This document shows positions 1 through 43,056 of a stretch of 43,056 nucleotides of DNA, piece after piece. A model generated the notes under the pieces. The model ran no database searches. It saw nothing but the letters and a program-made list of their open reading frames with translations, and was not told the origin of the DNA. The first letter of the stretch is position 1; every line of letters begins with the position of its first letter. A program made the translations under genes and the position numbers. This stretch comes from Desulfobacula sp. (GTDB taxonomy: Bacteria; Desulfobacterota; Desulfobacteria; Desulfobacterales; Desulfobacteraceae), in assembly GCA_021647625.1 (NCBI GenBank), contig JAKIUJ010000010.1:1-43056 (forward strand), read 5' to 3'.

Positions 1-840
1 GGCCTGACCCTGGTAGTAGCCGCTGATTACTTCCCCGCCCACAACACCTTTGCCCATATTAAACTCAAGCAGGCAATAAACCGGCACCTGGCTAACCTCT
101 GAAATCATTTCGCCGACTTTTTCGTAGGTAAAGTAACGGCCTTCTTTGTCCGCAAAATAAACTCCTAAAAGAACAACCGTATCTTTATCAAGATTGGCGA
201 TTGTTGCCTGGAGCGCATCCATTGCTAAATTTGGGGCATAGGTAATTTTAATTTTCTCTTTCATATCGGCCAAAGCCGCATCTATATCTCTTTGCCATGC
301 CCTGCCTGTCTCAAGGTAGTCATTGACGACAAAAATTTCTTTTGTTTCCGGATGAAGCTTCAGGGCCATTTCAACAGTATTTCGTGCTGAAATTATTTCA
401 GCAATACCTGTAAATTTATCTGACTCTTTTATCTGTTCATCCATAAAATTATTCACTCCGCAAAAAACAACAGGCGTTCCTGGAAAGAGTTCATCTCGAT
501 TTTTCAAGAGAAAATCAAACGCATTGTTGTCCGATGAAAGAATAAGAGAAAAATTATTGTTTGCGTATTTATTTTTTAGATAACTTTTGTATGAATTAAA
601 ATATTTTTGGGAATAGAACTGTTTCGAGTCCATATTGGATATATGAAGAATAATATTATTGTTATCAGGATCAAGAACATCTTCAACTGCTCTTATAATA
701 TCTTTAACCCATGTCATTCTCTGGTTATACGAATTCAGCAAAAGGACATGCTCAGGTTCAAGTGAGCTTTTTGCCTGAGCCGAAAACAGGATTGAAAATA
801 TAGACAAAAGAACAAGAACTATGACAGCTTTAATACGCAT
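1..840 (-). CDS. Periplasmic ABC-type substrate-binding protein or sensor domain, 3' end cut off
   Basis: An open frame runs from an ATG at 838-840 to the left edge without a stop, so at least 280 residues are visible and the C-terminus is missing. It starts with a signal peptide (MRIKAVIVLVLLSIFSILFS, then AQA) and continues with a mature region containing LLLNSYNQRMTWVKDI and ISNMDSKQF. That pattern is typical of the ABC substrate-binding family (PF04392-like), which in delta-proteobacteria often forms the sensor half of histidine kinases or diguanylate cyclases. The N-terminal part therefore supports an exported ligand-binding domain. Whether a kinase, GGDEF or nothing follows cannot be seen. 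No clear ribosome binding site lies directly before the ATG. Confidence 0.75.
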   Translation of the reverse strand, partial: MRIKAVIVLVLLSIFSILFSAQAKSSLEPEHVLLLNSYNQRMTWVKDIIRAVEDVLDPDNNNIILHISNMDSKQFYSQKYFNSYKSYLKNKYANNNFSLILSSDNNAFDFLLKNRDELFPGTPVVFCGVNNFMDEQIKESDKFTGIAEIISARNTVEMALKLHPETKEIFVVNDYLETGRAWQRDIDAALADMKEKIKITYAPNLAMDALQATIANLDKDTVVLLGVYFADKEGRYFTYEKVGEMISEVSQVPVYCLLEFNMGKGVVGGEVISGYYQGQA

Positions 841-985
841 ATCTTGCCTCAGATAGATTAGAAACACCTGCAACCATCTAAAATGTCTTAGTCAAAACTT
901 ATTGGAGCGATAGGGCCTTTAAGTTGATCATTTGAAAGCAAGCTTACAATAGATTTAAATCCAATGCAAATCCAACCTGGATAGT

Positions 986-1438
986 TCATGAAATTTTCAG
1001 CATATCAATATGAGGGATACCATCTTCAAGGTAGCTGTCTGACACAGGCTTAAAACCATAGGTTTCATAAAATGTTTTCAAATAAAGCTGTGCACCGATT
1101 TTAATATTCTCGCCCGGCCAGGCCAGCGATATTTTTCCCAGTGCTTTTTGCACCATTTTATGGCTCAACCCCAGTTCCCTTGCTGTTTTGGCAACCACCA
1201 CACGCCCGATACTCACTTCTTTGAAACTCAGTCCCGGAGGCAATATTCGCAAATAAGCAACCACCGTCCCTCCATGATCTTTTCCCAGCAGATGGATTGT
1301 TTTTTCATACCGATCCTTTTCATCTATCTCAGGGTATGGACAATTTTGCTCAACCACAAACACATCCACCCGCAATTTCAACAATTCATATAATTCGTCA
1401 ATTCCAAGCTCCTTAAATAATTTCAGCTGCCATTCCAT
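986..1438 (-). CDS. elaA: ElaA-family GNAT acetyltransferase
   Basis: 150 residues, the usual ElaA length. The N-terminus MEWQ..., the stretch LRVDVFVVEQNCPYPEID, the acetyl-CoA-binding strand-loop IGRVVVAKTARELGLS and the late YGFKPVSDSYLEDGIPHIDM are all characteristic of ElaA. The family transfers an acetyl group from acetyl-CoA to an amine; its physiological substrate is not settled. The start is supported by AAAAGGATA about 8 bases upstream. It is divergent from the GntR gene across a 128-base gap. No operon partner is visible, so it is probably a single-gene unit. Confidence 0.85.
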   Translation of the reverse strand: MEWQLKLFKELGIDELYELLKLRVDVFVVEQNCPYPEIDEKDRYEKTIHLLGKDHGGTVVAYLRILPPGLSFKEVSIGRVVVAKTARELGLSHKMVQKALGKISLAWPGENIKIGAQLYLKTFYETYGFKPVSDSYLEDGIPHIDMLKIS

Positions 1439-1529
1439 ATATATTATCCTTTTTATTAAGCGCCAATAAGATTAGGATATCTTTGATTCAAACACAAGCT
1501 GGCCCGGATATCTTATAAAATTTTAATCA

Positions 1530-1570
1530 TTGACACATCCATAGTTACCTATATATATATGTAACTATGG
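1530..1570 (+). promoter_or_regulatory. Promoter and palindromic operator overlapping the GntR start codon
   Basis: A TTGACA (1530-1535) is followed by an alternating TA tract that offers a -10 hexamer near 1552-1559. Around it is a perfect 10-bp inverted repeat, CCATAGTTAC (1539-1548) and GTAACTATGG (1561-1570), separated by 12 bases. The right arm contains the ATG of the GntR gene. The geometry fits an autoregulatory operator. It also places a transcription start at or within a few bases of the ATG, so the mRNA may be leaderless; no Shine-Dalgarno sequence is visible before the ATG. Confidence 0.6.
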
Positions 1571-2553
1571 ATATTAAATTGATTGCCAACTTTCCGTTAA
1601 GCATCAAAGCCCAGATAAAACGTCAACTTCAAGCAATGATCGTTGATGGACGCATGACACCGGGAGATCCACTTCTTTCTGCCAAAGAGATGGGATTGTT
1701 TTTAAATATAAACAGGAATACAGTTGCCACGGCATATAAAGAACTTGAGCGGAAAGGATACCTGAACATTATCAAAGGCTCCGGGACTTATGTCAGAAAA
1801 AACCCTGAAAATGAAAATTCAAAGCCATTAAAAGATATATTTGACCAGGCCTTTTCTAATGCCCGTAATGCCGGCTTTTCAACAGATCATATTATTGACG
1901 TATTCACTACAGGCCTTCTTGAAAACGCGTTACGATCAAAAAAAGCAAAAAAAGTGATCCTGATCGACTGCAATTATGAAATATTAAATTCCATTGATGC
2001 AAAAATAAAAACAAAATACCCCATCGAGTCCCACCTCATGCTGATTCAGGACATCCAGACCCTGCCCGGCAAATTCTCAAACCGCATCAAAGAGTACGAT
2101 CTTATCCTTTGCGGCATGAACCATTTACAAGACCTCAATTCAGCCGTGCCTGAACTTTCCATTCAGACCATAGGTTTTTTGATCCGGACAAATTTTTACA
2201 TTATGGATCAGATTCTTCAGCTTCCTGCCGGTACTACGGTTGGTTATTGCTGTATCTCACAGAAAAGTTCAAAGGCATTTTTTAAATCCACCATGTTTTC
2301 ATCGAAAACCACGTTAAATAGAATCCATGCAGGCATTGATGATATTGACATCATCCAGACGATGCTTGATTCCTGCCAGATTATTTTTGCCACCCATTAT
2401 GTCTATGATATCCTTATTGAAAGAATTTCAAACACTCGAAAGATTCAGCGCCAAAAGATTCAGCGCCAAAAGATTCAGCGGGTTAATCTGGATATCGACC
2501 CTCAAAATTTTGAATATATCCTGTCTATTCTCGAAAAGGGAGATCCCCATTGA
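1567..2553 (+). CDS. GntR-family transcriptional regulator with unusual C-terminal domain
   Basis: 328 residues. Residues 8-75 form a GntR winged helix (SIKAQIKRQLQAMIVDGRM, PGDPLLSAKEMG, NINRNTVATAYKELERKGYL, GSGTYV), closest in style to the short YtrA-type regulators. The remaining 250 residues are not the aminotransferase, FCD or UTRA domain I would expect. They look like a Rossmann-like alpha/beta domain (KKVILIDCNYEIL, YDLILCGMNHL) of unknown ligand. Near the C-terminus there is a 15-bp tandem repeat encoding KIQRQ. The start at 1567 is chosen because the winged helix would be damaged by any later start. The stop overlaps the next frame (TTG at 2550), which indicates an operon. Confidence 0.8.
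   Translation: MDIKLIANFPLSIKAQIKRQLQAMIVDGRMTPGDPLLSAKEMGLFLNINRNTVATAYKELERKGYLNIIKGSGTYVRKNPENENSKPLKDIFDQAFSNARNAGFSTDHIIDVFTTGLLENALRSKKAKKVILIDCNYEILNSIDAKIKTKYPIESHLMLIQDIQTLPGKFSNRIKEYDLILCGMNHLQDLNSAVPELSIQTIGFLIRTNFYIMDQILQLPAGTTVGYCCISQKSSKAFFKSTMFSSKTTLNRIHAGIDDIDIIQTMLDSCQIIFATHYVYDILIERISNTRKIQRQKIQRQKIQRVNLDIDPQNFEYILSILEKGDPH
2440..2481 (+). repeat. 15-bp in-frame tandem repeat in GntR gene
   Basis: Two perfect copies of AAGATTCAGCGCCAA (2440-2454, 2455-2469) and a partial third (2470-2481) encode KIQRQ-KIQRQ-KIQR. The unit is a multiple of three, so copy-number changes would alter protein length without a frameshift. Confidence 0.9.
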
Positions 2554-2789
2554 TTGATAATCACCTTAATAAATTCATTACAAAATATGATGACTGGTTA
2601 GAAAAAGATTTGATCGATTATTCATCTAAAGTCATACCCATTAAAGAATCATTAACCGAACAAAAGCATATCATTCCATCCCGCCAGGCTGAAGAGATAC
2701 TAAGCCATGCAGATTTGATTGCCCTTGCCAATGGGAATATGCCAGGTGTTGGTCTCGTCCAGAATGCCGTTGATGAAGCCGCTCCTTAA
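2550..2789 (+). pseudogene. Truncated N-terminus of an iron-sulfur (4Fe-4S) protein family, probable
   Basis: 79 codons beginning at a TTG that overlaps the GntR stop. Residues 20-62 (DYSSKVIPIKESL, IIPSRQAEEILSHADLIAL) resemble, from memory, the N-terminus of a 4Fe-4S protein family (pattern VIPxxES, QWVLPTxQVxExLxxAxxFAL) that normally continues into cysteine clusters. Here the similarity stops at about residue 62. The last 17 codons run antisense through the CheX-like remnant. This suggests a deletion or rearrangement joining two broken genes near 2730-2745. The family assignment is a recollection and moderate at best; the truncation is inferred from it. Confidence 0.4.
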
Positions 2790-3117
2790 AAATCCTTTCT
2801 GGGACAATTCTGCCTTTGCGCTGCCGGAAATCATGTTTGTCAATTCCCCGGCTGCATCATGGAGGTCTTCCATGGAGGCCCTCTTTTTTGTGTTAAACAG
2901 GTTGACATAGATCTGCCGCAAAAAGGACTCGGTGAAATTAATGATGAAAAATCCGTTGATACCATGTCCGTTCAGACCGATGAATGAGTTCACATATCCT
3001 TTTTGGATGGGAGTTTTTTTTATGGTCGGCGCTCCCGGACTGGATATCAATACTGGCTAACACTGTGAAAACCTTGACCGATGCATTTATCAAAGGATTG
3101 GTATAATCAACATTCAT
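2700..3117 (-). pseudogene. CheX-like phosphatase domain, frameshifted
   Basis: The main frame (2700-3050) reads KKTPIQKGYVNSF, GHGINGFFIINFTE and DAAGELTNMISGSAKAEL, the CheX fold with the ExxN catalytic pair (GELTNM). The N-terminal 34 residues lie in another frame, starting at an ATG at 3117 (MNVDYTNPLINASVKVF...), as in complete CheX proteins. The two frames meet at a run of eight A (eight T on the plus strand near 3014-3021). Removing one base would give a continuous SADHKKTPIQKGY. The C-terminus after SQKGF is also short for CheX. So the gene is broken, or this is a slippage site or a sequencing error. Confidence 0.55.
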
Positions 3118-3170
3118 TCCTGAAATATATCACAAATTTTCATTAAAAACTGTGGCAACTATCGGATAGT

Positions 3171-3479
3171 CAGGGTAAACGCATTTAAACTTGGCATGAA
3201 TTTTAATTCTTTGTTTTGCAGGTACTTATACAAAACGATAATTCCATTTGCGTTTACCTTCAAACCGTAACTAGTGCCTGACCGAAAACTCCGTGTTTGG
3301 GCGAAAAGTTGCCCATATGCAAGGCGCAAGGAATTCTGAAACCGGAGTGTACTATAGTACATGAGGATTTCAGGATTTTGCAGCAACGAAGCAGATGGGC
3401 GCTGCCGACGGGTGAGTTTTCGTTCAAACACTAACTACCTGAAATCATTAATATGGAAAAGTTACATGAGTTAGCCCTG
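3171..3479 (+). mobile_element. Family-1 MITE, copy 1a, interrupted by a family-2 element
   Basis: The element starts CAGGGTAAACGCATTTAA and ends TTAGCCCTG, an imperfect terminal inverted repeat. It is flanked by a perfect 10-bp direct repeat, ATCGGATAGT (3161-3170 and 3480-3489), a target-site duplication. Without the nested element and its 6-bp duplication the copy would be 145 bp, the same as copies 1b and 1c. No coding capacity. The right end supplies the last codons and stop of the antitoxin gene. Confidence 0.9.
3274..3431 (+). mobile_element. Family-2 palindromic element, copy 2a
   Basis: 158 bp inserted in family-1 copy 1a between two copies of TAACTA (3268-3273 and 3432-3437). The ends are GTGCCTGACCGAAAACTC and the complement of GTGTTTGAACGAAAACTC. 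The interior is a long imperfect palindrome centred on GTACTATAGTAC, with arms GCCCATATGCAAGGCGCAAG and the complement of GCCCATCTGCTTCGTTGCTG. It would fold into one long hairpin. Non-coding. Confidence 0.88.
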
Positions 3480-3779
3480 ATCGGATAGTGATAAAATTAA
3501 TTTGGGACAATTTTTCCTCAAATCATCCCCATTCATATTCAGATCACCATATAATTTCAAAGCAATATCTGGATTGCAATTTTCGCCTTCTTTCAGGTCA
3601 TTGTAGGCTTTTTGGGAAATGTTATTCCGTGCAAGAGTTTTTAAAAGGGCCCGGGGATTCGCCTCAAGCCTGGCGACCAGTCGCACAGTATTCTTGCAGA
3701 TATGGCACTCTTTTTTGAAAATCTCACTAAACGCTTTGTCTTCAAATTTCTCTTCTAAAAGGTCTTTAAAAAATAACAT
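3471..3779 (-). CDS. Putative antitoxin of a RelE/Gp49-type toxin-antitoxin pair
   Basis: 102 residues from the ATG at 3777-3779, chosen because AAAAGG lies 7-8 bases upstream; an ATG 15 bases further up (3794) is also in frame. The middle contains NPRALLKTLARNNISQKAYNDLKEGE and DIALKLYGDLNMN, a small helical protein plausibly of the HigA/XRE type. The upstream toxin overlaps it by 14 bases, the usual toxin-first arrangement for this class. The C-terminus has been altered by family-1 copy 1a. The present end is ...SLSDQG-stop, with the stop inside the repeat; on the far side of the insertion the old frame reads SCHSF-stop. Function is inferred mainly from the neighbour. Confidence 0.6.
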   Translation of the reverse strand: MLFFKDLLEEKFEDKAFSEIFKKECHICKNTVRLVARLEANPRALLKTLARNNISQKAYNDLKEGENCNPDIALKLYGDLNMNGDDLRKNCPKLILSLSDQG

Positions 3780-4155
3780 GACTAACCTTTTCAAGCTTTG
3801 CTTTTGATATCCTGCTAAGAAAATGATCTCTATATTTTACCACTTTATTAATATGTCTTTCCGGCACTTTCCGTGTGTTTTTAAAAAAGGCTGAATACAG
3901 GACAATGAATCTTTGATAACAAAAAAAATACAGTACCCTCACATTATCCCGGGACAAAGAAAACCGCAGTTCATGAATCCCGTCTGTTAAAATATCCGCA
4001 TAGGGCCTTGGCAATGTCGGTCCCTGTTCTTCGAGTAACGATAGCAGCCTTAGTATCTTCACCTGGTGTTTGGGCTGACAGGTATTAATAAACTGTGTAA
4101 CTGGACAACCATCTTCCATTTCATCACAAAACACGATCTGCCACTTTGGATTCAT
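3766..4155 (-). CDS. RelE/HigB-like toxin (phage Gp49-type)
   Basis: 129 residues. Features: QFINTC near the N-terminus, the helix-rich LRLLSLLEEQG, the signature GIHELRFSLSRDNVRVLYFF, and YSAFFKNTRKVPERHINKV, as in the Gp49-like/HigB mRNA interferase family (PF05973). GAGG lies about 9-12 bases before the ATG. It is the first gene of a two-gene unit and overlaps the antitoxin. The family cleaves mRNA on ribosomes. The basic residues of the K-T-P/R-K-V-P segment are kept, so the toxin looks intact. Confidence 0.8.
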   Translation of the reverse strand: MNPKWQIVFCDEMEDGCPVTQFINTCQPKHQVKILRLLSLLEEQGPTLPRPYADILTDGIHELRFSLSRDNVRVLYFFCYQRFIVLYSAFFKNTRKVPERHINKVVKYRDHFLSRISKAKLEKVSHVIF

Positions 4156-4509
4156 TCTTTGTTTCCCTCATCGATTCTAACGCAATTACAACGGCCAGCA
4201 CCCTATCAAATTGCAAGGTTGCTGCAAAGAAAATTCTCAATCTGGATATTTTATACACTTTACAGCCAGGATGTTTATTGTTGATAGCGCGCCATTCAAA
4301 ACATATTGAAATTTTCATCCATTGGCTTGCATTGTTCGATCTCATCCTTATATTATTGTTATTAAAACAGTTTTAGCAGTTGCCATATTTTTTTAAAAAA
4401 ATGACAATGACGATCAATGTTCAAATCCAAACAATCGAATATCTTTCCGGCAAATGCTAAAAAAAAATCACGACTGTTAAAAGGAATCATAAAAAAGAAG
4501 GAGGATATC
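4156..4509. other. 354-base gap with no recognised gene
   Basis: Frames on either strand (for example a 73-codon frame at 4124-4345 on the minus strand) overlap the toxin start, lack a ribosome binding site and match nothing I recognise. The segment presumably holds the toxin promoter (minus strand) and the promoter of the small membrane protein (plus strand). Confidence 0.5.
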
Positions 4510-4719
4510 ATGAAAGTAACTGACTGTGTACCTCAAAAAATATCAAAGCTTATGTTGGGTACAATAATGCTTGGTGCAGCACTTGGCCTTATCATTATCG
4601 GTGTTACACTGCTTCCGATATTCGGCTTTATCCTGGCAGTGCCGGTTGTAGCACTGGCAATTTATATTTTCAGGCTTCACTTAAACGACCAGTGTGAAAT
4701 TGATCTTTCTGCTGAATAA
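4510..4719 (+). CDS. Small two-helix membrane protein, function unknown
   Basis: 69 residues from the ATG at 4510, preceded by GGAGG with a 5-base gap. The in-frame ATG at 4417 lacks such a site and is rejected. Two hydrophobic segments, LMLGTIMLGAALGLIIIGVT and PIFGFILAVPVVALAIYIF, are joined by a short turn. The termini are polar, and the start MKVTDCVPQKI carries one cysteine. A strong terminator follows 25 bases after the stop, so it is a single-gene transcript. I do not recognise the family. Confidence 0.7.
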   Translation: MKVTDCVPQKISKLMLGTIMLGAALGLIIIGVTLLPIFGFILAVPVVALAIYIFRLHLNDQCEIDLSAE

Positions 4720-4744
4720 ATAAGTTTCTCTTAAAAAACAAAAA

Positions 4745-4790
4745 GGCTTTTTGAAAAATTTCAAAAAGCCCTTTTAAATTTCTTTTTTTT
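4745..4790 (+). terminator. Rho-independent terminator
   Basis: Perfect 12-bp inverted repeat GGCTTTTTGAAA / TTTCAAAAAGCC (4745-4770) with a 2-base centre, followed by T-rich sequence ending in eight T. It ends the transcript of the small membrane protein. Confidence 0.85.
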
Positions 4791-4863
4791 CACTTAAGGC
4801 TCTCTTAAAAATTAATTACCAGTTTTGCAAGTTGAGCCGCCCGGCCGGTAAGGTGTGGGAACT

Positions 4864-4966
4864 AAGGATCGGCTCCAAAATTAGTTGATCTTTTGTTTTC
4901 ATAATACCCAGTCTTTTAAGGGACTTTGAAAACAATTTAGATCAAGTTATTTTGTAACGATTCCTA
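4864..4966 (+). repeat. Family-3 repeat, copy 3a
   Basis: The ends GGATCGGCTCCAAAATTAG and the complement of GGAATCGTTACAAAATAAC form an imperfect inverted repeat of about 25 bp, both arms closing with TTGATC. The centre contains ATACCCAGTCTTTTAAGGG. Copy 3b lies at 26284-26426. Non-coding. Confidence 0.75.
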
Positions 4967-5049
4967 AGGCATATCAAGACATGTCGTTTTTTCACAACGC
5001 AGTCGTGCAGGATGAATCGGCTCTCAAAATGTAAAGTTATTTTTGAGTG
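4965..5049 (-). repeat. Family-4 repeat, copy 4a
   Basis: About 85 bp, in opposite orientation to copy 4b at 14755-14839. The shared core contains CTCAAAAATAACTTTACATT followed by TTGAG, plus a segment reading GTTGTGAAAA and GATATGCCTTA. The CTCAAAA and TTTTGAG parts form a small hairpin. The copy abuts the thymidylate synthase stop and family-3 copy 3a. Confidence 0.75.
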
Positions 5050-5054
5050 GACCC

Positions 5055-5858
5055 TTACTCGGACATATTCCTAAACTCGCCCATACTGCGGCCTCTTATT
5101 GATTCTGCAATTTCAAAGACATAGTCGTAAATATGCAATCCCTTGGAAGATGCTATAATCTCACCATTTTCAACCCCGATCTGCTCCGCACAATATTGCT
5201 TCATCATTTCAATGGCCGCCAGGTTTGCCGGAAATCCGCCATATAAATCCCAGGATCTAAAATAGGGGAAAAAATGGAGTTTGCCATCCTGTATCCGAGT
5301 ATCTATATGACGAAGACAAGGGGGATCGACAAGAATCATATCTGTGGGTTGCCCGACCTGCATGATCATTTGATTGTTCCTGTGCCCTCTATTCTTATAA
5401 GTCCAGATCATCAACTCCATCTGGTTAACAAAATATTGGTCTTCTTCCTTGACAAGAATATTTCTATCTTCCCAGATCTCTTTCTCTTGAACCAGAATTT
5501 CCGTCATCATTTTATAGTCATCAGGCAGATACTCTAATTCACACTTACAGATCCGTTGCCCGTAAGTATAAGACTCACCCTCTTTTTCTTCACCTGTCAT
5601 CAGGTATGGCAGGTAGTCATCCAGATAGTCCTCGTCCACCGGATCAGGAAACCCCAGGGCCGGATTGACCTTTGGCAGCAAAGGGATACTTGACGGGTGA
5701 GTGATATGTATAGTGATAAAATCAAATTCCAGTCGCTTTTGCCCCTCAAATGATCCACGATCAATGGTAAACGGCCTGCCGGATTCCACACACCGGTAAA
5801 GGGTTTGAAACCAGGCATCGGACAGGCTTGTTGCTTTGATAAACAGTGGCTCTAACAT
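5055..5858 (-). CDS. thyA: Thymidylate synthase (ThyA-like)
   Basis: 267 residues from the ATG at 5858, chosen because AAGGAG lies 7-8 bases upstream. An in-frame extension of 37 codons to 5969 has no such site. It converts dUMP to dTMP with methylene-tetrahydrofolate. Key motifs: NNQMIMQVGQPTDM, the catalytic cysteine in DPPCLRHIDTR, FFPYFRSWDLYGGFPANLA (dUMP-binding RSxD and asparagine) and KGLHIYDYVFE. The PPCLR and RSWDLYGGFP forms are closer to the archaeal-type enzymes than to E. coli ThyA. It has an AT-rich upstream region and no operon partner. The 3' end touches repeat 4a. Confidence 0.8.
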   Translation of the reverse strand: MLEPLFIKATSLSDAWFQTLYRCVESGRPFTIDRGSFEGQKRLEFDFITIHITHPSSIPLLPKVNPALGFPDPVDEDYLDDYLPYLMTGEEKEGESYTYGQRICKCELEYLPDDYKMMTEILVQEKEIWEDRNILVKEEDQYFVNQMELMIWTYKNRGHRNNQMIMQVGQPTDMILVDPPCLRHIDTRIQDGKLHFFPYFRSWDLYGGFPANLAAIEMMKQYCAEQIGVENGEIIASSKGLHIYDYVFEIAESIRGRSMGEFRNMSE

Positions 5859-6214
5859 AGGATGCTCCTTGTCAATATTTAACCTTGTTAAGAAATTAAA
5901 ATATATACTGTAATCCTTTTTGTGACAACCCAAATTTTTTATCCTTTCAGGCAGATACGTGAACTTCATTCGCTATAACGAGTTCATTGCTTTTTGTTTT
6001 AAAGACAAACCCCGGTTATCATTTTTCTTAAAAAGGAGCAGAATACTTAAAAAATTCTTTTTGTATACATTTAATATCCTTTACAAATCACACCGATTTT
6101 AATTTTTTTTAAGGTTCGAAATTCTAATTTTTGTCTTTTTGTGCTCCATTAAAAGTTATTTATAGTTGTTTATGGTTTTAATTGGAAATATTTAGCTTAA
6201 TTTTATCTTTTATA
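5859..6214. other. AT-rich leader region, no gene seen
   Basis: Very AT-rich sequence between the thymidylate synthase start and the candidate small-RNA promoter. I see no supported open frame. It presumably contains the minus-strand thyA promoter. Confidence 0.5.
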
Positions 6215-6241
6215 TTGACAATTAATTACCATTTATATAGT
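6215..6241 (+). promoter_or_regulatory. Orphan sigma-70-like promoter
   Basis: TTGACA at 6215-6220, 15-base spacer, TATAGT at 6236-6241. No plus-strand protein gene follows; a terminator does, at 6312. The 15-base spacer is short. Confidence 0.4.
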
Positions 6242-6247
6242 TAATCT

Positions 6248-6357
6248 AACAGATAATGACAGGGAACAGTTGACCCAAAGTTTACCCCATCTCCTTGGCA
6301 AGCATTATCCAGCGGCCTGTTCTGTCCTGACCCTGACAGACAGGCCGCATTTTTTTA
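6248..6357 (+). ncRNA. Candidate small RNA of about 110 nt
   Basis: An isolated promoter (6215-6241) is followed about 70 bases later by a strong terminator (6312-6357) on the same strand, with no coding frame between them longer than five codons (ATG at 6256). The transcript would be about 110 nt. I do not recognise it as 6S, SRP, tmRNA or a known riboswitch. The right neighbour is repeat copy 2b. The call rests only on the promoter and terminator arrangement. Confidence 0.35.
6312..6357 (+). terminator. Strong intrinsic terminator
   Basis: GCGGCCTGTTCTGTC pairs with GACAGACAGGCCGC (one bulged base) around an 8-base loop, followed by A and a run of seven T. The T run is on the plus strand only, so it cannot terminate the minus-strand amidohydrolase transcript. 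Confidence 0.8.
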
Positions 6358-6361
6358 TTTG

Positions 6362-6728
6362 GCGCCCGACCCGAAATCCAGTATTTGGGCGGCTCGTAGA
6401 GGAGCAAAGCTCACAAAGGCCCATATGCAAGGCGCAAGGGACTCTGAATCCGGAGTGTACTAAGTACATGGGACCCAGGGTAAACGCATGCAAACTCGGT
6501 ATGAATTTTAATTCTTTGTTTTACAGGTACTTATGCAAAATGAGATTTTCATTTGCGTTTACCTTCAAACCGTAACTACCTGAAATCATTAATATGGAAA
6601 AGTTACATGCGTTAGCCCTGACATGAGACCACTTTTAAAATCTGGCATGATTTCGAAACAACACCGCAGATGGACGCTGCCGGCGGGTGAGCTTGTGGGT
6701 AAAACTCCTCAAAGAGCAGTTCAAACAC
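6362..6728 (+). mobile_element. Family-2 element, copy 2b, interrupted by family-1 copy 1b
   Basis: The left end GCGCCCGACCCGAAATCC and right end GTTCAAACAC match copy 2a at the termini. The interior shares CCCATATGCAAGGCGCAAGG and GGAGTGTACTAAGTACATG. The arms are split by a complete family-1 element. No target duplication is seen outside (TATTTG versus AAGTTA), so it is old or one flank has been lost. The right end supplies the amidohydrolase stop codon. Confidence 0.82.
6476..6620 (+). mobile_element. Family-1 MITE, copy 1b
   Basis: 145 bp, CAGGGTAAACGCATGCAA to GTTAGCCCTG. Flanked by ACATGGGACC (6466-6475) and ACATGAGACC (6621-6630), a 10-bp target duplication with one difference. The target is the centre of family-2 copy 2b. 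Confidence 0.9.
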
Positions 6729-7977
6729 AAGTTAACACCCCATTCTGGACCAGAATACTCCCATCCACCATGACAAAACTTACATCCGATGCCTTGGCCG
6801 AATAGACCAGAGTGGAATAGGGATCATACATCGGTGTAACATGGGGCTTATCCAAATCGACCAATATAACATCCGCCCTCTTCCCCTTTTCTATGGTGCC
6901 TGTAATCTTAGACAAACCAATGGCTTTTGCTCCTTCAATTGTAGCCATTTTCAGTGTTGTTCGAGCATCCATGACGCAGGGATCCAGAAGTGCGATTTTA
7001 TGAAGCTTTGCTGCCGTATCCATTTCAGCCATCAGGTCATGGTCGTTATTGGAGGCGCACCCATCCGTACCCAACCCCACAGGGATACCTTTTTCCATCA
7101 TCTTGGGCACAGGCGCTATACCCGACGCAAGCTTCATGTTGGACTCCGGGCAATGTGCAATGGCAGCACCAGTTTTTTGTATGATTCTTAAATCCTCATC
7201 ATCTACCCATATCGAATGAACCATCAGCGTATTTCGATCCAGCACTCCTATGTCATCTAAATATTGCACAATAGATTTTTTACCAAGCTCCCGGATCATA
7301 TTCACTTCATTTTGAGTTTCCGCCACATGAATCTGAAACAAGACGTCCAATTCATTAGCCGCTTTTTTAGCTGCAATTAATGTCTTTTTTGAACAGGTAT
7401 AAGGAGAATGACAGAAAATTGAAGGAAAAAGCCTTGGAAAGCCTTTTTGAAAACATTTAACAAAATCAATGGCAAAATCGACATTCTGTTTGGGATTTGG
7501 AACCCCCGGGGCCGGAAAATCAATAACACCCTGTCCCACCACCGCCCGAATACCGGAATCAACCACCGCCTTTGCAACATTTTCTTCATGAAAATAACCA
7601 TCACAACAGCTCGTTGTTCCCGAAAGTAACATTTCCTTGCACGAATGAAGGCTCCATTTTTCAACCGATTCAGGATTGATATGCTGGGCTTCAGCAGGAT
7701 AAATATGCTCATTAAGCCAGACATCCAATGGCAAATCATCTGCCAGGCCCCGAAACATGGACATGGGCATATGCGTATGACAATTCACCAGACCCGGCAT
7801 GATAATTTTATTTTCCGCATTAATTTTAACCTTAACATCTGCATTTTCAAACTCTTTGGATTGACCGACAGCCTCAATTGCACCATTTCTAACAAGAACA
7901 GCGCCTTTTTCGATGATGGGCAAATCATCTGTCATGGGCAATAAAAGTCCGTTATCGATCATATAGTCATATTCCAT
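6721..7977 (-). CDS. Amidohydrolase of the S-adenosylhomocysteine/methylthioadenosine deaminase type, C-terminus cut by a repeat
   Basis: 418 residues from the ATG at 7977, which has GGAAG 5 bases upstream. The longer frame to 8052 has no ribosome binding site. Metal ligands of the cytosine/adenosine deaminase superfamily are visible: PGLVNCHTHMP (HxH), FQIHVAETQNE (H and E), MVHSIWVDDED, AHCPESNMKLASG and GLGTDGCASNN (Asp). These fit the MtaD/SAH deaminase group, which converts the adenine of SAH or MTA to hypoxanthine. The end MVDGSILVQNGVLTCV stops abruptly, where relatives have a further helix of some 15-25 residues. The stop TGA lies in the terminal repeat of element 2b. It is divergent from the flavoprotein gene. 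Confidence 0.8.
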   Translation of the reverse strand: MEYDYMIDNGLLLPMTDDLPIIEKGAVLVRNGAIEAVGQSKEFENADVKVKINAENKIIMPGLVNCHTHMPMSMFRGLADDLPLDVWLNEHIYPAEAQHINPESVEKWSLHSCKEMLLSGTTSCCDGYFHEENVAKAVVDSGIRAVVGQGVIDFPAPGVPNPKQNVDFAIDFVKCFQKGFPRLFPSIFCHSPYTCSKKTLIAAKKAANELDVLFQIHVAETQNEVNMIRELGKKSIVQYLDDIGVLDRNTLMVHSIWVDDEDLRIIQKTGAAIAHCPESNMKLASGIAPVPKMMEKGIPVGLGTDGCASNNDHDLMAEMDTAAKLHKIALLDPCVMDARTTLKMATIEGAKAIGLSKITGTIEKGKRADVILVDLDKPHVTPMYDPYSTLVYSAKASDVSFVMVDGSILVQNGVLTCV

Positions 7978-8120
7978 ACTATCTTCCTTTTTCTTTATAT
8001 GGGCTGTGATCCCACAGGTATCGTTTACCTTACAAATGATATAAATGGACAATAGTTTATTTATTATGTTATTTTAATTTATTCCATTTCACGAACTTTT
8101 TTACAAGGAGATGATATAAG

Positions 8121-9224
8121 ATGGCCGCAACTTACGATTTAGTTATCATCGGCTCAGGCCCCGGGGGGATTGCCGCAGGGCTTCTGGCCAAACAACAGGG
8201 CAGGCCTTTTATTATATTAGAAAAAGGCGGCCACGCCATGCAGGGCATTATTGATACCTATCCTAAAGGGAAAAAAGTTTACCCCACCATACCCAAGCGC
8301 TATCCGGATCCTTTTCCGGTTTTGGACATTAAACCGCCGGATGAAAAAATTCCTGTGGAAGCCTATGTTGACCAGGCAAATACCGTTATTAAAGAAAACG
8401 ACCTGGCTGTTCATTATAATGAAGAGTTCAAACAGATAGAGGGACAGTTTCCGGATTATATTGTAAAAACCGATAAAGGATCTTATCTGACAAAAAATAT
8501 TATCCTTGGTTTTGGCAGCAACATTCCCAATGATCTTGGTATTTACGGGGAGGCTAAAACCGTTGCCAGAAATATTGAAAATGGTGAGGATTATATTGGT
8601 ATTAATGTCCTGGTTATTGGCGGCGGGAATGCCGCAGCCGATGTGGTCTGCTCTCTATCCAAAATCAAACGTGAAGCCAAAGACCATGACACCTCGGTCT
8701 ATTGGGCACATATAAAAGAAACCTTTGAAATTAACAAAGACACGGCCCGTGACCTGGGAGAAGAAGTTCTTTTGGGCGGCCATATAAAAATTTTGCAAAA
8801 AGCCATCCCAAAAATCGGAGAAGTCGATGCCGACGGGATTGATCGTCTATATATTCATCAAACCACCTCATCTGTCATGGGAAATGATCTGTATCTGTAC
8901 CAGGGAATGAGTTTTCCTATGAAAAATGTCATCGCCTGCATCGGAACCCATGGGCCTTCTGCTATTTTTGATGCCCTAAACTTACAGCAAATCACCTGTA
9001 CCGGTGCCATTTGCAAAATTGCAAAAGAGGGTGAGCGACTGTTAATGCTGTCGGACAACCTTGAAACCAGTCGTCCGGGAATTTATGCCATTGGCGGCGC
9101 AATAAGCCCATCTTACATGGAGATCGGTTCTGACGGGATTATCAAAGAAAAAAAACATTCCAACCTTATTTATACGGCTGTCCTGGATGCCCAGACTGCC
9201 ATGAATAAAATTGTAAAAGAATAA
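8121..9224 (+). CDS. FAD/NAD(P)-dependent oxidoreductase, thioredoxin-reductase-like without CxxC
   Basis: 367 residues; AAGGAG lies 10-12 bases before the ATG. Residues 6-20 (DLVIIGSGPGGIAAG) are the FAD dinucleotide fold, VLVIGGGNAAADV (about residue 163) is the NAD(P) fold, and RPGIYAIGGAISPS near the C-terminus corresponds to the second FAD motif. No CxxC redox pair is present, so it is not a classical thioredoxin reductase. The layout resembles the YpdA-like or ferredoxin-NADP reductase-like branch. It precedes the ArsR-permease pair in the same direction, but a promoter separates them. Substrate unknown. Confidence 0.75.
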   Translation: MAATYDLVIIGSGPGGIAAGLLAKQQGRPFIILEKGGHAMQGIIDTYPKGKKVYPTIPKRYPDPFPVLDIKPPDEKIPVEAYVDQANTVIKENDLAVHYNEEFKQIEGQFPDYIVKTDKGSYLTKNIILGFGSNIPNDLGIYGEAKTVARNIENGEDYIGINVLVIGGGNAAADVVCSLSKIKREAKDHDTSVYWAHIKETFEINKDTARDLGEEVLLGGHIKILQKAIPKIGEVDADGIDRLYIHQTTSSVMGNDLYLYQGMSFPMKNVIACIGTHGPSAIFDALNLQQITCTGAICKIAKEGERLLMLSDNLETSRPGIYAIGGAISPSYMEIGSDGIIKEKKHSNLIYTAVLDAQTAMNKIVKE

Positions 9225-9238
9225 GTTTCCTTTTTTTG

Positions 9239-9286
9239 TTGACTTTGCCATCCATTCATTCTAACATATGAGCAATTGTTCATATG
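9239..9286 (+). promoter_or_regulatory. ArsR/SmtB promoter and operator
   Basis: TTGACT (9239-9244), 17-base spacer, TAACAT (9262-9267). An inverted repeat spans 9265-9286: arms CATATGAGCAA and TTGTTCATATG, one mismatch. It lies over the -10 and the start of transcription and has the TGA/TCA-centred form of SmtB/ZiaR-type operators, so it is likely the binding site of the repressor encoded just downstream. Confidence 0.75.
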
Positions 9287-9298
9287 AAGAGGTGATAG

Positions 9299-9643
9299 AT
9301 GGATATTTGCGTAGAAAAATGCATTAATGAAAAAAAAGTATTAGAAACAATCAAAACGATTCCTCAGCCAGAAATTATCAGTTCAATGGCGGATATTTTC
9401 AAAGCATTGAGTGATCCCACACGGCTCAAAATTGTCCTGGCACTTTTAAAGCAGGAACATTGTGTCTGTGACATTGCAGTCATTTGCAACCAGACAGATT
9501 CAGCCACATCCCACCAGCTCCGGATTTTGAGAACACAAAAAATTGTAAGAAACAGACGGGATGGAAAAATCATGTATTACACCATTGATGACGATCACGT
9601 TGCCGCATTAATCAACATGAGTCTTACCCACGTCCAACATTAA
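9299..9643 (+). CDS. ArsR/SmtB-family metal-responsive repressor
   Basis: 114 residues; GAGGTG lies 5-6 bases before the ATG. The winged helix covers residues 28-100 (SSMADIFKALSDPTRLKIVLAL, TDSATSHQLRILRTQKIVRNRRDGKIMYY). Likely metal ligands: C4 and C8 in the N-terminal arm, C55 and C57 in the HCVCD motif of the DNA-binding helix (the ArsR/CadC alpha-3 position), and H100 plus H111 in the last helix (alpha-5 type). Members of this family leave DNA on binding As, Cd, Pb or Zn. The site upstream suggests autoregulation and control of the permease that starts 23 bases after the stop. Confidence 0.88.
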   Translation: MDICVEKCINEKKVLETIKTIPQPEIISSMADIFKALSDPTRLKIVLALLKQEHCVCDIAVICNQTDSATSHQLRILRTQKIVRNRRDGKIMYYTIDDDHVAALINMSLTHVQH

Positions 9644-9665
9644 ATTATAAAGGAAACACCAAGAC

Positions 9666-10739
9666 ATGACTCTAATATATGAAATTTTGAAAGAATCCTG
9701 GTATATCTATCTGGATGTTGCCATTTACATGCTCTTCGGCTTTTTTGTGGCCGGAATCCTGTATCTCTTTTTTAAAGCAGACAAGATTAAGCAATACCTG
9801 GGCACTGGAAAAGTCAGGCCCGTCATCTTATCCGCCCTGTTCGGCATTCCAATCCCATTGTGTTCCTGCGGTGTGGTGCCTGTTGCCACAGGATTAAAAA
9901 AACAAGGGGCTAACAGCGGCGCGGCGCTTTCATTCATGATCGCAACGCCCGAATCCGGTGTTGATTCCATTGCCATTTCCTGGGCCATGCTCGACCCTAT
10001 CATGACGGTTGTCAGACCGATAGCAGCTTTTATCACCGCAGTTGCAACCGGTATTGCACAAAATTTTTTTGGCACAGAAGACGCTCCCCCCCCCTCTATC
10101 CAAAAGCCCGGTGGTGGCTGAGGGTGTTCAACCGATAGCTGTGCAGACGTACAGCCAGATAATGAAACACTCATTGCCAAGCTAACCCGCGGAATGAAGT
10201 ATGCCTATGGCGAATTGTTGACAGACATTGCCAAACCTTTTGCCGTGGGTATCCTGATTGCCGGCATGATCACCTTTTTTTTTCCCGAAGATCTGACCCT
10301 CTGGGCCAATGATCACCGATTTTTATCCATGCTGGTCATGCTGATTGCCGGAATTCCCATGTATGTATGTGCCACCTCCTCCACCCCTATTGCAGCAGCA
10401 TTGATATTAAAGGGGCTAAATCCCGGCGCCGCTCTGGTTTTCCTACTTGCAGGACCGGCCACCAATGCAGCCACCATCAATATAGTAAAAAATTTATTTA
10501 ATACAAAGGCATTATTTATCTATCTGACCATGATCTCACTGTGTGCCTTGGTTTTTGGGTTTATTGTAGATATGATCTATGATTTATCCGGCATCCAGGC
10601 CAATGCCATTGTTGGACAGGCAGGAGAAATTTTCCCCGAGAGTATTCAATTGATTGCCGCAGCCATACTCACAGGCCTGATTATTTTCAACTGGGTGGCA
10701 AGACTAAAACGATCGCCGGAACACGCTCATTCTCATTGA
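9666..10739 (+). CDS. COG0701-type permease, predicted selenoprotein (Sec-152)
   Basis: Reading the TGA at 10119-10121 as selenocysteine joins two frames in the same phase into one protein of 357 residues, the usual length of ArsP/YraQ-like permeases (COG0701, UPF0718). The first half has the family motif FGIPIPLCSCGVVPVATGL and GAALSFMIATPESG. The second has MYVCATSSTPIAAALI and GAALVFLLAGPATNAATI. The Sec lies in the central loop as GGGUGCSTDSC, where relatives often carry cysteines. No other stop occurs between TGA and the next ATG (10194). A hairpin with SECIS geometry follows (10138-10155). About eight membrane segments are expected. The downstream half alone would lack the first transport motif. 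Controlled by the upstream ArsR repressor. Confidence 0.8.
10119..10176 (+). promoter_or_regulatory. SECIS-like element for the permease Sec codon
   Basis: UGA at 10119-10121. Hairpin GCTGTG (10138-10143) and TACAGC (10150-10155) with loop CAGACG, 23-28 bases after the UGA, the distance of bacterial SECIS apical loops. A lower stem can form between GGGTGTT (10122-10128) and AACACTC further down (G-U pair included). Confidence 0.6.
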
Positions 10740-11321
10740 CTAAATCCGCCCCCTCATGTCCATATCCACGAACCAGAGGGTGGTATCGGCAAAGATATGA
10801 AGCACATCACTGCGCCCCATGGCATTCATCATTAAATGGGAGACAACGGTTGAATCCTTACCCCCGGAAAAAAAAACCATGGTTGTTTTTCCATGATAAG
10901 ATGCTGCGGTTTGACGGATAAAATCCTCAACTTCATATTGCAGATTTTCAATATACCCCTTGTTGGCCTGTCTCAAGGCGGTAAGGCATTTTTCCAACGT
11001 CCGGTTCAAGGGTTTTAATGACTTGCTCTTCTCCAACTTTTTTGCATTGCCATTGGCCGCCGTCAGCTTGGCAATGGGCACGCCCTGGCTAATAGTAAGT
11101 GCAATTTCTGGGTGAGATCCAGATTTCCCCCTCTTTTAAAAGCGGATGGATCTCCGGGTCAATCTGTTTTTTCAGGTATTGAATCTCCGGCCTGAAGACC
11201 GGGACTAAAGTTGCTGAACAAATATCCCTGCCCTTCGATCCACAGGAAAGACAATGGTCTTTTAAAGGGGTACGTGACAGATATCACACCACCAGGTTCT
11301 CTTATTTTTTTTGGGGTTCAT
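10740..11321 (-). pseudogene. PAPS-reductase-family protein, decayed
   Basis: Pieces in three frames add up to the N-terminal half of an archaeal-type PAPS reductase family protein. MNPKKNKRTWWCDICHVPL starts at 11321, with an ATGA overlap to the stop of the upstream gene. Then come KDHCLSCGSKGRDIC (zinc-finger cysteines), VPVFRPEIQYLKKQ and WISPRNCTYY, and finally GVPIAKL to FFSGGKDSTVVSHL (PP-loop ATP pyrophosphatase) and FADTTL. Frame breaks occur after HVPL (near 11265) and after TYY (near 11093). The C-terminal half after FADTTL is missing, and the remnant abuts the permease stop. Non-functional as written. Confidence 0.72.
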
Positions 11322-13050
11322 AACCTGATTTTGCCCCATCTTTTTTTCTTAATATTTAGGGTTGTGGTGGCGTTATTCATAGAGTCAGCCGAGAAAATCC
11401 TGTTTTTTTCTGAAACAGATTCCCTATCTTTAGAAGACGTTTTTGGGTTATGTACATAGGTAATTATATCAGGAGAAATTATTTGAAAATAGTTATCAAT
11501 GGCCTTAAGAATAACAATGAGCAGGCTGTCTCTTATGGAAACGCTGTTAAGTTCAGAAAAGACCCTGTCGATCAGTTTGATTTTTCTGCCATTCTGGGAA
11601 TACCGGACAAAATAATGGGATTTTAGAAAACTTTTCAAAGATTCTTTACTTGTTCTATTTGTAATTTCATTTTTGAGCGATTTCCCGATATGGCTCATTG
11701 CCGCTGTATCAATTTCAACGACCAGTCCTTTTTTATAACGGGACAGGTAAAAATTATAAAACATATTTTTGAATTTAAACAGATAAATGGCACCCTGTTC
11801 ATCCATACTCCGAATAAAAATAAAGGCCATCACAAGCTTATAAGATGTGTTGTTCCGCCCTGTCAGATACCGGACGAATTCTGCCACAGGATTAGATAAA
11901 TGTTCGGTAAGGTCATCAAGCGTTCTTTTCTGCCAGTTTTGCTGCCGGTCGTAAATCCCGTCACCGATACTTTTAAATCTTGTTTCAACCATCAGTGATG
12001 CTGTAATGTTTGTATCGGTAAATTCTCCATCAAGATGCTTGATAATAGCCTGCCTCCGTTGCGGTAGACCTTTTTCATCAATAAATTTTTCGACTGCAGT
12101 CGAAACAGACCGATATTTTTTAAATTTCCATGATTTGAGGCCATAGGTTCCCCGGTTGGAAATTTTGATTTTGGCATAACGTGCGATTGAGGCATGGACA
12201 TTGCGATCTGACAAGTCTTTAAAGTTTATATTTTGTTTACGAACTTTATTGGCAATTTTACTGAAATGCATGGGCTTGCCATGAGCTTCAAGAACATGGC
12301 AGACCACATCTTCAAGCGAATTACTATATTTTCAAGCCATTTATTGTGAGGCATCACAATGTTTTTATGCAGGATCAAATCTCCACTCGTTCGGTCAATC
12401 AAATTTTCAATAAACGCCTTGTAGAAAGTATTAACAGGTTCTTGATTCGGGCAATGGATTTGACAATAATCCTTAAGTTTTAATGATAGAACCTCAATAT
12501 GGTAAGATTCATTTACTGAAAAGTCCAAATTATTAACTCGGTCCAATACCTTATCACAGTAAGGGCAATCACAGTCTGCTGTGATAAGATCACTTATGTC
12601 TTTATTGCCCTCCTCGAATTCCCGCAGGTTAAGCAATTGTCCTAATGCAAGGGGATGCGGAGTAGTCTGCCAATTGAAGTTTTCCTGCAAGACTGAGGGT
12701 AATACCCCTAAATGAACAATACCACCACCACTGACCACGACCCGGTCAATTCTTTCCCAAAAATGTTTCACCCTATCCATGTTAACCCTGTGTTTGAACT
12801 TGCGGACACCTTTATTGAGTATCTGTCTGACTCTCTCTCTTGTGATTCCAAAGGCCTGACCGAGTTCTTCAAGGGTCGGAATCTTTTCAGTTTGAAAACA
12901 GAATTTTTTTTGGAACAATTCCTGGTTTCGTTTCTTTTTCACACAGACAGCAGTGAAACTTGACACCATTTCTTCATAACTGGAATAATCAATAACAATT
13001 GCTTCGTCTTTTTCATTGTAAGGTGAATAACTTCCGGTTAGACATAACAA
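11318..13050 (-). pseudogene. Sigma-70 region-4 / HARE-HTH protein, split by a frameshift
   Basis: Two frames form one protein. The first (13050-12226) carries TLEELGQAFGITRERVRQIL, a sigma-factor region 4.2 helix-turn-helix, then DCDCPYCDKVLDRV. The second (to 11318) begins EDVVCHVLEAHGKPMHFSKIANKVR, a HARE-HTH domain, then RYAKIKISNRGTYGL and a C-terminal region of unknown fold. The switch falls in 12310-12340, where one base would restore HNKWLEN to SLEDVVCHVLEAHG. A better N-terminus (MPSIPEKNKDNLVALRQFVM from 13102) lies in yet another frame. The 3' end overlaps the PAPS reductase remnant by ATGA, so the two were an operon. Whole-gene function unknown. Confidence 0.65.
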
Positions 13051-13657
13051 ACTGCCTTAAGGCAACCAGGTTATCTTTATTCTTTTCTGGTATAGATGGC
13101 ATGTCTTTTTGGATATTAGTCTCTAATGGTACTGTCCATTCTCGGCCCATTATATATTCAACACAAATATTGTAAAAAATGTGTCATTGTCATTACTGTC
13201 GCTCCCAGCGTCATAGGATATGCAATAGTCTCCTGTCAAGAAGAGCTTCTAAACTCTTATCGCATGTTTCAAAATCATTTCACCTGTTTCAACACCCGTA
13301 CCACCCTCGATCTCGACAGGGTCTGTCAATGGTATTTCTTTAATATATAGTGACTTAGCCTGCTCCTCATCCATTGGGAAAAAGAGGGCTCCCGGCTCAC
13401 CATTCAAATGAAAATCGCCATAACAATACTACCCGCACCGAATGCTGCTTGGAAAATTCCCAGATTTTTTGCCCCTTGTTCTGAAATGCTAGAAGCGATG
13501 ACCGGCATCATAACCTCTTTTCTTGTAAGAGCGACCATATAATCGTTGTTTGCAGCAGTTGTTCCATTGGGAATCATGCGAATAACGACTTCAACTTGAA
13601 TGCCGGTAAAACGTCCTTATCTTTTCACCTAATAAAAAACAAACCATTGGAGGCACC
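13051..13657. other. Gap with no intact gene
   Basis: No supported gene on either strand. The minus strand has short remnant frames only: one at 13404-13618 (listed separately) and one reading GEPGALFFPMDEEQAKSLYI in another phase. I recognise neither. The right end is the leader of selD. Confidence 0.5.
13404..13618 (-). pseudogene. Unrecognised gene remnant
   Basis: A minus-strand frame without a start reads ...IQVEVVIRMIPNGTTAANND, YMVALTRKEVMMPVIASSIS and a hydrophobic end GIFQAAFGAGSIVMAIFI-stop. Its composition is protein-like and it continues straight up to the selD leader with no start codon context, so it is probably a leftover. I cannot name the family. Confidence 0.3.
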
Positions 13658-14710
13658 TTGAAACTGTTTAAGAAAAAAACCCTCACCGGATTAGCCCGGA
13701 CCTGCGGTTGAGCGGCAAAAATCGGTCCGCAAGTTTTGTCGGACGCTCTGAAAGGGCTTGTCGCCCCTGATGATCCCAATCTTTTGGTTGGATATGACAC
13801 AGCAGATGATGCAGCAGTCTATAAAATCTCCGCTGAGGCTGCCATGATCAACACCATCGATTTTATTACCCCGCCGGTTGATGATCCTTATTGGTTTGGC
13901 CAGATAGCTGCTGCCAATTCCATCTCTGATATTTATTCCATGGGGGGAAAACCATTAACAGCATTGAATGTGGTCATGTTCCCATCTAAAATTCTGGATA
14001 CAGGTATTTTAAGGGATATACTCAAGGGGGGGCACGATAAAGTCACCGAGGCCAGAGCCGTACTTGCCGGTGGTCATTCCGTAGATGATGAAGAACCCAA
14101 ATACGGGTTATGCGTGAATGGCATTGTTCACCCGGAAAAAATCTTGTCAAACGCAAGTTCACAAGCAGGTGATGCACTTGTTTTAACAAAACCCATTGGT
14201 TCCGGCGTCCTGTTTAATGCTGTTCGTTCGGGTAAACTGCCTTTTACTGATCTGGAAAAAGATGTTTTACTTACTGTTGCTGCATTAAATGACAAGGCCA
14301 TGGAATCGGCACTTGAATATGATATTCACGCCTGTACAGATGTCACGGGATTCGGCATTATGGGTCATCTTATGGAGATGGCCATTGGCAGCAGCAACCA
14401 ATTTATTATTGAATATGCAAAACTTCCCTTCTACCCATATGCCGCTGAGATGTATAAAAAAGGAGAAACCACAGGCAGCAACAAAGCCAATCAAACCATG
14501 GTTCATGCCAACCAGTTTGAAATCCAAACCTCATTAACCCAGGTTGAACAAAACCTGTTGTACGATCCCCAGACGTCCGGGGGGTTGATTTTCTCATTAC
14601 CAAATGAAACCGCAGACAAATTAGTTTTGGATCTAAAAAACAATGGTGTAACAGATGCTGTAAAAATAGGAAGCGTTTCCAAAGATCTTCCGGGTATTGT
14701 TCTGGTATAA
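13658..14710 (+). CDS. selD: Selenide, water dikinase SelD, itself a predicted selenoprotein (Sec-18)
   Basis: SelD makes selenophosphate from selenide and ATP for Sec-tRNA synthesis. The region after the in-frame TGA is a full SelD: DPNLLVGYDTADDAAVY, IDFITPPVDDPYWFGQIAAA, SISDIYSMGGKPLTALN, VLAGGHSVDDEEPKYGL, DVTGFGIMGHL and DPQTSGGL. Upstream in the same frame the sequence reads LARTCG-TGA-AAKIGPQVL. This places Sec (13709-13711) at the catalytic Cys17 position of E. coli SelD, with the essential lysine three residues on. The start is the TTG at 13658 with GGAGG four bases upstream, giving 350 residues with Sec at 18. A shorter frame starting at 13736 would lack the catalytic residue. Confidence 0.88.
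13709..13744 (+). promoter_or_regulatory. SECIS-like element for selD
   Basis: UGA at 13709-13711. Hairpin GTCCG (13725-13729) with CGGAC (13740-13744), and inner pairs CAA/TTG around a GTT tip. The tip is 22-24 bases after the UGA, the same distance as in the permease gene. Confidence 0.6.
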
Positions 14711-14754
14711 GTCTTTTGAAAATAACCCAAACAGTCCTCGCCTCCCATCAGGCT

Positions 14755-14839
14755 CACTCAAAAATAACTTTACATTTTGAGACCCGGTTCACTCTGCCCG
14801 ACTGTGTTGTGAAAACACGACATATCTCGATATGCCTTA
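14755..14839 (+). repeat. Family-4 repeat, copy 4b
   Basis: About 85 bp matching 4965-5049 in inverted orientation. It contains the hairpin CTCAAAA...TTTTGAG, then GTTGTGAAAA and GATATGCCTTA. Lies 45 bases after selD. Confidence 0.75.
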
Positions 14840-14863
14840 AGAACGGGAATTAAATAAGAGGGG

Positions 14864-15008
14864 CAGGGTAAACGCATTTAAACTTGGCATGAATTTTAAT
14901 TCTTTGTTTTGCAGGTACTTATACAAAACGATAATTCCATTTGCGTTTACCTTCAAACCGTAACTACCTGAAATCATTAATATGGAAAAGTTACATGCGT
15001 TAGCCCTG
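14864..15008 (+). mobile_element. Family-1 MITE, copy 1c (intact)
   Basis: 145 bp, from CAGGGTAAACGCATTTAA to GTTAGCCCTG, flanked by a perfect 10-bp duplication ATAAGAGGGG (14854-14863 and 15009-15018). Nearly identical in sequence to copy 1a without its nested insert. It lies in the leader of the hybrid kinase gene. Confidence 0.93.
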
Positions 15009-15115
15009 ATAAGAGGGGGATACCCCCTTGATAAATTTCAAAAAAAACTGCATAATTGTTTTACATTGTATTAAACGATTGATTTTCAAACCCTTTATAT
15101 GAACACTCAATTTAT

Positions 15116-18100
15116 ATGACATCTGAAAAATCAAATCCGACAATTGTTGATTTTACCGATACCACCTGTCCTGTTACCGGCGTCACCATAAAAAAAAATC
15201 CTGCCTTTACAGATATCCCTTTAACAGATGATTACGCTGTGACGTTTGAACTCGTTAACGAAAATATCTTAAGCGCCTTTCCAAAAGGCAGAATCAGTTT
15301 TGAAGGAACAATTGCCTTATTTGAAAACTATGACCGATTTCTTGAATGCCTTGATTTATCACAAAAACAATACATTGAAATTTCCGATTACAGCCAAATC
15401 ATAAATATCCCTTCAAAAAGGACCCGGTTAAAAGTATTGAGTTGTTTAGAAAAAAAAGTAAATCAAGGTTCTCTGATCGGACATTTTGTTTACAATGTTC
15501 CCCAACATATCAGATGGATGTATAATATCGGAACCCGGCTTAAACCGTCAGGCATTCCCATGATTGCCTTTGATACATATCAACAAGCCCTTCAGACATC
15601 TCTTGAATTGTTACAAAAACCAAAAAAATCGTTCGGCAAGAATTCCTTTCTCCAAAGACTAATCAAAAAATTCCGCCCCGGTGCAAAAATTGATCGATAT
15701 TCCGATGAAATCCTGAACTATATGGGATCTATCAACTGGGATGTCCATGGAACTCAATTTGATAACATACCCAAAGACCACCCATTCAAAGCTGTTTTTG
15801 CCGCCTTAGCGGTTATTAAAACCGACCTGGACCAAACGTTTAAAGACCAGCAGAAAATGGAAAAAAGATACCAGGGACTTTTCCACCATATTGCTGACCC
15901 AATATTTGTCTTTGATCAGAAAGATTACCATATCATTGATTGTAACAATGCTTTTTTAAAGATCTATGGTTTTTCCAAACAAGAATTAAAAACCATGACA
16001 CCCCACGATCTTCACCCGATCGAAGAGATCGAAAAGGTTACGAAAAACATTGATAGCAAAAGCAATCAGGTCTCAAACCGGTATACCCATATTACAAAAT
16101 CAGGCCGGCAAATTGATGTTGAGGTCATGACTGATGAAACCGAGTATCAAGGCAAACCGGCATGGATCACAAATATCCGGGATATCACAAAAAGCAAAAA
16201 ATTAGAAAATGAGATTCGTAATCATCGTGATAATTTGGAAAAACTGGTACAAGAGAGAACCCATGCACTTGAAGAAGAGATCAATGAACGAAAAATGACT
16301 GAAACCAAATTTATAACCCTGTTTGATTCCAGTTCAGATGCGGTTGTACTTCTCGACGAGAATGGTTTTTTTGATTGTAACCTGGCTGCGTTAAAAATGT
16401 TTGGCTGTGCTACCAAAGAAATATTTTGCTCCCTTCATCCTGCTGATTTTTCACCTGAATACCAACCAGATGGCCAACACTCTTTTAAATTGGCCAACAA
16501 AAGAATACACAAAGCGCTTGAAAAGGGAGGGGGTAACTTTGAATGGATACACATGAACACAACGACTAAAATCACCTTTCCTGTAGAGGTCATGCTCACT
16601 TCCATGGTGCTTAATGGCAACAATGTCCTCCAGGCTGTCATCCGTGATATCACCCACAAAAAGCATGCAGAAGAAAAACTGAAATTTTCCGAACAAAAAT
16701 ACCGGGGCATTATTGAAAACATGCAGGATGTTTTTTTCCGCACAGATGTCCACCACAATTTAACCATGATCTCTCCTTCCGGAATGAAACTTTTAGGTTA
16801 TCATTCTGATGATATTCTTATAGGGCAGAACATATCCCAACTTTTTTATAAAAATAGCGATCCATATTTTCAATTCATTGACGTTTTAACAAAAAACAAG
16901 GGTGTGGCCAATTTCGAACTGGAAATTTTCCGCAAAGATGGACGTTCCATCCCTATCATGACCAGCGGCAATTACTATATGGACAAACAGGGAAATGAAC
17001 TGGGTATCGAAGGCATTATCACGGACATTACAGAAAGAAAAGAGGCTGAACAAAAACTGCAGACAGCAAAGATTGAAGCGGAAAAAGCCACAGAGGCAAA
17101 AAGTGAATTTTTAGCCAATATGAGCCATGAAATTCGTACACCGATGAATGGCATAATGGGGATGGTGGAGCTTATCCTCGACACAGAGCTTAAAGAAAAT
17201 CAAAAAAACCTGGTCTCCACTATTAACAGCGAGGCAGAAGCTCTTTTATCGATTATTAACAGTATACTTGATTTCTCTAAAATTGAAGCCGGAAAACTTG
17301 AATTAGACAATATCGGCTTCAATCTCAGAATTTTATTTGAAGACCTGGCATCAACCTTTGCCTTGACTGCACAAAAAAAAGGGTTGGAATTTATTGCATT
17401 TTTCCCTCCGGATATTCCTGAAAAAGTGATTGGAGATCCTGGCCGGATCAGGCAGATTTTTACCAACCTGGTTGGAAATTCATTAAAATTTACAAATAAG
17501 GGAGAAATTTTTATCTGGGCCGACTCCTTTGAAGAGACAGGGAATGATATAAAATTAAGATTTTGCGTAAAAGATACCGGAATTGGCATTCCAAAAGAAA
17601 GCCAGGATAAAATATTTGACAGTTTTTCCCAGGCAGATGGTTCCACAACAAGAAAATATGGGGGAACAGGGCTTGGGACTGCCATCTCCAAGCGATTGGT
17701 TAAAATGATGGGTGGCGAGATTGGCCTTGAAAGTCAACCGGGGTTGGGATCGACATTCCGGTTCACAATTTTGCTTAAAAAAGACCGGGTCAGCAATGAA
17801 AAAAATAAATCGCAAACCACCCGGATTGAATTAAACAAATTAACCATTTTGGTGGTTGATGATAATGTGAACAATTTATTTGTTTTCAGTGAATATTTAA
17901 AATCCTGGGGATGCACACCAATGGTTGCAAAAAATAGTTCTCAAGCATTATCCATACTTGAAAAAGCAAGTGGCAACAACCAGTCTTTTGATATGATCCT
18001 TTCCGATTTCCAGATGCCGGTAATCAATGGGTTTCAATTTGTAAAACAGATCAGAAAAACCAGGGCATTTGCAGATATCCCTGTCATTCTTTTAACCTCC

Positions 18101-19120
18101 ATGGGGTTGATAGGAGATGCAAAAGTCTGCAAAGAACTGGGTATCAGAGGATACCTGACCAAACCTGTTAAACGGAAAGATCTAAAAACGGCGATTATCT
18201 CCATTTTGAACAACCAGGTTTTTCAAAGTTTGAACAACCAGAATACTAACAACAAAACAAATACCTCACACCCGTTAACAAAATATTCAATTTTTGAAAA
18301 CCAAAGAAAGAAAATACAGATCCTGTTGGCCGAAGATTATCCAACCAACCAGCAGATTGCCATCAAACACTTAACCAATAGCGGATTTCAGGTAACGCTT
18401 GCCGAGAACGGTCAACAGGCGTTTGATCAATTTAAAAAACGGCAATTTGATCTGATTCTTATGGACATCCAAATGCCTATCGTAGATGGCTACAAGGCAA
18501 CAGGTTTAATCCGCAAACAAGAAAAGATCACCAGACAACTCTTGTCAAAAGAAAATAATTTTAAAGCATCCCAAATGAAACAGGTACCGATTATTGCCAT
18601 GACTGCCCATGCCATTAAAGGCTATCGGGGAAAATGCCTTGAGGCAAAAATGGATGATTATATTACCAAGCCGTTAACAAAAAAAGATTTAATCTCGATA
18701 GTAGAAAAATGGACGTATGGAATTCAACACAAAAAGAGGATGGAGCCCCCCGAAGAAAGCATAAAAGCACCGATCAATCACCCCATAGATTATACCAAGG
18801 CCGTGGATGAATTCGAAAATGACGAAGCATTTTTTTTTGAAGTATTGGATGAATTTATTGACACCGTAGACAATCAGATCCCGCAAATAGAACAGGCCAT
18901 GGAAACCTGCGATTTTATGCTGATTAAAAGCCAGGCGCATGCCATTAGAGGGGGTGCTTCCAATCTAACAGCCATGGATTTATCAAAAGCGGCATACCAT
19001 CTTGAGCTATCCGGTAAAAATAAGGATGCTACGGCCACTTTGGATCACCTTGCAGAACTAAAAAAGGTGTTTGCTGAGTTAAAAGCCTTTTTAAAAGAAA
19101 AACCCGTGGCAGGGAGCTGA
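15116..19120 (+). CDS. Hybrid histidine kinase: three PAS, two receivers, HPt
   Basis: 1334 residues, soluble (no membrane segment seen). Residues 1-215 form an N-terminal domain ([38 protein letters not shown]) that I know only as an unnamed module of delta-proteobacterial kinases. PAS domains lie at about 250-370, 395-520 and 525-645. HisKA has phospho-acceptor H671 ([12 protein letters not shown]). The ATPase domain has [15 protein letters not shown] and [10 protein letters not shown] (LGTAI where LGLAI is usual). Receivers lie at about 905-1030 (D964) and 1062-1200 (D1117). HPt has H1275 ([11 protein letters not shown]). This is a complete phosphorelay in one chain; its output partner is not nearby. 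An ATG at the very end of TTTATATG is used; no strong ribosome site. Confidence 0.9.
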
Positions 19121-19137
19121 TTAATCCTTGCCACGGG
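19103..19137 (+). terminator. Hairpin spanning the stop codon of the hybrid kinase
   Basis: CCCGTGGCA (19103-19111) and TGCCACGGG (19129-19137), a perfect 9-bp stem enclosing the TGA. No T run follows, so it is at most a weak or factor-dependent terminator between convergent genes. Confidence 0.4.
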
Positions 19138-19183
19138 GAATCGGCCAAAATATCGGCCTGAGCATCAGAGTGATGATTTCGAA

Positions 19184-19954
19184 CTATTTATTTTTCCAGA
19201 CAGGTCTCCTCTTCTCCTCAAAACTCGCAATACCTTCAAGGGTATCTTTTGTTTTCATCATTGTATTAAGAAAATAGTTGCTGACCAGATCAACACCCTG
19301 GAAAAAACTGGTGCCGATATGACGTTTTACGGCTCGTTTATTAAGGCGGATGATCAATGGACTTGCATGGCAGATCTGTTTCACCTGGCCATCAACAACA
19401 CTTTGAAAATCGTCAACCAAGGCAACCTTTGAAACAAATCCAAGATCCTTTGATTCCCGGGCGGAATAATTTTGACCGGTTGTTAAAATTTCAATGGCTT
19501 TTGCCGGTCCCACAAGTTCCGGCAGTCTTAACGCAGCATACGGAGGGAAAAAGCCAAGCTTGATTTCAGGCTGTCCCAGAATCGCTTTTTCCGATGCAAT
19601 AACAATATCACAGGCAATGGCAAGTTCCATACCGCCGCCAAGACATGCACCATTTACCGCTGCGATAATGGGGATATCGATCATGTTGATCAATTCAAAA
19701 ATCTTGTTAAATGTGGCCACCATGGCATGCACATTGTCCGGTGCATGGTCTGCGACCTCAACGCCTGCGCAAAAGCTTCTGCCTTCACCTGTGATGACAA
19801 CACATTTAAGAGCATCATCTGCTGCAATTTTTTCAAGCTCAATATTGAGCTCGTCCATCATGGGAATATCAAGGACATTGTGTTTGGGTCGGTCAAGGAT
19901 AATTCTTGCAACCTGACCGTCGTTTTCAATTTTTAAGAATTTGAGATCTGCCAT
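19184..19954 (-). CDS. Enoyl-CoA hydratase family, dienoyl-CoA hydratase-like
   Basis: 256 residues of the crotonase fold: GRSFCAGVEVADHAPDNV, the oxyanion hole and first catalytic Glu in AVNGACLGGGMELAIACD, and the second Glu in LGQPEIKLGFFPPYAALRL. The ADH..D and GQPEIKLGFFPPYAA features match cyclohexa-1,5-diene-1-carbonyl-CoA hydratases (Dch/BamR) as I remember them. That would place it in anaerobic benzoyl-CoA degradation, upstream of glutaryl-CoA. A crotonase for crotonyl-CoA, the product of the neighbouring decarboxylase, is the alternative. Downstream of gcdA with a gap of 67 bases, same strand, probably one transcript. GGAGG precedes the ATG. Confidence 0.75.
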   Translation of the reverse strand: MADLKFLKIENDGQVARIILDRPKHNVLDIPMMDELNIELEKIAADDALKCVVITGEGRSFCAGVEVADHAPDNVHAMVATFNKIFELINMIDIPIIAAVNGACLGGGMELAIACDIVIASEKAILGQPEIKLGFFPPYAALRLPELVGPAKAIEILTTGQNYSARESKDLGFVSKVALVDDFQSVVDGQVKQICHASPLIIRLNKRAVKRHIGTSFFQGVDLVSNYFLNTMMKTKDTLEGIASFEEKRRPVWKNK

Positions 19955-20021
19955 ATTGGCCTCCTATTATAATAATTCAAAGCAACCAAAGTATATGGGT
20001 AAATTTTGGTTCAAGCACTGA

Positions 20022-21755
20022 TTATCCTTTGATAATTCTCGGCGTAATCATATGATGCTGGGGACAAATGGATTTTGGATTCTGGTATGAAGCACCTGCA
20101 AAGGCTTTCAAATAATTACGCAATCCGTTCATTTTTACAACCTCATCAACCATACCGTATTTAGCACAATAAGCAGGTCTTGAATTATCATGGTATTGCT
20201 GGGCCAGTTCATTCATTTTATCAATAACAGGCTCAAGCGGACGACCAGCATCTTTCTCTTTGACAAGTCTTCTGGAAAAACTTGCCGCAGCCGCTGTTTC
20301 ACCATGCATAACAGCAATTTCAGTAGTCGCAACACCCAGGGTAAAGGCATTATGACGGTTGGCTGTGGGGCCACCCATGACATAATGAGCTGCTGCCGTT
20401 CCTTTTCTCAAGGTGATCAGCATCATGGGGACATCTGTCTGCTGAGTGGAATAGATCAACGATTGCCCAAGGCCTAAGAGTTCGGCTTTTTCAGCAATAT
20501 CACCAACATCAATTCCTGACGTATCCTGAAACCAGACCACTGGAATTCGATCCCGTCCGCAAAGGGTAACAAACTCGTTCATTTTGATCAGACCCTGGCG
20601 ATAGAGTTTACCACCCATTCCGCCGTAATCTGCATATTCAGGATAATCTTCTCCCAGCCATCCCTGGTTGTTACCAATAACACCACACAAAAAACCATCC
20701 AGCTTAACAAGGCCGGTATACACTTCCGGACCGTAATCAGGTCTGAATTCCATGTGTTCGCTGCCATCAACAAGACGAGACAACACTTCTTTAAAATTAT
20801 AGATCTGTTTCGGATTAATCGGCAAAAGGCGGTAGAGATCTTCTTCCGGAAATTTTGGCGCTTTTGGTTCTGCTACCCTGAAAAATTTAGGGTTATATGC
20901 CGGCATGTCTTTCATGTAATCCCTGAGCCCGTCAAGCACTCCTTTTTCTTCTTCATAAACATATCTGAAAAAACCGGTTTCATCATGATGAATCTCAACT
21001 GATCCGGGAGGTTTGGCTTTATATTCTTTAGCAGATGCAATCAATTGCTCTGCGCCTTCAAGATCGAAATGACCTTTTGGAGACATGCCGCTTAAGATAC
21101 CGCCACCACCAACAGCAATATTACAGTTTTTATGGGCAAAAAGAATGGTCGGGCTGATGCCCTGGTATCCACCACCGGCAGGGTTAGTCCCATAAATGCC
21201 GGCCAACACGGGGATTCCATTTTGCTCAAGTTCTGCATGACGGTAAAATGTTGTTCCGCTACCGCGTCTGTTGGCATAAAATTTTTCCTGCTCGGTCAGT
21301 TTTACACCACTGCAATTCACCAGCCACACCAGGGGAATATTCAATCGATTTGAAAGATCAGTTGCCCTTAAAATATTTTCAGGCTGTCCCGGAAGCCAGG
21401 CACCAGCCATGACTTTATTATCAAATCCGGCGACCACACACCATTTTCCGGAAATTTTGGCAAGGCCATCAATTACGTTTGTTGTGCCTTCAATATTGTC
21501 TTCAGGATTGTAGATGGTATGTAAAGGGTTCCATGTACCCGGGTCCACTAGATATTCGAGACGCTGCCAGACAGTCATCACGCCCCTTGCGTTAATTTTT
21601 TCTGTGGGCATACCGGCATTTTTTACTTTTTCTACTTCTGCATCAATCCCTGCTTCCACTTCTTTGACATTTTTTACATTTTCTTTTGAACTTAACATCT
21701 GCCCTTTGTTAAGTGCCACACCAAATTCTTCCATTTTTTCGAAGTATTGTCTCAT
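20022..21755 (-). CDS. gcdA: Glutaconyl-CoA decarboxylase alpha subunit (carboxyltransferase)
   Basis: 577 residues, the normal GcdA length. It transfers the carboxyl group of glutaconyl-CoA to biotin on the carrier protein. In the full Na+-pumping complex a membrane beta subunit then releases CO2. Carboxyltransferase features: ISGKWCVVAGFDNKVMAGAW, PLVWLVNCSGVKL, GTNPAGGGYQG, GVIGNNQGWLGEDYPEY, VVWFQDTSGIDVGD, and MGGPTANRHNAFTLGVATTEIAVMHGE. GGGAG lies 6 bases before the ATG. It is followed by the hydratase gene and divergent from the biotin carrier gene. The beta subunit is not in the window. Confidence 0.88.
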   Translation of the reverse strand: MRQYFEKMEEFGVALNKGQMLSSKENVKNVKEVEAGIDAEVEKVKNAGMPTEKINARGVMTVWQRLEYLVDPGTWNPLHTIYNPEDNIEGTTNVIDGLAKISGKWCVVAGFDNKVMAGAWLPGQPENILRATDLSNRLNIPLVWLVNCSGVKLTEQEKFYANRRGSGTTFYRHAELEQNGIPVLAGIYGTNPAGGGYQGISPTILFAHKNCNIAVGGGGILSGMSPKGHFDLEGAEQLIASAKEYKAKPPGSVEIHHDETGFFRYVYEEEKGVLDGLRDYMKDMPAYNPKFFRVAEPKAPKFPEEDLYRLLPINPKQIYNFKEVLSRLVDGSEHMEFRPDYGPEVYTGLVKLDGFLCGVIGNNQGWLGEDYPEYADYGGMGGKLYRQGLIKMNEFVTLCGRDRIPVVWFQDTSGIDVGDIAEKAELLGLGQSLIYSTQQTDVPMMLITLRKGTAAAHYVMGGPTANRHNAFTLGVATTEIAVMHGETAAAASFSRRLVKEKDAGRPLEPVIDKMNELAQQYHDNSRPAYCAKYGMVDEVVKMNGLRNYLKAFAGASYQNPKSICPQHHMITPRIIKG

Positions 21756-21977
21756 TTGTTACTCCCGGTACAATTAATTAATATTTTTTGGTTCCGAATC
21801 CCTTATGGAAACGCCAATCTTTTATGATATCTTCTGTGATTAATACTTTGCCGATTTGAGAACAGCCCACTTGACATTAAACTATTCTTTAAGTATAGAC
21901 GAAAACTGTCTTGTTTAAAAAATAAATTAATGACGACAAGAAAAGAACCCAATATCTTTTTTACAAAGGAGATGAAA

Positions 21978-22193
21978 ATGAGCACTGAAATCCTAGCCCC
22001 CATGCCCGGCACAATATTTAAAGTACATGTTTCTGCCGGCGATGATGTTGTTGAAGGACAAGAGCTTTTAGTTCTTGAAGCCATGAAAATGGAAAATCCC
22101 ATTATCACGGTAACAGCAGGCAAAGTTAAAGAAGTCAACGTAAAAGTGGATGACAAAGTCGCCACCAAAGACGTACTTCTCGTTATTGAATAA
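21978..22193 (+). CDS. Biotin carrier protein of glutaconyl-CoA decarboxylase
   Basis: 71 residues from the ATG at 21978, with AAGGAG 6 bases upstream; the frame from 21930 has no such site and is rejected. It is a bare biotinyl domain: LAPMPGTIFKVHVSAGDDV, then LEAMKMENPI with biotin on K37, then V.VDDKV. It lacks the Ala/Pro-rich linker usual in GcdC gamma subunits. Across from gcdA on the opposite strand (222-base gap), it probably serves GcdA as a detached carrier. Confidence 0.85.
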   Translation: MSTEILAPMPGTIFKVHVSAGDDVVEGQELLVLEAMKMENPIITVTAGKVKEVNVKVDDKVATKDVLLVIE

Positions 22194-22225
22194 GCTTCAA
22201 TAATTTGCCGTTTCAAAGCAATATC

Positions 22226-22258
22226 TGCAGGGGGCATTAAGTTTTTATGCTCTCTGCA
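22226..22258 (+). terminator. Hairpin after the biotin carrier gene
   Basis: TGCAGGGGGCAT pairs with ATGCTCTCTGCA over 12 positions (two G-U pairs), 9-base loop. It lies 33 bases after the stop, without a T run. A second perfect repeat TATCCGGA-N10-TCCGGATA lies at 22314-22339. Their role (termination or operator) is open. Confidence 0.4.
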
Positions 22259-22534
22259 TGATATGATTCCAGTCATTTTCTTTATATCTATCCTTAAAAA
22301 AAATTATTTAACTTATCCGGATTTACAGCTTTCCGGATAGGCACTTTTCCGGGACTGTTTCACATTGCAAAACAGCGTTCTAAGTCATCTTATAAATTAA
22401 ATAATTCACCCATTTTGTCAAGCTATTTTTTAGCTATAAGATAACTTTTTTTCTTGACAAGCAATCCAAAATCCTGTTTATTTTTAAATCGAATAATGAA
22501 ACGATGTTTTAACATGCAGAACAATTAGGCCAAA

Positions 22535-23518
22535 ATGATTTCCATCGAGACAAACCAGAAAGCAATGTGCCTGGAACAGGCCGTTCAAACCTATGTTAAA
22601 CCCGGGGACCATCTGTCCATCGGGGGATTTACCGTTAGCAGAAATCCCATGGCCGCTGTCCACGAAATCATCCGGCAAAGAATCACCAACCTTCATTTAT
22701 ACGCCCATTCAAACGGGCAGGGACTGGACGAACTTGTCGGAAGCGGCGCTGTTTCAAAAATTGAAATTGCCTATTCCGGAAATGGTCGATTTGCCCCTAC
22801 CTGCATCTGTTTTAAAAGACAAATAATCGAAAATAAAATTTTAGTGGAAGACTATACCAATTTCCAGATGGCCCTGCGCTTTCTTGCCGGTTCCATGGGG
22901 GTTCCCTATCTGCCGACAACCACATCTCTGGGAACGGATATTATCAATAAATGGGGGTTTGACAACAAATTACGGGAAAACGACACAAAAATTGCCGCAA
23001 AAAAACTGATTGTTATGGACAATCCTTTTTCAAGGAATAAAATTCCGGATAAAATCGTCCTGGTGCCGGCTATCAATCCGGATGTTACACTTATCCATAC
23101 CCAAAAAGCCGATACAAAAGGTACAACAAGGATACAAGGGCTGACATTCTCGGATGTTGAGCAGGCAAAAGCCTCAAAAACGGTTATTGTAACATGCGAC
23201 GAGCTTGTCGAGGCCGGCAGTTTAAACACGAACCCCGGTGCCAATCAATTGCCGTCCTTTTGTGTCGATGCTGTGGTTCATGTCCCATTTGGTGCGTATC
23301 CCACCGCCTGCTTTGGATGCTATGATTATGATGCTCCCTTTTTAGACAGCTATCGGGATATGGCTGCCACACAAGAACAGTTTCAACAATATTTAAACGA
23401 TTATATCCTTGGGACAAAAGATCATTCTCAATTTATCCAAAAAGCCTGCGGGGAACGTTTGGAAGCCATCAAGGCAAACCCTGAAACCGGGTATTCAGAC
23501 CAAATCAAGCGAAAATAG
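22535..23518 (+). CDS. gctA: Glutaconate CoA-transferase subunit A
   Basis: 327 residues of the family I CoA-transferase alpha type: VKPGDHLSIGGFTVSRNPMA, LHLYAHSNGQGLDELVGSG, FKRQIIENKILVEDYTNFQMALRF and GVPYLPTTTSLGTD. As in glutaconate CoA-transferase, it would move CoA from acetyl-CoA or glutaconyl-CoA to a dicarboxylate such as glutarate. TTAGGC lies about 5 bases before the ATG. A TTGACA at 22454-22459 with a weak -10 follows the hairpins upstream. First gene of gctA-gctB-iclR-dehydrogenase. Confidence 0.82.
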   Translation: MISIETNQKAMCLEQAVQTYVKPGDHLSIGGFTVSRNPMAAVHEIIRQRITNLHLYAHSNGQGLDELVGSGAVSKIEIAYSGNGRFAPTCICFKRQIIENKILVEDYTNFQMALRFLAGSMGVPYLPTTTSLGTDIINKWGFDNKLRENDTKIAAKKLIVMDNPFSRNKIPDKIVLVPAINPDVTLIHTQKADTKGTTRIQGLTFSDVEQAKASKTVIVTCDELVEAGSLNTNPGANQLPSFCVDAVVHVPFGAYPTACFGCYDYDAPFLDSYRDMAATQEQFQQYLNDYILGTKDHSQFIQKACGERLEAIKANPETGYSDQIKRK

Positions 23519-23549
23519 ACAAAAAGGAATTAGGCACGACAAAAATACA

Positions 23550-24326
23550 ATGACATATTCATCAAAAGAGATCATGGTGCTGGCAGCCGCCCGGCAAATT
23601 AAAAACAAAGATATTGTCTTTTGCGGCACAGGCATATCCATGCTGGCAGCCGTTGCCGCCAAGCATATTTATGCACCTGACTGCATGATTTTTTTTGAAA
23701 CCGGTGCCATTGATTCTAAATTGGAAAAACTACCCTTAGCTGTATCTGATTCCAGGGTCATGTATGGTGCCCAGGTATTCTGCTCGCTTATTGATTCTTT
23801 TTGTTTTATGCAGAATCGAAAAACCGGATCAAATATTGTGGGCATTATCGGAGCCGCCCAGATTGATCCCTTTGGCAATCTGAATTCGACCATGATTGGG
23901 AATTATCAAGATACAAAGGCCCGATTTCCCGGCAGTGGCGGTGCCTGCGATGTTGCTTCATTTGTAGATACCAATATCATCTTCATGAAACTTGAAAAAC
24001 GAAAGTTTGTCAAAATCCTTGACTATATGACAAGCCCGGGCTGGCTGACGGGATTCGACAGCAGACAAAAACAGGGTCTTATGACCCGGGGTCCAAGTGC
24101 CGTGGTGACGGATATGGGCATTATGGGATTTGAGAAAGAATCAAAGCACATGGTTTTAAAAGAAGTTTACCCCGGAATCGACCCTGAAACCATCCAAGAA
24201 AATGTCGGCTTTAAGATCGACATATCAAAGGCAACACAAACCCTTCCCCCAAATTCTCGTGAGCTTAAGATCCTGAGGGAAAAAACCGATCCGGAGCGAT
24301 TGATTCTAACTAAAGGAGACATATGA
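23550..24326 (+). CDS. gctB: Glutaconate CoA-transferase subunit B
   Basis: 258 residues from the ATG at 23550. The open frame reaches back to 23409 but overlaps gctA, so the internal start is preferred; its ribosome site is poor (AAAAAGGAAT about 20 bases up). The catalytic glutamate is expected at E50 in CMIFFETGAIDSKL. Further family features: IGAAQIDPFGNLNST, FPGSGGACDVASF and SAVVTDMGIMGFE. Forms the heteromer with GctA. Its stop overlaps the IclR start (ATGA). Confidence 0.82.
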   Translation: MTYSSKEIMVLAAARQIKNKDIVFCGTGISMLAAVAAKHIYAPDCMIFFETGAIDSKLEKLPLAVSDSRVMYGAQVFCSLIDSFCFMQNRKTGSNIVGIIGAAQIDPFGNLNSTMIGNYQDTKARFPGSGGACDVASFVDTNIIFMKLEKRKFVKILDYMTSPGWLTGFDSRQKQGLMTRGPSAVVTDMGIMGFEKESKHMVLKEVYPGIDPETIQENVGFKIDISKATQTLPPNSRELKILREKTDPERLILTKGDI

Positions 24327-25105
24327 GCGGCAGTCCTAAAAAATTAAATTCCATTGAAAAGGCCCTGGAAATCATGCTCAAATTCCAGGAGATCAAACCG
24401 TTCTGGGGTATCCGGGAGTTGTCCACCCAGCTTGGTTTCAGCCCGGCCACGGTACAAAGAATTTTACAGGTGCTCAAATCCTATGAATTTGTCAGACAGG
24501 ACCCGGATACCCGCCAGTATTATATCGGCAATATTTTCTACCGGTTTCTGGACAACCTGAACAACTCCAACAATCTGACCCGAATCGGCAGAAAATTTAT
24601 GGAAGCGGTGGCGCTTGATACTGAAGAAACCGTTCATCTGAACATTATTGAGGGCAGCCTTCGTATCTGTGTTGACACGATCGAATCACCCAAAGTGCTC
24701 AAGGCTGGCATGCCCATTGGAAATCAGTCCCCGCTTTATGCCGGGGCCTCAGCAAAGTGTCTTCTGGCCTTTTCATCGGAAGAGTTCCAGGATAACTATT
24801 TTAAAACAACTAAAATCAAGCCTATGACCGAAAACACAATTGTTCACTCGGATAAGCTTTTTGAAGAACTATACAGGATAAAAGGACAGGGTTATGCCAT
24901 CAGCTTCGGAGAAAGAACACCGGGACTGGGGTCATTGAGTGCCCCTGTGTTTAATTATAAAGAACAGATCCTGGCGAGCCTGAGTCTTGCCATACCGGAA
25001 ATACGGCTCAAAAAAAAGGATCATCTTTCACATTGTATTAACATACTAACCAGCGCTGCTAAATCCTTTTCACACGCAATGGGATTGGGTGCCGGCAAAT
25101 TTTAA
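24323..25105 (+). CDS. IclR-family transcriptional regulator
   Basis: 260 residues. N-terminal winged helix at 8-75 (NSIEKALEIMLKF, WGIRELSTQLGFSPATVQRILQVLKSYEFV), then an IclR effector domain (ETVHLNIIEGSLRICVDTIES, PLYAGASAKCLLAF, RIKGQGYAISFGERTPGLGSLSAPVF). AAAGGAG precedes the ATG, which overlaps the gctB stop. It probably senses a pathway CoA ester or dicarboxylate and controls this operon; no operator is identified with confidence. Confidence 0.87.
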   Translation: MSGSPKKLNSIEKALEIMLKFQEIKPFWGIRELSTQLGFSPATVQRILQVLKSYEFVRQDPDTRQYYIGNIFYRFLDNLNNSNNLTRIGRKFMEAVALDTEETVHLNIIEGSLRICVDTIESPKVLKAGMPIGNQSPLYAGASAKCLLAFSSEEFQDNYFKTTKIKPMTENTIVHSDKLFEELYRIKGQGYAISFGERTPGLGSLSAPVFNYKEQILASLSLAIPEIRLKKKDHLSHCINILTSAAKSFSHAMGLGAGKF

Positions 25106-25122
25106 CCGTTTAGGAGGAAACA

Positions 25123-26286
25123 ATGGATTTTAAATTATCAAAAGAGCTTCAAATGCTCCAGAAAGAGATCAGAAATTTTTGCAAAAAACAGATCGCACCC
25201 AACGTGGATGAGTGGGATGAAAAACATTATCTCCCCATTGACGAAGTGATGCGTCCATTAGGGGAACTTGGATTTTTCGGTACAGTTATTCCTGAAGAAT
25301 ATGGCGGAGAAGACATGGGATTTATGGCTGCCATGATCATCACCGAAGAGATTGCAAAGGTTTCCTCTTCATTAAGAGTACAGGTGAATATGCAGGTCTT
25401 AGGATGTGCGTACACCATTTTTCGATACGGAACCGAGGAAGCCAAGAAAAAATACGTTGAAAAACTGTGTACAGCCGAATATATCGGCGGTTTCGGCATC
25501 ACGGAACCCGATGCAGGTTCAGATGTCATGGCAATGTCCACAACGGCGGAAGATAAAGGGGATCACTGGCTTATAAACGGATCCAAAACCTGGATCTCCA
25601 ATGCGGATGTTGCCGATGTTCTCATCTGTTATGCCTATACGGATAAAGATGCCGGTTCAAAAGGACTTTCCGCTTTTGTTATTGAACCAAAAAACTTTGA
25701 CGGCATTAAGACCAGCGGTCTTGACAAGTTAGGCTCTTTTTCATCCCCCACAGGAGAGGTTTTCCTTGATGGCGTGAAAGTACCCAAAGAAAACATCCTG
25801 GGCAAACCCGGTGACGGTGCTAAAATTGTTTTCTCCTCTTTAAACCAGACCCGTCTGTCTGCCGCAGCCGGCGGTGTTGGTCTTGCCCAGGCATGTCTTG
25901 ATGAAGCAAGCAAATATTGCAACACCAGAAAACAGTTTGGTGTAAAAATCGGTACGTTCCAGATGAACCAGGATATGATCGCCCAGATGACTGTTGATGT
26001 TGAGGCAGCACGTCTTATGACATACAAAGCCGCCTGTGCAAAAGACGATGGAAAGCTCAACAATGGTCTTGATGTTGCCATGGCTAAATACCTGGCTGGG
26101 GAGGCTGCTACAAAATGTTCCAACTTTGCCTTAAGAATCCTTGGTGCATACGGTTACTCCACAGAATATCCGGTTGCCAGATACTATAGAGATGCCCCGA
26201 CCTATTCAATGGTTGAAGGTTCTTCCAATATCTGCAAGATGATTATTGCACTGGATCAGCTGGGTTTTAAAAAAGCCAACAGATAA
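25123..26286 (+). CDS. Glutaryl-CoA dehydrogenase, probably non-decarboxylating
   Basis: 387 residues of the acyl-CoA dehydrogenase fold; TAGGAGG lies 6 bases before the ATG. Features: GGFGITEPDAGSDVMAM and TWISNADVADVLICYAY (FAD), R85 in SSSLRVQVNMQ (expected to hold the distal carboxylate of glutaryl-CoA), ARKQFGVKIGTF-like TRKQFGV, and the catalytic base E365 in SMVEGSSNICK. The residue before it is V364, where decarboxylating enzymes, as I recall, have Tyr. With a separate glutaconyl-CoA decarboxylase nearby, this supports the glutaconyl-CoA-forming type known from Desulfococcus. Electrons would go to ETF. The stop lies at the boundary of repeat 3b. Confidence 0.85.
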   Translation: MDFKLSKELQMLQKEIRNFCKKQIAPNVDEWDEKHYLPIDEVMRPLGELGFFGTVIPEEYGGEDMGFMAAMIITEEIAKVSSSLRVQVNMQVLGCAYTIFRYGTEEAKKKYVEKLCTAEYIGGFGITEPDAGSDVMAMSTTAEDKGDHWLINGSKTWISNADVADVLICYAYTDKDAGSKGLSAFVIEPKNFDGIKTSGLDKLGSFSSPTGEVFLDGVKVPKENILGKPGDGAKIVFSSLNQTRLSAAAGGVGLAQACLDEASKYCNTRKQFGVKIGTFQMNQDMIAQMTVDVEAARLMTYKAACAKDDGKLNNGLDVAMAKYLAGEAATKCSNFALRILGAYGYSTEYPVARYYRDAPTYSMVEGSSNICKMIIALDQLGFKKANR

Positions 26287-26426
26287 GGGTCGGCTCAAAA
26301 ATTAGTCAAGTGTTTCTCATTAAAGAAAAGGAAACACGTTGTTTACACATTCAGTTTTCAAAATACCCAGTGTTTTAAGGGTTTTTGTAAACAGATTATG
26401 TGAAGTTATTTTTGAACGATTCCTAA
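26284..26426 (+). repeat. Family-3 repeat, copy 3b
   Basis: Starts TAAGGGTCGGCTCAAAAATT and ends GTTATTTTTGAACGATTCCT. The ends match copy 3a (4864-4966) and each other in inverted orientation; the shared centre is ATACCCAGT.TTTTAAGGG. The first three bases are the dehydrogenase stop codon. Confidence 0.75.
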
Positions 26427-26442
26427 ACGTTTAACATTTCTC

Positions 26443-26486
26443 GTGGGCATCCATTCTTTTATCTTTAGTTAAGCATGGATGCCCAC
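26443..26486 (+). promoter_or_regulatory. Perfect 12-bp inverted repeat in leader
   Basis: GTGGGCATCCAT (26443-26454) and ATGGATGCCCAC (26475-26486), 20-base spacer, 11 bases before the ribosome binding site of the next gene. Too long and exact to be chance, with no T run. It may be an operator or an mRNA structure. Confidence 0.6.
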
Positions 26487-26507
26487 CTTAAGTATAGGGA
26501 GGACACA

Positions 26508-26891
26508 GTGGACCCAAAAGAAATTGCAAAAAAAACAGGAGAAACCGCAAAATTATATTTTTCAACCGTTAAGGATGAAGACAAACCATATAATCTTTGG
26601 CGGCATTTTGACAAAGACCTGGCCCGCGACATGTCTCTTTATATTACCGGCCAGATGTACGCACGGGAAAAGATACCCCATAAGACCCGTCAACTGGTGA
26701 CAGTGGCTGCGTTAACGGTATTATCCAAACCGGATGAACTCAAACTGCACACCCATGCCGCACTGAATGTGGGGTGTACAAAAGAAGAAATTGCCGAAGT
26801 TATTTTTCAGACCAGTATTTACGGTGGTGTTCCTGCGGCCAATACAGCGCTTACAGTTCTCAAAGAGGTCTTGGAAGAACGGGAAGAGTAA
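26508..26891 (+). CDS. Carboxymuconolactone decarboxylase-family protein
   Basis: 127 residues from the GTG at 26508, supported by AGGGAGG six bases upstream; the ATG at 26475 sits inside an inverted repeat and has no ribosome site. The alpha-helical CMD/AhpD fold is shown by YITGQMYAREKIPHKTRQLVTVAALTVL, LKLHTHAALNVGCTKEEIAEVI and FQTSIYGGVPAA. The CxxC of AhpD is absent, so a hydrolase, isomerase or decarboxylase-like role is more likely than peroxidase reduction. The last codon and stop (GAG TAA) lie in the left end of family-1 copy 1d. Substrate unknown; the position suggests a role with the glutaryl-CoA genes. Confidence 0.8.
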   Translation: MDPKEIAKKTGETAKLYFSTVKDEDKPYNLWRHFDKDLARDMSLYITGQMYAREKIPHKTRQLVTVAALTVLSKPDELKLHTHAALNVGCTKEEIAEVIFQTSIYGGVPAANTALTVLKEVLEEREE

Positions 26892-27083
26892 ACGCATCTT
26901 GCTTTGACATGAATTTTAATTATTTAGTATTTGAACGAAAGCTCACCCATCTGCCGCGTTGCTGCGAAATTCTGAAATCCTCATGTACTATAGTACAATC
27001 GGGGTTCAGAATTTCCTGCGCCTTGGATATGGGCAATTTTTCGGTCAGGCACTATATTGAATAAATTACATACGTTTGCCCTG
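26884..27083 (+). mobile_element. Family-1 MITE, copy 1d, with nested family-2 copy
   Basis: Left end AAGAGTAAACGCATCTTG, right end TTACATACGTTTGCCCTG, interrupted by family-2 copy 2c. It is more diverged than copies 1a-1c and has no clear target duplication. Its ends match copy 1e in inverted orientation. The left end overlaps the 3' end of the CMD-family gene. Confidence 0.78.
26927..27052 (-). mobile_element. Family-2 element, copy 2c
   Basis: 126 bp, opposite orientation to copy 2a: GTATTTGAACGAAAGCTC ... GGTCAGGCAC, sharing the GTACTATAGTAC centre. It lies in copy 1d; flanks TATTTA and TATATT could be a decayed 6-bp duplication. Confidence 0.78.
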
Positions 27084-27370
27084 TCTGAACATCCGGCTCT
27101 TTTTGTTTTTAACCCTTATACTTATGGATCATTATCCCATGTCAACCCAAACTCTTTAGACCTGACTCCAAGAAAAAAAACAAATGTGAACTTTTTTTCA
27201 TAAATTATAAGTATTCATTTTCACATTATTACATTTTTTTCATATGAAAAATTTTACCCCATTTTATTATAAACCTTTACAACAAAGGTCTTCCAGCGCC
27301 ATAAACGCAGGCACATAAATTGCAGAACAAAATTATTATATTTTATATTTAATTTATATAGGGAGGAATT
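27084..27370. other. AT-rich leader with palindrome
   Basis: No gene. TTTTTCATATGAAAAA at 27236-27251 is a perfect 16-bp palindrome about 120 bases before the PEP-CTERM gene, a possible operator. Confidence 0.5.
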
Positions 27371-28009
27371 ATGAAAAAACTGTTATTTATTTCAATCTTT
27401 TTAATGTGCTACGGCGTATCCAGTGCCTCTGTGATCTTTTATACAGACAGAGTGTCCTTTGACCTGGCCAATCCGGCAACCCTTCTGGAGGACTTTGAAT
27501 CGGTTTCTACAATTGGAGAAGTTTTAGCAGGAACTAACATTGTACCGGGCGTTTCTTTTGCCCTTACTGACGGTACAGATGCATATCTGGCGTGGCCAGG
27601 GCAGTCTTCTAATCTTAGCCAGGCAATTGGGGTAAACACACCTACCAGCGCCGGCTGGGAAATCAGTTTCACCCTGCCGGTGAATTCTGTTGCCTTTGAT
27701 GTATTTCAAAACAATGGCGGCGGCGGCCAGTTTGGATATGATATTCTGGCTACGGTCGACTTGTATGGCACAGGTGGACTGCTTGGGACATATGACACAA
27801 CAATCCCAAGTGGACAGGCAGGCTTTTTTGGTGCCTTTACAGGAATAGACGACATTATCCGGCTGACTGTAAACAATATTGACAGTTTTGACGTTATTGA
27901 CAATGTGGCATTTGGTTTATCTGATGCCACAGTGCCCGAACCTGCCACCATGGTTCTCTTTGGTCTTGGCCTCATAGGGCTTGCTGGAGTGAACAGAAAA
28001 AAGAATTAA
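27371..28009 (+). CDS. PEP-CTERM sorted exported protein
   Basis: 212 residues; GGGAGGA lies 4 bases before the ATG. N-terminal signal peptide MKKLLFISIFLMCYGVSSAS. The mature domain is rich in small and acidic residues, with beta-type sequence (VSFALTDGTDAYLAWPGQ, NSVAFDVFQNNGGGGQFGYD, SFDVIDNVAFG). The C-terminus VPEPATMVLFGLGLIGLAG-VNRKKN is a canonical PEP-CTERM signal: PEP box, transmembrane helix, basic tail. Such signals are processed by exosortase EpsH/XrtA systems linked to exopolysaccharide; no exosortase is in the window. The mature domain has no named function I recognise. Single-gene unit with its own terminator. Confidence 0.9.
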   Translation: MKKLLFISIFLMCYGVSSASVIFYTDRVSFDLANPATLLEDFESVSTIGEVLAGTNIVPGVSFALTDGTDAYLAWPGQSSNLSQAIGVNTPTSAGWEISFTLPVNSVAFDVFQNNGGGGQFGYDILATVDLYGTGGLLGTYDTTIPSGQAGFFGAFTGIDDIIRLTVNNIDSFDVIDNVAFGLSDATVPEPATMVLFGLGLIGLAGVNRKKN

Positions 28010-28030
28010 ATACACATTTTAATCCATCAC

Positions 28031-28069
28031 TTTTTTAAGGCAGAGTCGAAACAGGCTCTGCCTTTTTTA
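28031..28069 (+). terminator. Terminator of the PEP-CTERM gene, inside the prmA 3' end
   Basis: GGCAGAG (28039-28045) and CTCTGCC (28056-28062), 10-base loop, followed by six T on the plus strand. On the minus strand the same bases encode the last residues of PrmA (KKAEPVSTLP), and the stop sits in the A/T flank. Confidence 0.8.
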
Positions 28070-28883
28070 ATACCTTTCCCACAATGGTATTCCAGACTCC
28101 GTCAGGACAGCGCCGCTCCACGATATGAACGTTTTTTTCGGATAAAGAATCCATTATTTTTTTTGCTTCTGAATTCAATAGTCCGGATAAAATAAACCAT
28201 TTTTTATCCATCAGATAAGGACTCTCTATTATATGCTGCAGAACATCATAATGGGTATTGGCAACCAGAAGATCACAGGCAAGGGACATCATCTCTTCTC
28301 CTTTGGCCTGGAATGCAACAACCTGGTCTTCAACATGATTGATGAGAATATTATTACGTGTTGTTTTCACAGCCAGATAATTAAAATCACATGCCATAAC
28401 AGTTGTGCAGCCTAAAACCGCCGCACCAAGGGAAAGAAGACCCGTTCCCGTGCCGATATCAAGGACACTGTCAATATTGTTTTGGGTACACAACCTGTGA
28501 ATCAGGAAAAGACAATCTTCCGTTGTCTGGTGCCGGCCCGTCCCGAACACCACGCCTGGATCAAGCAGAATCCGCTTTTCACCCTTGTTTACCCCAGGTA
28601 TCTCCCATGGCGGACAAATACACAAATCATTGATATAATAGGGTTCTATCTTATCACCGTGCCATTGCTCCCCGGTCATTTCATAGGTATCGATCAGGCG
28701 GACATGGGCATTATCTTTTTCAATCTGCACGGCCCGGGTCTTGCTTGGAACAGAAAAAAATAAAAATGCCACTTCATCATCTACCCAGGACCCGAAAAAG
28801 GTGGGCCTGGCTTCAAGTTCTTTGCTGATGTATGGAACACCTTCAAAATAGTAGATAAACAATTTGCCATATGGATTTTTCAT
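28035..28883 (-). CDS. prmA: Ribosomal protein L11 methyltransferase-like (PrmA)
   Basis: 282 residues. DPGVVFGTGRHQTTEDCL is the PrmA signature, VLDIGTGTGLLSLGAAVLG the SAM-binding loop, and LLVANTHYDVL corresponds to the catalytic NxxY-like N-(I/T)-x-x motif region. PrmA trimethylates ribosomal protein L11. The N-terminal 100 residues differ from typical PrmA, so another protein methyltransferase role is possible. The next gene upstream (kinase) ends 12 bases before the start, same strand, so co-transcription is likely. Confidence 0.75.
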   Translation of the reverse strand: MKNPYGKLFIYYFEGVPYISKELEARPTFFGSWVDDEVAFLFFSVPSKTRAVQIEKDNAHVRLIDTYEMTGEQWHGDKIEPYYINDLCICPPWEIPGVNKGEKRILLDPGVVFGTGRHQTTEDCLFLIHRLCTQNNIDSVLDIGTGTGLLSLGAAVLGCTTVMACDFNYLAVKTTRNNILINHVEDQVVAFQAKGEEMMSLACDLLVANTHYDVLQHIIESPYLMDKKWFILSGLLNSEAKKIMDSLSEKNVHIVERRCPDGVWNTIVGKVLKKAEPVSTLP

Positions 28884-28895
28884 TTTTTTAACTTT

Positions 28896-30584
28896 TTATT
28901 TTTTTTGTTCGGCGACCGGCAGGAAGATGTTAAAAACCGTACCCTTTGCAACCGTGCTTTCCACGGTTGTAAAACCGTTGTGATTGTCTACAATTCCATA
29001 TACAGAGGCCAAGCCAAGACCGGTACCGGCACTCATTGGCTTGGTGGTAAAAAAGGGATCAAAAATTCTCGGGATAAGCTCTTTTTCTATACCCTGGCCT
29101 TCATCTGCCACGGACACCTTAACAAACCGACCCGATACAACTTTATCCATGCGGATCTGTTTTTTGTGCAGGACAATATTCTGGCTTTCAACGATGATTC
29201 GACCACTTTCCGGCATTGCTTCAGAGGCATTAATCAGCAGATTCATCACAATATGCTCCATCTGTGATCGATCTGCAAACACACTCCAGATATCCTGCTC
29301 AAATTTTGAGACCACTTCAAGGTCTTTTCTGGTTCGATTGAACATTGCAAGGTTAATTCGGATAATTTCATTTAAATTCAACAAACCAGGCGCATACTTT
29401 CCACTCCTGGCAAATCCTAAAAGCTGTTTTATGGATTCAGATCCTGTGCCCACAAGATCCCTGATTTTTTCTGCTTTAACTGCATTTGGATGACCCGGTT
29501 CGACCTGCTTTTGAATCAATGAGGCATATCCTATAATCGCCATAAACAGGTTGTTGAACTCATGGGCGATCCCACCAGCCAATGTGCCGATGGCCTCAAG
29601 TTTTTGTACGTTTATAAGCCGGGTTTCAATCTGATTGCGCTCTTCGATCTGGGATACCAGTTTTGAATTTAGTCTATTGAGCTCCAGTGTTCTTTGTGCC
29701 ACTGTCTCTTCCAAATTATTACGATGCGTTTCAAGCTGATCCCAGTTTAAAATGAATCGGTCTCTTAATTTAGAAAAAGCCCGTTTCAACTTCTGTACCT
29801 CCTCTAAATCGGAATCTAGTTTTTCAAGATGGATTGTTTGCAGATTCTGCCGTAATGTACTACTGGTATCGGCTGAATAGAACACTGAGAGTTGATTTGT
29901 AAATTCCTTTAAAGGTTTTAGTTCAAGCCTGACTCTCCAAAAAATCAATAACAGTGTAATGCCCAAGACAAAAAAGGAGGTCCCAAGCATAGCACCAATA
30001 AGAAAAACCAGGTGCTGTTTCAGTCCTTCTTTTGAGAATCCAACTCTCAGGCGACCCAATTTTTCCCCTAGATAGGAAATATCCCAATAGGCATCAAAAA
30101 TCATTTCATCCTTGCTTGCCCTTAGAACACCCTCTTTTATGATGTCTTTATTTAATTGGGCCTGATAAATTTCAAATCGGCTTGATATCGTGTCCATAAT
30201 TTCACGCTGGCTGGTCTCAAAAAGAGGGGCAGACATTGTTTTTACAGTTGCTGTTGTAAAGGTTGTCTTTCCGATCAGGGATTCATCATCGGAAACAAGA
30301 ATTTTTCTGTTCATGTCTGTTAATGAAAAATATAGAATATAAGGATTTGCCAATTTTGCATTGGACAGCGTAATCATCACGTATCGCCAGTTTGAGCCGA
30401 ACATCAGATGCCCCAGCCGTTTTTTAATAGCCCGGGTCTCATAATAAATCCCTTTAAGTTCCATTTGCTGATATCGATGTCTTTCAAACATCGTAACCAT
30501 AGCTGTAACAGCTATAATGATCAGTGTAACAATAATAAAAACCGAACTGAGCAATTTTTTTTGAAGATTATTCTTTGGAAGCAT
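28896..30584 (-). CDS. Membrane sensor histidine kinase
   Basis: 562 residues. Membrane segment at about 12-32 (SVFIIVTLIIIAVTAMVTM), then a periplasmic sensor of about 170 residues (ending near LGRLRVGFSKEGLKQHL), and a second membrane segment at about 200-225 (IGAMLGTSFFVLGITLLLIF). A coiled-coil linker, HisKA with H341 (GGIAHEFNNLFMAIIGYASL) and an HATPase domain (NLLINASEAMPESG, DEGQGIEKELIPRIFDPFFT, GTGLGLASVYGI) follow. No receiver domain. The gene for a periplasmic partner lies 5 bases upstream, in the same transcript. Its response regulator is not visible nearby. Confidence 0.88.
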   Translation of the reverse strand: MLPKNNLQKKLLSSVFIIVTLIIIAVTAMVTMFERHRYQQMELKGIYYETRAIKKRLGHLMFGSNWRYVMITLSNAKLANPYILYFSLTDMNRKILVSDDESLIGKTTFTTATVKTMSAPLFETSQREIMDTISSRFEIYQAQLNKDIIKEGVLRASKDEMIFDAYWDISYLGEKLGRLRVGFSKEGLKQHLVFLIGAMLGTSFFVLGITLLLIFWRVRLELKPLKEFTNQLSVFYSADTSSTLRQNLQTIHLEKLDSDLEEVQKLKRAFSKLRDRFILNWDQLETHRNNLEETVAQRTLELNRLNSKLVSQIEERNQIETRLINVQKLEAIGTLAGGIAHEFNNLFMAIIGYASLIQKQVEPGHPNAVKAEKIRDLVGTGSESIKQLLGFARSGKYAPGLLNLNEIIRINLAMFNRTRKDLEVVSKFEQDIWSVFADRSQMEHIVMNLLINASEAMPESGRIIVESQNIVLHKKQIRMDKVVSGRFVKVSVADEGQGIEKELIPRIFDPFFTTKPMSAGTGLGLASVYGIVDNHNGFTTVESTVAKGTVFNIFLPVAEQKK

Positions 30585-30589
30585 AAAAT

Positions 30590-31501
30590 TTACTCCACCC
30601 GAATCTGTTGGAGAAAAAATAACGCTCCGGATTCGGGCACAATGGTAAAGAGCTTTGGATACTGCTCAACCGGGAAAATGACTGAAAAAGGCCCTCCAAA
30701 TGCAGGGTGGAGCGGTTTCCCACCAGAACTTACGGTGATATAGATGGGATATTGTAAGGCCGCCTTACTCAATTTAATGGGCATCCCTGAAAACGGAACA
30801 AGTGTAACCCTGTTTGCATTTTCAAAAATGACAGGACCAATCAGGTCTTTCATGGAAATGGCCTTTACCTGCCCCAAAATGCCATTGTTTCTCATATCCG
30901 CTTTACAGCCTGCGGGTATGGAAAACAATTCATGATCAAGTGTTTCCACATTGATACGGGTATCTTCAATGTTAAACCAATTTACTTTCCCTTTATAGCT
31001 CCATTGAAATGAAAACGGCTGCATCCGGCCTGAGATTAAAGTATCTACATACCATACATAGCAGGGTCCATGTACTCCTGAATCATCCGGATATACAATT
31101 TTTAACGGCCCGCCTTTTAACTTCGATATGGGTTGACCATTCAGTTGCCATACCAGATGCGGTGCCATCTTTCCAAGCTTGTCAGATGGGATAAAACCGA
31201 CATATTGATCCCTGGCAATCAGGGTAACACCATCTTGTAAAGGCTGACCTGCAAGGCTGAACAATCTTTTTATACTGATTCCGGTAAAGCTTACCCTGCC
31301 ATCCGTCTTAAAATTCGGGTCTGTTGCTTTAAAAGATACGGCATGGTGTTGCATCATCTCAAGGCTGATGGAAACAAAAACAGACTCCTTATAGTCTTTG
31401 TTTGTGGAAGGAGAGAAAATCTTAACATCCACAGCATAGCAAGAACCAATAATAATAAAAATGGTCACTGCAAAAACACTTGCGACTCCTAATTTTTTCA
31501 T
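30590..31501 (-). CDS. Exported protein with oxidoreductase-molybdopterin-binding-like fold
   Basis: 303 residues with a signal peptide (MKKLGVASVFAVTIFIIIGS, then CYA). The first domain (FTGISIKRLFSLAG, QYVGFIPSDKL, APHLVWQLNGQPISKLKGGP and LKIVYPDDSGVHGPCYVWYV) follows the pattern of sulfite-oxidase-type molybdopterin-binding domains, which in other proteins can be cofactor-free binding folds. The second half resembles the first region in length and may repeat the fold (SMKDLIGPVIF, VTLVPFSGMPI). It stands in operon with the membrane kinase, so it is more likely a ligand-binding partner of that sensor than an enzyme. Family call is moderate. Confidence 0.6.
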   Translation of the reverse strand: MKKLGVASVFAVTIFIIIGSCYAVDVKIFSPSTNKDYKESVFVSISLEMMQHHAVSFKATDPNFKTDGRVSFTGISIKRLFSLAGQPLQDGVTLIARDQYVGFIPSDKLGKMAPHLVWQLNGQPISKLKGGPLKIVYPDDSGVHGPCYVWYVDTLISGRMQPFSFQWSYKGKVNWFNIEDTRINVETLDHELFSIPAGCKADMRNNGILGQVKAISMKDLIGPVIFENANRVTLVPFSGMPIKLSKAALQYPIYITVSSGGKPLHPAFGGPFSVIFPVEQYPKLFTIVPESGALFFLQQIRVE

Positions 31502-31594
31502 CTATTACTCATTTTCAAAATTAAAAATTTGACAATTCTTTAATTATAAAAAATAATCTTTTTCATTTAAAAACACAAGAAAGAGTTCATCCCA

Positions 31595-31866
31595 ATGAAA
31601 TTCATTAAAGTAGTTACAACATTTAAAGCAAAAAAGATTGCCCTTGCCGAAGAGTTGATCTGTAATATTTTCTTCTCCCATAATCTAAAGGGGGTTATCT
31701 GTGATGTTCCTTTACAGGGAACCGGACGAAGGTTTTGGAACCAATACGCTTGCTGCACCCACAAACCTTTCTATAAGATGAAGTTGCCATTGAGTCATGC
31801 CGGCTTGAAGTTATTAAAAAAACACTTACCGACGAATGGGTGGCTTTGACAGTACAAAAAAGAGAG
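31595..31866 (+). pseudogene. Remnant resembling the N-terminus of a PrmA-like protein
   Basis: The first 40 codons (MKFIKVVTTFKAKKIALAEE, LICNIFFSHNLKGVICDVPL) read into another frame, EPDEGFGTNTLAAPTNLSIR-stop, and then a third, VAIESCRLEVIKKTLTDEWV. The pieces follow in order the start of a PrmA-type N-terminal domain as I remember it. No methyltransferase domain follows. It appears frameshifted and truncated. Confidence 0.45.
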
Positions 31867-32054
31867 CAAGATTGAAACATCCGGTCAAACACATGGAAAT
31901 ACCCCCCAAAAAAAATAAAAGGACTATGACTCGACTTTATGGCTGGTTAATGGACGTATATTGAATATCGGATTTTATATTTTCATAGTTCCTTAAGACA
32001 TGATATAAGTGCCTGATACAACAACAGATAAAAAAACAGGTTGATTTTAATTTA
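31867..32054. other. Leader of the mla operon
   Basis: No intact gene. A 12-codon frame MTRLYGWLMDVY at 31927 is probably chance or a fragment. No strong ribosome site before mlaE. Confidence 0.4.
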
Positions 32055-33173
32055 ATGACCACATTTTCGATTTCACAGCAGAAAAAAACCTTTATCCTGT
32101 CCATCAGCGGACGGCTTGATGCAAAAGGTGCATCAGTACTGTGGCATCAAATTCCAAAAAACAGATCCCTTAAAAGTGCCACAATGGCAGTGCTGGATCT
32201 TGAAAACATTGATTATATGGATACGGCCGGGGCAGCTTTTCTCTGCCACCTGGAAACTCATTTTGCAGATCAGGGTGTAGCAAACATCCGCCTGAAAAAC
32301 ATTAAACCAGACCATTTGCAACTACTTGAGACCCTAAAAAAAATCAAGGAGAAAGCCGCACTCAACATACATGTACCCCAACTTTCTTATATTGAAAGAA
32401 AAGGCAAACAATTCGAGCAATCCCTGGCAGACACCAAAGAGTTTATTACCTGCACAGGTCAGATCACCTGGGCAATGCTTCAGAGTTTTAGACACCCAGG
32501 AAAAATCCGCTGGGCAGACACCTTTGCCGTGGCTGAAAGATCCGGCGTGGATGCCCTTCCCATTGTGGCACTGATTTCATTTATAGTGGGCCTTGTCATG
32601 GCATTTCAGGCCGCGATTCCCATGAGGATGTTCGGTGCGGAACTTTATGTGGCAAACCTGATCGGCATCTCCATGGTCAGGGAACTTGGTCCTTTGATGA
32701 CAGCCATTGTCCTGGCCGGAAGATCTTCTTCTGCATTTGCTGCGGAAATCGGCACCATGCGTATTAATGAGGAGATTGATGCCTTGAGTGTAATGGGCCT
32801 TGATCCGGTCAGGTTTCTCATTGTCCCAAAAATTATTGCAACCACCTTTATCACACCCTTGTTAACCATATTTTCAAATTTAATGGGCATGCTTGGTGGA
32901 GCTTTGGTTATAACATCCATGGGATACCCTATAGTTTCATATTATAATCAGATCGCCTCTTTTGTAGAATGGAATGATTTTGCAGGAGGCTTGGTTAAAT
33001 GCTTTGTATTTGGGATGTTAATTGCGGCAACCGGTTGTATTCGAGGGTATCAGACATCAAGCGGCCCATCTGCGGTGGGTGAGTCCACCACACGGGCCGT
33101 GGTGACCGGGATAGTCCTGATCGCTGTCTTTGACGGTATCTTTTCAATTATTTATTATTGTCTTGGAATATGA
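32055..33173 (+). CDS. mlaE: MlaE permease with N-terminal STAS domain (MlaB-MlaE fusion)
   Basis: 372 residues. Residues 1-100 form a STAS domain (FILSISGRLDAKGASVLW, MAVLDLENIDYMDTAGAAFL). Residues 130-372 are the MlaE permease: VDALPIVALISFIVGLVMAF, YVANLIGISMVRELGPLMTA, AGRSSSAFAAEIGTMRINEEIDAL and VMGLDPVRFLIVPKI. It is the membrane subunit of the ABC system that moves phospholipids between the membranes. In E. coli STAS protein MlaB is separate; here it is fused. The stop overlaps the mlaF start (ATGA). Confidence 0.9.
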   Translation: MTTFSISQQKKTFILSISGRLDAKGASVLWHQIPKNRSLKSATMAVLDLENIDYMDTAGAAFLCHLETHFADQGVANIRLKNIKPDHLQLLETLKKIKEKAALNIHVPQLSYIERKGKQFEQSLADTKEFITCTGQITWAMLQSFRHPGKIRWADTFAVAERSGVDALPIVALISFIVGLVMAFQAAIPMRMFGAELYVANLIGISMVRELGPLMTAIVLAGRSSSAFAAEIGTMRINEEIDALSVMGLDPVRFLIVPKIIATTFITPLLTIFSNLMGMLGGALVITSMGYPIVSYYNQIASFVEWNDFAGGLVKCFVFGMLIAATGCIRGYQTSSGPSAVGESTTRAVVTGIVLIAVFDGIFSIIYYCLGI

Positions 33174-33979
33174 AAACCAAACAAACTGCCATAAAAATAG
33201 AGAACCTTGCTGCGGGTTATAATAACCTGCCCATTATTGAAAATGTCAATTTTGAGGTTTATAAAGGTGAGGTCTTTGTAATCATTGGCGGATCAGGCTG
33301 TGGGAAAAGCACCCTGTTAAAACATATGATCGGTCTGCTGCCCCCAATCAGTGGCAATGTCATCATTCTTGGAGAAAATTTATCCAACGCACACGGCAGA
33401 CAAAAAGAGTTGATTTTACAAAAAATAGGCGTTGCCTTTCAAAGCGGTGCTTTGTTTGGATCCATGACAATTATCGAAAACATTAAACTGCCGTTAAAAG
33501 AATTTACAGATCTGCCCGAAAATATAATGAATGATATTGCACAGGTTAAACTATCTCTGGTTGGCCTTGACCAATGTGCCCATCTCATGCCGGACGAACT
33601 ATCCGGCGGAATGAAAAAAAGGGCGGCCCTTGCCCGGGCCATGGCACTGGATCCTTTGATTATTTTTCTGGACGAACCCTCTGCCGGCCTTGACCCCGTA
33701 ACATCAGCCGAACTGGATATGCTTATCACCTCCCTTGCTGCAACACTTGGCATCACATTTATTATTGTCACACATGAGCTTGCCAGCATTGATGCCATTT
33801 CCGACAGAATTATAATGCTGGACAAAAAGACAAAAGGCATAATTGCCACCGGCACACTACACCAACTAAAAAAGGACAAAATCAACCCCATCGTCCATCA
33901 GTTTTTTTACCGGACAATTGAAATACCATCCGGACCCAAACCACAGGACCCGGTATTTAAAAAAAAAGGTGAACAATGA
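33170..33979 (+). CDS. mlaF: MlaF ATP-binding protein
   Basis: 269 residues from the ATG at 33170, which overlaps the mlaE stop; the frame starting 12 bases earlier is less likely. Walker A GGSGCGKSTLLKH, Q-loop VAFQSGALFGSM, signature LSGGMKKRAALARAMALDP, Walker B LIIFLDEPSAGLDPVTSAELD and H-loop VTHELAS. It drives the MlaE permease. Its stop overlaps the mlaD start by 4 bases. Confidence 0.93.
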   Translation: MKTKQTAIKIENLAAGYNNLPIIENVNFEVYKGEVFVIIGGSGCGKSTLLKHMIGLLPPISGNVIILGENLSNAHGRQKELILQKIGVAFQSGALFGSMTIIENIKLPLKEFTDLPENIMNDIAQVKLSLVGLDQCAHLMPDELSGGMKKRAALARAMALDPLIIFLDEPSAGLDPVTSAELDMLITSLAATLGITFIIVTHELASIDAISDRIIMLDKKTKGIIATGTLHQLKKDKINPIVHQFFYRTIEIPSGPKPQDPVFKKKGEQ

Positions 33980-35064
33980 CCCAGAAAACAAATTTCTTCA
34001 AACTCGGACTGTTTGTCATTATTTCGTTTGGTTTAGGCGCTCTTTTTCTAATTATTTTTGGTGCCGGCCAGGTCTTTAAAAAAGAGATACTGGCTGAAAC
34101 CTGTTTTAACGAATCTGTACAGGGCCTCAGCATTGGCTCAGAAGTAAAATATAAAGGCATCAAGATCGGTACGGTTAAAACCATTACCTCTGCCGCCCGG
34201 ATTTATAAAACAAAATCAGACTATGTACTGATTATCATCTCCCTTGAAAAAAACATTTCCATGGGCCAGACAGACGGGTCGGCAGCATACCGTATGAAAA
34301 CAGCGGTCAAGGACGGTTTAACTGTACGGCTCGCTTTTAAAGGACTTACAGGCGTTGCCTATCTTGAAACCGACTATACTGAGGCCAATGCACAGGATCA
34401 CTTAAATATTTCCTGGACACCCGAAAATACGTATATCCCTTCCCGGCAAAGCAGCATGAAACAATACGGAGATGCGCTTAACCAGATCCTGGACAACCTT
34501 GCCGCGATTAATTTAGAAGGGATCACAACCAACATTGCAACCCTTTTAAAAACCCTTGATAAAAAAGCCAATGATTTTAATATTGAAAACATCTCAACCT
34601 TAACAGCATCATTGCTTGCAGAGTTAAAAGATACCAATCAAAAGGTGGGCAAGGCCATGGAATCAGACAAAATAAAGCGCCTTTTGGATGATGCCCAGGC
34701 ATCTTTTGCTGATATCCGAACAATTGTAGAGACCGCCAAACCACCTTTAAAAAGCGCCATCAATGATTTTAAAGCCGCTGCCCAAAGCACAAAAAACATG
34801 ACCATTGGACTTGAAAAACAACTGGCCCCGAGAATAGACAGTTTATCCGGCAGCCTGGATCAGTTAATGACAAGCCTTGCCGCAACCTCAGGCCTGATAG
34901 AAAACATGGTATGGCTGAACTCTGATCGAATCAAACTGATAATTGAAAACCTTGAAACAACATCTGAAAATTTAAAACAGATGAGCCGTGATATAAAACG
35001 ATACCCCGGCAGACTCCTTTTTCAAAAACCGCCGGAAAAAATAGATATGGAGCCGAAAAAATGA
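33976..35064 (+). CDS. mlaD: MlaD / MCE-domain protein
   Basis: 362 residues. N-terminal membrane anchor at about 9-30 (LGLFVIISFGLGALFLIIFG), MCE domain at 38-150 (ETCFNESVQGLSIGSEVKYKG, DGLTVRLAFKGLTGVAYLE), then a long helical tail (residues 160-350) with LDNLAAINLEG and many heptads. The helical tail fits the MCE proteins that form a hexameric lipid tunnel. Overlaps both neighbours, so it is a tightly coupled operon. Confidence 0.9.
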   Translation: MTQKTNFFKLGLFVIISFGLGALFLIIFGAGQVFKKEILAETCFNESVQGLSIGSEVKYKGIKIGTVKTITSAARIYKTKSDYVLIIISLEKNISMGQTDGSAAYRMKTAVKDGLTVRLAFKGLTGVAYLETDYTEANAQDHLNISWTPENTYIPSRQSSMKQYGDALNQILDNLAAINLEGITTNIATLLKTLDKKANDFNIENISTLTASLLAELKDTNQKVGKAMESDKIKRLLDDAQASFADIRTIVETAKPPLKSAINDFKAAAQSTKNMTIGLEKQLAPRIDSLSGSLDQLMTSLAATSGLIENMVWLNSDRIKLIIENLETTSENLKQMSRDIKRYPGRLLFQKPPEKIDMEPKK

Positions 35065-35714
35065 TGCCCCAAATGATTAAATTTGCAGGTCTGATGGTGC
35101 TTTTATTTCTGGTGTCCGGATGCACAGGACTCAACAAAATCCCCATTGAAAAAAACTATTATGATCTTGTTTTAAAACACCCGCTCAACAGCCACCGGGT
35201 CAACAGCCACCGGGTCAACAACAATCAGGCCGACACAGATAAAACAAGGTATCAGGGTGATAGCATCATCGTTAGAGAGTTTCTTATTGCATCCGCCTTT
35301 GACTCCCACTCGTTTATTCTGCGTGTTAAAAACGATGAATATATCAATGATTATTATAACGAATTTATCAGTTATCCAGCCAGATTAATCACTGAAAAGT
35401 TTTTTGACCAATTAACCGCAACACCCCATTTTTCATCAGCCCAAACCAAGGCAAAACAGGGCATTGCCTATCGTTTGTCTGGTAAAATTACAAAACTTTA
35501 TGGTGATTTTCAAACACCGGCTTCGCCAAAAGCAATCATTGAGCTTCAACTGATTCTTGAAAAAAAATCTAAAAAAAATTTTGCCGTGGTAATCAGCAAG
35601 ACCTATGCCATTGATATCCCCATTGAATCTCAAAGCCCAACAAATCTGGTATCCGGCTGGAGCAAAGGGCTATCCGCCATTATCACACAATTTTTAATAG
35701 ATTTTACCACATAG
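35061..35714 (+). CDS. ABC-type auxiliary lipoprotein (PqiC-like)
   Basis: 217 residues. Lipoprotein signal FAGLMVLLFLVSGCTG with the lipobox VSGC. Then NYYDLVLKHPL, a tandem repeat encoding NSHRV, and an alpha/beta domain (IVREFLIASAFDSHSFILRV, RLITEKFFDQLTATPHF, YRLSGKITKLYGDF) like the PqiC/DUF330 outer-membrane lipoproteins that accompany MCE systems. Last gene of the operon. Confidence 0.75.
   Translation: MMPQMIKFAGLMVLLFLVSGCTGLNKIPIEKNYYDLVLKHPLNSHRVNSHRVNNNQADTDKTRYQGDSIIVREFLIASAFDSHSFILRVKNDEYINDYYNEFISYPARLITEKFFDQLTATPHFSSAQTKAKQGIAYRLSGKITKLYGDFQTPASPKAIIELQLILEKKSKKNFAVVISKTYAIDIPIESQSPTNLVSGWSKGLSAIITQFLIDFTT
35187..35216 (+). repeat. 15-bp in-frame tandem repeat in lipoprotein gene
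   Basis: Two copies of AACAGCCACCGGGTC, encoding NSHRV-NSHRV, followed by a degenerate third copy (NNNQA). Confidence 0.9.
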
Positions 35715-35751
35715 TTTTCTCAAAGGGTAAACTTTTATACAACCTTGATGT

Positions 35752-37293
35752 TTAAGCTTCCGAATAAGACCCCGGATTCCGCCGGATGTTCAACTTTCTC
35801 ATTCTTGATGCGAATGTAGACCGATTGATACCCGAGGATCGTGCCGCCCATGTGATATTCCAATTGTGCTTTTTCAATAGAGAAACCACATACTCTTTTT
35901 CCAACTGCGGCCAGGTCATACTGCTCAAATTATCTTGAAAGCCATTCGGGCCATTACCTTGTATTTCGCCAACACTGCCTGACGGGTCCAATGATGAACC
36001 ACCCTCTCTGACATGGAGCGGCAGGTTGATCAATTCAATAACTTCATCATCCGCCGTGACCATAAGATACCGGATAAGGTTTTCAAGCTCCCGTATATTG
36101 CCCGGCCAGGAATAGGCCACCAGATATTGCATGGTCTGGGTGGATACCTTTTTTTCAAGAAGACCTGCTTTTATCGCCTCTTTTTCCAGAAAATGCCGAA
36201 CCAAAAGCGGAATGTCTTCCCGCCTCTCTTTTAAGGCCGGCAGATGAACCGGCAGAACGGAAAGCCGGTAAAACAAATCCTGCCTGAAACTGTTCTCTGC
36301 AATCATCTGTTTAATATCTTTATTTGTGGCTGCCACAATCCTGACATCGATGATCTTTGTTCGTGTATCTCCAAGTGGTTTGATCTCATTTTTCTGAAGA
36401 ACGCGCAGCAAGCCAGCCTGTATACTCATGGGCATATCCCCGATTTCATCAAGAAAAACAGTTCCTCGGTTTGCTGCTTCGAAAAGGCCTATTTTATCTT
36501 TGTTAGCACCGGTAAAAGCCCCTTTTTTATAACCGAATAATTCGCTTTCAAGAAGGGTTTCCGGAATGGCACTGCAATTTTGAACCAGAAAAGGTTTGTC
36601 TTTTCTATCGCTCTGACTATGGATTCTTTCTGCGATCAACTCCTTGCCCGTACCACTTTCTCCCGTGATCAGCACATGGAATTCGGTACCTGCATAACTT
36701 TTTACAAGATTGAGACATTGCTGGAAACCGGGACTTTGACCGATAATCAAATTCTCATTTCGAGATTCTTTTAAGGCATTGCGAAGCGTTAAGGTCTTTT
36801 TACGCTCATTGGAATATAGAATGGCATTACTCAGAGCAATGGAGCAGATATCCACCAGATTCTGAAATTGTTCAAGATAGGCCGCATCCAAATTCAAATT
36901 ATTTTTTTCAGGTGTGGTATCAATAATCTGGACAGCACCATACACTTTTTTATCTCTAAAAAACAAAGGAAAACAAAGAATCATACTGCTTTTGACGGCC
37001 AGTTTGTCTTCTACTTCCTTATAATGACGACGATCACTTTTGGTTTCCGCCACGGTCATTTTTTTATTTTCAATGACCCATCCGACAATACTGGGATGCC
37101 GGGCATCTAAAGCAACCCCTTTTATCTGTTCGCATTGTGTCCCGGCAGCCTCAATGCAAAGATAAGAATCTTCTTTCTTTATCCATATGGACCCTCTTTG
37201 TACATTATGAATTTTCAATATTGAATTTAAAAATTTTATTAAAAGAGTTTCAGGATTAAGCACTTTGAAAAGTTCAAGATTGGATTGATTCAT
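35752..37293 (-). CDS. Sigma-54-dependent activator with GAF domain
   Basis: 513 residues. GAF domain at about 15-165 (RGSIWIKKEDSYLCIEAAG, MILCFPLFFRDKKVYGAVQI). AAA+ domain at 185-415: Walker A GESGTGKELIAE, the sigma-54 contact loop GYKKGAFTGANKDK, Walker B GTVFLDEIGDMP and R-finger FRQDLFYRLSVLPVHLP. C-terminal Fis-type HTH at 465-505 (WNITWAARSSGINRSTFASRM). It activates sigma-54 promoters in response to a GAF ligand. Divergent from the next gene, which is a plausible target, though I found no convincing -24/-12 site. Confidence 0.92.
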   Translation of the reverse strand: MNQSNLELFKVLNPETLLIKFLNSILKIHNVQRGSIWIKKEDSYLCIEAAGTQCEQIKGVALDARHPSIVGWVIENKKMTVAETKSDRRHYKEVEDKLAVKSSMILCFPLFFRDKKVYGAVQIIDTTPEKNNLNLDAAYLEQFQNLVDICSIALSNAILYSNERKKTLTLRNALKESRNENLIIGQSPGFQQCLNLVKSYAGTEFHVLITGESGTGKELIAERIHSQSDRKDKPFLVQNCSAIPETLLESELFGYKKGAFTGANKDKIGLFEAANRGTVFLDEIGDMPMSIQAGLLRVLQKNEIKPLGDTRTKIIDVRIVAATNKDIKQMIAENSFRQDLFYRLSVLPVHLPALKERREDIPLLVRHFLEKEAIKAGLLEKKVSTQTMQYLVAYSWPGNIRELENLIRYLMVTADDEVIELINLPLHVREGGSSLDPSGSVGEIQGNGPNGFQDNLSSMTWPQLEKEYVVSLLKKHNWNITWAARSSGINRSTFASRMRKLNIRRNPGSYSEA

Positions 37294-37507
37294 AAATCGG
37301 CCCCTGGATAATAGTTAAATTTAATCATTGTGACTAAATAAAAACAATGCATACTAAATAAGAACACCAGTAAAAATAATTTTTATTTACTTTCCCCCAC
37401 GAATATCAATATATCCAATAAATTCGATAAGATCAAATGTTTTTTTATCACTCTGGCACAAAAAGTGAAAGAGCAATAGATAGTGAATATTCAAAGGAAG
37501 GAGCAAA

Positions 37508-37993
37508 ATGATGAAACAAAAAATCTACATAGACAGTCTTGATACGGCTCAATTCGCCTGCCCCACCTGCAATAAAGAAAAAATCATGCAACTTTCCGAG
37601 TATAATCTGAAATGCGCAACCACCAGAGTCAGGTGCAAATGCAGATGCGGACACACATATATGATCATCCTTGAAAAAAAAGTAGAACCCATTCAAAACA
37701 CCCAACTGCTGGGCACATTCATTTCAAAAGGACAGATCAAATGCAGTGGCAAAATAATTATCAAGAAACTAAACAGCAAAGGCATCATGCTGAGAACAAA
37801 TATTGAACAGAACATCCTCCCGGGTCTCAAACTTCTTTTGGAGTTTGTTCTGGATGATGCAAAACAATCCATTGTTAAAAAGGAAGTCGTGGTAAAGGCT
37901 AAAAAGGGTAAATATCTGAGTGCGGAATTTATTACAAAAGAGCACTATGACAACTTAGGGCCATATCTGTTTTTCAACAAATTATACAATTAG
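37508..37993 (+). CDS. Zinc-ribbon / PilZ-like protein
   Basis: 161 residues; GGAAGGAG lies 5 bases before tandem ATGs (37508, 37511). Residues 17-55 carry two CxxC pairs (FACPTCNKEK, RCKCRCGHTY), a zinc ribbon. Residues 65-155 have the strand order of a PilZ domain (SGKIIIKKLNSKGIMLRTN, LLEFVLDD, VVVKAKKGKYLSAEFI). The basic RxxxR motif of c-di-GMP-binding PilZ is not evident, so ligand binding is uncertain. Possibly controlled by the divergent activator. Confidence 0.65.
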   Translation: MMKQKIYIDSLDTAQFACPTCNKEKIMQLSEYNLKCATTRVRCKCRCGHTYMIILEKKVEPIQNTQLLGTFISKGQIKCSGKIIIKKLNSKGIMLRTNIEQNILPGLKLLLEFVLDDAKQSIVKKEVVVKAKKGKYLSAEFITKEHYDNLGPYLFFNKLYN

Positions 37994-38041
37994 ACCAAAA
38001 GAGCTCTCTATTGACCGGGGTGGGTGTGCGACTTTACCTTG

Positions 38042-38085
38042 GAACCGCCCGGGAAAGACATTTTCTTTTCCGGGCGGTTCTGTTT
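38042..38085 (+). terminator. Hairpin terminator
   Basis: GAACCGCCCGGGAAA (38042-38056) pairs with TTTTCCGGGCGGTTC (38066-38080), 15-bp stem with one mismatch, followed by TGTTTAT. It ends the zinc-ribbon gene transcript; the stem is strong but the T run is weak. Confidence 0.7.
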
Positions 38086-38162
38086 ATCCGCAAAGCGACA
38101 AACGATTACAGCCTGTCGACGTTGATGCCTTGAAGCTGAAACCTTACTGGCTATCGGACAAT

Positions 38163-38492
38163 TTAGCAAACGACAGCTTCAAACTTTGGTTCAATCCCGC
38201 CGATGATGGGCTCATAATATCGATATTGGGTTTTTTCCTTGGTTATTTCGTCTATCTTGTTCTGGATGACCAACCGCTCCTCACTATTCATCCATATATT
38301 CCAGTCTTCAACCCGATTCCATGTACTGATAACAAGGTACTCACCATCACAATCCAGACTGGAAAAGGTCTGGCCGGAGATGTAGCCTGGCTGGGCGGTG
38401 GCTTTTGATCTGAGATCTACAATCAGAGGTGACAGCCTGGCTGCGACTTCTTTATCCTGTATGGTTCTTCGAATGATTATACATACACTCAT
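38163..38492 (-). CDS. Antibiotic-biosynthesis-monooxygenase (ABM) domain protein
   Basis: 109 residues; AAAGGAGG lies 6 bases before the ATG. The dimeric ferredoxin-like fold is visible in SVCIIIRRTIQDKEVAARLS, RSKATAQPGYISGQTF and YLVISTWNRVEDWNIWMNSEER. Such small proteins act as monooxygenases, heme-degrading enzymes or simple dimerisation domains; nothing here decides which. Single-gene unit. Confidence 0.75.
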   Translation of the reverse strand: MSVCIIIRRTIQDKEVAARLSPLIVDLRSKATAQPGYISGQTFSSLDCDGEYLVISTWNRVEDWNIWMNSEERLVIQNKIDEITKEKTQYRYYEPIIGGIEPKFEAVVC

Positions 38493-38787
38493 AATACCCT
38501 CCTTTTTAAAATTACGATTACGATATGGCCTTATTTGATAGAAAGAAACCCTTTTCTACCTGTCAAATACAACGCCCGAATAAAACGCATAACGAATCAA
38601 TTAAAAAAACAATTAGACAATAGAGGTGCAAAATTGAGGTGGTAGCAAGAAACAAATTATTTTGGATTCGGTTCAAATACAGCATTTAGCCGAAGTTTGA
38701 ATATCAACCATTTTACCAATTTATCCGGTTCAAAGTCAATGGCTATAGCGATTAAGTAAAGGTTTCTACAGGTTGGCCCGGGATACG
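38493..38787. other. Gap, nothing recognised
   Basis: About 295 bases between the ABM gene and the nuoN stop. No supported frame or clear terminator. Confidence 0.5.
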
Positions 38788-40323
38788 TTAAAAAGGGATG
38801 GCTTGTGAAGCTTTTATCGCAACAGGCTGCCAATATACACCAAACACCAATACAGGGATGAGAAGCGCAATAATAATCCAGGTATAAATGGGCGATGGTT
38901 TGCAGGGCGACGGGAATTCTGGTTTTTCAAAAAACATCACTTTTACAATGACAACATAATAATACAGGGCAATAACCGAATTGAGTATCCCGGCAACGGC
39001 AATCATGTAATACAGAGAGCTGCCCTTGTCGATCAGTGCTGAAAAAAGATAAAATTTTGCAATGAAGCCTGCAAAGGGCGGGACACCGGCCAGGGACAAA
39101 AGAAAAATGCTCAAAGCAATGCCTAAAAACGGAGACCTGGAAGACAACCCGGCATAGGCTTTTATCTCTTCACTGCCGGTTTCTTCACGGATGGCAATAA
39201 CAATAACAAAAGCACCCAGATTCATAAAAAGATAGATAAGGGCATAAAAATTAACCGAAAATATTCCGGCATGGCTTATGGCACTGACCCCCATGAGCAG
39301 ATACCCGCAGTGGGCTATACCTGAATATGCTAAAAGGCGCTTGATATTTTTCTGGGCAAGGGCACACAGATTGCCAAGGGTCATGGTTATGACAGAAAGA
39401 AGGCCTAAAATTTGTGGCCAGGGAATATTGGCGACAACCTGATTGTCCACTACAAAGCCTGTAAAGACAAACCGGATCAGAACGGCAATACCGGCAAGTT
39501 TCGGTGCTACAGAAAGAAAAGCTATAAACGGCGTGGGGGCACCTTCGTATACATCCGGACTCCACATGTGAAACGGAACTGCAGCGATTTTGTACCCGAT
39601 ACCGGCAAAGGTGAACAAAGATGCACAAAGAACGGCCAGCTTCAGGACGGGAGTTGTGCCCTGGCTGAATACAAGAACAAGGCCCTGCTTAATCGTAAAA
39701 ATATCCAGAGTACCCAAAAGACCATAAAAATAAGAAATGCCAAACAGCATAATACCGGAAACCACCCCACCGTAAATCGCATATTTAAGGGCGGCCTCAC
39801 TGGATCGTCTGTTTTGTTTTTTAAACCCTGTCAAAACATAGGACGTTATGGATACAAATTCAAGGCTCAGATAGAGCATGAGAAAATTGACGGACGAAAT
39901 AAAAAAACACAGCCCCAGGGCGCACGACAACAAAATGGTAGAAAACTCTGAAAAAACAGAGTCCTTTATTTCATAGGATTCATAAACTGCTAAAAAAGTA
40001 AACAGCGTACAGATCAGGACAATCATTTTGAAAAAACCTGCAAACGAATCGTGACTGAGCATCCCCCCGAATAATAAGCCAACATTGTGATCCGGCAATG
40101 GAATTGAAAAAATAGATAGGAAAAGGCCTGTAACAGCAATAGCGGTTATGATCAGGCGGCTTTGTTTGAACTTTTCCCAGAAACTTATGACAATGATCAG
40201 AATCATGGTGCCTGTCAGGATCAATTCCGGGATAATATAGGGTATACTTTGGTAGACGGTGCTTTGGTAGACGGTGCTTTGGTAGGCGATGCTTTGGTAG
40301 GCGATGCTTTGGTAGGCGTTCAT
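38788..40323 (-). CDS. nuoN: NADH-quinone oxidoreductase subunit N
   Basis: 511 residues, about 14 membrane segments; typical motifs SVNFLMLYLSLEFVSITSYV, ALKYAIYGGVVSGIMLFGIS, AAVPFHMWSPDVYEGAPTPF, LLAYSGIAHCGYLLMG and SLAGVPPFAGFIAKFYLF. It is one of the three antiporter-like, proton-pumping subunits of complex I. The N-terminus is lengthened by five 15-bp repeats (YQSIA/YQSTV) before the usual PELIL. AGGATAG precedes the ATG. It starts 5 bases after nuoM ends. Confidence 0.92.
   Translation of the reverse strand: MNAYQSIAYQSIAYQSTVYQSTVYQSIPYIIPELILTGTMILIIVISFWEKFKQSRLIITAIAVTGLFLSIFSIPLPDHNVGLLFGGMLSHDSFAGFFKMIVLICTLFTFLAVYESYEIKDSVFSEFSTILLSCALGLCFFISSVNFLMLYLSLEFVSITSYVLTGFKKQNRRSSEAALKYAIYGGVVSGIMLFGISYFYGLLGTLDIFTIKQGLVLVFSQGTTPVLKLAVLCASLFTFAGIGYKIAAVPFHMWSPDVYEGAPTPFIAFLSVAPKLAGIAVLIRFVFTGFVVDNQVVANIPWPQILGLLSVITMTLGNLCALAQKNIKRLLAYSGIAHCGYLLMGVSAISHAGIFSVNFYALIYLFMNLGAFVIVIAIREETGSEEIKAYAGLSSRSPFLGIALSIFLLSLAGVPPFAGFIAKFYLFSALIDKGSSLYYMIAVAGILNSVIALYYYVVIVKVMFFEKPEFPSPCKPSPIYTWIIIALLIPVLVFGVYWQPVAIKASQAIPF
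40240..40314 (-). repeat. 15-bp tandem repeat, five units, in the nuoN 5' end
   Basis: In coding direction: TACCAAAGCATCGCC twice, TACCAAAGCACCGTC twice, TACCAAAGTATACCC once. Encodes YQSIA-YQSIA-YQSTV-YQSTV-YQSIP directly after MNA. Confidence 0.92.
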
Positions 40324-40328
40324 TTTAT

Positions 40329-41936
40329 CTATCCTGAAAAAGGGGCAATGGTTAAAATTAAAGCATGCAATGCCTTGTTTACCAGATTAAACACCGGCAT
40401 GGGATAGACACCAAAAAGGACGGTGACAAATCCCAGCGGGTACAGCACAATCCTTTCTCGAATATTCAAATCGTTTAAGCCCTCCCATTTAGCATTGAAC
40501 TCTCCTAAAAACATTCTCTGGATGGTCCATAAATAATAGGCTGCTGTTATGATCATGGCGGTTGCCGAGATAATGGTGAAGACCGTGAATACAGGGAAGG
40601 CTCCCAAAAGAACCAGAATTTCACCCACAAAGCCTGCAAGTCCCGGTAGTCCCAGAGACGCCATGAAGGCCAGGCCCATTAGCCCCGTGTATTCCGGCAT
40701 TTTAGATGCCAGTCCGCCAAAGGCATCAATGTCACGGGTATGGGCTCTGTCATAAATAACGCCTGCAATCAAAAAGAGCATGGGAGAAATAAGACCATGG
40801 GCCACCATCTGGAACACGGCACCGGATATTCCCTGGGCCGTGAAGGCGGCAAATCCCAAAAGCACAAACCCCATATGAGATACCGACGAATAGGCAATGA
40901 GTTTTTTTAAGTCTGTCTGGGCCATGCAGACATAGGCGGCATAGACAATATTGATCATGCCGAAAATGGCCATGCCCGATGCAAAAAAGGCTGTGGCTTC
41001 GGGGAAAAGGCCAAAGTTGAATCTTAAAATCCCGTAAGCACCGGTTTTAAGAAGAATCCCTGCAAGGATGACGGATACCGGGGTTGGCGCTTCAACATGG
41101 GCATCGGGAAGCCATGTGTGGAATGGAAACATGGGTATTTTAATGGCAAACCCGATAAAAAGACAAATCCAGACAAGCCTGGTAAAAGTGATATTGAATA
41201 TGGGATTTGCATCAATAAAGGCACCTTCTTTTGCCATTTGGGAAAGATAGGGAATATTAAAGGTGTGGGGAGCCCATGACCCGTCGGCCAGGGTAACAGG
41301 CGTTGATGTGTAGTATATGGCAATCATGGCCAGAAGAATCAAAAGGGAGCCCAAAAGCGTGTATAAAAAAAACTTGATGGCAGCATACTCTTTTCTTGGG
41401 CCGCCCCAGATACCGATGAGGAAAAACATGGGCAAAAGCATGATCTCCCAGAAGATATAAAACTGAAAAAAGTCCAGGGAACAAAAGGTTCCCATCATAC
41501 CGGTTTCGAGAAAAAGAAGCAGCACCATATAACCGGGTGTCATCTTTGATGTAAAATGATGTTCATCATGCTGCCCGCCCCAGGGAACAGATGCAACGGC
41601 TGCAATCAAGGTGATAAAGGAGGTAAGGATCACCATGGAAACATTGATGCCGTCTATTCCTAAAAAATATTCAATATTAAAACTTTTTATCCATACAAAC
41701 CGATGAACAAACTGAAGGCCCGAGGCCTCCGGATCAAAGGATCTCCACAGGATCAAAGTCAGAACAAAAACCAGCACCGTGCTGACAAGACAGATGACCC
41801 TGTCAATATTGTCGAAAAGAGTTTTATCCATCTTAAAAAGATTGCAGATGGCAATACCGAACATGATGGCGGCAGCACCGATCACAGGGATAAATATAAT
41901 CCAGGATAATAAAAAGCTGGTTGTCTGATAATTCAT
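40329..41936 (-). CDS. nuoM: NADH-quinone oxidoreductase subunit M
   Basis: 535 residues from the ATG at 41936, chosen because GGAGGG lies about 9 bases upstream. A TTG at 41981 in the same frame would run through repeat 1e. Motifs: LEYFLGIDGINVSMVILTSF-like YFLGIDGINVSMVILTSF, FFQFYIFWEIMLLPMFFLIG, FAIKIPMFPFHTWLPDAHVE, LKKLIAYSSVSHMGFVLLG and MVAHGLISPMLFLIAG. Proton-pumping subunit; order L-M-N as in other nuo operons. Confidence 0.93.
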   Translation of the reverse strand: MNYQTTSFLLSWIIFIPVIGAAAIMFGIAICNLFKMDKTLFDNIDRVICLVSTVLVFVLTLILWRSFDPEASGLQFVHRFVWIKSFNIEYFLGIDGINVSMVILTSFITLIAAVASVPWGGQHDEHHFTSKMTPGYMVLLLFLETGMMGTFCSLDFFQFYIFWEIMLLPMFFLIGIWGGPRKEYAAIKFFLYTLLGSLLILLAMIAIYYTSTPVTLADGSWAPHTFNIPYLSQMAKEGAFIDANPIFNITFTRLVWICLFIGFAIKIPMFPFHTWLPDAHVEAPTPVSVILAGILLKTGAYGILRFNFGLFPEATAFFASGMAIFGMINIVYAAYVCMAQTDLKKLIAYSSVSHMGFVLLGFAAFTAQGISGAVFQMVAHGLISPMLFLIAGVIYDRAHTRDIDAFGGLASKMPEYTGLMGLAFMASLGLPGLAGFVGEILVLLGAFPVFTVFTIISATAMIITAAYYLWTIQRMFLGEFNAKWEGLNDLNIRERIVLYPLGFVTVLFGVYPMPVFNLVNKALHALILTIAPFSG

Positions 41937-41954
41937 TCCGGTGTACCCTCCCTT

Positions 41955-42098
41955 CAGGGTAAACGTATGTAATTTATTCAATCCTACGAATTCAGTACGT
42001 TACGTATTAAAGGTAAACGCCGCCCAGTACGCCCATCTATAGAAGTCTCTGTAAATTAAAAGATTAAATTCATGACAAAGTTAGATGCGTTTACCCTG
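41955..42098 (-). mobile_element. Family-1-like MITE, copy 1e, between nuoL and nuoM
   Basis: 144 bp; ends CAGGGTAAACGTATGTAA and the complement of CAGGGTAAACGCATCTAA, a clean terminal inverted repeat. The ends match copy 1d in inverted orientation; the middle differs from copies 1a-1c. Flanks ACCCTCCCTT and CCCCCCCCTC agree at 7 of 10 positions, perhaps a decayed duplication. It lies in the operon immediately before the nuoM ribosome site. Confidence 0.82.
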
Positions 42099-42107
42099 CC
42101 CCCCCCT

Positions 42108-43056
42108 CTATTTGAAGAAGATAAAATTTACAATTACAAGAATCACTCCCCCTGCCAGGGCAACCCCAAGATAATGCCGGAGTCTGCCGGTCTGTATTTT
42201 GACTAGATTGGCGCCTGCAATAAAAACAGTATTGGCCGTGGCATTGACCATACCATCCACACCTTTACTGTCTGCAATTCCTGCTGCACCGCCCATAAAC
42301 TTACCTGCAAATCCTGCAAAATCAACCATGGCATCAATGATATGCTGATCAATCCAGTTAAGGATCAATCTTGCTGCCATAACGAGCTTAATCATGGTGA
42401 TGTTATAGAGTTCATCAATGTAATATTTATTGTAAACAATGTGATATCCCCATCTTAAGACCTTGTTATCCGAAGATAACAATTGGGCCGGTACAGGACT
42501 GTATGCATCCTTATAAAAGACAAAGGCCGCATACGCACCAGCGAATGCAAGCAAAACGGACAATCCCATAAGAAGCCATTCAAGGGCATCGGATGCATGG
42601 GAAAAATGCAGCAGATCCCTGGAAGATGCAAATACAGGCTCAAGAAAATGATGGAAAAAATTGGGCACATGAAATAATTCGGGCATGCCTAAAAATCCGA
42701 TAATGGCGGAAAAAAAGGCAAGCAAAAGCAATACATGGGTGATACTTTTTGGTGATTCTTCAGGGGGGTTAGACAGGTCTCCTCTGAAATTTCCTGTAAA
42801 TGTCATAAAATAGGAGCGAAACATATAATAGGCCGTGCAAAGAGCAGCCATCATACCAATACCCCAGATAAGGATGCCCATACCGGGATACGCCATATTC
42901 TGATTGATAAATGCCTGGTACAAAATTTCATCCTTTGAAAAGAATCCTGAAAAAAACGGGAAACCTGAAATGGCAATGCAGGCCATAAGATACGCCAGGT
43001 TGGTTTTGGGCATATACAAAGATAACCCTCCCATTTTACGCATGTCCTGTTCATGG
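42108..43056 (-). CDS. nuoL: NADH-quinone oxidoreductase subunit L, 5' end cut off
   Basis: The frame is open to the right edge, giving 315 C-terminal residues. It begins HEQDMRKMGGLSLYMPKTN, the usual NuoL sequence, then ISGFPFFSGFFSKDEIL, TAYYMFRSYFMTFTG, and a C-terminal extension with VDFAGFAGKFMGGAAGIAD, the lateral-helix region that ends in a final membrane segment. The stop lies 9 bases outside repeat 1e. Confidence 0.92.
   Translation of the reverse strand, partial: HEQDMRKMGGLSLYMPKTNLAYLMACIAISGFPFFSGFFSKDEILYQAFINQNMAYPGMGILIWGIGMMAALCTAYYMFRSYFMTFTGNFRGDLSNPPEESPKSITHVLLLLAFFSAIIGFLGMPELFHVPNFFHHFLEPVFASSRDLLHFSHASDALEWLLMGLSVLLAFAGAYAAFVFYKDAYSPVPAQLLSSDNKVLRWGYHIVYNKYYIDELYNITMIKLVMAARLILNWIDQHIIDAMVDFAGFAGKFMGGAAGIADSKGVDGMVNATANTVFIAGANLVKIQTGRLRHYLGVALAGGVILVIVNFIFFK

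Follow-up and report, generated by a model that had tools for sequence, protein, structure and literature searches.

The permease gene studied here almost certainly inserts selenocysteine (Sec) at codon 152, a reading drawn from the comparison of homologous sequences. It lies in a stretch of 43,056 nt from Desulfobacula sp., referred to below as the window, and its product is an additional member of the SO_0444 transporter family whose predicted function, the export of soft metals or metalloids, we consider quite probable. We favour, with moderate confidence, an overall explanation in which an SO_0444 selenoprotein exports soft metals, carries its Sec in the linker between two repeats and is controlled by a CadC-like regulator. 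The coordinates of the relevant features are given in Table 1.

Table 1. Features of the permease locus and of selD in the window, with the evidence for each.
Feature	Position	Strand	Evidence
FAD/NAD(P)H oxidoreductase; best NCBIfam match YpdA, under cut-off	8121..9224	+	profiles
Inverted repeat CATATGAGCAATTGTTCATATG, putative operator, just 5' of the regulator	9265..9286	+	similar repeats at other loci
ArsR/SmtB-family metalloregulator, CadC-like; C4, C8, C55, C57 and H100, H111	9299..9643	+	profile, Lmo1102, conservation
SO_0444 / ArsP_1 family permease, 357 aa, UGA read as Sec at residue 152	9666..10739	+	frame, profiles, homologs
CSC motif, residues 66-68; residue 66 is Sec in some homologs	9861..9869	+	alignment, 62 rows
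In-frame UGA (Sec152) in the linker between both repeats; Cys154 and Cys159 downstream	10119..10121	+	UGA or Cys there in close relatives
bSECIS-type hairpin, 7 pairs, loop AGAC at 10145-10148	10138..10155	+	minimum-energy fold, covariation
Cys235	10368..10370	+	invariant, 62 rows; pairs with residue 66 in half-versus-half alignment
selD, selenophosphate synthetase, UGA at codon 18 (13709-13711)	13658..14710	+	TIGR00476, 351.8 bits

The permease frame has 357 open codons, with a single internal TGA and another TGA as its final stop. Its two halves, 9666-10121 and 10194-10739, are in the same phase, and no stop interrupts the 24 codons that separate the internal TGA from the following ATG. The PF03773 (ArsP_1) profile matches both halves in order (profile positions 6-129, then 176-293), and the joined protein gives one whole-length match (9-293, 160.3 bits). 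In the same way, the joined protein scores 379.3 bits against NF033936, the SO_0444 Cu/Zn efflux model, and passes its cut-off of 300, whereas the separate halves, at 186.5 and 186.4 bits, stay under it. Frame and profiles thus agree with the first-pass annotation, which had taken the two parts for one permease. Among the matches listed in the genome scan, the closest permease locus belongs to a Desulfobacula MAG (78% identity). A phmmer search with the permease found no credible relative among solved structures (best E 0.052), and Foldseek gave zero matches at E <= 0.001. Beside the permease stop, on the opposite strand, ends a short frame (10740-11081) with weak matches to NAD synthase and PAPS reductase, which looks like a gene fragment.

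We identified some relative of the permease at E <= 0.001 in 91 of 97 genomes, the source genome counted. The matches listed comprised 220 loci, and removal of 18 identical proteins (leaving 202 distinct proteins) and of three fragments shorter than 280 aa (L054, L080 and L081, the first of which also has a loop TGA) left 199 homologs of at least 280 aa. A TGA in the linker loop is found in 40 of these 199 distinct proteins, a count that is not a natural frequency, because the sample partly favours TGA-bearing matches: ten TGA-flagged matches were retrieved alongside ten others, and one of the two scan patterns, PLCSCGV, is biased against USC. For the same reason the 199 homologs should not be taken as a prevalence sample.

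The positions of the in-frame TGAs within this sample are highly restricted. Of the 68 present, the loop accounts for 40, residue 66 for 25 and other places for 3, so that 65 fall on two Cys sites, the loop or the leading Cys of CSC. Five proteins (L045, L048, L050, L052 and L186) carry Sec at both sites. One of the three remaining TGAs is in the broken L075, which is also counted among the 25 proteins with Sec at site 66, and those of L137 and L203, close to the C-terminus, probably represent true stops overrun by the script. Of the 30 best permease loci, counting the window, the loop TGA is present in 25, and Cys takes its place in the remaining five (L022, L023, L034, L035 and L043); UGA at residue 152 is therefore aligned with Cys in homologs, the pattern by which a selenoprotein is recognised, and both kinds of homolog that the first-pass annotation, which had placed Sec in the loop GGGUGCSTDSC, proposed to look for were found. 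Phylogeny was reconstructed with FastTree from 198 rows (L075 excluded) and was read for leaf order and change counts. Cys-bearing genes are interspersed among loop-Sec genes, and the tree calls for a minimum of 11 changes at the loop and 17 at site 66, which are rough figures that do not separate gains from losses. Since TGAs recur at two Cys sites and Cys genes stand among the loop-Sec genes, this distribution leaves no sensible reading other than Sec.

Several variants were observed in the course of this comparison. Nineteen homologs have Sec only at site 66, in the motif PLUSCG (L059, L064, L104, L114, L130, L141, L143, L158, L160, L161, L185, L190, L192, L193, L198, L202, L204, L205 and L206); L161 comes from Desulfopila aestuarii DSM 18488, and the self-complementary sequence GCTGCCGGCGGCAGC, or a close form of it, follows the UGA in about half of the nineteen. 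The distant relatives L181, L199, L200 and L201 share another Sec linker motif, GCGUP, L139 and L186 have Sec ahead of a CSCG stretch, and L069 and L072 contain UGGGCACG. These variant linker motifs may represent separate Cys-to-Sec changes. A Cys or Sec in the linker is not universal: among 172 linkers that could be delimited (27 of the 199 homologs were skipped), 7 of the 118 in the Sec-free group contain neither.

Downstream of the UGA, 10138-10144 pairs with 10149-10155 and encloses a loop at nucleotides 24-27 after the UGA; the 57-nt fold has a z-score of -3.5. A hairpin at 23-28 nt had been noted previously with a loop of six bases, and its presence holds, while the loop shortens to four bases once one more pair is closed. 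According to the rule given in PMC13188914, the apical loop of a bSECIS lies 16-37 nt after the UGA and has G in one of its first two positions. The window hairpin agrees with the rule as worded there, G being second in AGAC, and the next base is A rather than G or U. A bSECIS-like hairpin occurs in 28 of 40 loop-Sec genes versus 11 of 30 loop-Cys genes, and in 22 of 25 site-66 Sec genes versus 20 of 45 Cys genes (sampled from 163). The corresponding differences in mean fold z-score are modest (loop, Sec -1.01 versus Cys -0.27; site 66, Sec -0.65 versus Cys -0.06). Across the alignment of the 40 loop-Sec genes, 66.8% of the stem cells are paired. None of 500 shuffles reached the observed values for paired cells, for cells changed on both sides or for the covariation score; the counts of pairs with two-sided changes (55/500) and of pair types (422/500) are unexceptional, and a stem slid by -2 is nearly as good (0.191 vs 0.216). 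Some sequences (e.g. L031, L032, L036, L037, L046 and L091) adopt an alternative register, CACCUGC-GGU-GCAGGUG, and this depresses the counts. Scanned against Rfam at gathering thresholds, the window gave 0 matches.

The source genome encodes tRNA-Sec (76.4 bits, anticodon TCA) and SelB (344.7 bits, over its cut-off), and together with SelD these are the components expected of a host that makes selenoproteins. The first-pass annotation had pointed to the nearby selD, leaving unmentioned that this gene has an in-frame UGA of its own (LARTCGUAAKIGP in the frame from TTG 13658), at what we take to be the known Sec/Cys site of SelD; the plain ORF call shortens its start to 13736. Of the selA, selB and selC that it had named as needed in the genome, the last two are thus accounted for, and SelA was not found in the source draft genome. 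As this draft, in 332 contigs, has a completeness of 92.86% and SelA was recovered from all 25 other genomes searched, the missing selA is probably an assembly gap. When the TGA-interrupted long frames of the window were judged by eye, only selD and the permease were recognised. We propose, with strong comparative support, that the UGA at codon 152 would be decoded by tRNA-Sec and SelB, aided by the downstream hairpin.

The gene directly upstream of the permease encodes its likely regulator. The best solved relative of this protein is Lmo1102, and the alignment with it (residues 2-106) spans both N-terminal Cys, which form a CxxxC, and the CVC motif; with the C-terminal His these are the elements that make the regulator CadC-like. 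We take regulators of the Lmo1102 type to be CadC. The metal-ligand roles of residues in this Cys/His pattern are known from CadC and SmtB. Of the 40 loop-Sec loci, 34 have the regulator (E <= 1e-15), and these 34 proteins keep Cys4 in 33 cases, Cys8 in 29, Cys55 and Cys57 in all 34, and His100 and His111 in 33 each. Where Sec is confined to site 66, 12 loci have a match to the regulator; there Cys4, Cys55 and Cys57 are kept and Cys8 is present in 1 of 12, a contrast with the loop-Sec loci that may be explained by relatedness. An inverted repeat similar to that of the window lies just upstream of the regulator at 8 of 24 loci, the window counted; a different palindrome occurs at 2 and none, at the threshold used, at 14. 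The repeat of the window is a probable operator, and a CadC-like repressor bound to it would let the genes be induced when the level of Cd, Pb, Zn or a comparable ion increases, an inducer range that we infer from the ligand pattern kept by the regulator.

This pattern bears on the identity of the cargo. In place of Cd, Pb, Zn or Cu, the permease could carry a metalloid or an organometal, namely As(III), Sb(III), Hg or their methylated derivatives. Soft-metal chemistry, which the earlier annotation had suggested, stands as a likely theme. Its ArsR assignment holds as far as the family is concerned, and the protein, with its CxxxC and CVC motifs and its relationship to Lmo1102, looks CadC-like and less like a plain arsenic sensor. 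The CadC-type set of four Cys with a conserved His pair points to sensing of Cd, Pb or Zn rather than arsenic, and the two relatives for which fitness or induction data exist respond to Zn and Cu or to Cd and Cu. We therefore regard a metalloid or organometal cargo as rather unlikely, if deserving of attention.

Under the preferred reading, the permease would export soft metal ions by means of two inverted repeats, probably through an elevator movement. All 62 aligned rows keep the CSC motif if Sec is scored as Cys. Based on invariance, the repeat alignment and a model, Cys66, Cys68 and Cys235 probably form the transport site, close to where two pseudo-symmetric helices begin. Sec152, Cys154 and Cys159 belong to the linker, which is probably cytoplasmic and may use its selenolate and thiolates to capture the metal ion or relay it. 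Whether Sec152 acts as such a capture ligand is, in our estimation, an even call, both the metal and the ligand role being deduced from the protein's features. More tentatively, the family may have taken up Sec repeatedly at two functional places, by conversion of CSC to USC and in the capture linker, and sometimes at both, giving a selenol-lined path for soft metals in which Sec serves as a transport ligand and not as a redox catalyst.

Sec152 might alternatively bind no cargo and act as a redox switch, forming a selenenylsulfide with Cys154 or Cys159 that gates or senses transport. A Cys at +2 from the loop Sec, as such a switch would use, is present in 30 of 40 proteins; it is absent from the other 10, and in 4 of the 40 (L181, L199, L200 and L201) no Cys follows within 15 residues, a Cys directly preceding the Sec there. 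A further argument for a switch is the FAD oxidoreductase, whose match to YpdA, a disulfide reductase, stays under the cut-off, as genes at least 79% identical to that of the window lie upstream at 10 of 40 loop-Sec loci, the window counted. This is a minority of loci, however, and the oxidoreductase lies beyond the inverted repeat as seen from the permease, so that its link to the permease is uncertain. Altogether, we consider a redox switch improbable.

Very improbable is a reading in which the UGA is a real stop and the halves are separate subunits, or the second half a gene of its own. The ATG at 10194 offers a possible start for the second half, but only 9 of 40 loop-Sec proteins keep Met at this position, the other 31 having Leu, Ile, Phe or Val. 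Homologs in which a Cys codon stands at the place of the UGA run on without a break, and no intact homolog ending at the UGA position was seen among proteins of at least 280 aa. In 31 comparisons pN/pS was 0.15 before the UGA, 0.52 from the UGA to the ATG and 0.25 after it, with synonymous sites close to saturation; judged by these values, coding constraint persists past the UGA. A draft genome of 332 contigs leaves some room for a sequencing error, and a decayed gene might also be considered, yet the chance of either is negligible, as the loop TGA recurs in 40 distinct proteins and TGAs are nearly confined to two Cys sites; a split gene and a pseudogene are rejected on the same grounds.

The reading preferred here, Sec at codon 152 of a continuous permease, has practical and biological consequences. 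Such pumps would be split by gene finders that treat every UGA as a stop, and the plain ORF list of the window indeed breaks the permease at its UGA. Most selenoproteins that are well understood are redox enzymes. A family with Sec at two different places is a good test case for selenium in metal transport. With an invariant Cys replaced by Sec in a transporter, and with Cys and Sec forms occurring as close homologs within one genus, one could ask directly what selenium contributes to metal transport.

The system can be compared with several known ones. CadC usually has the CadA ATPase as its partner, whereas the CadC-like regulator of the window, which matches Lmo1102 including both N-terminal Cys and CVC, adjoins a permease. 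ArsP is an organoarsenical exporter; the window protein matches ArsP_1 (PF03773, COG0701) over its whole length and also passes the SO_0444 cut-off. SaoE (NF040736), a component of a Sec-linked system, is a related permease, against which the window protein scores 168.7 bits, far under the cut-off of 325. ArsB and proteins of the ion transporter superfamily are 10% identical to the window permease, and ArsB is reported to hold As(OH)3 mainly via hydrogen bonds with polar residues, while the SO_0444 family has invariant Cys in both repeats.

The first-pass annotation did not count this family among the established selenoprotein families, and that belief falls because a 2026 review (PMC13188914) already lists it: one sentence of the review names it among transporters predicted to hold Sec, and a table row gives the SO_0444 family Cu/Zn efflux transporter, NF033936, with the motif UxC, 1 Sec, WP_014809615.1 and GenBank annotated, an entry that reflects annotation and not experiment. 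Among open-licence papers we found no study of Sec in the family beyond this row and sentence, and the text of PMC9312934 makes no mention of efflux, permease or ArsR. Likewise, open-licence papers yielded nothing on two Sec sites or double-Sec members, which is weak evidence of absence. The UxC motif listed for NF033936 fits both the loop (UGC) and the CSC site (USC), and the two Sec sites and the double-Sec members found here do not appear in the passages of the review on NF033936. The window permease is thus an additional member of a family already catalogued as Sec-containing.
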